Positions 1 through 64,000 of a DNA stretch of 64,000 nt are shown here, piece by piece. The notes beneath the pieces were generated by a model. The model was not told where the DNA came from and searched no databases. It worked only from the letters and a program-made list of their open reading frames with translations. The first letter of the stretch is position 1; each line of letters begins with the position of its first letter. Source of the DNA: Lumbricus terrestris (taxonomy: Eukaryota; Annelida; Clitellata; Crassiclitellata; Lumbricidae); assembly GCA_949752735.1 (NCBI GenBank), contig OX457037.1, positions 36,889,596-36,953,595 on the forward strand. The letters are read 5' to 3'. A program made the translations under genes and the position numbers.

Positions 1-1860
1 AGCATTTTTGGAAGTGGTTAAAACTGACAGATCTAGTCATCTGCAGGCCAGTGATGCTAAAAAAACTGGCTGAAGTCTCCACAGGTAGGCTTTGGCACAC
101 ACATAGCTCCTGATTTAGATTACACCTGCAGTGCTCAAAGCTCTATGCAGAGGAATGACATGGTGGGTTGTTTTGAAGTCAAATAGCTTGCCACCCAAGT
201 TGATGCTTAAGATTGATAATTATGACAGCATGATGTATCAAAAACGTTGGCATATTTAAATAAAAAAGTCAAAGTCTTTTGCCCTTTGAAATAAGAATCT
301 CTTATGATTAATTTTGACCTCTGAAGTTTCCAATAGCCTCTGCATGCGACATTGTTGACAATTTGAGTTTTCAGCAAATTAATTTCTGCGGTGCTCTTCA
401 ATTTCATTTGGATTTTGATTCACGTGGGCATAGAGATTGTGTGCTTGTAGGTTAAGGAGTCATTTTAGTTCAGTAAAAAACCGCTTGGTATCTAGGAACG
501 GTACAAAGTACGCTCGGAAATTTAGATTAATGAGTTTTTGTTGCAGAACTAACAGCTGTTGACACCAGTAATGCCTGGTTTAACTTGCACACATGGCGTT
601 AATTAAGTGTTTCCTATATACCAAATTATGCTAAAATGAATTCGACAGTATCTTATAAAACCAAAAGTCACCAGCAATGCTCTACATCTTACTGTTGTAA
701 CGTTTGAAGACACAATGCTTTTGTTTTTCTGCCTTGATTTCCAAACTTGTTTGCATATTGTTTCTGCCATGCAAATTATGATCATCCGTGAAATGTATGG
801 CAATAGTTTCTGTTTGTATACTTTGGTACTTCTTTCTTTTGTTTTCTTGGTGCTTTTCGAGACCTAGTGGAAGTTTAGAAATGCCATGCAAGTTGTGTGG
901 TTAGCTAGGTACCACTGTCCAACCTTATGAACTCTGCATATGAGGAGTGTGTATGTAGAGGCATGTAAACAAATGTGTTGCTCTTTGACCACCCGAGGCG
1001 AGGAAGTTACCTTTTGGCCACCAGGAGCGGTTGTGATGACAGCATTGCATAACAGTTTAGCTAGGCCCCCTTCTTCCGTTAGGGGTGACTATCTTTATTA
1101 ACAATGTTAGACTTTTGTTGGATATCATTTTCATCAATGAAGTGTACTAACTGACCCTTCTCACTCTTAATGGTAGCTTTTGCGAACACCATGCACAAAA
1201 GTAGTAACAAAGCTTGCAGACATCTTTATCTGGTTGTAGGGCACAGCGATTTTGGTGCTAAGTCAGAGATTAGTGTGGCCTGTTTCCCTAGTTAAACTTG
1301 CCGACAGTAGACAATGCTGCACATGGTTTTATCTCAGGCTTTTTCAGTTGCGTTTGGTCTGAATGTTTGGCTCACACTAGTTTCTGCAACGAACAGATAA
1401 GACCCGTTCCTTTAAAGACTATTGGCCTAACAGTCAGTGCGTTGTTTAGCAGTCTGAGCCTCATATAACAGTGTAGTTTCAGATGCCATTTTGTGTGCAA
1501 TTCCTCTGTGTTAGTTAGAAGAGATATCTGATCGCGTTCGTGACTTAAGAAAACAGATAGATCTATTAAACTGATTGTATCAACTGTCTTTGCTTTCATG
1601 CACTGGTGGTGGTTGACTATACATTGTTTCTTTCAATGAGATCTTTACTTAAAGGATGTTGCTATTTCTAGACATGGATTTCAGTAGTTTATATACTTTT
1701 GCGAATAAATTGAGGTGATTCTTATTACAGTTTTGGGGTTTATGTGAATAAGGTTGGGCGACCTATTCATTTAGTTTGAAGGTTAATTATTTTCTTCAAG
1801 ACTTTTTCATGGGTAGAGTTTTGATTCTAGAATATCTGAATCAATGAAACTGACTGTGCC
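1..1860. other. No gene recognised; intron-like or flanking DNA
   Basis: AT-rich sequence with frequent stops in all frames. No exon with a matching protein family, no RNA gene and no clear repeat was seen. It may belong to a long 5' intron of the IQSEC gene. Confidence 0.5.
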
Positions 1861-1862
1861 TT

Positions 1863-2055
1863 AGTTAAGTGGTTTGGTGGCTGATTAGATAGAGTGATTG
1901 ATCAGTCTGTAACTCTAAGGGCACAGGTTTGAGCCTTGCCTGAGGGATTACTGGGTAGCGACCTTGAGCGGTTTTTCACTCACAGTTGCTCTATGCATCA
2001 TTGGTTCTCTGTTGTATGGTATTGTGCATTTTTGATCCTTGGAAGGAGATCAATA
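1863..2055 (+). repeat. tRNA-derived SINE relic
   Basis: tRNA-like head (ggtggctgattagatagagt, then acaggtttgagccttgcc as a decayed box B) followed by the body phrase gaccttgagcggtttttcac tcacagttgctc, which also appears in the full-length SINEs of this window. Diverged, and merges into the 25-bp minisatellite. Confidence 0.55.
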
Positions 2056-2059
2056 TCAA

Positions 2060-2425
2060 TTGCAATTGTATTGTATTGTATCAATTGGAGTTGTATTATA
2101 TTGCATCAATTGCAATTGTATTGTATTGTATCAAATACAATTGTATTGCATTGTATCAAATGCAGTTATATTGCATCAAATGCAGCCGTATTGTATTGTG
2201 TCAAATACAGTTGTATTGTATTGCATAAAATGCGGTTGTATTGTATTGTGTCAAATACAGTTGTATTGTATTGTATAAAATGCAGTTGTATTGTATTGCA
2301 TAAAATGCAGTTGTATTGTATTGTATAAAATGCAGTTGTATTGTATTGCATAAAATGCAGTTGTACTGTATTGCATAAAATGCAATTGTATTGTATCCAA
2401 TGCAATTGTATTTTATTGCATTTAG
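2060..2425. repeat. 25-bp minisatellite (TTGTATTGTATTG-type)
   Basis: About 15 tandem copies of a unit near ttgtattgtattgcataa aatgcag. Some copies read tcaaatgcag or tcaaatacag instead of taaaatgcag. It is open in several frames and yields spurious Leu-Tyr-Cys-Ile repeats. Confidence 0.9.
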
Positions 2426-3985
2426 TTGCCACAGTGTGCTGTTGTCATGCTGCTTGTTTTCTACTGGTGTTTGTTTGCAGTGTTTGCAGGGAGACCATGT
2501 CTTTGCCCATATTGCATGTCTGCTCTTTCTTCGTATGTATGTAGTGACTGGTAACCTAGTTACTGAGCCGTGACCCTTGACCTCTTATCTGTTTAGTTCT
2601 TATCACTGACTCTGACTAAGGCCACATATGCTGAACGAACTTTGTGCATGCAACGATAATTTGAAAATGTCTGGGAGCTATAAAACATTCATAAGTTCTT
2701 TCCTTGTATCTGTAGCGTATCCTGGGATCTGGAGTATGGGAAACCATGGTAGCCTGTAAAACTATCAGTCCTGGTTTGATGGTGTCTGGGGTGCCAGGTT
2801 ACATTTATGTGGACTGTCCAGTCAGGGAAGGCAATTGTTTAGGCTCTAAGGAGCAGTGTGTCAGATTCAAGCTGTGTGTTTGCTTGCTGCCTTGGCCAGT
2901 CCACTTGAGGTGAAGAGTTGGAGATGTTCCCCTTGGGTTTGTGGTCAGTCTTAATGATTCCCCGATGAGGGAGATGGTGCAGGAGGGAGGGAGGGAGGGA
3001 GGGAGATGGGGAGAAGTCAAGTCATCTCCCTGTAGCCGCATGCAGACAGACTGATAGACAAAGGTTTGAGTAGGCAGAGAAACAAAAGGAGGCTGGCTGA
3101 CTGGTACCCAGAATTTGAGATGTCCTGGTTGTCCCCTATAAAATGGTAGGTGTGTGTTGTGTACATTGGAGAGCAACATGAAATGGAAATTATGGCTAGA
3201 CATTAGACAGACTGACAGATAAGCAGACCTATATGACTGGCTAACTGACTGACTGACTGATTAACTGGCTGACTACTGCCTGCACTGATGAATGTTCACA
3301 GTTGCTTGCACTGTAGAGCAAAAGAGACAGGTATTAATTAGAGGCAGAGAGGTAGGCAGGTCGACAGAATCTGTTGGTGAGGTCTCAAAACTGCAGAGCT
3401 GCTGCATGTTGGCAGTCTCAGAAGATAAAAAAATGTGCAGCTTTGGTCAGGTAGACACTGGGGGATTGGGGGGGGGGGTGGTGGTGGCAAAGGGGTGGTG
3501 GGGGTAGTTATTTACAAGTAAAATTCATACCATTCAAAATGAATGTAGGGTTTTATGCAAATTATGTAAGATATTGGCTGTACATACAAACTGACTGCTT
3601 TGTTTTTCAGTACTTAATATTGAATAAATTAGGACATTTCAACTAGGGCATAATGACACTCGTAGAAACTGAAGTCTCTCACTGGAGCTTCAAGCAGTGA
3701 TGGTAATAATGCTCATGTATAATGCTGGTTTAAGATCTGTATTATTATGTGTTATGGTTCCTAATATTTTGGTATTTTTCAAACTGCAGACCACACAATT
3801 ACAGCAGAAGTCACATTGAAATGATTTGTGTTGTAACGAAATTCTGGTGTTTAGTGTTTTGCTTGAGATGTGACTGTTCCTAACACAGTTCTAAACAAGC
3901 TTTAAAAATCGCCAGTTTATGAGATTAATAAAACAGAATTTGAAAGATGGTTTCTTTACTTCTATATCCTAACTTGTAACTTGTG
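2426..3985. other. Non-coding stretch with simple repeats
   Basis: Contains a GGGA run at 2984-3006, degenerate TGAC repeats near 3195-3275, and a G-run with GGTGGT at 3468-3505. No gene recognised. Confidence 0.5.
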
Positions 3986-4080
3986 CTATGATTCATGCAG
4001 CAGGGACTAAGGTCGCCCTTGTAGCGGTATGGCCGCGTTACAGCGCCATATAAATTGTCATTATTATTATTATTATTATA
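3986..4080 (+). repeat. Retroposon 3' end with (TTA)n tail
   Basis: The block ggactaaggtcgcccttgta...cagcgccatataaattgtc ends in an ATT/TTA microsatellite. The gcgccatataaatt ending is the tail type shared by the SINEs and LINEs of this window. Confidence 0.55.
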
Positions 4081-4126
4081 GATGGAGAGCTTGTGATTTG
4101 GTGTGTAGTGTTTATTTGCTTTATTT

Positions 4127-4460
4127 TTTTATTAAGAGCACTTATATTACACCCTTTTAAGACTATCTACTCAGAAGTGCTCCTGACCAAACCTTGGCTA
4201 TATACCATAGGATAGTCTTCAAGCTAGAGAATAGCATAGTGGAGTGATCCCTGGGTACGTACAATAGGAAGTCCATTTCAGGTGGCAGGGCCTGCGATCG
4301 AGAAAGCACGGCATGTCCTTGTGGAAGTTCGTGAACAAGGGGTATAGAGGGATAAGAAGCTCATACCGAACAGATGAACAAAGGGTGAATATGTGTTAAG
4401 ATGAGGCCATGAGTTCTATTAGGTTTGTCGATTAGAACATTGGGTCCAGCGTGGTTGAAT
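4127..4460 (-). repeat. LINE 3' end relic
   Basis: Reads like the reverse-oriented LINE tails elsewhere here. The gcacttatattacaccc and cagaagtgctcctgacc phrases are followed by a diverged version of the ccattcc...gggcctacaatggcaaaggc block, which encodes the GPSxWNxLP motif on the minus strand. Confidence 0.5.
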
Positions 4461-4672
4461 GATAACAGACTTTAGCAAATTGTTTTCGAACAATGTTCCC
4501 TCATATGCATGCGGCTGTTAATATTGTTACATGTCAGCTTTTGTGGGAAGGTATATTTAGGACACACACTAGCTTAAGATAAATGACTTGAGCAGGTGTT
4601 TAGAACTTTTTTCCCAGTCATTCTTTTGTGGCTATGATGGCTGTGGTTGATGTGGCTTACAAAGAATATGCT

Positions 4673-4745
4673 TGGTAGTCTCTAGTGGTTAGCGTGCCAA
4701 ACTGTCAAACGAAAGGTTTGAGGTTCAAATCCCGCCAAGGCAGAT
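4673..4745 (+). repeat. tRNA-like sequence (probably SINE head)
   Basis: ctagtggttagcgtgcc resembles an A box and ggttcaaatcc is a good B box 36 bp later. The terminal stem is poor, so this is more likely a SINE head than a functional tRNA gene. Confidence 0.45.
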
Positions 4746-5204
4746 ATCTATTTTGAGATTTCTGCTCCATCCTGTCCCCGTTTCCAACTCGAAATTCAAA
4801 AAGTATTTATTGTTCTGAAAGTAAGTATGCACGCATAATAATGTTACATAAGTTTTGAGTATATGGCGTTACCTCGTAAGGTAAAAGTTGACGTTGAGTG
4901 GGGTACAGTTTGGAGTGCAATATTTAGGCACTCCTCTGCATGTGAGGGCAGTTGGATTGTTTTCCCCAGGACTTCCTTTCCTGGTGCTAACTCCTCTTGG
5001 CATAAATATGGAATGCTGTTCTTCAATTTGACACAAAGAAAAACTCTGAAAGTTATATATATATATATATAGCCACAGATTTGATTCGGTGTGTTTATTT
5101 TGTAGCTGAGTTAAGCATGTTTTAGCAGCCCTTGATGAAGCAGACATCGTCTGTCTTGGTATCATATCTAAAAATAATTGTTAGTTCACTTCTCACAGAA
5201 TATT

Positions 5205-5400
5205 TAGACTGAATATTCGGAGGCGCTTTCGGCACAGAATCCCGGGGTAAGGGACATCTTGAGAGATCGAGACGATTGGCTAAGAGCCCAGGCATGACCT
5301 TAACCTGTAGAAGAGGGGGAATGCCATTCCATGGAGAGGGAACTATCATATCTAATGCCGGACTCTGAGCCAAGACACATCGAATGCTAGTGAGTAGTTG
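5205..5400 (-). repeat. LINE 3' end relic
   Basis: On the minus strand it reads MIVPSPWNGIPPLLQVKV, a decayed copy of the GPSxWNxLP C-terminal motif of CR1/L2-like reverse transcriptase ORFs, followed by the ggcgctttcggcac tail block. It is flanked downstream by an ACAG simple repeat (5467-5515). Confidence 0.6.
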
Positions 5401-7047
5401 AACCCTTGACTTGTGCAATGGTAGTGCAGAATGCTGATCATTGGACTGCACAAGGAGTGAATTGGAGAGAGACAGACAGACAGACAGGGAGAGACAGACA
5501 GACAGGGAGAGACAGAGAAGAAAAGGAGTTATTGTTTTTATTTGTTGACCCGTTTCTGGTGCTACCCAGTTCAAGATGCTTTGGATCGCCACTACACTTA
5601 AACGTTTTTACTTGATTGCTTTCATGGTGGAGCATTTTTTCTTTTATCGCCTTGTCCTCTGTGCTTGCAGACGTTGGCATATATTATAAGTAGCGCCAGT
5701 CGACTTCTAAGATAATTTTACACGGCTCGAACAGGCAGCGCTTGCGACTTTGCGGCGCTGACTATGGAGTTTCACTGGAGATTAGTCAAATGCTGACACC
5801 ACCACTTGGCGGTGATGGTAGATACAGAGTTATCGGGCCCGGTAACTTTATGGCTCCACGTCTCCTTTCCTTTTTCCGTTGATCCTGATGGGAAAAAATC
5901 CCATGCTGCTTCATGTTACTAGCAACGAGAAGTGGAGACTTCCTGTTGAATTCCTGATGCCATCCACAGTCGCTGCCTGGTTCGTAACAGGAGAAGTGGA
6001 AAATGGACGCTGCAGACTCTGTTTGGTTTGGATGTTTTAAATCAGACTGACTGGCTGACCGACAGACTGGTGAGCAGGTTCTGTACATCTTTCGGATCTG
6101 GCGATGTTTGTTGTGATATTAGGATCTTGGACATTGATGTTGAGAGACTGGTCTGTTTGCATTCAGCCTTGTTTGGGTCTTTTGCGCGTGGCCCTGAGGT
6201 TCTGCCTGCTTCTGTGTGGCCCCAGATGCGCTTGAGTCATGGCTGGACTGAGAACGGATTTTGCAGTTGGGCGAGTGGTCTTTAAGGAGGTAAAGTTAAC
6301 ATTGAATGGGATTTTATATGCGGAGTTGGTTTTCTGCCAATGTTCACGGTGTTCGCGGTTTGAATCCTGATGCAGTTTGTGATGGTGAGTACCATGGTGT
6401 CAGCTGTGAGGACTGCAGAGCTTGATGATGAATTGTGATGGGTAAGCAGTTTCATTGAATGGAAATTCTATAGCTCCAGTTAAATGATATTTTTTAGTGC
6501 TATCAAGTGTTCAGAGGTAAGAGTGCATGTGTCTGCAGTGCATGCTAATACAACTGAGATACCTGTAGGAATTTCCAGGACGATTACTCAGTCAAGGGGA
6601 TGGAGGGAGTGTGGAGGGTGCGAAGAATTCAGCTATTGTGAAGGAAATTATGCCTGTGCATTGGGAGCACCTCTGAATGGTTCACTCTACTGGAGGCACT
6701 TTATAAATGTTTAAATACAGTACAATGCAAATGATTTTTTGAGTTTGTGGATCAAGGTTTTCATGATGCAACTGATTATCAGGTGTTTGTGCTTTTAGAT
6801 GCTCATGAAGAAACTGAGCAGACAAGAAACTGAACTCAGACATATTTAATGATTTAGCAGAAGTGTTTGTGTCGTTTGATATGGAGGATTTAATTTTATC
6901 ATTTAAACAGAAAATATTTTCTCTGTCGTTTTGAACCTGTGGAATTGTTGACTTTAGTAGATGTCGAACTCTGAAGCCTTCAATGTCTTCATGACCAAGT
7001 AATTATCAACTCAAATTGCTCTGCTAAAATATTTTTCCTGCAGAATT

Positions 7048-7341
7048 GTAATCCGTTTGTTTTTGACTTTTCTGTGGTTCACTTTAAAGCTGATGATGAT
7101 GAGTTCTCTGCCCGAAGGCAGGTTCATGGACTTTACACCCCCTGTGGATGAGAAGTGAGGTGGTTTCCCGTTGCCTTCCTCACAGACAATTGTGGGTGAG
7201 CAACTTGTCCAAGGTCGCTACACAGAGGCTTGAGGTAGATTCGAACCTACGACCTTCGGTCACAAGGTGATGTACTTACTGCTACACCACTGCGTCCGTA
7301 ATCCATTTGTGTTTGACTTTTCTGTGTTTCACTTTAAAGCT
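7048..7341 (-). repeat. tRNA-like SINE bounded by 44-bp direct repeats
   Basis: On the minus strand 7110-7297 has an A box (gtgtagcagtaagt) and a B box (ggttcgaatct), then the phrase ccttggacaagttgc. It is a different family from the GGGGCGC SINE. Flanks 7048-7091 and 7298-7341 are direct repeats differing at three positions. Confidence 0.65.
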
Positions 7342-8216
7342 AATATTTTAAAAAAGTTTGCTAATTACCAAGAGTTGACATTGAGAAGTTGTTTGAAGAT
7401 TCTGTGGACGTTCCAGTTGCATATATAATCGGGTGCATACCTACTGTATGTATACGATCGTATGTGCTTGAACGTAAGAAATGTGTCAATACGGGGTATG
7501 AGACCCAAAGGTAAAATAATCTTTTTGCCAAAATTCAGTGCCCGACAGCAAGACAGAGAATCTAGAGCACTTACTAAGTTGTGGGAAATATAGGCTGCTT
7601 CCTATATGGCTCACATTGTCCTTCAGATGTGTGTTTCTCTTTCTTGCTGTGATGCTATTTTAGCGGAGCCTGTCTGTCAGTGAATTGAGCACAGGCTGTT
7701 ATCCAGATCTAGTTGTTGGAGAGACCTGGTGTATATCTGAAGAGAATATATGTGGCCAAGTGGAAGCATGTGCAGGCATAAATCCAGTCTGGTTGCAGTG
7801 GGCCTTGAGCGTAGATGGGACTCTGGTGGGCCACACGACATGGCAGAGCTGATAACAATTACTCGGGGGTGAGGGTCGTCTAGATAAAATTATGGTGGCC
7901 AAATCCAGCAGTGCATCTGAAATCATGGTTAAAAATTCTGGCCAAAGTTTCATTTGAATTATTTGGGTAGGTGCAGCCTGCCTGCCTAGAAACTGTTAGC
8001 TTTACAAAAATAACAGCCAATGATGCCCTTCCTGTTTAATACCCAGTTTCAGTTTGGTTTCCTGGTTTGTCTGTTGCTGTTCTCTATGCACTGATTCTTT
8101 GTCTGTTGTCAGATTAATTCAGCCCCTATAGCCACCATTGTCGCTGATATGCCTCCATGTAGAATGGTAGCGGCGGTGGTGGCGAGTGAGTTTGAGTTTA
8201 TTGAGTTTGAATTAAG

Positions 8217-8420
8217 CAGGGCTGTTTTAAGGAATTTTTAGAACTTCACTTGTAATCCTTTCTTTCCTTTCCCATTCTCCGTGGTAAAATTACTTCCAAT
8301 CGGACGACAATGACCTTTTTGCAAGTTTTAGCTGTACATAAGTGCTTCTACAAAGTTCTGCACAAATCCATTTAGAAGTTCTGCACATTTTGTGTACAAC
8401 TGCACGTTTAAAAAGCCCTG
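8217..8420. mobile_element. hAT-type MITE, 204 bp
   Basis: Starts CAGGGCTGTTTTAA, ends TTTAAAAAGCCCTG (inverted ends with a 1-bp gap) and is flanked by the perfect 8-bp duplication gaattaag (8209-8216 and 8421-8428). It has no coding capacity. A fragment of the same family, sharing gcacattttgtgta and aactgcacgtt, lies at 54505-54545. Confidence 0.85.
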
Positions 8421-8429
8421 GAATTAAGT

Positions 8430-10330
8430 ACACAACCAATTATTAGTTTAGACTTACAATTTCACAGATTGGCTACGTATGCAATTTAGCAAGAAAAGAG
8501 AACAACTAATTTAGTTGAAGTAATGTGCATTGTGCACCTGAAAGTACTAGCGTGATACTGAAGAGTAACAATGGTGAATTTTTAAAACAGGTTGCATATG
8601 TATGCGATGCACAGAATCACAGACAACAATATATGCAAATACGGTGGGAGCCGTTCCGGAAGGATAGAACATAAAGCCATAGCTTCAGGCAATATCTGGT
8701 GTGATGTTTAGAATTTCTATTCTGCTGGCCTACGTCGCTGGCATACGGAACAGTACCTTAATTTTGCTGGTCAATAAGTGACTACGGTATTAAACTGGAA
8801 ATGAAAATTGATCAAACTAGTGCAAAAGGATAGGTATTTATTTTTGGAAAGCCTGTGCGAAAAATGTAGACGTATTTATAGTTTGTTTGCACCTTACAGT
8901 TTTTCACGAGCACTTGAAAGCCATTACACTCTATGATCACAAATTTGCACTGTTTAGTCAGGAAAATGGTGCTATTTGAATTTCTTATAGGTTATATTAA
9001 TTACAAATAGAATAATTCACTTGTGCATTAAAGGAGCATAGATTACTTGACTTGGATTGGTTGAAAAGTGCATCTAGGCACACACATTGCACATTGGGTG
9101 TTGACTGCTATTGAATTAATTCCCAGTTAATAGTGGGATTCTAGCAATCAATCAAAGCCCAGCTTTTGTATCGTTGTCAGATGATTGGCAGTTTTGCAGC
9201 TTTTACAGAGTGCCGCCGGTGGTGGTAGCTATGAAGATAAAAGACCAAGCAGTGGGTGGTTCAGTTGATGAGGGAAGGAGGGAGGGAGGGAGGTCAAACT
9301 ACCAGAGGTCAACTGCCCATCAGCAAAGGCCATCTGTTCATTCAGATTCAGGTTCTCCCAACATCCTGCACACACACGTCTCTGAAATGAGGTGCATATT
9401 TTTCCAACAGTTTACGCCATTCCTTTGCTGGGAATGGGGGGATGGTTTTCCAGGAAGAGTAAAAGGACAAAGGCTCGCTGGCAAAGTGGGTTATGTTTGT
9501 TGGATTAGAAAATACCGATAACCGTGTGCACTTGAGTGCGTTTTTGCTGCTCACGGGAGGTCGGTTTATTTTTGCTCGAAAACATCATTTCATGCAGTAG
9601 TGCGTTGCTGGTCGAACAACCGAAGCGCGGCCGTCTCGATGCAGAAGGGCCTTCATAGCCTGCGGCCGAACAACAATTGCTCTGCATATCGGGTTTCACA
9701 CCTGGGATATTATTACTGTATTTGCTGTACTTGTAATTAGAAATTTATGTAGCACCTATCCGTAAAAACTAGTCAGAAGCACTCTTCGTGGTAACCGATA
9801 CGACGCTAAATGTCGTGAAAGCAGAAATTTCCACAGTGAGCGAGCGGTGTGCTGTGAACAAGCAGGGTGTGGGCTGTCACAATCGAAAAGTAAATATGTA
9901 GTTCCAGGCCACTAAGTGAATGTGTTGGGGGGACCACTACATTATAATGCTTCAGTTGTCTTATGGAAGGCTCATGCCTGGAGTCAGGAAATTTCCAAGA
10001 TGAGCACTCATCCTATTGACCTTGATGTTGCACACTGGTTTGTTTTATTGCTTTGGTTGGTGTCTGTTGTACCAAGACTTAATTAATGAGAGGAAGAATC
10101 TGTATTCCAGTTAATAATGAAAACAAAGTTGAATGGCCTCTGGACTCCAGTCCACCATCTAGTCCAGTGCACATGGAGCATATCCAGGTCCTATACCAGG
10201 TCTTCTCTCATTTGTATCCATTGTTGTGTCTGCACTATAACTGAGAATTATTCCGATGAATTTTCCATCTGGATTTCCACCGCCTGCTTGAATGGAAACA
10301 ACCTTTTGCTTTACAACAGAGACTGCTGTG
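8430..10330. other. No gene recognised
   Basis: Ordinary AT-rich sequence with a GGGA run near 9275-9291 and a CpG-rich patch at 9600-9680. No splice-bounded coding signal was recognised. Confidence 0.4.
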
Positions 10331-10335
10331 GTAGT

Positions 10336-10346
10336 AATGATAATGA

Positions 10347-10380
<34 letters not shown>

Positions 10381-10446
10381 GGTGGTGGTGGTGGTGGTGG
10401 TGGTGGTGGTGGTGGTGATGGTGATGGTGACGATGACGATGATGAT
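10336..10446. repeat. (GAT)n(GGT)n trinucleotide repeat
   Basis: Compound triplet tract of about 110 bp: GAT units, about 25 GGT units, then mixed GAT/GAC. The Asp/Gly ORF across it is an effect of the repeat. Confidence 0.95.
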
Positions 10447-10999
10447 ATTAGTCTTCAGGTTTAATTAAAACTGTAGAACACACCACACATGTGACAAATC
10501 TGCCGACGAACACCCTGTGACAAATTTTAAACTCAGATCAGCTGCAAACCCTTTGTTAAGTTTACACAATAATTGTTACTTTGTCTTAACCAGTGGCACT
10601 GGCAGTTGGTCATTATTCTCGTAATCTAATCTATTTCAATGGCTTCCTTAGTGTGGATCTGGCATCAGCTCTGACAGTCTTCAGATGAATGACCCTAGCT
10701 TACTATTATTTATAGTAGTTGCTCTCAAGCAAAAAGTTTTCACACTCCAATTGCTGTGGGAACCACATACGCCTATAGTCTACTCATGTGAAACAGAGGA
10801 AAACTGGGTATTTTTATCAGCCAGGTCTATTGGGGTTCTGTGGGTCCCAATATACCCTAATGGCCTACTGACCAAAGGAGGATGGAGTAGGACAATCATG
10901 GTGCAGTGAAACCCATTAATAGCCATTGGGGAAATTTTGTTTGATTATCCCAGATGATGCATGCATACCTGGTAGAAGGTCATGCAAGTACACTGGTGT

Positions 11000-11046
11000 C
11001 TGTCTGTTTGTCTGTATGTCTGTCTGTCTGTCTGTCTGTCTGTCTG
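11000..11046. repeat. (TGTC)n microsatellite
   Basis: Tandem tgtctgtctgtttgtctgta type tetranucleotides. Confidence 0.9.
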
Positions 11047-11489
11047 ACTGGGTCCAGTTCATGTGTGTGTCTGTTAACCAAATTACTGGAATCCTGGGTT
11101 GGAGTACTCGGTGCAAACTTGGTCGTGACTGTGAGAACGGATACCTCCTCTTTGGTTGTCCTTCTTGCATGCAATGTATGTATATACGCAGTGTACTGTA
11201 TTAATTATATAATTATATGTCTGCAGCCAAGGACCTGTGCATGATAATTAATTAAGTCATTATTATGATTGTTATAATTATAGGAACCCATACATGTCTC
11301 AGCCACGAACAGAGGGATCAACTGTTACTTAATAGATCAACTGAGAGAGCTGTGACCTTTTCCATAAGACTAGGAATGTTGACTCTTCTTGTGTCTGATT
11401 GATGCATCTATTCACAACCTCTTATATCAGATGAAGAGCTGCCTGACAGGCATGTATGGGTTTGAAGTGCAAGCGACTCTATTTTCATA

Positions 11490-11700
11490 GCTTCGGCATT
11501 TGTATCCACCACCTTCCAATTCCCGGCCCAAACGACACCCGCCCTAGTAGCCGTCCCACCCCTCTGATCCTACATGGACCACCTTTGGACTACTCTTTAT
11601 GGACAACCCTTTTGACTTGACACAGTGCTCGTGAATAAGCTGGTGCCCGGCGCTTGGCTTTCAAGTGGCGCTCTAGAAATTTGGTTATTCCTCTCCCTCG
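11490..11700 (+). repeat. Retroposon 3' end relic (second family)
   Basis: Carries the phrase ttgacttgacacagtgct and gtgaataagctg, then a gtggcgctctagaaattt ending. A related copy sits near 57950-58125 (ttgatttgacacagtgcc) and a short piece of its upstream part at 42695-42765 (cttccaccttccaat). Confidence 0.5.
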
Positions 11701-13041
11701 CTGTCTGATCTTGCCACCAACAATGTACAGTGAGTGTACTCGTTGCACAGCTGTGTTTGATAGGGGAGCTCTATGCACTGAGAGATTCATTAAAGCAAAT
11801 TTATGTTTAATATTTATGGCATCAAGTAGAGAGATGTAGCAAAGTTCTGTATTAATGTGATTTCCTGCTAAATGGTAATTTTTTATTTTTCTTAAGCAGC
11901 GCATAAATGTTGGACCAAAAGTGCTAACATTTTTACCCTGTTTTTCTTATCTATTGAAAAATGTTTACTGCTGCTAGTTTGCTCCCTTTCTTTGCCACGA
12001 TCATATATTTATTTATTAAACGAGGCGGCCAAACGTATAATTTCTGCCTGTGGCACTTTGTTATGCTCTGCCGCCATAGTTTCAGTCTTTGAGGTCATGA
12101 TAGCAATTGACTATGAACACAGAACAAAATGTTATCTCTGTTAGAAGTTGTTGTTTATGTGCCAGCTAAGAAGAACCCTCAACGTTATACAGGTACCTAG
12201 AATATGAATGCAATCAGATCAAAACAATTATATGTTTATTTTTATACATTTTGGTAGGACATCTTGCGGTTATGATAAGCATTGAGCAAACCCCCGAATG
12301 GACACCGCAGCCCAGTATTTGGACTCCAAATATAATATTTAGATTTGAATGCGTTTATTTTTTTATGGTTACGGACCGTATCTCGCCTGGGCGAGATATG
12401 CATTGCATATACCCTGTGTGAGGCCTGTAACTGCCGAAAGATTATCTATCTTACTTTATCTATATCTGCATATCTAATATAACTTCTGTGGTGTCAATGT
12501 CGAAATCGCTAGGTAACAGTGTTTCTGACGTGTTGATTTAGGGTAAGCAGATTGGGCCAACATTACATAAACAGTTAAACACCTGTACCTGTTCATGCAT
12601 AGACAAATATTAGTTCAGGTGTATACATGATATATATATATATTGGTTCAGGTGTGTGTATATGTGTATATATATATGGACGTGTGTGTGCTTTTTATGC
12701 TATAGTGTATGTTTATGTGAGTAGCTGGTTGTGTGCCAGTGTAGCATATTGGACTTGTTGGCCAGTTTTGACATAGAGCTGAACATTTGGCTAAATAGTT
12801 AGTTGATAGGTTTTTTAAAAGGTAATCTTGTATCCAGAGGGCAGCAGGTTTTTATGTTGATGCCTGCAGGTGATCAGTGAGAGAAACGGTTCTTGGTTAT
12901 TTATTTAGGTCAGGTCACAACAGGTTCAACGGATCACCTAAGACGCTGAAGTAACAGAGCAGGCGGATTATGTTGCGAAAGCAGAAGCTTTGGCTCTCTG
13001 TCTCAGAACTATGGGTGTGGTCTGTTGTTGGTGTGTGTGGT

Positions 13042-13103
13042 TGATGATCTGATCAATGATCTAATCAATGATTTGATCGATGATCTGATCAACGATTAGA
13101 TCG
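13042..13103. repeat. Short 15-bp tandem repeat with GATC/TGATCA palindromes
   Basis: Four degenerate copies of gatgatctgatcaat type units. No gene nearby. Confidence 0.7.
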
Positions 13104-14063
13104 TATGTTTACAGGTTGGAGTTAGTGTTAGAACCTGGGCACATTGTTTGCTGACATGTATCTTCATGACCTTGGTATACATACAATGGTTTGAAAGTGG
13201 TTTTGACTTCCTTTTCTTAACCTTGGCATATGAAAGGAAGTGACTAGTTCCCCACCCCTGCTGTCCAAATCTCCCAGTGAGTGTGTGTGGTTGGTGTACA
13301 TGTGTTAGCAAATTCCCAGAAATCAGATAAGATTTTCACCTCGGTCGAACATTCTGTTTTTCAACGCTATTCAACTGTTTTACATACTATTAGATACTGT
13401 GCATAATATTAGTTGCAAATATATTAATTTAATTATTCAATTAACTTGCATATGTAAATGTTCACCTCAAAATATAAACATCCACTGAATTCCATTCCAT
13501 TTTCTTATTGATTTTATCGAATTTAATGCAATTTTTTTGAGAACTTGACAATTACACAGAATGACTTCAAATTACAAATATGAAATGCATAGGAAAAGAT
13601 TGGTATTGGTTTCGTATCCATATTTGGGAAATCGTGCGTCCAATCCTGGAATTGAGTCTCAGTGGAGAATGTCTAATTCAATTATTTCCTAGTATGGGTC
13701 TGCAGGGCAATGCTGCTATCTGGGCTTTCTTCTAAAGCATAAATTTAGGAACATGGCTTCCAACAAAGAGAAAGTAGAAGTGCTGGCACATAATTATGAT
13801 TTGTAATGGTCCTAGTAAGCAGCTGGTATTTTCAATTTCATGCCTTTGACTATGATATGTAGTTTTGTAATGAATTCTACCCTGCGATCTTTACTCTGTA
13901 TCTTTGTAGTCCATTTATGGTTGTTTTCTGTGGTTCGCTGAGATACGTACTGCGTAGTAATTCATTGTTTGGTGTGCTTGGAAAAGATAAGTGGTTGGAA
14001 TTATTGTCCGTGCAGAAAGGTATGTTGGCATTTGCTTCATCGGCACACCCTGACATATTCGGG

Positions 14064-14136
14064 TAACCCTTTACCGACCAGAGTGTAGTAAATGGTATGG
14101 GAAAAATTCTTATACCATCAGTTGGTGAAGGGTTAA
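14064..14136. mobile_element. Mini inverted-repeat element (TAACCCTTTACC ends)
   Basis: Starts TAACCCTTTACCGACCAG and ends CAGTTGGTGAAGGGTTAA, so about 73 bp with ends inverted over roughly 17 bp. Related 61-80-bp elements with TTAA at both ends occur at 28249, 38373 and 38662. Confidence 0.5.
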
Positions 14137-14476
14137 AATGCCCAGCTGTACACTAATTCTACAAATTAATTCAACTGGTGTGAAGATTATGGAACTAACA
14201 CTCGCCTATCTTTGTGTGCTTAGCCAGAGAAAAATGTAGTTGCTGACACTTCGTATACCCATGGATGCCTGTTTCTTAACTTAGCTTAAAAGCTCTTCTC
14301 TTCCCATGTATTTGATGTGATGTTTACATTCCAATGCCCAACAACAACAACGACGTCTCCCCAGAGGAGGGATATTAATAGAAGAGTGCACTAGAAATTG
14401 CTGATCAGGTGACCCTACTGGTGCACCAATTAGGCCTTTAGCTTGCCTGTTACATTATGTTGTTACATTACCCAAT

Positions 14477-14692
14477 GGGGCGCTGTGGTGTAGTGGTGGC
14501 GTCGTTGCCTTGAAGTCGGAAGGTTCGAGGTTCGAATCCACCTCAAGCCGCCTCGTAGGGACCTTGGGCAAGTCCTTCACTCGCAATTGCTCAGCGATTC
14601 GGCGTGAAACTCCGATGCAGTGTCCGCTCTGCAGTCGGGAGCGCCTCTGAGCAGAGAGCTTGAAGGGGCGCTATAACAAGTGCACATACAAG
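14477..14692 (+). repeat. tRNA-derived SINE, near full length
   Basis: Begins GGGGCGCTGTGGTGTAGTGG (A box) and has B box GGTTCGAATCC, body caagtccttcactcgcaatt and gtgaaactccgatgcagtgt, and the ending aggggcgctataacaagtgc. This is the best + strand copy to compare the others with. Confidence 0.88.
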
Positions 14693-15772
14693 CAGTATCT
14701 GCCAAAAGACTACATTTTGTGCCAGGCTGAATGACTGTATCGGAGTTGTAAGTCTTTTGAATGTTGAGCTGTTCTTTAGCAATTTACGAGTGATTCATCC
14801 ATTCAGCCTCTGGCGGTTTTTTCTTGTTGTCCTTTGTCCGATTTCGATTGTTCTTTGTGACAAAATCTGTCTAAGTCTGGCATGATTGAGTGAGTGGAGT
14901 GCGTCACAGTCACAGTCGTCTGTCACAATATGTCCAAAGTTGTAATTTATTCAGCTGGACGGACGTCACACTTCAGATGTTTCGTGTTCCGCTTGACGGA
15001 ATTTGTGCCACAGTTATGGAAAGTCATTCGATTATAGACTTGGCTGTTGTCAAGTTTTTGTGTCAAATGGATTTGTTTCATGCCAATTGCCTGCTTTCAC
15101 TGGCCTACATTGGGCTTATTGTGGGTCACCATTGGCACTTGCATGATTGTACTGGAATTACATCTAGTCCTGTAACCTATGTGACTTGTTTTTAATGTGA
15201 ACTTACTCACATAACCTTTATGGAAGCTGTGCAGAATGCTGCTTGATGTGTCGCATGACGTCAGATTCCAGGCGTATGTCCAGTTCATTCATGGTAGTGG
15301 AATGATGTGCAATTTGCTTAGGCTGTGTCTCTGGTATCAAGCTGCTGTCCTGGAGTTGACTGAAATGAATGGGTACTAATGGGTGGACATTGATGCGACT
15401 CTAATCGATGCCCTTTAAAATATCCCAACAGAAAGTTAGCTGTTTGTACTAGTGTAAGGTAATTATGTAAAGTGTAAATGCTCATTTATGAACCACTTGA
15501 GACCTTTTTGGTCTTTAGTGCACGATGGTTGGTCCTGTGGTTAGAGGATATTAGTCCTCAGAGGCATGATGATCCAGGGTTTCAAGGGTACTAGTAATTT
15601 AGAGGCATGATGGTGTTGGGGTCAGGAGATATTAATTAGTCCTCTACTCTGGAATCATAACACAGCGTTGCACTTTATTCGGCAGCAAATTCATTACAGG
15701 CAGTAATTTCATCATGTATAGTTGTCGAATATGTTGGTTTACACAGGAGGCCCAAAAGAGGCCGAAGGTCTC

Positions 15773-16099
15773 CAGTGGCGGCGCCAGGATTTTAGTTTGG
15801 AGGGCTGAAGCCCGTGGGCAGAGACTTGGTCCAGAAGTTGAGGGGGACGAATCGCAGAGGAAATTTTTCTTTTTCTTTCGCCTACATTTCTGACAACCAT
15901 TTTTTTAGTCATTTGGTCAAAATTTCATGAAAATATTCCATTTTCCCTGTCACAAAAAACCTGATGACCTTTTTAAGGGAGGGAGGGGGCTTAGAGTCAA
16001 AATCTCATGAAAATATTTTCATTTTCCCTGTCTAAAAAATCTGATGACCGTTTGGGTGGGGGCTTAGCTTCCCCCTAGCTCCCTCTGACGCTGCCACTG
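15773..16099. mobile_element. hAT-type MITE, 327 bp
   Basis: Starts CAGTGGCGGCGCCAG and ends CTCTGACGCTGCCACTG. Flanks are aaggtctc and aaggtccc, an 8-bp duplication with one mismatch. It contains an internal repeat of aaaatttcatgaaaatattc and the ctgatgacctttttaagg phrase shared with other hAT-type elements here. Confidence 0.82.
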
Positions 16100-16880
16100 A
16101 AGGTCCCGCTAGCCAGGTCCACCTGAGAGCATTGAAAGATGAAAGATGTATCCTTGCTCGCGACGATCCTGATTGAGCTTAGAGGATATTAGTCCTCCTC
16201 AGAGGCTGAAAGGTCATGGAGTTTAAGTAACTTTCAGCTGAAGTTTTCAGCAGAACATGACAACCCAGAAGATGTCTCCAGTTGGATTGTTAAATGGCTG
16301 TTTGAAAGTTAAGTCGGAGTCTTCAGACCACGAGAAAGAGAAACGATGTGTTGCGATTTATTCTTCACCTATTTTACGCTTACAATACGTTTTTGTTATC
16401 GGCTGTTAAAAGCATAGTTGTTTATGCCTCTAGGTTTGGAGTTAGGGACTGTTTTTGCACTCATGCTGCGAAGTACAGAGGGTTCACTGTTCTATTCTTC
16501 TCGCTGAACTTTGTGATAAAAATGACAGCTTGTCTGTAGCTCTGTTCCTATTGATGTAGCTAGTGGCTCCGATGGACAATTGAATGCTGGACCAATAAAT
16601 AAATCTCTTTGCATGCAGCAATTGATGACGAAAGCACGGCTGTCTTTTGACAAATCGTCTGCCGGTGTTTTATCTATGGTGTGCTGCAGTAGCCTGAAAT
16701 GAGTTCTTTGGACTTAAATTCTATGGTCGAGTGGAGATGACGGTTGACTTCTTCATGTGCCAAGGCCAAGGGAACAAAGTCATGAACATTGACTCTTTCA
16801 GAGTTGCAAAATAGATATCTTGTATGCATATCGACGACATGTTTCCTTTGCACGCACAGTAAGTGATTTAAATAAGGTGA

Positions 16881-17079
16881 TTCTAAATTCTTATTCTAAA
16901 TTCTTATTCTGAATTCTTATTCTAAATTCTTATTCTGAATTCGTATTATAAATTCTTATTCTAAATTCGTATTCTAAATTCTTATTCGAAATTCTTATTC
17001 GAAATTCTTATTCGAAATTCTTATTCGAAATTCTTATTCTGAATTCTTATTCGAAATTCTTATTCGAAATTCTTATTCT
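16881..17079. repeat. 13-bp minisatellite upstream of IQSEC exon A
   Basis: About 15 copies of ttctaaattctta. Later copies switch to ttcgaaattctta, which creates repeated TTCGAA palindromes. It ends about 135 bp before the exon acceptor. Confidence 0.92.
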
Positions 17080-17214
17080 TTTGCTGCTCAGCCAAACATG
17101 ATGTGCAGCGTCCACTGTCCAGCGCCTCTAATAGACTCTCTCTTGGTGCTTTGCCATTGTGTTCAAATACAGTTACAATTTATTTTATATTTTATTTGTG
17201 ATATGTATTTGCAG

Positions 17215-18816
17215 CAAAGGACAGCATACTCAGAACCTGCTGCCATCAGCGAACGATGTGAACCAGAGGAAAATCTCGGACAACAAGACCGACAACAACG
17301 AGACCGGAAGAAGAAGTCCAGCGGATCAACTGCAAGGTCGTACGTTGACCTCCAACGACAATACACTTTCCATCGATCCAGTCTTGAATTCCTTCTTCGT
17401 CTTATCGGAAGAGGATCAACTCCAACTGCTCGAGGAGAAATACGGTGGCTACGCTCGAGCGAATCGTGCGGCGCTGAAGATCCAGCACATGTTCCGACAG
17501 TTCTCGCTCAACCGTAACTTCGAGAAGCTGCGGCTGGAGGCCGGCGACTCGTCGCGCCGTTCCCGCCGATTCAACCGACTCATCGCCGAGAGTTGTCAGA
17601 AAATACCGACCACCGACAACTTCCTAGCGGCTGTGCAGGAGACCGAGGTGAGCAGTGCTCCCGGGTCTTCTTCACATCAGGCGAACAAAGACGGCAGGGA
17701 ACAGTTTCACAGGGAAGACCACGCAAACGGAAATCATGCATTTCCGAACGATCGGAAAAACCGACTCTTCCACCTGGATAAACCGCCGCCGCGGATGCTT
17801 ATCGATCGGAGGCGAGTCGGTTCGGCTAAGACGCACTCGGAGGATCGGGAGCCGCAGCAGCGTCTGCATGATGGAAGCGAGGGTAATTCGCCGTCGGTCA
17901 GCCCGACGCCGATGATCGTCGATCTGCCGAGTTTCAACTTCGAAAGTCTTCTCGAGAGTCGGCAGAGGATTGCCGCCGTTGCCGCCGGCGACTGTTTCCA
18001 TGACGACGTGATGCTGGAGCGTGGCTGGTCGTCGTCTTCATCATCGTCGAAGGTCTCGACACCCGTCGAGCCGATGCCCCACTTGACGTACGTCGACGAA
18101 GACTGCGTCAAGACCCCAGATGATTTAATCGGCGACTGCACGCTCATCTTCAAGGGCAAAACCGCGAACAACTGCGATCCGGGTTTTTCCCGGGAATCGC
18201 CCTGCAACGCGATCACGACTGCCGTTTCGTGTGGTGACTACGATAACGTCTTTGTGTCCATCCCTCCGAACCTTACCGGGAATCCGTCCGATATCGACGG
18301 AAACTGTCCGAGGGGTGCGGCGCAGAGGTACGTTAGACCCCCCTTCGTGCAGAGTCTGGGTAAGTCGTCGTACACGGGTAACATGTACACGAGACGAGGT
18401 CCGAAGGAGCATTCGCACACCTGCCGTCATCATCTCCCGAATCAACTCTCAGACGCTCGTCCCTATCTAATTCATCTCGATTCCGATCCCAACGAACCGT
18501 CGCCTGTATGGAAGCGCAAGAGCTCACACGAGTCGAACTCTGCCTTGGTTTGCGGTCACATGAGGCAGTCATCGGAGCCAATCGAAGAGGAGCGTCAGGA
18601 CATTGCGTGCAACACGTCTGGTGGTGAGCACGTTTATAGTTCTTCGAGCTCGGACGTTGCGAGCCTAGGCAGCAACAACGACATTAAGATGCCGACGAAT
18701 TGCAGCGTTGAGGTTTCGTCGAGCGATTGCGAGATGTACGTGCTGCGAAACCGCAGTCACCTTAGCGACAAGCAGAAGAAACGATTGTATCGTATTGGTC
18801 TCAATCTCTTTAACAG
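17215..18816 (+). CDS. IQSEC: IQSEC exon A (IQ motif, linker, start of Sec7)
   Basis: A large 1,602-nt exon, residues 1-534 of the visible protein. The acceptor is tatttgcag just before 17215 and the donor is aacag|gtacgt at 18816/18817; it ends in phase 2. It carries the [14 protein letters not shown] block, the IQ motif and [11 protein letters not shown], which match the vertebrate BRAG N-terminal layout. A low-complexity linker of about 400 residues (Ser runs, acidic and Arg-rich patches) follows, and the exon ends at [18 protein letters not shown], where Sec7 begins. GC content and codon bias rise sharply against the flanks, including many CG dinucleotides. The upstream ATG at 17159 lies in the polypyrimidine tract and is not taken as a start. 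Confidence 0.93.
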
Positions 18817-21800
18817 GTACGTTTTGTTGCTGATCAGCCGATGCTGATTCATAATTCCTGAACATGTCTTTTAGCCTTCATTTCTGTTTTGTTTTCATTG
18901 TTTGACTTTGCTTACTGGATTTTTTATCCAAAATTATGTAATGGAGCTTGGCATACACAACTCCTAGTTCCACGGGTTCGCTTGGCTACCAGACAACGCC
19001 AAGCTTTCCCGGTTGTAGGGCCGTCCATCTGGAATGACCTCCCTTCAAAGCTGCTTTTATTACATCTGACCAATCAAACCTTGTTTTATAAACCTCTCGT
19101 CTTTTTCTTTCGCCGTGGCTGGGTTGGGAGCGCCTTTGAGTGGATTTCTTGAAGGGTGCTGTATAAATCCATAGAATGAATTAACGAATGTAGCATAATT
19201 AGGAAGCTATTGAAAACTTGTACTCTTCAACAAAGCAAGTGCTGTTAGCTAGTGTCTTTACTTTCAAAGAATCTCACACATGCATCTAAAATCGTGCAAC
19301 AAGTCCTTGAGCGCTCACTCAGTTGAAACTAAATACCAGTTTTAACAAATTAATTGAGCTAAAATCTTGCAGTCTAATCAAAAGGGTCAGTGAGAGAGAG
19401 AGAGAGAAATTGGCTAACTCTGAACACTACAATGGAAGCCTGTCTAACATGTTGCTTATAATATGATTCGATCGTACAAATTCTGATATCCGATAATGCT
19501 CTTTCTACAAAGGCTAAAGTTGTTTTATTCTGCAACGTCAGTTAGTGTCTTAAGATACATTCCAAGGGCGTTGCTTGACAGTCTTCATATATATATTTGC
19601 ACAGTAATAAGAATTCAAATGAACTTGCATAGTAGAATTAATATGTCCTCACTCAATATCAATCCTGCTTTATCTTTGGGTAGTGAAATTTAGTAATTAA
19701 AATCAGCTCAAATATATGGAAGTCCACTCAGAGCCCTGCGTATACCCGAATGTCCATCAGTCTGTCCATGGATAAATATGGGTATGAAAACCTTGAGATA
19801 TTTTTGCACGTTATTATCCACCATTGACCTGTCGTCCATTTTTAATCCATATCTACCCTTATGAATCCAAGATTTGTGGAGTGAATTGCTGAGATGTTTT
19901 TGGTTTCTATAAGTCAATAAAAATATTGGAATACCTGGTCTTCCCATATCTATTTTATATATTGTTTGCTTATTTTACTTCATTCCTGTATAAGAACTAA
20001 AAGTATCTATTCCTCTGCACTCTTAGGTCAGAAGTAAGCACTGCTTATAGATACAGCTATGCTCCTACATGTATATCAGACATAAATGCACTTATATTCA
20101 AGCGCATTCCTCCTATATGAGAACTAAAACACAGGGCTGGCTATTTACTCAAGAACACTCATTTCGCAGTTTGTCTTAAACATTCATGTGCGGTAATATA
20201 CTGCACTGCAAATCAACAGCATAAAAACCACTTCAAGTCCTCTGTAGGTCAGAACTGAATGACACGGGAAGGCTTTAAATTATTTCTGTATTGTTATATT
20301 ATTACAGGCTGTCTGTTATGTCAGTAGGCCTTGTTAAGATTTATGTATTCTTTGATCTGAGTTCTTGTAAATTGTTTCAACTGCATAATTGTACAATGTA
20401 ACCGGTTGCGGTCTATCAACCGGATTGTTGAATAAAGGAAAATTATTATTATTATCACGAAAGAACATGGATAGGAGAAGGCATGTCGTGACTCAGTTGG
20501 TAGATGTGGTTTCGCTGGAATATATCTTCCAGTACGTAATCAATCGCTTCTGATTTATTTTCACATGGTCTTCATAACAGGCAACTAGATATCTTTGTTT
20601 TGATGTTTAGCATGAAGTATGGTCTTCCTTAGAGGGTTGTTTCCTCCTTGACCATGTCCTCCTTGATTGATGGCTTATTGGCATTCGTTTATTGTAGCAT
20701 CTATTACCAGTAGACAGAGTATGTCCAGTTGTTAAGTTGCTGGTATCTTTCCTCTGCTTCCACTGAATGATTCACCTACGAAAACAGCACTCCTATAATG
20801 ACTCTTATTGATAGGGGACTTTAATGATAGCTGTGTGATACTCAGGGTTTAAAGTGGGTGGGAACGGCGTTCCCACTGGTCTCGAAATTCTTGGCTTGCG
20901 TTCCCACTGCTCATCATGAAGTAACTTTGAAGCACATGCATTTCAATAAAATTCTTCATCAGCGTTCCCACTGCTCATATTTAGCGTTCCCACTGCTCAT
21001 ATTTAGCGTTCCCGCTGCTCACTCGAACCACTTTAACCACTGGTGATACTTTAGCGGGGTGGTGTAGTGGTTGGTTCGGTGCCTTGGAGCCACTGCCAGA
21101 GGGTTCCAAGTTCGAATCCGTCTCAAACCTCCGCGTAGGGACCTTGAGCAAGTCCTTCACTCGCAATTGCTCGTGCACTTCGTGAAACGCCAAATGCGTG
21201 AAATAAATGAATAAGATTTTCCTTCCTACTCGTGGCTGTTCTCTGTTGTTCGTACTGGCTGGTTAGTATTACTTCAGCGATGGATCCGATGTGTGTTTGT
21301 TTTGCGTTGTAGGAAACCAGAGAAGGGAATTCAATTCCTCATGGACAATCACTTCCTCGACAACAAACCGAGAGATGTTGCTCGATTTCTGCTCACACGT
21401 AAAGGCCTCAGCAAGCAAATGATCGGCGAATATCTGGGCAACCTACTCCGACAGTTCAACATGGATGTTCTCGAGTAAGCCGCTGTTTCATTATCATACA
21501 TGTCGTGTGCACGTGCCTTCTTGTATTGTATTGTATTGTATATAAGCATTTATAAAGCACCTCTTACAGACTAGCTATTCAGAGGCGCTCTCAGCGTGAC
21601 AGCCCCGAGGAAATAAGAAAGACTTCAAGTAGCGAAGAGCTGAAGATGATACCCCCAATAAGATCTTACTACGGATAGTGGGAGCCAGGTCATTCCACAT
21701 AGAAGGGCCTACAATGGCAAAGGCACGTATTTTTTGTATACGTATGCATACACGCACAAATGCATTTGTGCATCTAAAGTTTGCCTGTACTTCTTTAGTC

Positions 21801-24800
21801 GTACACATGTTTCATGCGTAGATGGGTACTACCACCAGAGAGCGTTACAAGAAATGGTGAACAAAGTCAGCTAAGAATCAGTTGCATCAAAGTCATGGTG
21901 TTGAATCAATTCTTTTAAGTTTTGGCTGTATACAGCTTTGTGTATGTTGCGTGATGGGATAGCATGGCTCGGAGATAGCAGATTTACTGATTCTGTATTG
22001 TTAGAGAAAAGTTATTGTTTAAAGGAAACACCCTGCTGTCAGTTGCCTAAAGCACAGCTCAGTAGACTGTAGTCCTTTGACATACAGGGTGGGTCCAAAA
22101 AAGAATGCCTAAAGCTTTTTGTTAATATTTTTTGGGCAAAAGTAAGAGTTTTTTAATCAAGTGTTACATGCTTAAAGGTGCAGTTCAGCCATCACCTGCA
22201 GTCCTGCATGACATTTGTGGTTATCAGCTGTTCAGAAGATTTTGAAATATATCATGAAGAGCTGTTAAACCATCATTTACTTAAAACTGCGAATGTTTAG
22301 GCCTGTCAGTTTTTCTCTGGTTGCAGACTGCTTCAGGTATTTGGGGTCAGTTGAACTAAGTAAGGCAGACATGATCTGTAGTTGGTAATCCACTTTAAAA
22401 AAGCTGAGATGCGATAAAGCTCTGAAGTGCTTTGCACCCATGCCACTTCGTCAGTTAAACTTGAGTCAAGTTTGATTTCATGGCTCTCGTTGATTAGTGA
22501 CTTCGTCAGAAAGGTCAAGCGAAATTAACCTTTGCGTTGTCTCTTGCATACATTTACAATCGTTGATTTGTTGCTGCGTTAAAGCCATAAAACGTCTAGA
22601 GGTAAAAACTTCAGGAACGTAAAAATTGCTACTCTGGTTAAGAGAACCTTATCATCATATGCGGAAGGGCTTTGCAAAGCAGTCTGCCCAGCAAGTGACC
22701 CCGCGCCTCAGATTCACACTTTGGTGTGACCTTGCGCGCGTAATAAATTTATGTAATAATAAAATAATAAAGTGTATCTCTTTCAAACAGCCTTTTTTGC
22801 TTACATACATGTCAGATAGTTCAGATACTACTGTTTAAATATGATGCCTATATTTTTGTGTGCTTAAGTAATTTATTTTTGTGTGACCTAATTTGCTTGG
22901 TGTATTTCATTATATATGATCTGCAGTATTTGAGCTGCCCATTTTTAAATTCATTAAACTGAGATGTGATGTGTGAGATTGCAACTAGCCTCGGTTCTTA
23001 TTTTTAGCTTGCGCTGTTTTCTTTGATGCTTCGGTTTTGGCTGCAACTGTAGGTCATTGCTGTTACCTCTGCTATTGATTTAACTTACCTCTAAAATTAT
23101 TCTGTCTAGTTATCTTTCGTTTTTGCATGGCCTTTCTTTGTCTCTGCTGTTCGCACTTGAATGCTATTCAGTTATTTTGTGATATTTAGTAAAATCACAG
23201 TTAATATCAGTAGAAATGATGCTATTTAAAATTTATGATTATATTTAAATATTGTTACTGTTCAACTGAGCACTCTGCTTTTTCCGAAAGGTTAAGCTTT
23301 GTAATATTATATAGTTAACATTTATTTTCCAGTGCTCTAGTTGTTTGAAGGATCTGTCTCATCTTGTAGGCATTTTGTCAGCGAAATGGATTTGACGGGT
23401 CTTTCAATCGACAAAGCGCTTCGGAAATTCCAGTCTCACTTCCGAATGCCGGTTGGTTCTATTAGTCTCCTACTGTTGCATTACTGCTCGCAAGTTGCAA
23501 GTTTCTTAATTATGTAATGTAATTCAACTCTTATAATTGTGTATTGTATTCAAATATTTATGAAGCATCTCTAATGGGGCAAGCCTTTCAGAGGCGCTCC
23601 CTGTGCGCAGTCACACAAGAGAAGAAATAGATTACCTGCTAGAATTTGAGATCAAGTAGATAGGGACATCGTATTCCAAGGAGAAGGACCAATTGACCGT
23701 GACTGAGTCATATATGACGCTGTTCACAACAGTGACCATTAGGTAGTGTTTCCAGTGTGAGTCTGCCTCGAGAGAGAGGAAATAGGTTTTGACGAGAGAC
23801 AGAGACTTAGGAGTAGATCAGAAGTTTCTGTGCTGTGTGTTATCATTTTACAATTCATTGGTCCAATGGAGGCAGTTAGATCTCTTGTCGGCAGAAAATC
23901 CCAGATGGTAATTCATTTTTCATGCTGAAAATTTTATTAAATTAACTTGCTACGTTTAAAAATTAATTAGTCTTATTATCTTAAGAATTTCTCAAACTCA
24001 AAACTGCATGTAGTAAGGCATGACTGACTGTATGTAGTAAAGATGGGATTGAACCTGTTTTGATTGCAAATACTTAATGGCATTTAATCATTCATGTTAC
24101 ATGAAATTCCTTATTTATTGTATTTTATTGCATTTTTGTTTATTTCACAGTCAAGTTGTTGGCACGATGAAAATCAGATAAAATTTATGTGGACTTGAGA
24201 TTTTTGCTGTGTTTGAATGCTTGCCTGTGTGTGCGTATTTGATGTTTACTTAATAGCACTGTGTTAGAGTGAGGGTGATTAGCAATCACCCTCCTCCTTC
24301 AAACAAACTTGAGACTGGCACCATCCAGAAATGGCAGTAGTGGAGCTCTGTGTTTTAAATTTAATATAAATTTATTGAGTTTTCCTTGTTATAAAGACGC
24401 ATAAGATCTATGCGTCGGGTGTTTATAAATATTTATGCCCATTGTTTATAGATGGATTATTGTCTTTCTTTTAGGGAGAAGCACAGAAAATAGAGAAGCT
24501 AATGGAGGTAAGGCTTCAGCCAATTTTAATCATTTATCACTTTATTTTCTTGTTTAATTTCAATAGATTATATATATAAATGAGGACATAACATCAGTTG
24601 GACTTATGCTAAGGGGAGCAATGGTTTGACAAATTACGGCCAAGGACAATGAAGATAAATTAGTCATCCCCCATGACTGCTCAGCGGCTCTTTCTGGTGG
24701 TGGTCAGGGGCGGATCCAGGGGGGGGCCAATCCGGCCATGGCCCCCCCCATTTAAAAATTGCATGGAACGTGGCCCCCCCCATTTGGTTTCAAAAACATG

Positions 24801-24912
24801 TAGTGGGAGAGAAAAACAGGACATCTGGCCGCCCCCCTATTAGAAAATCGTACGGGACGTGGCCCCCCCGTTCGGAAATGGCATCTCCTTTTCCCGAAAA
24901 ATTGGTTGATGA

Positions 24913-24949
<37 letters not shown>

Positions 24950-27900
24950 TCATCAACTTTTTTGGCGGATAAGTTGGTATCTTTTTCCCGGAAAATTTGG
25001 TCGATGACTAAAAATTTTTTCTATTGTCTCACAATACCAAAAATTTTGGCCCCCCTTCGAAAATTCCTGTATCCGCCCTTGGTGGTGGTGGTGGTGGTAG
25101 TGGGGGTGAGGGTGAGGGTGAGGGTAGTGATGATGGTAATTTTAGGTTACAAACTTACAATCTACATGGAAAGTTCTAGTCATGAATGGATATATATAGC
25201 AGTGGAACATTAGCTGCACATCCAAAACTGAGATTCAATCCTTATTAGTGCATGGTCTTACAAATGATCTCTTCTGTTCATTATGAGTTGTGATTTGACC
25301 AGTGTTTAATCTTCATATCAGTTGTTAAATTCTTTAGCTTGAAGTTAGTGAGAAATTATAAGACATACATTATCTTAATCATTTGTACCGAATGTTATGA
25401 TAGCCTCTCATATATGCACAGTGGACAGCAAATACGCCCATTCAGCAACTTGCATGCATCCAATATACCTTCAACATCATCTGGATTCATATTAGACTTG
25501 GAAAATATCTGGAAACACACATGGATGGGTGTGGCTCAATTGCCTTAGTTAGATGCAGAACTGTCTGGCTCTTGTAAGATTTGCCTCTAGAACACTAGAC
25601 ATGACTTCCAGTTGCCATAACCCATAGATTTTTTACATCTCTGAGCTATTACTCGGCTATATAAGAGTTCATCTGCCAGTATTGATTGATGGGCTCTTTT
25701 CGCTGAAAGCATTTGCATCGTGGAGGGCCAGGCCAAATTTAGGTGGGACATCCTCTTGTCTAGATTTCCTGCTTTTATGATATTTTCATGTGATGCTCAT
25801 GAATACGAAAACAGCTGCAAGCTTTAGATTTTGTGCGAGTTTTCCCAATCATATATACGACACCTTTGAAGTTTGGTGGATGAAGTGCTTTCAGTTTAGT
25901 CCTGTAGTATTTATCTAGGACTGAACGATGAACCAGAGCTTTTATACTTGCTGTATTATTATTAGTAGTGGTAGCTGTTACTGTAGTAGGAATAGTAGTA
26001 GTAGTAGTAGCAATAGTAGTAGTAGTAGCAGCAGCGGCATTGTTGTTATTGTAATTTTTATTATTAAATGGACATTTGTTGCATGCATTTATGATTAAAA
26101 TATAGTCTTAAAGGGAGGCACTCTATATAATTATATATTATATATATATATATAAAATTATATGGAGTATGTATATATATTCACTCTATATAATTATGCA
26201 TTTTATATCTATATAAAATTATGCATTTTATATATATATAATTATATGGAATATGTATATATATATTGGCAACCAGACATGTAAGGGTAAAGGTATATAT
26301 ATAATGCCGACAAGACAAATATATAATATAATATGTTATATATATATAATAGTTTGAATGCTTAAATTCCTGTAAATATTTGAGCGGAGATGCAGAAATA
26401 GCCAAAGCAAACTAGTTCTAGCTACCAAGTGAGTTATATGAGCTTCGAAACTGCAACGAAGGTCAATGATCTTGCAGCCTGTTATATATAACTCACATTT
26501 TTACCTTTTTCTTTTCAGGCGTTCGCTTCCAGCTACATTAGTTGTAACCCAGATGTTGGTCGAAAGTTTGTCCATCCCGACACCGTCTTCCTCATCGCTT
26601 ATTCGATCGTTATGCTTAACACCGACCTGCACAACAACAACATTAAACCAGACAGGAAAATGAAGCTGCAAGATTTTCTTCGCAATCTCAGAGGTAGACT
26701 GTAACTACGTGTTTTTTGATCTTCTCCTGTGTTTGAATGTTTGATTCTCTGTGATTGAATTTTAAGGTACATTTCGATTGACTGACTTACGATAGAAGCT
26801 GCAGGTGTAAAGTAATTATAATCAATCAATTGGATTTATATAACGCACCTTCAATAAAGCTGCTCAGAGGCGCTCCCAGTTGAGATCAAGTGATAAAGGC
26901 ATTCTTCAGCAGTTTGTGGTACTTAAATTCTTGTAAATCGTTGAGTCGAGACCCTAATAACCACAGGATAGATTTTTTAGGCTTTGTTGGCGTTTGTATG
27001 TCAAGTTTTCACAATTGACAAACAACACAGTGGGGTACTGTGGTGTAGTGGGTATGTTCATCACCTTGCAGCCGAAGAGTTACAGGTTCCAATCCACCTC
27101 AAGCCACCTTGTAGGGACCTTGAGCAAGTCCTTCACTCTCAATTGCTCAGCATTTCAGCGTGAAACTCCGATTCCGTGTCCTGTTGTAGTCGGAGTGCTT
27201 CTGAGCAGGTATCTTGAAGGGGCGCTATAACAAGTGCACATACACATATATGCTTATATAATGATCTCTGTTTGCATTTAAGCTTTTGTGGATCTGCGGA
27301 TTGATCGGAAATCAATCCACACTAAAATAATCAGTTTAGTAATATTTTGGTTGTATCTTAGGTATCGATGGTGGTGAGGATGTCGATACAGATATGCTGA
27401 CCGGTATCTTCGATCGGATTGCGACATATCCGCTGAAGCCGGCCAACGATCACGTCATGCAAGTCATGAAGGTGGAGAAGATGATCCTTGGCAAGAAACC
27501 GGTACAGTTCATGTTTTGCAGTCCTCTGACTTTTATTTATTTTTATTTATTTGTCCATTTCTATAGCGCCTCTTCAAACTCTCTTCTCAGAGGCGCTCCC
27601 GACTACAGAGCGGACACTGCATCGGAGTTTCACGCCGAACCGCCCAAGCAATTGCGAGTGAAGGACTTGCCCAAGGTCCCTATGCGGCGACTTGAGGTGG
27701 ATTCGAACCTCGAACCTTCCGGCTTCAAGGCAACGACGCCACCACTACACTACTGCGCCTCACAGTGTGCACTAGACATTTGCAACATACTTCATTATGA
27801 AACATATTCTGTTGTTACTTGGTCAGCAAATTACATATGTCTATTATGTCGCATGTATGTAAGATGAAATGTGTGTGGCAGGACATCAGTTTTAATGTGT

Positions 27901-30900
27901 TCTTGATATGGCATGGTGCCCAACTTACAAAATTGGTTTGTAGCAAGCGTGTGTGGTTTTTAAGTGCAGCTTCATTTTTATGTCCTTTTTTGTTGTCATC
28001 AATGAGGATGTAGTTAATACATGGTCAGAGCCATGGGCATAAGGTTACAATAGTAATTTTTCAATTAGGATGCATGGCAAACAATCCAGCGGTATTTTTC
28101 GTTAGCATTTAAATAGGCCAAGCATGAGAGTTCGATTTAGGCAATGCACTGGACCTCACATGGTCAGGTGCAGCGAAGGATCATCATAGTTTCATTTGAC
28201 CACCATGACATTTGGCATCCAACATGAAGGTTCATGAGTCTACTTAACTTAACCCTTTAAAAATGGGTGTATTTCTGAAAACCAACTCAGCTTGTCATTA
28301 AATGGTTAAATTATGCCAGTGTTTCTTTCATCCTGTTTATTTCTGCTCTTCTTTCTGTGACTGGTTGCAGCAATTGGCCGTTCCCCATCGTCGTCTCATC
28401 TGCTACTGTCGACTATTTGAAGTCAAAGACCCGAACAAACGGGAAAAGTCCAACATGCACCAGCGGGAAGTCTTCCTCTTTAATGACCTGTTGCTGGTTG
28501 GTACAAATATTTTCGATGTTCTTTAATTGCTAACTACTGGTGTACATATTCTGCTTTCACATGATGATTTTTCTCATATTAATCTGCAGTCCATAAGTAA
28601 ATCTCTTAAGACTTTCCATATTGGGAATTTAGATGTTTGCCCATGACTTAACTGTGCATGTCTGAATTCATGTATTATTATGATTATTATTATTATTATT
28701 TATTATTGTTATTATTTAGTATTATTTATTATAACTACAATTTTGCCAGGTGAAGAGTTACTAAGAACCAGTGAGAAATAAAAAAAGTGAGTTTTTAATA
28801 TTTTTCGTAAAGGAAGAGAAGGAGTTGAAACTTTAGACAAACATTGATAATACTTTCCATTCCTTAGGTGTGGCAACAATCATAATTCTAATAGTCAGAA
28901 TGCTTCTGCAGTATCACTACAGTAAAGCTCCAGGTTTTAGTCTCATATGCCATTGCACGCAAGGTCGACTCTACATGTGGATTGTGGAACTTACGTTTTT
29001 TTTCATGATTGTACATACTCACTCGTATGTCATTATTGTATTGTATTGTATAAAAACATTTATAAAGTGCCTCTACTAGGGTGAACCGTTCAGAAGCGCT
29101 CCCAGTGCGCAAGGCCACGAGAGAAGAAATAGGTCTTGAGAAAAGAAAATGAGGAGGAGTGATTACCAGTCGGAAGTTGGCGTGCATGCATTGACATCAA
29201 CACAAAAATAATAATCATGACATTATGCTTACCAAAAATCAGCAAAGTAAAAAAACTTAGCCTACTTGTACAATGTACATGGCTCTTGTTCTAGCAACTA
29301 TTAAAACTGAAAACTGTACCACTCTGTTCACTGAACCTGTCAACCATCACCAGGTTCATTCTAGCAGTGTCTTACCCAATCACATCACAAATAGCTTTCA
29401 GGAAATCACAATGCAATTCCCATAATTATTAGGTAGCTTATCTTATCTTATCTGACCATTTATAAAGCGCTTCTCGTAGCAAGAGCCTTTCAGAAGCGCT
29501 CCCAGTGCGTTTAACTCCGAGAAAAAAGGCAAGTTTTTAGACAAGAGAAAGATGAGGATACACTACCAGAGAGGATGGCAGAGCGAACTGATGGGGGAAG
29601 CCCATTCCATAGGGAGGGACCAATGCAGGCAAATGATCTGGATTGAGCCATGGCAGTCCTGACTCGGGGGACAAAGAGGTCAAGCCGATCAGAAGACCTA
29701 AGAGGACGCAGTGAAGTGGCAGAAAGGGGGCGATGTATATGATCACACAGATACTTCGGAGCAAGACCCATTTGAGACTTAAGGACCAAAATCAGGATTA
29801 TAAATTGTATGCGGGCCGAGAGTGGAAGCCAGTGAAGTTGTTGAAGTTGCTATGCAACTCATAGCCTCCATGTAATCACAATGCAATTTCTGATGGGCAA
29901 CGATAGCTCTGACATCACAATGCAGTTAGTATTGTAAGAATTTGCCATGACAATTTATAGCCTCTATGAAATCACAAAGCAGTTATTTATTATAAAGGGG
30001 TGCTATGGCAACTTGTAAGGCCAAAAAAAAATAATGCTGTGTTTCCGGTAACAGAGCTAAAAAAAATTGGGTAGGTAGGTCGGAAAATATTTTTATTTTG
30101 GAAAAATATTTTTATACAGTGACTGTCCGAAAAATTATACCCACTACTCTTTTTTGCATAAAGGTACACGCTGCAACAAAGTACGTGTTCTAAGCAAGTA
30201 TAAACTGCCTATTTCCTGACTGTCTGCACCTAAAACTGCCCTAGAAAACAATTCTATTAATTTTATTTTGACATATTTCCTGGTAAGATAAAGTGGGAAG
30301 GGAAGGGGAAGATGAGTGCAAACAGAACATCACTGCTAGGGGTCGTTCCAGATTGGCCGAGCCAGTGACTATAGTTACACCTAGAGGTTGCTAGATTTAT
30401 TTTCCCTAATCACCGTTAGAGGTGGCTCAAGTGAGAATGATAAGGCAAGAGGTTTCTCAAGATTGGCAGCCAGGAAGTAGTTAGTCAGGAGTGAAACTCT
30501 AATGCAGTGTCCACGCTGTAGTCGGGAGCGCTTCTGAGTAGATAGCTTGAAGAGGCGCTACAGAAATCGAGAGATCAATAAAATAAAATGAAACATTCTA
30601 TTCATTTGAAAAATGTTCTTTTTGGCCATGCTAGAGTCGGGAGCCACTCTGAGAAGTTAACTTGAAAAGGTGCTATATAAATTCTTGAATGAATGAATGT
30701 TAAATTCTTCACCAAAGGGTGCTCGAAATAAAAGGGAACTGCTCAGTGAGCGGAAGAGAGCAGAGTTAGAAGAACAGAGCACCCTGAGCACAAAAAGGCA
30801 CAGTAAACACAAGAGCACAGTGAGCAAAAGAGAGCAGAAAGAGGCAGAGAGCAAAGGAGGGCATAGTGATCACAAGAGAGCCTGGTCAGCTAGAATAAAG

Positions 30901-33900
30901 TGAGCAAAAATGGACTGTCTTAGGACGGAAAAACAGCAAGTTAAACTATAAACTTGCAGCAGGCTGTGTATAGCCATCATGTGCTACAGGCTAGATGGCC
31001 CTGTACTCAATGCCTGCAAAGAGCTACCGTGAGAAAACCCTCCTTTCAGACTATTACTCTCCCCCCCATCCACCCCACAACCGCCTGCTTTGTCAAACTG
31101 ACCGTGGGAAACTATTGATTGCTCTAATTAACAGATCATTATATACCTTGAAAGACGACTGCTTACGATCGTCGCCTGGCTTAGTGAAGGCTATAATTAT
31201 GATGTTCCAATTGTACATCTCATATACGGGAGGCAATGTCAGTGTAAATAAAAAATTTCCACAAAATTTTCCGAGTTGCGGCAATAAAAGTGAGTCGGTC
31301 GGGTTACTGGAAACACAACATTAGTTTTTTGGCCTAAGATCCAACTCTATACGGAAGGCAATGTCACCGTATTATGTCAATACAAATTTAAAAAAAATTT
31401 TTTTTACAAAAATATTTTTTTTTAATAAATTTTTTTTAAAAATAAAAATTTTTTACAAAATTATTTGACTCGCGGCAATAAAAGAGGGTCGGTCGGGTTA
31501 CCGGAAACACAACATTATTTTTTTTTGGCCTAAGGCTTTGATGACATCACAATGCAATTATTACATGAGGTTACTATGACAATTTATAACCTCTATGAAA
31601 TCACAATGCAGTAATTTATTATACTTAAGTGGTTGCTATGGCAACTTGTAAGGCCTTGATGAAATCACAATGGGATTATTATATGAGGTTACTATGGCAA
31701 TTTATAATTACTATGGAAGAACAATGCTATTGTTATTAGAGGCTCTCAGTACTATGACAAATTATAGCTTCTATTTTAATCACAATGCAATTATTATGAC
31801 AGGTTACTATGGCAACTTATAGCCTTTGTGAAATCACAATGCAGTTATTGTAAGAGATTATTTTGGGACTTATGGCATCTATGAAATAGCAATGCAATTA
31901 TATGAGCTTACTCATTTTATAGCCTTTGTGAAATCACAGTACAATTGGTGATAGTACAAATATTAGAGGCTTTTGCTGTAGCAATTTATAGACTACTTCT
32001 GCTCAAGCCTATGGTTTCTGATTTTGCAATAAGTACAATGTTGTACAATTAACCATTATTTATTACTCACTTTCTGTACATGTTGTCATGAATAATGGTT
32101 GTAGCCATTACACAGTCAGCTGCGGAATTTCTTCAATGGGCTCAACTTCTAAACTTTTAAATTCCAAAGTTTACAAAGTTGATAAATATTCTATGTAATG
32201 TATGTAATACAATAAAAATTAAGGGTTAAACTTCCCAGTGGTTATTTCATTGGTGGGCAAGTATCTGAACAGTTACTTTAAAAAATTTGTAGTAATTGAA
32301 TTAAACTTCTTATTGTTCAGATTGTCTTCTACTGTTTGTTTGCTTGTTTGCATAGGTGACAAAACTGAATAATAAGAAGAAGGATACGCTCCTATACAAC
32401 TATCGAGAATCGTTCCCATTGTATGGAATGAAGATGATTGTTTTTGAACTGCCATGTACGTGCTGAAATTCATTTTCAATTGTGTATTATTTTTGACTTT
32501 GTTTTCATGTAAATAAAAACTGTTTTTCTTCTGTCTTTCTGCTGAACTTAGAGACAACGGACATTAGTGGACATGACCTCTGTCTTTCGATTAAAGCATG
32601 TCATTGCATTAGTCTTATTTTGGAGCTGATTTCTTCTGCGTTTGCATGCAATTTCTTTTAGCTTGTCCCAACATTTTTGGACCCTCATGAAAGATCTGCA
32701 TAAATTTGTGAGTCATGCATTCTAAAGACCGCTGCATTATTGTGACCCTGTGAGGTCTTCACATGTTTAATCAACTTTTGCCGCCAGAACATCTTGTTCC
32801 TGAGAGGCTCCAAAAAAAGACGCTATTTGAATATCTAAATATATATAAATTGCATTGTGCTTGAAATCTACGACCTTTGTTTATTTCTCCATTCATTTAT
32901 TGTTGGTAAATTGTTCCAGTTATAGACTAAGCACTCACTAAGTTTCAACTTTCCTGGTGTCTAGTGATTTCTCGAATGTAGCCTCTTTTACTTGTGATTG
33001 CACAACTTGAGCTTATACTTCTCGTGGTTTTCTTTGGGTTCCAGACTATAAGCATGGAGTTCAGCTGACAACGAATTCAGACAACAGAGTGCTCATAACA
33101 TTCTGTGCTAGCAACGAGGCAGATCGCATGAAATTTGTCGAAGATCTGAATGAGGCCATAATGGAAGTATGACATTCGATTATTCATAATTTTTTAAATA
33201 TATTATTTGGTAGCACTTAACTTAAGTGCTTTCAGATTTTAATTATCATAAACCTTAGTCAGGTTATCCATTTAATGTTGCAAGCTTTGTTCTTCTGGTC
33301 ATAGAGCAGAATTACAATTTCCTCCAAATTGGAAAACTAATTACCTGTGGTAACTCTAGGATTAAACGAAATAATATGAACTTTCGATGACCACAAATAT
33401 TCATCATGATGTCTATCGATTATGTGAGCGAGACATGAGGGAGTATTCAATTTCCCTTTCTGATTGGAGAAGATCACGGAGTACACGCCGAGGATTTTTA
33501 TGGATAGTAATGAAAAGGGTTTCTTCCGATGCTTGATCTGACTTGGAACACAATATGTTCAGTGTCGGAGAATCGGCAAAAGCAATGAGTATATAAATAC
33601 TCAGAATTGTACATGCATGAGGTATGCTTATATGTGCTTTCAATAATTCATTCATTCATTCATTCATTCATTCATTCAACTATTTATATAGCACCTATTC
33701 AAGGAAACTACTCGTAGGTGCTCCCGACTCCAGCACGGCCATAGAGAACAGTTTTCAAGTGCTTATATGAATGCACTCATGCGCGCTCCAGTTAATCTAT
33801 ATACGGTTAATCCATAGTACAATTGCGTTTGCACGTTTACCAGGTTAACGAAATGGAGGCCATGCGAGTCCAGGAAGAGTTGGCCAGTCAGAACCAGGCC

Positions 33901-36900
33901 TATCGCAACTGTCCTCCGGACTTTCACCGCAGAAGTAAGGACTCCGGCATCGTTGACCTTGATCCAGGTCGTCTTACTGCCGCCGGCATTGTTGAGAACC
34001 GGTTGTCTGCCCCAGACTGTGCCGCACTGAACAAGAGTTCACTTAGTTCATCGCTGGGAGATATGATCGATGGTAGGTGTAATGAAGATTTTTTTTTATA
34101 AAATATGGTAATTTATGGATATATATATATGTTAATTTATGGATATATGAATTTATGGATACATATGTTAATTTATGGATACATATGTTAATTTATGGAT
34201 ATATATGTTAATTTATGGATATATATGTTAATTTATGGATATATATGTTAATTTATGTATATATGTTAATTTATGGATATATATGTTAATTTATGGATAT
34301 ATATATGTTAATTTATGGATATATATAAACTTCTGATGAGTTTTTCTACGCTGAAAGCCAGATTCACTTCTTAGTCTTAAATTTAAATTTTCTTAGGCCG
34401 CTTTCTGTTAACATATACTAAAATGTCTTATTTGAAATGGGTTTTATTGAAGAGTTCTGATTGACTAAACTGCTTGTGAATGCTGGAAGTTATTTTGCTT
34501 CTACGCACATTTACGCGTGTTGGTTTGTATGGTATCTGAAACTTGGCTATCTTACTGTAAGGCTCGGGAGGATGTTGTTAACAGATTTATGTGTTGGAAT
34601 TTAAGAAATATATCGAGCCCTTTGAAATTCAAGTGATGACTGCTATTTTCACTTTGGTCTTGTAATCCACAGCACTGTTGCTGAATTTGCAGGAAATTTG
34701 TTGACCATGAATATCCATCCATGTGAGGGCATTTAGACTGCTGACGATGATATGTATTTTGTTGGTATTCACTGTATTGTATATTCCTAGGATTTGTTTT
34801 TGGCTGAACAGCTGATAGAGTGAATTATGGCTGTCAACCTTCATTACTTTGCTTTTTTATGTGTTCTTCTTCAATATTGTATTTTATACGACCATTTATA
34901 AAGTTCTTCTCTCAGCAAAAGCCTTTCAGAAATGCTCCCAGTGTGATCGACCCCGAGAGAGGAAAGACAGGATTAAGGGCAACAGAGAAATGTGGAAAGA
35001 CTACCATAGAGAAAGCACAGCGAACAGATGGATGAAGTCCAGTCCATAGATCCAGGGCTTAAAGTGTGGCTGGACGGTCATGGACGGTGTCCATGCACAT
35101 ATTTTAAATTCTGAACGCTGTCCAGTCACTTATTGGCCAGCAATGACTAGAAAGGTAAGGGGCGTCCAGGCACTTCTTTTGGAAAGATAAGGGGCGTCCA
35201 GGCACTTATTTTCACACTTTAAACACTGCATAGATCTATAGCGAGTCTTTTTTATGGACCTATGCAGACAAAGCATCTGGATTGAACCACGGCAGTCCTG
35301 ATGCGGGGAGCAAGGAGATCAAGCCGATCAGAGGATCTACGAGGATGCAGCGAACTGGCAGAGAGAGAGAGGGACGAAGCATGAGATCATAAACATTCTT
35401 TGGAGCAAGACCCAATAGATATGCGATGAAGTGCTTGTCATGGTTTTATTCTATCAAAGAGGCACTATACAGATTTGTGCTGATGCAAACCAGTCTAAGA
35501 GCTGAGTAACATTTCACTTGACAGAAAATGCTATTTTTTTATTTTTCCATTTTCGTAATGCATCTTCAAGATATCTACTCGGAAGTGCTCCCGACTACAG
35601 CAAGAACACTGCATCGGAGTTTCACTTCGAAGCGCTGAGCAATTACGAGTAAAGGGCTTGCCCAATTTCCCTGCGTGACTGCTTGAAGTGGATTCGAACC
35701 TGTAACCTTCCGGCTGCAAGGCAATGAACATACCCAATACACCACTGTGCCCCACAATCTTTGCCTAGTCTGTTTATAATGAATGTTTGTGAGTTTCGTT
35801 TTGAGTGGCAGAGTAATCTTTTCACGATTGTTGTTTCTAGGTAGACATCGTCTCAGTTCGGGATCTCTCGACAGCGGATTGGTAAATGTAAATTCTCATT
35901 CAATCTTTTTTTATTCAAGAATCCTTCTGAATTAGATGAGAAATCATTTTGTGTATACATCCTGTATTGTGTGCGTCAGTTTATTTGAAGTGTTTGAGTA
36001 ATTATTTGAAACATCCTAAATTAAGCAGAATTAAATTGAGCTGTATAAGTTTCTGCTTTATATAAATGTTGATGATACTTAACAGTACTTGATATCTTTT
36101 AGTTTAAGTTAATTTAGGCAGTTTGCTTGTTGTTCCATAATTTGGCATACTGTGAACTGTGCTTCAATTTTGGATGAATATGAATTACTTCAGATTTCGA
36201 GTTGCTTTACAAGATTTCTGTGACCCATATGTTTAGTGTCTGACATATAAGGTCCTATATGTGTCTGGTCTGACCTATATGTGTCTGGTCTGACCTATAT
36301 GCTTCTGGTCTGACCTATATGTTTCTGGTCTGACCTATATGTTTCTGTTCTGACCTATATGCTTCTGGTCTGACCTATATGTTTCTGGTCTGGACGAATA
36401 TCATTTATTTTGCTGGACTTGGCAATGTTTCTGTTCTGACCTATATGTGTCTGGTCTGACCTATATGTGTCTGGTCTGACCTATATGCTTCTGGTCTGAC
36501 CTATATGTTTCTGGTCTGACCTATATGTTTCTGGTCTGACCTATATGTTTCTGGTCTGACCTATATGCTTCTGGTCTGACCTATATGCTTCTGGTCTGAC
36601 CTATATGTTTCTAGTTGCTACACGAGACATCATCACTGCCAATTTCTAAACCTGTTTCTTCTTTGTGGAATAGTCTTTTGAGAGGCACACGAGTATATAA
36701 ATTCAGTTATTTAGCACCATAGATCAATGAATTGAATTTCGTTGAATTTCGCCTACGAGTGCTGTGGGCCTATATATGTAACATAGAATGCACCTTGAAA
36801 CTATAATATGCGACGTAGCATTAATTACCAATAATGTAACAGTACCGCGTAATTATACATTGGCATATCACGACATGCAGCATGAAATAACCCTGCATGT

Positions 36901-37159
36901 GCAGCAATGCTACATTTGCAATATCATTTATTTTGCTGAACTTGGCAACATGTTTCCTCCCTATATTTTATCACTAAATGAATTTCTAATCTCGTCTCCT
37001 GTTTCTCTTCCTTTCTTCCAGCCATCAGTGAATTCTGGTAGCACCAGCAGTGTTCAGGACAAGTCGAATCCAAAAGCGTCGCAAGAAAACGCAAAATTCA
37101 ACATCTTTGCACGCAAACCCAAACTGAACAAGTCGTCGACGATGGATCCACCGAGCTAA
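17215..37159 (+). CDS. IQSEC: IQSEC/BRAG/Schizo-family Arf GEF (IQ motif, Sec7, PH); 12 exons, 5' end missing
   Basis: Join 17215-18816, 21313-21474, 23370-23451, 24475-24507, 26519-26693, 27362-27501, 28371-28496, 32356-32455, 33045-33166, 33844-34072, 35841-35881, 37022-37159. All introns are GT-AG, phases agree throughout, and 982 residues plus a stop are read. Seen: IQ motif about residues 84-106 ([12 protein letters not shown]) after the family block LLEEKYGG; a long Ser/Arg/Asp-rich linker; Sec7 from about 525 ([17 protein letters not shown]) to about 725 with the catalytic-loop motif GEAQKIE and the motif [15 protein letters not shown] about 732-850 ([27 protein letters not shown]); and the tail [20 protein letters not shown]. 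Known: the family loads GTP on Arf proteins, Arf6 above all, at plasma membrane and synapse or muscle membrane, with calmodulin binding at the IQ motif. Inferred: a single invertebrate orthologue. The first exon shown begins at the third base of a codon, so at least one upstream coding exon is missing. The C terminus (MDPPS) lacks a PDZ ligand. Confidence 0.93.
18930..19180 (+). repeat. LINE 3' end relic (CR1/L2-like)
   Basis: The + strand reads [15 protein letters not shown] and [14 protein letters not shown], the conserved C-terminal block of CR1/L2-type ORF2 proteins, then a gctgtataaatccatagaat tail. 5'-truncated, inside the first intron seen. Confidence 0.75.
19181..20460. other. Intron sequence, no gene recognised
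   Basis: Contains a short GA run near 19391-19406. A retroposon-like ending (ttgaataaaggaaaattatt, then ATT repeats) lies near 20427-20456. Confidence 0.4.
20843..21042. mobile_element. hAT-type MITE, 200 bp
   Basis: Starts CAGGGTTTAAAGTGGGTGGG and ends CCACTTTAACCACTG, with the perfect 8-bp duplication gtgatact on both sides (20835-20842 and 21043-21050). Inside are several copies of gcgttcccactgctcat. Its ends match the element at 35053. Confidence 0.9.
21054..21213 (+). repeat. tRNA-derived SINE, 3'-truncated
   Basis: Head gcggggtggtgtagtggttg, B box GTTCGAATCC and body caagtccttcactcgcaatt, ending early in gaaataaatgaataag. It starts 4 bp after the duplicated site of the adjacent MITE. 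Confidence 0.8.
21313..21474 (+). CDS. IQSEC: IQSEC exon B (Sec7 N-terminal helices)
   Basis: 162 nt, phase 2 in and phase 2 out. The acceptor is cgttgtag and the donor ctcga|gtaagc. It encodes [32 protein letters not shown] and FNMDVLE, the conserved first Sec7 helices of the family. A LINE 3' end in the opposite direction starts about 50 bp downstream of the donor. Confidence 0.95.
21520..21810 (-). repeat. LINE 3' end relic (CR1/L2-like)
   Basis: The minus strand reads [18 protein letters not shown]. The tail is the TATTGTATTGTATATAAGCA type with the ggcgctctcagcgtgac block. It sits just past the donor of exon B. Confidence 0.75.
23370..23451 (+). CDS. IQSEC: IQSEC exon C (Sec7)
   Basis: 82 nt, phase 2 in and phase 0 out. 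The acceptor is atcttgtag and the donor atgccg|gttggt. It encodes [20 protein letters not shown] and QSHFRMP, which lead directly into the catalytic loop. The donor has T at +3, weaker than the GTRAGT consensus. Confidence 0.94.
23535..23830 (-). repeat. LINE 3' end relic
   Basis: The same reverse-oriented family: gtattcaaatatttatgaag, the ggcgctccctgtgcgcag block, then a diverged ccaaggagaaggaccaattg segment. It lies about 85 bp beyond exon C. Confidence 0.65.
24475..24507 (+). CDS. IQSEC: IQSEC exon D, 33-nt microexon with the Sec7 catalytic glutamate
   Basis: 33 nt and phase 0 on both sides. The acceptor is ttcttttag and the donor atggag|gtaagg. It encodes exactly [11 protein letters not shown] (residues 616-626). 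Sec7 enzymes share this motif (FRLPGEAQKI in cytohesins), and its glutamate is the finger that displaces Mg-GDP from Arf. Here the glutamate codon is 24478-24480. Because the exon is in-frame, skipping would remove the catalytic residue without a frameshift. Confidence 0.93.
24705..25081. mobile_element. hAT-type MITE, 377 bp, with poly(A) run inside
   Basis: Starts CAGGGGCGGATCCAGG and ends CCTGTATCCGCCCTTG. Flanks are gtggtggt on both sides, although the site is itself a GGT repeat, so the duplication is less telling. An internal duplication of the cttttcccgaaaaattgg...gatgactaaaa segment surrounds about 31 A residues. The same family starts at 63893. Confidence 0.82.
26110..26350. repeat. 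AT-rich tandem repeat
   Basis: Tandem TATATAATTATA and aattatgcattttatat units, about 170 bp before exon E. Confidence 0.8.
26519..26693 (+). CDS. IQSEC: IQSEC exon E (Sec7 hydrophobic groove)
   Basis: 175 nt, phase 0 in and phase 1 out. The acceptor is cttttcag and the donor agag|gtagac. It encodes [57 protein letters not shown] and the first base of a Gly codon. The LNTDLHN motif is the second conserved Arf-binding motif of Sec7. About 400 bp of AT-rich repeat lies upstream in the intron. Confidence 0.95.
26822..26900 (-). repeat. Short LINE/SINE tail fragment
   Basis: The phrases atttatataacgcaccttca and cagaggcgctcccagttgag are the reverse of the usual tail. Confidence 0.5.
27032..27245 (+). 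repeat. tRNA-derived SINE, near full length
   Basis: Head ggggtactgtggtgtagtgg, B box GGTTCCAATCC, body caagtccttcactctcaatt and the ending aggggcgctataacaagtgc. It lies in the intron between exons E and F. Confidence 0.85.
27362..27501 (+). CDS. IQSEC: IQSEC exon F (Sec7 end to PH linker)
   Basis: 140 nt, phase 1 in and phase 0 out. The acceptor is tatcttag and the donor aaaccg|gtacag. It encodes [20 protein letters not shown] and [13 protein letters not shown]. As I recall them, vertebrate members carry a short insert after the GKKP that this gene lacks: the next exon continues as [10 protein letters not shown] reverse-oriented SINE begins about 45 bp beyond the donor. Confidence 0.94.
27545..27765 (-). 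repeat. tRNA-derived SINE, near full length, reverse
   Basis: The minus strand shows the full SINE: A box gtgtagtggtggcg, B box GGTTCGAATCC, body ttgcgagtgaaggact (reversed) and tail ctatagcgcctcttc (reversed). Copies in both orientations, 300 bp apart, flank exon F and could form a hairpin in the transcript. Confidence 0.85.
28249..28309. mobile_element. Mini TTAA-ended inverted-repeat element
   Basis: Starts TTAACCCTTTAAAAATGG and ends CATTAAATGGTTAA; 61 bp. See the related pairs at 38373 and 38662. Confidence 0.4.
28371..28496 (+). CDS. IQSEC: IQSEC exon G (PH domain start)
   Basis: 126 nt, phase 0 on both sides. The acceptor is ctggttgcag and the donor ttgctg|gttggt. It encodes [20 protein letters not shown] and [13 protein letters not shown], the first strands of the family PH domain. 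Like exon C it uses the weak gttggt donor. The following 3.9-kb intron holds the minisatellite, LINE and TIR element cluster. Confidence 0.95.
29030..29200 (-). repeat. LINE 3' end fragment
   Basis: Tail phrases tattgtattgtataaaaaca, tttataaagtgcctctac and agaagcgctcccagtgcgca are the same reverse-oriented family as 29445. Confidence 0.65.
29445..29850 (-). repeat. LINE 3' end (CR1/L2-like ORF2 C-terminus)
   Basis: Best preserved LINE end here. The minus strand reads [40 protein letters not shown] and [19 protein letters not shown], then stops before the tail acttataaatggtc type ending. It is inserted in the 55-60-bp minisatellite. Confidence 0.8.
30488..30580 (+). repeat. SINE 3' fragment
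   Basis: Phrases gtgaaactctaatgcagtgt, gtcgggagcgcttctgagta and gaggcgctacagaaatcg. A second piece with a GAAT tail lies at 30625-30705. Both are inside the 30019-31530 element. Confidence 0.7.
30710..30900. repeat. Degenerate purine-rich tandem array
   Basis: Repeated agagcacagtgagcaaaag-like units; inside the 30019-31530 element. The continuous Lys/Glu-rich ORFs here follow from the repeat. Confidence 0.6.
32356..32455 (+). CDS. IQSEC: IQSEC exon H (PH domain)
   Basis: 100 nt, phase 0 in and phase 1 out. The acceptor is tttgcatag and the donor ctgccat|gtacgt. It encodes [20 protein letters not shown] followed by [13 protein letters not shown]. It matches the VTKIFQKKK and SFRQSFSLYGM region of vertebrate IQSEC proteins. 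Confidence 0.94.
33045..33166 (+). CDS. IQSEC: IQSEC exon I (PH domain end)
   Basis: 122 nt, phase 1 in and phase 0 out. The acceptor is gggttccag and the donor atggaa|gtatga. It encodes [39 protein letters not shown] and E, which includes the C-terminal PH helix. Confidence 0.94.
33646..33755 (-). repeat. SINE 3' fragment with (ATTC)n tail
   Basis: ATTC repeats, then caactatttatatagcacct and taggtgctcccgactccagc, the reverse of the SINE end. About 90 bp before the acceptor of exon J. Confidence 0.7.
33844..34072 (+). CDS. IQSEC: IQSEC exon J (helix after PH, Ser-rich tail)
   Basis: 229 nt, phase 0 in and phase 1 out. The acceptor is gtttaccag and the donor atcgatg|gtaggt. It encodes [35 protein letters not shown] and [16 protein letters not shown]. 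The SSLSSSLGD stretch matches the SALSSSLRDL segment of vertebrate IQSEC tails. An AT-rich 20-bp minisatellite starts within 60 bp of the donor. Confidence 0.93.
34105..34328. repeat. AT-rich 20-22-bp minisatellite after exon J
   Basis: About 11 copies of ttaatttatggatatatatg, starting some 35 bp past the donor. Confidence 0.9.
34865..35425 (-). repeat. LINE 3' end split by a MITE
   Basis: Segments 34865-35044 and 35237-35425 align in order with the LINE end at 29445. Shared phrases include ctcccagtg, gcagtcctgatgcggggagc and aagccgatcagaggatct. The hAT MITE at 35053-35228 sits between them. Confidence 0.72.
35053..35228. mobile_element. hAT-type MITE, 176 bp, nested in a LINE end
   Basis: Starts CAGGGCTTAAAGTGTG, ends CACACTTTAAACACTG, and has the perfect 8-bp duplication catagatc (35045-35052 and 35229-35236). 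Inside, aaggggcgtccaggcactt is repeated twice. Same end type as 20843. Confidence 0.92.
35556..35757 (-). repeat. tRNA-derived SINE, reverse
   Basis: The minus strand shows a tggggcacagtggtgtattg head, B box GGTTCGAATCC, and an end equivalent to the other copies. It lies about 85 bp before the acceptor of the 41-nt exon K. Confidence 0.8.
35841..35881 (+). CDS. IQSEC: IQSEC exon K, 41-nt small exon
   Basis: 41 nt, phase 1 in and phase 0 out. The acceptor is tgtttctag and the donor ggattg|gtaaat. It encodes [14 protein letters not shown] (Gly split with exon J), the counterpart of GRRSSAGSLES in the vertebrate tail. That likeness to a family block and the exact phase fit are the grounds for accepting so small an exon. 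Confidence 0.88.
36230..36613. repeat. 20-bp minisatellite before the last IQSEC exon
   Basis: About 17 copies of tctggtctgacctatatgtt, interrupted at 36397-36430 by a foreign 34-bp segment that matches sequence at 36920-36955. Confidence 0.92.
37022..37159 (+). CDS. IQSEC: IQSEC terminal exon L with stop codon
   Basis: 138 nt of coding sequence; the acceptor is ccttcttccag and the stop TAA is 37157-37159. It encodes [37 protein letters not shown] and TMDPPS. No PDZ-binding end is seen. The 3' UTR continues beyond, and no AATAAA was found in the first 1.2 kb, so its end is not placed. Confidence 0.9.
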   Translation, partial: PSVNSGSTSSVQDKSNPKASQENAKFNIFARKPKLNKSSTMDPPS

Positions 37160-38370
37160 TGCCGTTCGCATCCAGTATTAACAACATATCATCCTGCAAA
37201 TTTCTGTAAAACACGTGTAGATTGCGTTGTGTAATATATTTGTATATATAGTAATTTATCTTATTTATGCGTAAAGTGTCTGTGAATGTATTATTAGCGT
37301 GGTTATTGCTGGAATATTTTCTTACGCGTTGAGTACTCGTGGAGTTGTGACGTTTTTTAGCGGACATTCTGTTTTTAATCGATTTTTTCGAGAACTGGAA
37401 ACTATTCTCATCCTTTATAATCAAAGATGTTCATCGTTGATTGTCATGTATTATGAATTTTGGCAAAATTTTTGATTTATGAATGTATTGAAAAATGCAT
37501 TGTTTTCTCGATGCGTTTACCAGGTACATTTTTATGAAGCCTCTGCCCCTTATTTTTTTATAATTAACAAACTTGATGTGATTGATTGAATGCTTTTAAA
37601 AATGGAGAGGTTCTTGTAAGGAACTTTATGAATTTCAAACTATGTACTTTTATTTGATGCTTTTAAAAATGGAGAGGTTCTTATAAGGAATTTTATGAAT
37701 TTCGAACTATGTACTGAAGCTTTGCACTCAACTAATCAATCAATTGTAATTTGTATAGTGCCCTTCAAGGTACCTACTCAGAGACGCTCCCGGCCGAAAT
37801 CAAGCTTGTGTACACCTATTGCACCTTCAGTAAAAAGAAGCACAACACATTGTCAATTTGTTTTTTTGATAAAATTTTCTTCACATTTGACATTGTGTCA
37901 CATAATATTTTTTTTTATACTACTCGTGGACTGTGTATTTGTGGTCTTAAATTTGCATGGTTACATAATGTATCTAACTAAATAACTATGCAATGTCTTC
38001 TGTAAGATTAGTACACAGTATGGAGCAGCTGCATAATTTTGTTGGAAGCTTTTAACTAAACTGTGGTCAGTAGAACGTTTTAGTAATATTTTTTATTTTT
38101 GGCCTGTTGTGATAGTCTGAATGTGTCACATGGTTTGATTCTTTGCCTTATGAAAAATTCTGCAGCCATATGTGTTGCTACAGTTTTTAAATATGACTTT
38201 TGTGTAATGATTAGTTACAGTGATAGCATTAGCATTGTTAGAAAACCTGTTTAATGTTGAACCTCATTGTCTGAAATTTTTGCGTTCACCTTTTTATTAC
38301 TTGACTGTCATCATTATCTTTTTCTTATGTGGAGCAGAATCAGGTTGCTTGTTCTGAATTCAATCTTCTT
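37160..38370 (+). other. IQSEC 3' UTR and flank
   Basis: AT-rich sequence after the stop, with a tandem duplication (37591-37648 and 37658-37715) and a short reverse SINE tail (37735-37805). No AATAAA was seen here; ATTAAA occurs at about 38471. The UTR end is not determined. Confidence 0.5.
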
Positions 38371-38372
38371 TA

Positions 38373-38451
38373 TTAACCCTTTACCGGTTCATTTTTAAAT
38401 TTTAAGCCCGTTTTCAGCGAATATACTCGGGGCAAATGCGTAAAAGATTAA
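38373..38451. mobile_element. Mini TTAA-ended element, copy 1 (79 bp)
   Basis: Starts TTAACCCTTTACCGGTTC and ends GCGTAAAAGATTAA. Nearly the same sequence recurs at 38662-38741. Confidence 0.6.
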
Positions 38452-38661
38452 GGAATTTACATCGGATTTAAGGAATGCTATATTAAAAATTTATCTGAAT
38501 TAAGAAATGTACTATTCAGGACTTCCACTTTGGCCATGAATATCTTCAAGAAGTGGTATATAAATCACATAGATGGTTAGACAGTTAGCTATGAAATATG
38601 TTAGACTCTTAGACAGAAATTTGTTCTGGGGATAATTATTGTTTGATTTCTCTACTTGAGA

Positions 38662-38741
38662 TTAACCCTTTACCGGTTCATTTTTAAATTTTAAGCCCTT
38701 TTTTCAGCAGATATTCTCGGGGCAAACGGGCAAAGGATTAA
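38662..38741. mobile_element. Mini TTAA-ended element, copy 2 (80 bp)
   Basis: Starts TTAACCCTTTACCGGTTC and ends GGGCAAAGGATTAA. Same direction as copy 1, 290 bp away. Confidence 0.6.
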
Positions 38742-41227
38742 GAAACTATTTAGTTAATATAAAAATATGCTGTCCAGTGTCCATTTTTAGGTGTGGCTTT
38801 TGCTAAAATGTGCCAAATTTAGAGATCTTATGTATGTTTGATTGAAACCTGGTTTTTGAATTTCTAAATGTGCCATCGCTAAAAAAATATACAGACTTGT
38901 GTCCCCATCTTAATGCATGTTTATGCCTTACTAAGAAAAATTACCTAAACTGTTTCCAGATATGTTCCACAAACAAAGGTGTATATGTAATATGTATAAA
39001 TGTGTAAATATGTAAATGTTCATTGATATGCATAAGAGAATTTTGAAATTTCTTTTTAGTGCCAATAGCAACAGTATATTTTGCATTTTTGCATTTGCAT
39101 TGACACCCAAAGGCTCATGCATGTGCCAAACTATTGAACGTTTATTCCTTAATTGTATGATTATAGGTTAATATTATCATTTCCTGCTGCATCTCGGCTT
39201 CAAATACCAATTACTTGATGAGAGCCTGCAACTTGGCTCCAATCTTCTTTCCTTGGTCTTCCAGTCACAGCTTACCCATCTGATGTCTTATTATTTTCGT
39301 TTAATGGTATCGAAAGCTGATAGACACAACGCTATCAGGTACAAAAGGCAGTGATCAAATAGAATATTATACCGTGCCAAGCAGGAACTTTTGTGGTGCT
39401 GCATAGACTTTTGTGATGGTTTTGAAGGGAGTGTTTTTAGTGTGTTGCCTTACCAGGTCTGTTTACACAGGCATTCGTTTTGTGTGTATGTATTATGTAT
39501 GACCTGTGTGTATGTATATATATATATATATATTATTTTGTATATGTATAATTGTATTTATGTGTATAATATATATAATTATATATAAATACAGTATATA
39601 TATATATTATATTATGCATGAATTCTTTGCCTTACTGTTGGTTTATACAACTGAACATATATATATATGCCAAACTTTTACTCAAGACATTGTTTGATTT
39701 TATCTGGAACTTTACTGTAGCCTAGGAGATAACTAACATCATTGCACATTGGCCATGAGATTGTTTTTCAATAGCAGCAAGATGGTGCTAATATTGAGTA
39801 ACTGAGCATTTAATTCTCTGCAGTATTTAAGCATTTTTTTTCATTTGAGGTTGTTCATTAAGGAAGTCTGCAGAGGGTTGAAAGTAGCCATACATATTAT
39901 GCTGAGATGAGGAAAGGAATGAGATAGGGGGGACGGGGTAAATGCCCAGGGCCTGGCGGCTTGTAGGGGGCCCGGTCGGTCTAGGACTCTAGGTGGTTAT
40001 ATAACACCAGTAGAAAAGTTTGTGATTTTTGCCTTTTTAAATATAATATTGCAGAGAAAATTAACTAAAGCCAGTTTAAACTTCAAGTTAACGACTTCAT
40101 AAAATCATTTTATATATGAATTTAAAAAAATAGGTTGTACCTGCACTTTTACTACTTACATTTTTGTTTCTGAAAATTTGTTTCTCATTTGTACTCAAGA
40201 TAGTTTAGGGGCCCATAACTGCTCTTCCTAGGGGCCCGACATTTCTCTCGTCAGCCTAGAGGAAAGGTTTTGTCCATTGCAAACACCTGTGTCTAAATTT
40301 GGTACATACAGTTATTTCAGTACAGCCTCTGAAATACTCCTCATTTTTCAGGGCAACATCAGTACCCCACACCATAGTACTGTCAGTATGCACGTTCCTC
40401 AGAGTAACATGATTGAGATGCTCGTATGTTGCTGAATTGTTTTTGCCGCAATGGGGTGGGAGGGTGATGTGGACAAAGGATTGGAGGGTTGCAAAGTAGG
40501 TCGATTTGTGCAGACACCTTTTGTGGACGACAGATTTTTCAACTGCATATTTTCTGAATATTGTTTTGCAAGCTATCTACTGAAATCGTGTTGTAAATTC
40601 TGGTGTATTTAAATGATGTCTGTGATTATGAAGCGTGCATTATGAAATATTAAGGGTGACTAGTAACTGGAACATTGTTGTAAAATCTCCTAAACACAGT
40701 GACAGATTTGAACTGGATGATGTATCCGACTCGTGATTATAGCATAATTGCGACGTGTGCTAAAGTTATTAGATTGTATTGTCAAGCATGTTTTCGATTA
40801 ATTAAATTCAATACATTTACCCACCTATAATGGCATACCTCTGAAGTTTGTGTTCATACTGTGAGTTCAGCATGGAAGGCAGAAATACCTAATAGTACTA
40901 CAATACCAGCATGTTCAGGTGTTTGCAGAATTTTAAGTGAAAATGGTCATGCAATGAACAACAGTTGTGCGCAAGTAACATGCAAGTAATATTGGATTTA
41001 TACCGCAACAACAGCACCTATATGTACTGAAAAATTTACGTGCCTCCCATTACTTTGCTGCAATATTATTTCCTTTAGCTTTCTGTACCATCCACGTCTC
41101 ATGTTTTTCTCTACTTCTTACGTTTCTTTTAATCCAAATCGAAACCGTATGAGTTGCTTTCTCCGTCGTATCATGGATACTGAAAAGAAGATTTTTTTAA
41201 GCTAAATCCGGTCGGCTCCGATCGCAG
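38742..41227. other. Gene-free stretch after IQSEC
   Basis: AT-rich DNA with a TA-rich tract at 39515-39675. The block at 39930-40245 has ggggcccgg at one side and ggggcccgac at the other and may be a decayed TIR element. No protein-coding signal recognised before 41228. Confidence 0.4.
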
Positions 41228-41367
41228 GAATCTCGGAGGAGGAAAAAGACGTGGATTTCGATAGTCTATTGGAAAACTTATACGGTAATGACCAGGAGGA
41301 TCAAATCAGTTCCATGGATCAATTTTCGGCCTGGAGCATGGAAATCCCTTGTTGGTGGTATAGCTGA
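41228..41367 (+). CDS. Candidate terminal exon, acidic peptide
   Basis: The acceptor gatcgcag precedes 41228. Read after a phase-1 donor it gives ISEEEKDVDFDSLLENLYGN, DQEDQISSMDQFSAWSME, IPCWWYS and a stop at 41365-41367. A phase-1 donor exists at IQSEC exon J, so this could be an alternative last exon, or part of an unrelated gene. A second frame is also open to a stop beyond 41380. The family is not recognised. Support is only the splice-like start, the acidic composition and the lack of stops over about 45 codons. Confidence 0.3.
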
Positions 41368-41611
41368 CCCTACCAGTTGACCTGTTGTGATATGATTGCA
41401 GGCAGTGTAGGCTGTAGAGTGTAGACCTGCTAAACGACTTTGGCTCATCAGGAGAGGACGTCCTCAAGGGGAAAAGTCTGGACAGTTGACACAGTTGAAA
41501 GTCTGACGTTACTACTGTCTACGATAATAATGATTTCTCGTTGCTGTGGTTTTTGCAAAGGAAACGAAAATCGACAGAGTGCATTCTTGAATTGCTGCAG
41601 CCTGCAGTGCT

Positions 41612-41696
41612 GTAATGTGTGTGTGTGTGCGTGTGTGTGTGTGTGTGGTTGTGTGTGTGTGTGTGTGTGTGTGTGGTGTGGTTGTGTGTGTGTTGT
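41612..41696. repeat. (TG)n microsatellite
   Basis: Long GT tract broken by GGTTG and GGTGTGG. Confidence 0.95.
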
Positions 41697-41868
41697 CGTG
41701 CGAGCGTGCGTGCATGAAGGCCTAATGTTCTAATATTTATGCGCCAATCATGGTTGCAACTTGCAAGTAGGCTACTAACAAAGTGAAAAGATCACAGACG
41801 GAACTGCTAAGGGACCGTTTCTATATCTATGATTGACGATTGAAAGAAAACTGCGTATATACATAGAG

Positions 41869-41945
41869 GATGCTTGATAATGTAGAGGTTAATATGCTTG
41901 GCTGCCGATTGAGAGGTCAGAGGTTTGATCCTAGCCAGGACTCTG
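41869..41945 (+). repeat. tRNA-like SINE head
   Basis: taatgtagaggttaatatgc and aggtttgatcctagcc resemble A and B boxes. No good acceptor stem, so not called a tRNA gene. Confidence 0.35.
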
Positions 41946-42359
41946 TTCTGCATATGGCCCTTACCATATTAGCAGAATCCGGGATAGTGATCGTTCACTA
42001 TAGCTACACTACGTTTGAAACATATTGGTGTGTAATATTTAATGCTTTACGTGTCATTTATAGGTTGACCCACTATTAACACACATTTTTAAACTACATT
42101 TTTTGCATTACTATTTCGTTGCTTTTCTGCCATAAAATTGAGAAATTTGGCTTCACACTTTGTTCACTGAAACGACAAAAAGGTGCGTGTCCTCTTGGTC
42201 CTTTCTGCGATTGATTTTATGGTCTGCTGTTTGGTGTCCCCCAAGAAGCTGATCGCTGCCTAATACAGACACCGGAGTGATGTAAGGACGGGCTATGGAT
42301 TGACGGATGACCTAAGAGACCACAGGAAGATTAAACGAAAGGAGGCACAAATGAAGCAA

Positions 42360-42590
42360 TGAGTGAATAAGAGGACGGATGGAAAGATGGATGGATGGGT
42401 GGACATGCGGATGGATGGACGGACATGGGAATAGATGGATGGACGGACAGATGGATAGATATACGGATGGATGGACAGACAAATGAATGGGCATAAGGAT
42501 GGATGGACATGTGGTTGGATGGACAGACGGATGGATGGATGAATGGATGTATGGGCATGCAGATTGATGGACAGACAGATAGACGGACAA
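42360..42590. repeat. ATGGATGGAC-type minisatellite
   Basis: Degenerate tetranucleotide-based array (ggatggatggacggacatg). It continues as short pieces at 42768-42789 and 43098-43130 on both sides of a MITE. Confidence 0.9.
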
Positions 42591-42789
42591 AAGAATAGCT
42601 TTTGCTAAAAACTGTAACCATGACCATTGGGTTTCACCTAAAACTGACGTCTCGCATGTTCAAAAGAATTCATACCGCAATCTGATCATCGGATCTTCCA
42701 CCTTCCAATCCTAAATGACACTCGCCTTAGCAACTAGCCTACTTTGCCCCACCGCCCCTCTTACAACCGGATGGATGGACATGCGGATG

Positions 42790-43097
42790 CATGGGCTGAG
42801 ACTTGGGCGGAAACTGGGGGGGAACGGAAGGACGCAAGATTTTTTGACGGACGAACGGCTCTGAGTGTCGCCTTAAGATTTCCATCTTTTACCGGCCAAA
42901 ATTTCTGACGAAATTTTTTTCTTTTTTTAGTCATCCGGCGAAATTTCGACGAAATTTTCTATTTTCGCCGCCAAAAAAGTTGATGACCTTTTTTTTAGTC
43001 GTGACGCTCAACGATTGGAGGTGGGACAAATGCATGGGCCGTCCCCCCCAACACCTCCATTGGGGGGGACTGTCCCCCCACTAGGTCTCCGCCCATG
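42790..43097. mobile_element. hAT-type MITE, 308 bp
   Basis: Starts CATGGGCTGAGACTTGGGCGG and ends GGTCTCCGCCCATG, with the perfect 8-bp duplication tgcggatg (42782-42789 and 43098-43105). It contains the tagtcat...gttgatgacc core common to several elements here. Confidence 0.85.
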
Positions 43098-43456
43098 TGC
43101 GGATGGATGGAAACAGACGGATGGACATCACGAGGGATGCATCTGTGGATGTAGTATTGTATAGGCCTTATTTGTTTACTTCCCCCCAAAAACGCTGTAG
43201 GTGTAAATTAACAGAAGTGAGGGTATATAGCCTACACTATGGATGTTTTAATATTTAGGCCTACACTTAGTTGCTGAGCTGGTTAAGTTTGTTAATAAGC
43301 CCAGGCATACGTGCTTCTTTTTCTGTATCATTCTTGGAGATAATTATAGGTCCATCGAGTCTTTGTCAAGGTTGATGACGTAATTGTGAACCTTTGTCGA
43401 AAGTTGTAAAATCCAGGGATCTCGTTGCAGTGAACAGACGTTGCAGAGGTCATAGC

Positions 43457-44629
43457 CAGTGATTCCGTTAACGTGCGTCCGTGCGTCCCGGACGCACAAA
43501 TTTTGACGCCGGACGCACAAAAATAAAGGTGGTGCGTCCACGGACGCACTGAGCTTGTGGATGGACGCACAAATAAATTAATGATGCGTCCATGGGACAC
43601 CAATAAGAAATACCGTGGGGTCCAAATAATTATGTGTAGCCTAACTGTCTCAGTTTATGCATTGCGTATTAACTGACTGGTTAGTGGTGAATAATTTATT
43701 CAATGACCTAATTATGAATATTTCATTTCTTTGTAAGGGAGTGACGTACATAGTCTACATCACGATGTAAGAAATAGAATCATGGCCTACATGCAGATCT
43801 AGGTCTAAACCATCGACATGTCAGCAATATTATAGCGCTCAACCGTTTAAATGAGCTGGCTTAAAAAGTAATGACCGTCGTCGGATAGATCCTAAAATCA
43901 AGAAAACTAAAAGAAGTACAACAATGCTAAAATATTTTTCTTGAAAAGTATAAAATTTATTATCATCGGGAAAATTGGAAGGCCTACTATATAGGCTAGT
44001 TATAGGTGAGGCCTATAGTGTCCTAAAATTTTCCTGTTTATTTTTTTAAATGATGTCCTTGCTAACGACAATCGTATTTTAGCTCTCTCATGCTCTGTAC
44101 TCATTCATTAATTTCAATAAGTTAGCTCACATAACGCCTCTACAAGAAGCCCTCTCAGAGGCGCTCTCCAGTCAATATTAATGCAATATGATGCAATCTG
44201 ATTGAGCTCTAACACCAGCTTTTGCTTCTAAAATTAATGGCTCTTAAATTGTTCCCAAAATTTAAAAACCAAAAACTTCCACTTATTGTTGGCTTAGGCC
44301 AAATAGGCCTATGGGCCATGGCCTATACTTGACCTTTCACGATTCCACGATATGGGCCTATATTTCATTCCAATTTAGCCTACCTCTGGAGAAGCTGGCT
44401 ATAATTTATTAGTTTGAGTTGGTATTTTCTGTATTGATATCGACAACTTCACCTGTAGGCCTAATATAAGAAGTTCTGAATTTTTTACATTTGTCCTACT
44501 TTGGTCCGATGGGACTCCAAAAATGGATGGGTGTGGAGTCCATGACTCTCATCCATTTGGTATGGACTCCAACTTTTTTGATGTGATGCGTCCATGACTC
44601 CAAGAATTCAGACCTTAACGGAATCACTG
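43457..44629. mobile_element. hAT-type non-autonomous element, 1,173 bp
   Basis: The perfect 15-bp inverted ends are CAGTGATTCCGTTAA and TTAACGGAATCACTG. The perfect 8-bp duplication is gtcatagc (43449-43456 and 44630-44637). Near the left end ggacgcacaaa is repeated; near the right end are atggactcca repeats. A short LINE tail piece lies at 44120-44170. No transposase recognised. Confidence 0.93.
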
Positions 44630-45006
44630 GTCATAGCTATAGTAGGCTACTGATCAGTTCCGGAGCCTTTTTTTGGGACCTATACATGTATAGGCGTGCA
44701 TTGTAGGTGACGTAAATTTCAAAGTTCTCATTATTTCTCAATTATGATAATTGGGTTGGTAGGCCATTGTTCATTATTTTAATTGTTTACGAAATAGGTT
44801 GATTTTGATTTTTCGTTGTCCAGTTCCGTTGTACTTCTATTTTAGTCTTCCTTTTATGTGGCGCATTTATAAATGTTCATCCTCCGTATTATTTGGAATG
44901 TAGGCCTGGGTCTACTGTTACAGTAGTCCTACGTGCTTAATTGCTGCTGCATGACTTTCACGTGCATTTGAATTCTAGGAATCGTGCAGGCGTGTCTATA
45001 ACGCTA

Positions 45007-45129
45007 CTGTCTTCGTAGACAATGCGAAGTCGTCATTGCTACCGTATCAGTGTCGTTGTCATGGTGACCATGTTGATAATCACCATGACAACACCGCTGA
45101 TGACGTCTCTGCTTTGTCTACAAAGACAG
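45007..45129. repeat. Imperfect inverted repeat of about 50-bp arms
   Basis: ctgtcttcgtagacaatgc pairs with gctttgtctacaaagacag at the other end, and the inner stem gttgtcatggtga pairs with tcaccatgacaac. Possible small foldback or MITE; no target duplication found. Confidence 0.55.
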
Positions 45130-45343
45130 AATTATTAAACTTTCATCATGAATCCGGAACGGACTCTATAATCTAGACGGAAGTCGTGACTCGTGTATTT
45201 AATTTAGTCGAAGCCATTCTTCGCACATTAAGGCAGTTTTCTAAGACAGTAGCCTAGGTCTATAAGAACACAAAGTAATTTAATTTATCTTGACGCACAT
45301 CGCCTCTCGTCATATTCTTGTTTTATTTAGTGTGCTAGGCCCT

Positions 45344-45422
45344 CAGTGGCGTAGACAAAGAGGTTAGGCTATGGGGTTAAAAAAAACATACCCCTCATAA
45401 TAAATTCCTGGCTACGCCATTG
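45344..45422. mobile_element. Possible short hAT-like remnant
   Basis: CAGTGGCGTAGACA at the left and TGGCTACGCCATTG at the right are inverted with two mismatches. Flanks do not match, so it may be decayed. Confidence 0.35.
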
Positions 45423-45876
45423 AAGATTCTATAGATGTAGACTTACTATGGCTCTATATGCTACGGAGTCAGTACCGGATTAACAAATCAATGTGGTGGC
45501 CCTGTTGATCAAAACGGTGGGCCCAAGTCTCACAGATTCACAGCAAACAGACGCATAAAACATTATGAGCCTATTCAAGGCCCTATTGTACGGTGGACAA
45601 TTGGACATTCTCTACATTGTGACGACGTTTTCTTCTAAAACAACTATCATTACGTCACAAACTTTTCTATATGGACAAAACTGGACGAATATAGGCTCTC
45701 AATTTGCTCTATATAGATCTAATGCACTTCTTATTGTGACTCTTGTCTATAGGCATAATTATGTAGTTTTGTAGTGTCCCTGACTTCACATATGGTTGCT
45801 TCTAGGAATTTAGGACAATGTCCGTATTATTATGACGACATCTTCTTGTTCTACAACAATATAGTTGCGTCATTAG

Positions 45877-45913
<37 letters not shown>
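45877..45913. repeat. (TA)n microsatellite next to a mariner element
   Basis: Pure TA run directly before the left end of the Tc1/mariner element, which inserts at TA. Confidence 0.9.
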
Positions 45914-45919
<6 letters not shown>

Positions 45920-45921
45920 TA

Positions 45922-46896
45922 CACTGTGCTCGGAAAAAGAAACCCATTTTGTAAATATGAAAAAATAGTAAATATTCACCGATTTTTACAATTCAAACAC
46001 CATTTTCATCCTGACGTATCTGTCTAACAATAATTATTGTGAGAATATAAAAGTTCATGTCGCAATAATGACGTCATAATGACGTCATTTGCATCAATAT
46101 TAAAATTTAAGAGACAACACACAAAATTTTCTAAAATTTCAATATTATTTTAAGATGTCATTTATCAATAATAAATGTTAGTTTAATTTAACTTTTATAT
46201 CTGAATTATGTTATATTACAATATGTGCTCAAAGTGTCCACCTTCGGCCTCAACGCAAGCTTCAAAACGCTCGCGCAAATAGCCAGTAGGCCTATGATAA
46301 CCTGCTGATAAAAATATCACATGCAGGCATTAACAATTCGCTCACGGAGTTCTTCAATATCTCTTATCCTAGTCTTGTACATCTTCTCCTGCATCAGTCT
46401 CCAGATCTTATTATCAGCGGGATTTATTTAAGCGGGCGGCCGTTTAGCGGCCAAAGATTAAGAGGAATGAAATCCCGAGTCTCCTTAGTCAACAGTTCAG
46501 CAGATTGACGAACTCAGTGAGCTGAAGCGCCATTGTGTTGAAATGTGTAGGCTATTGTTCCGAATATTCCCGGATATCAGGCACCACTTTTTTTTATAGA
46601 GCAGACAATTCCTTCAATAAACTGCATTTATTTTTCACTCCTGGTTCTATTAAATAGATTTCCGTTTTTTAACAAGAACCAATATACCAATCGAAACCAT
46701 GCATGATTGACATGCTAAATGAATATTGATGCAAATGACGTCATTGTGACGTCATTATTGCGACAGGAACTTTTTATTCTCACCAGTGTTAGACAAATAT
46801 GTCAGGATAAAAATGGTGTTTGAGTTGTAAAAATTGATGAATATTTACTATTTATTTTCATATTTACAAAATGGGTCCATTTCTCCGGACACAGTG
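45922..46896 (-). mobile_element. Tc1/mariner element with long terminal inverted repeats
   Basis: Left end CACTGTGCTCGGA and right end TCCGGACACAGTG lie within inverted repeats of about 190 bp (45922-46110 and 46708-46896), with TA on both sides. Each arm holds two full TGACGTCA octamers. A decayed transposase C-terminal part is on the minus strand. Confidence 0.9.
46216..46560 (-). pseudogene. Tc1/mariner transposase C-terminal remnant
   Basis: Minus strand fragments read QHNGASAH (a decayed QxDGAPxH, with Asn in place of the catalytic Asp), then ELLTKETRDFIPLNLWPLNG, NKIWRLMQEKMYKTRI, RDIEELRERIVNAC and finally RERFEACVEAEGGHFEHIL before a stop. In-frame stops and frame shifts break it, and the N-terminal part is missing. 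Known: this block order is that of IS630-Tc1-mariner DDE transposases. It cannot be active. Confidence 0.85.
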
Positions 46897-47149
46897 TATA
46901 TCGTGTAGACTTAGACTATGCCTTTAGGCTACGCTGCTAGGACAATGGCTAATTGCGTATCTGTTATGACGATCTTTTTGTTCTGCAGACAGTGGCGGCG
47001 CTACGCCAGGGCATGGCAGGGCAAATGCCCTGGTAAAAAAGCCTTTGCCCTGGTCGTTATCCTGGTCGTTGCCCTGCCAGAAATGTTGCCCTGCCAGAAT
47101 TTGTTCGGGCATATTGTTTCTTACTGTTCACGTCCGTCCGCTCTCTGGC

Positions 47150-47430
47150 ATGGCAAAAATACTGGCAGTGCAAATGTTCTGGCAGGGCAATATTCTGGCA
47201 GGGCAAAAATTCTGGGAGAGAAACATTTTCGCAGGGCAAAATTCTGGCAGGGCAAAACTTCTGGCAGGGAAAAGTTTTGGCAGGGCAAAAATTGTGTTAA
47301 AGCAAATTTTTTCAAAAGCTCTAATACGGATAAATTCTGGCAGAGCAAAATCTCTGCAGGTAAAAATTTTGGCGTGAAAAAGTTATGGCAGCGTTGACAG
47401 GGCAAAAGTTCTGGGTGGGACAAAATTCTG
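47150..47430. repeat. GGCAGGGCAAAA tandem array in the hAT element
   Basis: Roughly a dozen degenerate units of ttctggcagggcaaaa. The ORFs across it are repeat effects. Confidence 0.85.
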
Positions 47431-47798
47431 TGGTTGTTTATCCACATTACCGCATACAACTATTAGGCCTATACATGTAGGCTAACTGTCGTTTAATCTT
47501 TTCCAAATGAAGCGTACTAGCGTAGCCTAAGCTTTTGTGTAGCCTACGCAATTGACCTAGGTTACATGTAGGCCTATAGAGCTTATTCCTGGCTCAGTTA
47601 TTTTGTTGCTGACCATTTTGCTTTCGAAATGCTACTCGTTAGAGAATTTGCAATGCTTCACTGAGTCAATGAGATTAGTCTATAAGATTCATAAGATTTG
47701 CTTTCCAAAATGATATCAAAAAGTGTTCGGTTTTATGGCTTCGCCCATATAATCCTCTGGCCAGCCAAACCTAATTTTAGTGTAGGGTGGGTGGTTTA

Positions 47799-48656
47799 CA
47801 GTGTCGCCGCTGAGATTTCAGAAATAAACCCAGATTTCGTTATGAAAAAACCCAGAAAAGATCAGACTATTTATATACGCAATTTTTAACCCCTTTGTTC
47901 AAAATAATTATGTTGGATTTCAGATATAGCCTATTTTGAAAGAGGGTTAATAAAATGTTCGTCGAATGAGTCGAATCAAATGCAGCTTTTAACTTTAAAA
48001 AGTCAATTGTCAAAGTTGCCAGAGACTGCGGCAGTGGGCATCCGTATCGACAATAAACTGAAGCGATAGCCTATAGCCTAGTGGGTCGGTCGAGCCTACA
48101 AGAACTGTTAACACACAACACGCGTAGCTTAAGTTTACGATGTTTTAGAGTTGTTGAAGTTTCCGGCCCAATTTTTTCAATAGGCCTATATCAGCAATTC
48201 AACTTTTAAACCACCTAGAACATTAATACTCACTGTTACTCAGCAACTAGATCACTTTCTAGAGGACTGACCTGACCTAGGCCCATAGGCCTAGCCTATA
48301 CATGTTAGAAATGTCGATACGGCTCAACAAAGAGCAGTGACTTTACCTATAGGGGCCTAATGAATAAATTATCGAAACGTCTTATTTCTGCAAAGATTGT
48401 TGAGTTTCAAATTAAAATTCGTGGAACAAAAATTATGTAGCACAGCCAGTTTACATTGAATTTCACTGTAAATACAATGTATAGGGCTATAGGCCTATTA
48501 ATTGCTCAAGTGCACAGAATATTCACGCGTTGTAAATAAAAATTGTCAAGTAGACCTAATTAAAATAAACCCAGATTTTGCCCCAAAACAAACCAGAAAT
48601 CCAGACATAGGTAAAAAAATCATATCTGGTAGTGGAAAAACCCAACTGAGGCACTG
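47799..48656. mobile_element. Possible nested hAT-like element
   Basis: Left CAGTGTCGCCGCTGAG and right CTGAGGCACTG are weakly inverted. Flanks gtggttta and gtgattca agree at 6 of 8 bases. The aataaacccagattt phrase occurs near both ends. Lies within the 46990-48801 element. Confidence 0.35.
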
Positions 48657-49518
48657 GTGATTCATGGCGAGCATGGTGGCGCCAAATTACAGGCCTATGT
48701 AAGCCTGTACTGCCGAGTACGCGACTCGCCTTCTGGCCTGGCTACTTGCATGACTGCCCTGGCTATGCCCAAGCTATAAAAAGTGTCTGGCGCCGCCACT
48801 GTCTGCAGACAGTGTCAGACACTATTGTTACGTCATTAGTTCTGTTCATAAGCAATTTAAGCATGCTGCTGATATAGCCTAGCTTTGTATCATTGTATTT
48901 AATTAATTTTGAGGACATATAACTTATCCTTGCTGCATCAATCTATAATAAAACGGACAAAGGACTCGCGGGCTGTAGGCTGCCATCTCTGCTGTACAGC
49001 GTCCAGAATAAAATTGCGTCATTTTATAATGCGTCACCCCGCACTTGAGTTCCGGTCAGCGGAGGCATGCATACAGAAGTTGTTTAAATAAGCATGATAA
49101 ATAGGTTTCGCTGTAGAGTTTCTGGTTGATTTTTGGGACGAATCTGCCTGATAGCCTAATGGTAACCCCAACATATGGGCTAGTAATCTACGTGTGCGAA
49201 AGTGGCCTATTGCACACTAAAATGCGCGGCTCTCACTTCACGATTAGGCTATAAGTTTAACAAATGACTGGCCTCTAGCCTATGCCTACCAACCGGACCT
49301 TAATTAGGCATAGGCCTACTATCAACTATCAAAAATGTGTTTCTTTTGCCTGTGTGGGGCTCATAAAGTGTAAAGGGCCCTTTAGACCGAACATGTTGAA
49401 CATGCGCTAATCCGACTCAGTAGCATATGCAGAGCGTTACTTTTTCACAAAAAGAAACAAGCCACTTCGTGCAACTAGACTTGTCATATAGTTTACAATA
49501 TAGTGAGAAACAATACAA

Positions 49519-49765
49519 TGGGCGCGGTGGTAAAGTGGGTATAGGTTCGTTGCCTTTGCAGCCGAAGGGTTGCAGGTTTGAATCCACCTCAAGCCGCCTC
49601 GTAGAAACCTTGAACAAGTCCTTCACCTGCAATTGCTTGGATACTTTGGTGTGAAACTCCGATGCAGCGTCAGCGCTGTAGACGGGAGCGCCTCTGAGTA
49701 TATAGTGAGCTTGAAGAGTCGCTATAGTATAGAAATGGAGAAATAAATAAATAAATCTAAATAAG
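49519..49765 (+). repeat. tRNA-derived SINE, near full length
   Basis: Head gggcgcggtggtaaagtggg, B box GGTTTGAATCC, end gaagagtcgctatagtatag, then an AAATAAATA tail. Confidence 0.85.
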
Positions 49766-51126
49766 CAGAATAATAATAAATAAAACTCATTAGGCCTAGC
49801 CTAATTCTTTAATTCTTTTCAGTTGTAGAACTTGTTGTCGGCGACGCGTCGGTTTATTTTCTGATCGAGTGGTCAAGTTATTAATTAAGGAACAAACTAT
49901 TTTCTGAAACGTACGTGTCTAAGACTTGGGGAACAACAGTAGACCTATACAGTGCTCCTCACTTTTAAAGGTTTGAGACTTGTTCCACGGGTTCGAAAGC
50001 TCTGCGAGTATGTTTTACAATCAAGGAACTATAATGCTCGACTTTATGAAGATGAATTTAATATCGTTTTGCTCAATCTGAGTAATTCCAATTCGTTATT
50101 TGAATATTATATTTGTAGGCTAACTGCAGCGACAATCATAACAAATCTTTGGCATCCGGCGACCAGTATAGCTAAGGCCTATCGAATCATTCAAGCTACA
50201 TCCATCCGCAGACCTAGGTTATTGGCTTATTGTCTGATTCAAGCCTACAGAACAAAATAGATATCGTCCTTTTGAATCCAATGCAATGTAAATCTTCGAG
50301 AATTTCTCAGCGTCCGCAAAAGTCACGTGAGAGAGAGAGAGAGGACATTTTATTCACCGACGATGCGACGCATCGAATGTTTTATTTGGGAAAGTAGCAC
50401 TAGCTGGCCTAAACCTGCATGATCATTTCAATCGCAGTTCCCTTTTGTTACACACAATATTGTACCCAAAGATGTGCCTTTCCAAAGTCGTCTTATAGCG
50501 CTCGTTTATTTTCCGAGTATAATTTCCACCGTTCCCGTGATATTACTAAAGTTAATTGCCCGTCGCTTTGAACGGAAATCGCGTTCACACCCGTCTCGTT
50601 AAGACCCGGCTCCTAGCCTATCGATGCGCGCTTAACGTCCGTGTTTTATCGAAAGGCACTTCCTTAACCGCGCCGTGATATGGCGCGGTGCAAAACGGTT
50701 ACCCCTCCTAAGAATATCCTCTCATTGTGGTCTGCTGCTGTTAATGCAATCGCCAGCGTGAAAAATGCGTCGAATAAACAACGAAGCCGAATTATTCTGT
50801 AGCGCAATTTCGAGCATAAGCACGCGACTTAATGAGTGCGCTTGACTTTGAAACGCGCCGACAATTATAATTATTAGGCTGCGTATTGGACAGCGGTAGG
50901 CTCGTCATATCCGCGAGATTGAGCTCATGTGAAGGAAGACCCAGTGATTAATATCGAAGGCTGTAGTTGTTGTTTCCATCGATGTAATAATTATTATTAT
51001 CTAAGGTTTCTCCTCGAACATTCTGTTCGCGTTTGCCTTGAATAAACAGCTCCTGGCAATTTACACGCGTCGCATAGAAATTAAAGAAAATTAACTCCAT
51101 CGTTTCAGCTTTCGGATGTTGCCAGT
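49766..51126. other. Gene-free stretch
   Basis: A perfect 8-bp stem (accgcgcc/ggcgcggt) with 7-bp loop occurs at about 50668-50690, and a short GA run at 50329-50343. Sequence near 50291 resembles that near 62962. No coding exon recognised. Confidence 0.4.
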
Positions 51127-53395
51127 AGGCTACCGTAGTACCGTACGCGAATTCGTAGAACATACATGGATACGAGTCGAAGGCTTTGATTACCCAATAG
51201 GGAAGCGAGTTATAAATGGCGTGACCTGATATGTAACTTTCGTACGTGAGTAAGTAAATATTCTTATTAAATGCAATTGCTTTAGAAATATTATTATTTT
51301 TCAGTGTCTCAAATTTTGATTAAATGGATACGAACGAAGCGCGTTTAGAAATTTTAGTAATTAGTCCTAATGATTATTCAAGTAACGTGAAATAAAAATA
51401 CGCGCTGCGAAGAAGGTTCATTGTAGGCCTAATCGATGGCCAGACGAAGTGCATTAGCGTGCGCGGCATAGGATCAGAGGTTGCCCCTAAGATAGTCAAA
51501 GTCGTACATTTGCCAGAGAAGTTGCATTGATGAAAATAACTCGTGATAAATCGAAAACAGGTTGCTGATGGCCTCGCTGCAAAAGTAGACCGAGGAAAAG
51601 AGCGTCTCCTGAATGAAGTTGCATTGATGAAATTAATGCTTTTTAAAAATTGAAGATGGACACACGAAACAATCGCGTTGCTAAATAGAAGCTGGATTGA
51701 TGAAAATATTCTTGCTTAAATTTGAGCCTGGCTGGTGAGAATGTTTCTTTGTATGTCCTATATTGGAATTTAATTGATGAAAATAACTGTCGGTTGAACA
51801 GAGGCTGAAATTATGAAAATATCGCTTGATAAATGGAGGCTGGATTAAGATATTTTATGACTGGAATGCAAGCTGGCATGATGAAACAAACACTTGAGAA
51901 ATGGAATCTGGATGAAGATTCCTTATAGGTGAAATAGAATCTGGATTAACGAAAGTAACGCTTAAGAAATGGAAGTAGGACTAATGATAATTAAAACGCT
52001 TGTGAAACGAAACTGGATTAGGGCATTTTTATATCTTAAATGGAAGCTGGATCAAGGTAATTTTATATATGAAATAGGAGCTAGAGTAATGATAAACGCT
52101 TAAGTAATTGAAGCTGGAATCAGATATTTTTACGCCTTCAATGGAAGCTGGATGAAGGTATATTTATATCTGAAATAGAAGATGGATCGATAAAATATGC
52201 TTGATTGATAGTCGCTTGATAAAAGAAAGCTGGATATACGGCTTTGCAGCTTAAATAGAAGCTGGATGCATGTTGAAATACATGAATGAAAATCAACAGT
52301 CCAGTTTCCATTTATCAAGCGTTATATACGTCAATCCAGCTTCTATTTCACCTATAAGGAATCTTCATCCAGCTTCATTTTCCAAGCGTTTTTTTTATTA
52401 ATCCAGCTTCCACTTCATATATAAAATATCTTAAACCAGCTTCCATTTTAGATATAAAAATACCTTAATCCAGCTTCCATTTCAGATATAAAAATACTTT
52501 AATCCAGCTTCCATTTTAGATATAAAAATACCATAATCCAGCTTCCATATTAGATATAAAAATTCCTTAAACCAACTTCCACTTCAGATATAAAAATACC
52601 TTAATCCAGCTTCCACTTCAGATATAAAAATACTTTAATCCAGCTTCCAGCTTCCATTACACAAGCGTTTTTCATTAATCCAGCTTCCATTTATCAAGCG
52701 GTGATTTTCAAAAATCCAGCCTCTGTTCAACCAACAGTTATTTTCATTAATTCAGTTCCAATATACGCAGAAACATTTTCACCAATCAGGCTCCAATTTA
52801 AGCAAGAATATTTTCATTAATCCAGTTCCAATTCAAGGACGGGCATTTTCATCAATCGAGCTTCTATTTCAAGTAAAAATACAAACTTTTCCTGTTTCCA
52901 TTTCTCAAGCGTTATTTTCATCAATCCATCTCCAATTTAATCAGGAAGATTTTCGTCCATCCAGCTCCAAGTTAAGCAAGAACATTTTCATCCGTCAAGC
53001 TCCAAGGTAAGCAAGAACAGTTTCATTCGTCCAGCTTCAATTTACCGATTAAACGCTCTTTTCCTCGGTCTTTTTTGCAGCGAGGCCATCACCAACCTGT
53101 TTTCGATTTAGAATTAATTACTAAAATTCTAAACGCGCTCCGTTCTTATCCATTTCATCAAAATTTGCGCTACTGAAATATAATAATATTAGGCTACTAA
53201 ACCAGGTATTTCTGTGAATACTACCTTGTGAAATATGATTATATTTATCAGAATTATCAGAATATACTTACTTACTCGCGTACGAAAGTTACAAATCAGG
53301 CCAAGCTATTTATAACTCGCTTTCCTATTGGGTCGTCGGAGCCTTGGACTCGTATCCATGTATGTTCTACGAATTCGCGTACCGTACGCCTAACT
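51127..53395. mobile_element. Foldback-type element, two arms of about 1.1 kb
   Basis: The outer part gaattcgtagaacatacatg (51149 on) recurs inverted at 53347-53375. The match continues through ggatacgagtc, gcgagttataaat, gtaactttcgtacg, aaattttgatgaaatgg and gatggcctcgctgcaaaa. Inward, both arms become tandem units of about 34 bp, gaagctggattaaggtattt plus ttatatctgaaatg, meeting near 52300 with almost no loop. Long inverted arms with internal tandem repeats are the hallmark of foldback elements. Arms differ by indels (about 165 bp extra on the left, about 60 bp on the right). Confidence 0.85.
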
Positions 53396-53494
53396 GTTCA
53401 AGCCCCGATGAAACAGGGAGGGTGAAGTCACAGCTCACAAGAAGTCGTTAAACACTGTACACTTCTACCACAAATTTATCTCCATTAGGCCTAC

Positions 53495-53755
53495 ACATTG
53501 TGCGATTATGAGTAGCCATCTTGTTTGTCCCACGAGCTTGGACCACTTGGCCCATTACTCGAGCTGTCATTGGGGCATCGTTATGGAATGCCCTTGTATT
53601 CACTCTGCGTGGGACTCAACTCTCCATGGATCGTTATCTAGACATACATTTATCTCTATCTGTTTAAGACCTGTTTGTTTCGCTCGAGGATTCTCGCCTT
53701 GAGAGCGCTACTGAATGGCTTTTGTGCGGCGCTATAGAAATTACTAATCAGCATA
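53495..53755 (+). repeat. LINE 3' end relic (CR1/L2-like)
   Basis: The + strand encodes, with frame breaks, VIGASLWNALVFTLRGTQLS and the tail gtgcggcgctatagaaatta. Confidence 0.65.
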
Positions 53756-53779
53756 GGCAGAGTTTATCAGGGACAGAGG

Positions 53780-54131
53780 CAGGGCTGTAATCAAGGTATA
53801 CGCGGGTATACGTCGTATACTCACCTCCGGGCAAAAACGGCATCGTATATAGCCTACTCACCGCGGAAAACCAGGGTATACGCGGGTATACAGCGTATAC
53901 TCACCTCACAAAGAGCGTGCGGGTATACGCACGAAAAAGGCAAAGGATATTTAGGTGTATTTTTCACAAAATCCGGAGCGAATGACTAAAAAAAGGTCAT
54001 CAGCTTTTTTCAGACGGGAAAATGGGGAAATTTTTTGGGTGGATGACAGCCGTCAGAAATTTTTTGCCCTAAAAAGTCGTTTTTCTCCCGGTCAGCGTGT
54101 ACTCACCTCAAAATTTGCCAGTACAGCCCTG
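53780..54131. mobile_element. Possible hAT-like element, no target duplication
   Basis: Starts CAGGGCTGTAATCAAGG and ends GCCAGTACAGCCCTG (10-bp inverted ends). Flanks gacagagg and gtcatttg do not match. Internal gggtatacg repeats. Next to it, 54133-54200 and 54237-54303 repeat ggttgaaattttctaagttt. Confidence 0.5.
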
Positions 54132-54854
54132 GTCATTTGGTTGAAATTTTCTAAGTTTTTCCCCACAAATGTCCCACTTTCCCCCCACAAATATTCCAAG
54201 TCGGCGACGGCGAAAAAACTGATGACTTTTTTTAATCGTTTGGTTGAAATTTTCTAAGTTTATCCCCACGAATGGCCTATCTCAAGTCGGCAACGGAAAA
54301 ACTACTCACTTTTAAATTACTTTTGATCATTCAGGCCTACTTAGAAATTGCTCTTCCACCGACTTCCTGCTTATTTTTTCACTGCACAGTTCCTTCGCTC
54401 TTCCATCGTCAACCGTCTGCAATTACCTTTTTGTAATGATTTTCACGGCACATAGGCTAACTGCTTTTACAACCCCACAAACTCAATTAGGCCTAGGCTA
54501 CAACTGCACATTTTGTGTAGAACTGCACGTTAAAAAATCCTGGTCGAATATAGGCCTGCAGGCTATTATTATAATGACCTGAGGACAAGCGAAATGGACA
54601 GTGACCGTAGGCCTACTTAAGATTTTATGACTGCCTTACATCTATTGTGAATGTCGTGTGTTCAAAAACAATGTGCTACGTTCAATTAGATATACTCTTT
54701 TAATCATCTAGTCGATGTCCAAACCCTACCCCACGGACTAGCGGTTCAACGTGAACATGAATAAGGCTGCACTGCTCAATGCTCTCAGACATTGAATTTA
54801 AACCAGCCAGAAACCCATTAAGAACCAACCATTAATTTTTATTTCACTATTAAT

Positions 54855-55115
54855 TGCACGCAATGTATTACTTTCAGCCAGCCAAGTGGACTCCGGAGGG
54901 GAAGCGTGGGAGAGGAAGACCAAGAAAGAACTGGATGGGAACTGTTCGAGAAGATCTGAGGTGCTTGGAGATGACGTTGGAGGATGCTGTTCGGATGGCG
55001 ATGGACCGGGAGGAGTGGAGAGACTGCGTTGCCCGATGTGCAGTTCTGCACGGGAGGGACTAAGTACTAAGTAAGTAATGTATTACTTTAAGACTTTAAA
55101 GTAATACATTGCGTG
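54855..55115. repeat. Palindrome (25-bp arms) split by an RTE-type insertion
   Basis: GCACGCAATGTATTACTTT (54856-54874) pairs with AAAGTAATACATTGCGTGC near 55096-55115. The insertion lies in the left arm. Confidence 0.75.
54875..55076 (+). mobile_element. RTE-type LINE 3' end, 5'-truncated, with 13-bp target duplication
   Basis: The + strand reads QPAKWTPEGKRGRGRPRKNW, MGTVREDLRCLEMTLEDAVR and MAMDREEWRDCVARCAVLHG before a stop. This is the conserved C-terminal block of RTE-like LINE proteins (GKR-RGRP, then W, DL, EA, A-DR-WR). The tail is taagtactaagtaagt. The duplication AATGTATTACTTT lies at 54862-54874 and 55077-55089. Confidence 0.85.
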
Positions 55116-55183
55116 CAGTTATAATTATGATTTTGTGTGCAGGTCTATAGATCTAAAAGTTCATCTAAACTTCGATTTAACAG

Positions 55184-55398
55184 TGTGATCCTGCATACCC
55201 TGCATTGGGCAGTGTCTCCAATATCGCTCTATATGAGGCGGCAAACCTGAAGTACACTGTTAACAACGTCTGCTCCGGTTGCCCTGGATACGAGGTCTAC
55301 GACAAGGAATAGGCCTACAGATTTTCTACAGACGACCCTTTAGGTGGCGGAACCACGTCGGGCAGTTTTGGACCTTGCACTAATGTTGTTGTTCAAAG
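55184..55398 (+). pseudogene. Candidate orphan exon or exon relic, Cys-containing peptide
   Basis: The acceptor gatttaacag precedes 55184 and caaag|gtttgt could be a donor at 55398. One frame reads CDPAYPALGSVSNIALYEAA, NLKYTVNNVCSGCPGYEVYD and KE, then a TAG stop (55310-55312), then in the same frame AYRFSTDDPLGGGTTSGSFG and PCTNVVVQ. The composition looks like a secreted protein. I do not recognise the family. The mid-exon stop argues for a dead exon, or a true C-terminus at 55312. Confidence 0.35.
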
Positions 55399-55664
55399 GT
55401 TTGTCGAGTTTTCTAGGTGAAAACAAAAACAACATAGGCTTATTTATTGTCACTTAAGATAGCTGATTAGCCCACAGCAATCATGTTCAACAGAATAATA
55501 ATAATAGGCTTATAGAATTGACAGAAATAAATTTTTATTCGAAGTCATAACAGATGGAACATTTTTAGCGCTAACTATTAGGGCTAAATAATTAATAAAT
55601 TGCTGTTCTCTCTACACTAAATTCCGGGACAACTTGGGATCAATCAGCTAAACGGGATGCGAAT
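55399..55664. other. No feature recognised
   Basis: AT-rich flank leading into the 26-bp minisatellite. Confidence 0.4.
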
Positions 55665-56122
55665 TAAGCATTTCTTAGAGTTTGGATGATTAACAATTTC
55701 TTAGAGTTTGGATGATTAACAATTTCTTAGAGTTTGGATTATTAAAATTTTCTTAGAGAATTTAGTTTAATTGCTTAGAGTTTGGATGAATAAAAATTTC
55801 TTACAGTTTGGATGATTACAAATTTCTTAGAGTTCGGATGATTACAAATTTCTTAGAGTTTGGATGATTAAAAATTTCTTAGAGCTTGGATGATTAAAAA
55901 TTTCTTAGAGTTTGGATGATTAAAAATTTCTTAGAGTTTGGATGATTACAAATTTCTTAGAGTTTTACAGTTTGGATGATTACAAATTTCTTAGAGTTCG
56001 GATGATTGCAAATTTCTTAGAGTTTGGATGATTAAAAATTTCTTAGAGTTTGGATGATTAAAAATTTCTTAGAGTTTGGATGATTAAAAATTTCTTAGAG
56101 TTTGGATGATTAACAATTTCTT
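55665..56122. repeat. 26-bp minisatellite
   Basis: About 17 copies of ttcttagagtttggatgatt plus aaaaat, fairly uniform, with a few truncated units. Confidence 0.95.
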
Positions 56123-57849
56123 CTCCGTCAGAATGTAGAAATGCTTAGCCTAATGCGAATTTTACTCGCTCATCTGTTGAGTAGGCTATGCCTAATTTTG
56201 CACCCAAAACTTTGGCATCGTAAAAGTCCAAAGTAGGCTACTAATTAATCGATGCTCGCATCAAATGAAACGTCATCAGCCGGTGGAAAAGACAGCACGA
56301 GATCTATACGGTACCTAATATTACCTATTATGTAATTCATTCATTACGAGGATCATAATTATATAGCGACCTCTAGAGATTGCAACTAGAGCAATTAATT
56401 GGTAGCCTGATCCTAACACTATAGACATGCGCAATTCAATCTTTCTGTTGGCAATGTGATCGCAGCAATGGTCCACTACTTAGCCTACATTTTCGTGCAG
56501 GCCTACTTGGCAAGGCGGAGCGCGGTAAAACTGGAGAATTTTCCGACTGTCGTCTGCTTTCCATAAAGAATGACTTCTCACGGCGGCATCAATAACCTGG
56601 CATCTAGAGTCATCTGCTGTCGTAAACTTTCTTCCTTGGTCCTGCATCAGGAAGACAATGAAGCACAGTAGATAGGCCTAGAAGATGGCCATTTTTTGCT
56701 GTTCAGGTAGGCCTATCGACTGAAGGAGTCTTTCTGCATTTGCTACACCGCTTTAGCATACAATTATGAAGTTTAAAAGTCCACAATGGCAACATTTTAT
56801 CTGCAGGGTCTATTCTAAGTGCTTTTTATTAAGCATTAAAACCCGATTTATTTTAAGAATTCTGACATCGCTTTCATAGCCACAGGAAATGAAAAGGTTT
56901 AATTAGAAAAACGAGAGATTTATTTCACTGTTCGAAGATTTATGTTTCGTCGCCTGCTGCTTATATGAGACGAACACGTGCGTTATTGAGAAAGTCGTTT
57001 GTCGTTTGGTGTCCGAGTTTTTGATTTTGAATAGGCCACTAATGAAAATTGAACTTTATCTTGTAGTTTATAGCAGGTCCGGTTGTCTTCTTAAATCAAT
57101 ACGATATTTCTTTCCCTTGCAACGTCTGAACATGCTGACATTATCCATAATATTATTCTTGGATATTCATGATTCCTGAGCGCAACCACTGATGCCGTGC
57201 TATATACTTAGCCTAAACACGATTTATCCAAATCTAAGCCGTAATGAGTAGGCTACCACATATTTAAAACGTTGCAGAAAAAGCTTGGTTAGCCATTAAC
57301 CATTTGTTAACCAGTTTAACCATTTTGTGATGCTAACATTCGATTTTCATTCTAATTTTCAGCAGTTTCAGTCCAGCTCAGTACGAAGTCAAGCCCAGAT
57401 TTGATATTTTCGACTATGTGGGCATTTGCTCGTATTTAAACGGTATTTCATATAGCAGCAAACATACTTCCCACAAGACAACTTTTATGTTCCAAGATGC
57501 GTTGATTTGTAGCGCTTTATATCGGACCTGTGGCTATGGAGAGAAGCTAATGACGTTCCAAAACGATATTATGAGAAATACTATTATTAGCGTCCTCTCG
57601 GCTGCTCCAAGTCTGTACATTAAATATTACGCAATGTCTATAATTTTTAATGAGCTGCGCATTCTGGAGGCTATCCAGCTTCGTTTCAGTTGTGAGTCTT
57701 TCCGGCAACATGGAACTAAGGCTTACTGTCTCATCATCATATCTTTCCCTCTCTCGTCCTCCAATCTCATCCTCTCTAACATTCTGCAGCCACTTCTTAG
57801 TCCATGCTGCTCCAGTTCTTTGCATTGGAAAGGACTCCCCAAATAGCCT
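56123..57849. other. Mostly gene-free; one long open frame of unknown status
   Basis: From 57363 to 57846 one + strand frame stays open (SFSPAQYEVKPRFDIFDYVG, then ICSYLNGISYSSKHTSHKTT), after a possible acceptor attttcag. No family is recognised and the later part runs into repeat-like sequence, so no gene is called. Confidence 0.35.
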
Positions 57850-58130
57850 ACCTATGCCCCATCTCTCCTCCGCTTGCATTCACCTCTGCAACTTTCCATT
57901 CACGATTGAAAATAAAACTCTTCAAGCTATCCTATCTCGATTCTGATCAGGTTCCACCACACGTCAACCATCATCATCGATTACCACGTTGTCTCCCCAG
58001 CTTGACCTCCTTCCCCTCGGAACAGGGCAGCCTCGACTATTGCGAACTTGATTTGACACAGTGCCGGTGAATAAGCTGATCTTGCTCTGATGTGGTTTTT
58101 TGTGGACGCTGAGAAATTCTTGTAGATTTA
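57850..58130 (+). repeat. Retroposon 3' end relic (second family)
   Basis: Shares ttgatttgacacagtgcc and ggtgaataagctgat with the copy at 11490-11700. Confidence 0.45.
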
Positions 58131-58809
58131 CATTACGTCTTGGTGAACAGTAAACTGTTGTCCAAAGCTAATAATAGTGCAAGTAGTCCTAGGTCACAGA
58201 GGGTTAAGTCCCCTCCCCTCCCCGACATGAATCCAAAGACTCTAATAAGGTAGGCCTATACTATAGGCCTAGATTAAAACACGCAATATCCCTACACTTA
58301 ACTATAGGGTTCGGTACCGAGCATAGTCAATTTGCTAGCTGGAAATATCCTATGGCTTCAGCAGACTAGTGGCGTTGTTGTTTGCGAATGTTGATGTCGC
58401 TTTCAACTTTCAAATTTGAAGCAATCATTGATCGGATTCTCATGTTCAAATTGTCTAGCGACCTATACCGCAAAGGCGTTTACAACGAAGTGCACTGAGT
58501 GCAGTGTTCAAATTAGTTTAACCGAATCTCTGTCTGTGTCTGTATCCACGATTAAGCACTCCTTCTCTGTCGCTAAATGATAACCCAGGATGCAAACATT
58601 GCAGTGTGGAAATTCCCTCCCCCAACAAAATTTAAACAATGGGGGATGGGTAGACCCACTTTGAGGTGGGTGCTATATGAATGCTGAAGCACCGGTCTCG
58701 CAGGTTTGAAGGGCCCTCGCAGGGTCATTGCCCCACAGAACTATACAACAAAAGGACACATGAAACGTATAATTATATGAAGTCGACTTTGTGCAATGGT
58801 CATTTTCTT

Positions 58810-59160
58810 GTGAGTCGTGACGATATCTCTTGTTCTAAAAACACTGTTATTACGTCACTTGCTTTATTGGACATGACGATGCTACGTTATTATCAATTTG
58901 TTTTATGGACTTTGTATTGCGACGGTTTTTCTTTTATTTGCAATTTTGTTGCGTCGCTTGCTGCGTCACAGACTCATGGAGTCATGGGCAAGTTGCTGCT
59001 TCGACAATAGCTCTGTACTATTATGACGACAACTTCTTGGTCTACAACACTGTTGTTACGTCACTAACTGTGTTTAGTGTTACGTCGCTAGGATAGCGGG
59101 GAATTAAGTTTTATGACGACCTCTCTTTGTTCTACAAACACTAGTGCTAGGCTATAGTAT
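58810..59160. repeat. Degenerate array of 40-bp TGACG...CGTCA units
   Basis: Clear units at 58818-58857 and 59024-59063 (each 40 bp, with TGACGA at one end and TTACGTCA at the other) and decayed ones between and after. Related units are at 45620-45657 and 45833-45872, and one is split by the hAT element at 46967/48835. Confidence 0.65.
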
Positions 59161-60467
59161 ACGTCTACGACTATAGCTATCAGCACTGAAATTGATGAGC
59201 AATTTCATTAAAATGACAGCCTAATATATCTACCACTGCATTGTGGAAATTAAAAAAGTTAACGATGGGGCATATCCCTCCATAACTCCTCCCTAACTCC
59301 TCCCTAACTCCTCCCTGCTCGGAGCTACTCGCCTCGACGATCGTCTTTCGGCCGTTCATTCGTTCACCCCAAACTCAGAGAGGGAAGGCATACCTTAACC
59401 GGGTTAACCCCCCCATCAACTAAAAACAACCTCAGCCTATGCAGACTATAGATTACCGGAGGTAGCCTACATCATATTGCATTACATTACGATTACAGTT
59501 AAGTAGGCCTAGTCAATGTAGATCTAATGCATATAATTCTATGCGTGCTTTGCATTTTTAACGTCCTGGCTAAATACCTTAACCACAACCGTGAACATTG
59601 TGTTTTGCCCCACCTGCAAATATACCTGCGGCGCCTATGAGCACGGCTACATTCCGGCAAGGTGTCCGGCATAGCAGCGATATGTCTAGGTCAATACCGC
59701 AAATGCCAGCACGTTGAAGAACTCGTTTAAAACACAACACACTACATGTCTGTAATATATTAGAAACGTCGTACTTCACAGGAGGCGTGAAGCTGACCGG
59801 TGCCGGACGGGACGGGCGCCGGGTTTGGTCTTCTGGGCGACTGCCTCCCACTGTAAATCGCACTCTACACAACGGTGTAGACTGTAGAGTACTCTAAGGG
59901 TCCGCGCAGTAAGACTTGATGACGGTTTGCTTAATCAAATGACCCTAGCACTCGTCTGACTCCGCCGTATATCGAGTGACGTGCGCTATCGTCTGAAGAC
60001 ATGACCGGTAACGGTTGATCGGAGACGGTGACCTGGCCGACCTCTGTGAGTGGTCGAGCCGGGTGGAAGCAAGTGGAAAAATCCCAGTGGGTGGATGGGC
60101 GGATCGGGTCGATTTTTCCGTAACAGACATGCAGCCAGGACGGAAGGACGAGGGGGAGCCTGCAACACACCCCTCGATCGTTTCTTCGCGATATACATTT
60201 TCAGCCTGATTCACAAAGCGCATTTTGGCTGCATGTCCAAGTCACCCACGCAGGCTTAATCTATACGATGAGTAGATTATACGCACTGGGTGGAGTAAGG
60301 GACAGTTTCGCGGTTAGGGAATCAGCGTGAGAATTTGTGCTGATGCCGAGTTAGGACATTGTTCAAGTCTGAATCTTATCATAATCAGTGAGGTTTGTCG
60401 TTCGCTCGTCGCGAGATCTAGCCGTACCAGGATCCACACGCAGTGAGTACTTACAGAGAGGGAGGAG

Positions 60468-60469
<2 letters not shown>

Positions 60470-60554
<85 letters not shown>
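60470..60554. repeat. (GA)n microsatellite in promoter region
   Basis: About 40 GA units, 50 bp upstream of a TATA box. The Arg-Glu and Ser-Leu ORFs across it are artefacts. Confidence 0.97.
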
Positions 60555-60556
<2 letters not shown>

Positions 60557-60604
60557 CACGCCCACAGAGAGTGAAGGAGGGAGAGAGAGCGAGCTGAATG
60601 CTCT

Positions 60605-60610
60605 TATATA
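60605..60610 (+). promoter_or_regulatory. TATA box of a probable downstream gene
   Basis: ctcttatataga lies between the GA repeat and a long ATG-free leader. Transcription would start near 60635. The assignment rests on this arrangement, not on homology. Confidence 0.5.
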
Positions 60611-60635
60611 GACCGGCAGAGGAGCATCTTTCGTA

Positions 60636-60896
60636 GTAGAGTGAAAACTTTCGTCGCTGTGTCAGAGGGTCGGTCGTCGGTCCCATCGTTGTCGTCATCG
60701 TCGTCGTTGCAATTAGAGAAGAGAGAAGAGAAGAAAGAGGAAGAGAGTAATTCTCTGCTTGTCCGCTGAGTGGAGCCAGACTGCATCGCGGGAGGTCACA
60801 CAACCGCATTAACCGGACGAAGGAATCGTATTAGAGGAGACAGCAGAGGTCATCCATCCATTCCAGGTCATCTACACGCAGCACAGGTAGGCTAAT
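60636..60896 (+). other. Probable 5' UTR exon of a second gene
   Basis: About 260 nt with no ATG in any frame, CpG-containing and purine-rich, ending gcagcacag|gtaggc, a plausible donor at 60896/60897. The coding part would lie beyond the window. Exact start is inferred as 30 bp from the TATA box. Confidence 0.45.
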
Positions 60897-61508
60897 GTAA
60901 AATCGGATCAATTAATAAATTAATTAATCAAAGCTTATAAATAAATTTGCCCCGAGGTGTACAGGATCCCTCAGGGACTTCACTAACGCCTAATATAAAA
61001 TCAAAAGTCTGGAAAGGCCCTACTCATCTTCTGTTTCTTATTATTACTATCTATTCGTGTTAATAAGTTCGCGTTATGATAATTATTATCATAATTCTTT
61101 AGTCCTATCTCTTTCAAATAATTTAGGCCTATCTCTTTCAAATAATTTCTATTGTCTTGGTTGATTACTACGCCTACTTACTACTTGTAAAGAGTGACCT
61201 GTGCGATTTGCGTGAAATGACCGAACGATAACTTCTGCATGGATCTGCCGTGCGCATTTAACAATGCCACGTCATTTCTGAACAGGCGGCCAGGTCTATA
61301 GGCCTACTTATTTGCTCAAAGTATGGTAACTCCAGAAGTTGCGAACTGAAGGCGATTTTACCATGCACATGCGGTTGAGTCATTTTGGCAATTTAGTGAC
61401 GATATTTTTTAGCACCGTACGTTTTGGCAACGGTAGCAGTACCGTTTCAACCTTCTCGAAATTTATTTTACAGAATTGCAGTTTCAGAGTTTTAACTCGT
61501 CGCCAGAG

Positions 61509-61882
61509 CATGGGCGCCCACAGAAATTTTTGCAGGAGGGGGCAAAACACGATGGTGAAGTTAAAAAACATTTGTAGCAAGAGGTGAAAAAATGCAAAGC
61601 AGGGAGCTAAGAACATGCATGGGCATTTTTCATAGAGGTTTCTTGATGTAAATATATCAGTTTCATTTTTTAAATTTCTAAACTGAATTGTTTCTTTTTG
61701 CAAAGAAATTTGTTTAAAAACTCAAAAAGTATTAGTTAAAAGTAGGTTTTTTAATTCTCTATTATGCGAAGAAATTTGTTATAAACCCCAAAGTAGTAAT
61801 GAGAAAAACAGGTTTCAGTTTTCCAGGGGGCAAGTGCCCCCTCTACTTGCCCCCCTCTTGCCCCTATGTGCGGGCGCCCATG
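61509..61882. mobile_element. hAT-type MITE, 374 bp
   Basis: Starts CATGGGCGCCCACAG and ends TGTGCGGGCGCCCATG, with the perfect 8-bp duplication cgccagag (61501-61508 and 61883-61890). Near-terminal gggggcaaa and cttgccccc runs face each other. It lies in the putative first intron of the second gene. Confidence 0.9.
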
Positions 61883-62284
61883 CGCCAGAGTTGTCGATGA
61901 CGGATGGAACTCTGGAATTATATAATATTTTCAGAAGGGACCGAGCCACTAGTAGGGCACCGACAATCAAAATAGCCTATTATCTAACCTGCAACCCGGA
62001 GAGGGAAAATATTATATAGGTCTGCACGAGCCGATAATGATTCTGCTTGACGTTAGAAATTATCGAAACACTATAAGCGAGCGGATGGGAGAAGACCATC
62101 ATTATAGAGAAATCTGTCAGTAAGGGAGACAAAATGATATAATCATATAGATGGAAAATGTACGGATAAGGATACATGAGCGAACCATCAGTGATCGTAA
62201 TCTCGAAATGATCACAGCGTTCCAAAATCGAAGGGGTTATGCCTCTATAGCAGGCCTAATAGTTCTCTTGTCAACTATAATTAT

Positions 62285-62515
62285 GTGGGGCGCGGTGGTG
62301 TAGTAGGTACCGGTACGTTCGTTGCCTTGCAACCGGAGAGTTCCAGGTTCGAATCCACCTCAAGCCGCCACGGTAGGGATCTTGAGCAAATCCTCCACTC
62401 GCAATTGCTCAGCGCTTCGACGTGAAACTTCAATGCAGTGTCCGCTCTGCAGTCGGGAGCGATCATGAGTAGACATTTTGAAGGGGCGCTATAACAAGTG
62501 CACATACATACACAT
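62285..62515 (+). repeat. tRNA-derived SINE, near full length
   Basis: Head ggggcgcggtggtgtagtag, B box GGTTCGAATCC, body gcaattgctcagcgcttcga and the ending aggggcgctataacaagtgc. Confidence 0.88.
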
Positions 62516-63892
62516 TAAAGCTAAGAATCTTGCGCTTAGTCAAAGCACGATCGATATGCAAGAGTGAAATCGGTTCGAGGTCAACATCAAAAGGGGTCAG
62601 ACAGGGTAAGTGATGATCCGAATCCCTAAAGGGAAATGCGAAAATGGGAACGGGAAAAGGGAAGAGCACAGGAAAATTTACCGCAGGTCAGAGAGGACTA
62701 TAGGCCCTATATGCTTTGGGGCATCGTGGTACGTGGCTGAAAGACTGGCAATAGACAGAGACGAATAGAGATGATGCTTTGCCAGATGTACAGACCTCTG
62801 CTCGGGATGAAGTATAATATATTTGGCCTATACATTTAAGTAATGATTCAAACACTGATCGCAAGTTAATATAATTATTTCCGACCGACTGTGAATTTAA
62901 CAAATCCTCATTCAGACAATAAAATTATTGTTGTAGTCTATGATGTAGCCTAGTGTGATTCAAATCTTCGAGAATTTTTCAGCGCCCACAAAAGCCACGT
63001 CAGAAATACCAGTTTATTCACCGGCGCTTTACCACAAAATTCTCTCCAGTCTCCACCATAGACGATCTGCTCCTTTCGTTCCGGGGTCAGGTCAAAATCC
63101 GGGGAGGCAGTATGGTGATACGGTGGCGGGTGGCAATGTGTGTGTACATGCACATGTGGTTAAAGATATGTAGCCAACAATTGTACATGTAGTTAAAGTG
63201 AGCTACCTTTTTGTAATAATAATAATAATATTTTTCTTTAATGAAACGCCTGCAAAGTTGCAAACGCACAACGCTGTGCATGTACAAGTTACGCAGTAAT
63301 CTTAATTAACATAAATCTTAACTACTAACAGAACAGACAGCCTGTAATACACAGTAGCGCTAATAGCAGCCTACAAAGCATGGCAGCCGTATACGGGGCG
63401 TCACCACTTGCTCTCTACGCCATGCAGCGTGTTATCCAATTTCTAAATTCGTCGGGTATTGTCGTTACTTCAGTGGAGAATGGCAACTCGTTGCTGCTGG
63501 GACAGGGAAGTTTTTGGCATTAGGCACATCGGCAACGCGGCTTCTTCCCATTATCACATGTCTAACACTCCATGCATCCTCATGTGTGTATAGGACTATA
63601 CAATACTTACATGTAGGCTACATTTGCCATGTTCGTGAAGTAAGTTTTCGTAGTGGCACTGGCAGTTATTCGCCAATACAGTGAATAAATTATGTTTCGA
63701 AAGATGTAGGCTCTAATAATCAATAGGCATCCGTGTAATAATAATAGCGTATCGGTTGAGGTATTTTTAATTATTGTCTATAATTGCTCCGTCTTGACAA
63801 TTATGTCATTTATGCAACTGGCAAGACAGCTTCGCTATCGTTCTGCAGTATGATTCTTGAAATACCGAAATAAAACAAAGCCATATCCTACC
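62516..63892. other. No gene recognised
   Basis: AT-rich sequence with a TAA microsatellite at 63216-63230. The block at 62962 shares cttcgagaatttttcagcg with 50291. If the 60.6-kb promoter is real this is intron. Confidence 0.4.
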
Positions 63893-64000
63893 CAAGGGCG
63901 GATACAGGAATTTTCAAAGGGGGGCCAAAATTTTCGGTCTTGGGGCAGGAAAATTTTTTTCGTCTTGGTCGTCGAAAACTCTGATGACTTTTTTCTTTTC
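63893..64000. mobile_element. hAT-type MITE, cut by the window end
   Basis: CAAGGGCGGATACAGGAATT and ggggggccaaaattttcgg match, reversed, the right end of the element at 24705-25081. The ctgatgacttttttc core is reached before the window stops. Confidence 0.75.

Follow-up and report, generated by a model that had tools for sequence, protein, structure and literature searches.

Foldback transposons have been described in several superfamilies, and the TU elements of sea urchin, with an 8-bp target duplication and an outer domain of short tandem repeats, and Galileo, with a target duplication of 7 bp, are two of them. Other systems have been connected with Mutator-like elements (MULEs). Tm1 of root-knot nematodes, a Mutator/Foldback family, has composite arms with tandem motifs of about 14 bp and 9-bp duplications; according to the accessible part of its description (PMC3169594) it consists of a rare element with a MULE transposase, Phantom-like and with FLYWCH, and of many non-coding derivatives, includes one copy with an identical end motif at both termini, and was judged inactive. 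Muta1 of Aedes aegypti is a MULE with subterminal tandem repeats in its terminal repeats, 8/9-bp duplications and hundreds of non-autonomous derivatives, a target preference not being apparent in the available part of the report (PMC5225508). FB4/FB-NOF of Drosophila (9–10 bp duplications; PMC8277862) and Tetris (8–10 bp; PMC4079207) are internally repetitive foldbacks assigned to MULE/Mutator; in the portions of these papers at hand the transposase is given as not known for the first and not found for the second, and both foldback origin and mobilising enzyme stand as unresolved. Rehavkus, finally, combines 9-bp duplications, a minisatellite towards one end and a PHD finger (accessible text of PMC6446971); none of the terms Echinodermata, Hemichordata or sea urchin appears in the main text of that article.

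The element described here lies in a window of 64 kb, by which we mean the whole stretch of Lumbricus terrestris DNA that was analysed. The first-pass annotation had read the interval 51127–53395 as two halves that are inverted copies of each other, and this stands: inverted repeats run across the interval, with outer arms of 124 nt at 90% (the target duplication counted in) and several inner arms besides, and the element strand forms a fold over its full length of −932 kcal/mol in which base 1 pairs with base 2232, as compared with −475 to −504 kcal/mol in four mononucleotide shuffles of the element. The true ends are at 51147 and 53378, as set by comparing 38 copies that have both ends and 9-bp duplications, and the element has the end sequences GCGAATTCGT...ACGAATTCGC (Table 1). 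A target duplication, which had seemed impossible to fix, is present as a perfect GTACCGTAC at both flanks. Tandem units of about 34 bp are found in both arms, as had been noticed: the unit core GAAGCTGGATT has 31 matches in the element (at most two mismatches, both strands) vs. 0.6 in shuffles, 13 of them forward in the left half and 18 reverse in the right half. The spacer, said to be almost absent, measures 29 bp from the last forward to the first reverse unit. The outer part of the left arm, approximately 370 bp, is free of unit matches, the array being internal, and long inverted arms with internal tandem repeats make up most of the element, which is the architecture of a foldback. No stop-to-stop frame with a length of 120 aa or more lies inside the element; among those in the window, one (50948–51319, minus strand) overlaps its left end and extends outside. 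Scans of the 64-kb window for RNA families (gathering threshold) and tRNAs yielded no hit.

Table 1. Coordinates of the foldback element, its parts and an interspersed repeat (positions of the 64-kb window).
Feature	Position	Strand	Remarks
Left target site duplication	51138–51146	.	GTACCGTAC
Whole non-autonomous foldback element	51147–53378	+	2232 bp; 38 two-ended copies compared
Left terminal inverted repeat core	51147–51267	+	121 bp, 88.6% to right core; A-type (base 29 = A), distal-end type
Left subterminal non-tandem part	51268–51517	+	
Left array	51518–52268	+	Diverged tandem units of ~34 bp, core GAAGCTGGATT, 13 units at ≤2 mismatches
Centre between arms	52269–52297	.	From last forward to first reverse unit
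Right array	52298–53038	-	Tandem units, core AATCCAGCTTC on + strand, 18 units at ≤2 mismatches
Right subterminal non-tandem part	53039–53255	-	
Right terminal inverted repeat core	53256–53378	-	A-type, distal-end type
Right target site duplication	53379–53387	.	GTACCGTAC
Interspersed repeat, ~200 bp	14476–14690, 27025–27244, 27562–27762, 35564–35754, 49516–49726, 62284–62508		

Elsewhere in the window, an interspersed repeat of about 200 bp occurs at least six times in both orientations, the copies being about 73–93% alike (Table 1). Minisatellites of 26, 20, 25 and 13 bp, unrelated to the units, are located at 55663–56122, 36254–36612, 2054–2396 and 16880–17079, respectively. A large exon at 17135–18847, which from its IQ-like motif we take to resemble IQSEC (IQ motif and SEC7 domain protein), has a weak database match to IQSEC3 (E 3.9e-5).

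The host assembly (1,056 Mb, 331 contigs) was searched, and 40 of 7640 first-look candidates were scored. The matches were grouped by the author into 40 places including that of the window; these are the copies nearest to the window's, a non-random sample, and the other 39 were examined with about 1–1.5 kb of flank each; the loci L001–L008, given by the search itself, duplicate some of these and were set aside. Both ends are present in 38 of these 40 best-matching copies (L017 and L036 each lack one end), and 33 of the 38 show a perfect 9-bp duplication; it is imperfect in L009 (one mismatch) and L022 (two), and none is recognisable in L010, L030 and L046. In an enlarged set of 58 two-ended copies, comprising the 38 foldbacks, four intermediates, two 8-kb elements and 14 further listed pairs, 49 have a perfect duplication. 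The exact terminal 23-mer occurs 140 times in the assembly (100 of these places were listed), and its reversed control not once. The copies are spread over many contigs, their flanks are mostly unrelated and their perfect duplications distinct. The first-pass annotation had proposed that other copies with the same ends and a duplication of constant length would confirm a mobile family, and such copies exist; by these sequence comparisons, 51147–53378 is a non-autonomous foldback member of a mobile DNA-transposon family.

On C16 (42863225–42871344), two copies, L012 and L011, share one target duplication and lie within an inverted duplication, the arms of which measure at least 3.7 kb, are 99.65% alike and enclose a spacer of about 0.7 kb. 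This is either a foldback-type rearrangement, as expected from such elements, or an assembly duplicate.

The differences between the arms had been taken to indicate that the element has been in place for some time, a view that the copies do not sustain. The window copy differs from its sibling L009, on another contig, by 8 substitutions over 2227 aligned positions and is for this reason young. Its left and right arms are 76% alike in the terminal 330 bp; in the same region of all 38 copies, left and right arms within one element have a mean identity of 0.770, and comparison between copies gives 0.967 for left arms and 0.966 for right arms. Since like arms agree across copies and unlike arms differ, the arm difference was inherited from a founder and is older than the insertion in the window. 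Left-right identity lies between 0.741 and 0.815 in 37 of the 38 copies; the exception, L042 (C8:15546664–15551475; 0.982), has two left-type ends with arms 93% alike over approximately 1270 bp, and may have become symmetrical only recently. The occurrence of near-identical siblings at different sites and the paralogous empty site of L045 described below are sequence signs suggestive of movement.

In a conservative set of 30 target sites (the 33 perfect ones minus one segmental duplicate and minus two members of a trio that occupies one shared site), CSG occupies positions 4–6 in 28, vs. 1.2% in the window background, and the motif reads N-T-M-C-S-G-K-A-N (NTMCSGKAN), palindromic about base 5. 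As such elements in Drosophila generally have palindromic target motifs, according to the accessible part of PMC3276498, it is the strength of the motif and its G+C-rich core that are notable, not the symmetry. The shared site consists of the same nine bases of a reverse-transcriptase sequence, identified as LINE-like by inspection of a translation, and is occupied in L015, L023 and L024, one of them oppositely oriented. These look like separate insertions because their nearest relatives differ; for the like-oriented pair, copying of the filled site followed by conversion is an alternative. When 38 joined flanks were compared with 56 sequences, those of L045 matched two unfilled copies of one repeat at 92–93% with a 4-bp gap at the site, which is, on this alignment, an imperfect paralogous empty site; the only other junction-spanning matches were two weak ones of L038 (82–83%).

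Two elements of 8078 and 8085 bp, L052 (C6) and L053 (C8), share terminal repeats with the foldback family. They are flanked by perfect duplications (GAGAGCTCT and TGGTTGGCC, respectively) and are 99.3% identical; over 8069 positions they have 32 differences. The left end of the window's element is identical to that of L052 over the first 28 bp, and about 100 bp are common at 86–88%. L052 contains an open frame of 549 aa that matches the MULE family PF10551 with 32.8 bits (cut-off 27.6) and SWIM with 18.4 bits, under the cut-off of 19.6; in L053 the same exon is divided over two frames. Neither of the two upstream frames of L052 matches a Pfam family, FLYWCH is not matched in the L052 frames, and no PHD family was found at E≤1 in the three frames, a set from which further exons may have been missed. 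The IS1249 and IS256 models score far under their cut-offs against the transposase, yet are consistent with the MULE class. When the query is aligned with those 62 of its 87 homologues whose length is at least 450 aa, D48, D115 and E231 are found in at least 97%, and C136 and H139 together with the SWIM-like C333, C335, C344 and H346 in at least 95%. Named homologues come, among others, from aphids, spiders, a tunicate, fish and Lytechinus. For relatives of transposase exon 2, viral contigs gave 87 pattern stretches of which none was confirmed, and plasmids no match; each search of solved structures returned one insignificant match.

Four intermediates of 5.7–6.8 kb (L048–L051) contain decayed gene pieces and many repeat units towards the distal end. 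Perfect duplications flank three of them, L051 having none, and Pfam recognised no transposase family in eight frames taken from the intermediates. Another gene-bearing sequence, L095, has an open catalytic frame of 556 aa and no clear ends, and was left unscored for end type. Two gene-remnant elements of 5.67 kb (C2:43248372–43254042 and C2:43267061–43272735) lie 13 kb apart with unlike target duplications, GGCCCGGAG and GAGGTGGCA, and possibly reflect local transposition.

The length of the duplication and the MULE-domain exon of the partner element argue for a placement among the MULEs. Indeed, the 9-bp duplications (49 of 58 copies) fall within the 8–11-bp class, terminal inverted repeats are present, and a MULE (DDE) transposase, whose action on the window's subtype is putative, is encoded by a member with shared ends (L052). 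We consider it highly probable (about 0.9) that the element belongs to a Mutator-like family as a non-autonomous foldback (FB-like) member, one that would have been moved by a transposase in trans, directed to NTMCSGKAN sites and born by inverted duplication. The transposase supplied in trans would bind the terminal repeats, and the element would be cut and pasted into NTMCSGKAN sites with duplication of 9 bp.

At base 29 of the terminal repeat nearly every copy has either A or G, and the target varies with this base. In 47 of the 49 copies with perfect duplications (L012 was dropped as a duplicate, and so was a copy whose two ends differ and whose target has CSG), CSG targets are found for 37 of 38 A-type vs. 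2 of 9 G-type copies (Fisher 4.4e-6); this table is partly post hoc, as the link was noticed when most of the data were already in it; it includes four pairs added afterwards, each of which combines A-type ends with a CSG target. The link is broken by one A-type copy, L038 (GTGCAGGAT), and by two G-type copies in CSG sites, L048 and L050. Twelve one-ended sites, scored by eye and kept separate, have CSG in 4/4 A-type, 2/7 G-type and 0/1 C-type cases. The 8-kb G-type elements are in non-CSG targets, as is the G-type foldback L028 (18+19 units). The open exon of L052 belongs to the G-type subtype, and by eye the transposase exons near an exact end are all in G-type elements, among the 100 of 140 places listed. 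An intact gene-bearing element with A-type ends was not found in these searches. L094, located 57 kb past the right edge of the window, is a gene-bearing element of 7041 bp with A-type ends and the CSG target TACCGGTAC, and from this combination the A-type lineage would once have had its own transposase; its catalytic exon has lost the first ~158 residues and its terminal repeat differs at several bases. The transposase that moved the A-type subfamily of the window probably came from that lineage itself, and need not have been the one of the 8-kb G-type elements.

At slightly less than even odds, we tentatively propose two sister MULE subfamilies with near-identical ends, a diagnostic base, differing targets (NTMCSGKAN vs. 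loose) and two transposases, the foldback being born from one gene-distal minisatellite end. Near-identical ends combined with sharply different targets would, in this proposal, imply two transposases, each recognising its own ends and targets. It is rather unlikely that the foldback subfamily is instead moved by the G-type transposase of L052/L053, with a target difference that arises, for example, from the arms or the chromatin: the identical first 28 bp, the ~100 bp shared at 86–88% and the similar sibling divergence (8/2227 and 32/8069) fit such an arrangement, but the target follows base 29 and not the architecture, L028 being a foldback in a non-CSG site and L094 a gene-bearing element in a CSG site (one example each way). 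The link between base 29 and target offers a natural comparison for mapping the target choice of a MULE transposase.

The two ends of L052 are unlike just inside the shared terminal repeat, and about 37 bp beyond this repeat serve to diagnose a distal and a proximal type. All 38 foldback copies have the distal type at both ends (scores 27–33 vs. 10–15), whereas the seven gene-bearing elements with readable ends (L048–L053 and L094) all have the distal type at one end and the proximal type at the other. For L048 the proximal type has a weak score (12 vs. 8), though the 552 bp on the right of this element can be aligned with the proximal end of L052. On these grounds the foldback has the appearance of a single end duplicated in inverted orientation. 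The repeat units have 34, 29, 34 and 48 matches in L048–L051, and 6, 6 and 4 in L052, L053 and L094, with about 2 in shuffles of L052 and L053. As the simplest course, we infer that the distal arm of a gene-bearing relative would have gained the minisatellite, i.e., the ~34-bp repeat array, that this transposase-distal arm would then have been duplicated in inverted orientation, replacing gene and proximal end, and that the gene-free, double-distal derivative would have multiplied. Candidate intermediates coexist in the genome: some elements bear the gene and have no array, others keep remnants of the gene and have the array towards one end, and others again are free of the gene and have the arm on both sides. 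Moreover, wild individuals can be typed for the young copies, the flanks of which are known.

Foldback architecture arose more than once, according to the available parts of PMC3169594 and PMC3573991, and the element might on that account belong to another superfamily (e.g., the Galileo type of the P superfamily), the MULE elements being chance carriers of similar ends. With ends common to the MULE-exon elements over about 100 bp, this is very improbable. The 9-bp duplications, moreover, do not agree with the 7 bp of Galileo. Hardly any more probable is membership in the TU class of sea urchin, which the first-pass annotation had brought forward: the foldback form as a whole, with long arms that contain tandem units, is alike, but duplications are 9 bp and not 8 bp, and the repeats are internal with non-tandem DNA outside, the reverse of the order in TU. 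A palindromic satellite, or an amplification or assembly artefact without transposition, to which the prominent tandem units and the C16 copy pair inside an inverted duplication (at least 3.7 kb at 99.65%) could be referred, is barely credible, being contradicted by the many contigs, mostly unrelated flanks and distinct perfect 9-bp duplications, and by the reversed control pattern with 0 matches.

The MULE foldback is placed in none of TU, Rehavkus and Phantom. In a literature search, with Repbase outside the comparison, no description was recognised as this foldback family; that it is undescribed, as had been suggested, is unproved. As far as the accessible text on Rehavkus goes, the likeness concerns the 9-bp duplications and the one-sided minisatellite, as in L048–L051, and the difference the PHD finger, which has no match in the three L052 frames. 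Judged by anatomy, the family appears to work like the FB-type MULEs Tm1, Muta1, FB4 and Tetris, to the extent covered by the parts of their descriptions at hand. It resembles Tm1 in its FB-like arms with tandem motifs, its 9-bp duplications and a rare MULE element accompanied by non-coding derivatives; Tm1 has FLYWCH, which is unmatched here, where SWIM is found below threshold, and its motif is ~14 bp and the family judged inactive, whereas the units here are ~34 bp and siblings are near-identical. Muta1 is alike as a MULE with tandem repeats, a similar duplication length and non-autonomous derivatives; it differs in having no apparent target preference, in contrast to the CSG-centred targets of 37 of 38 A-type copies, and in carrying the repeats itself, whereas the 8-kb elements are without the array. 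With FB4 and Tetris, compared by description and not by sequence, the family shares the foldback form, the repetitive arms and similar duplications, and it differs from both in that gene-bearing relatives with near-identical ends exist here.
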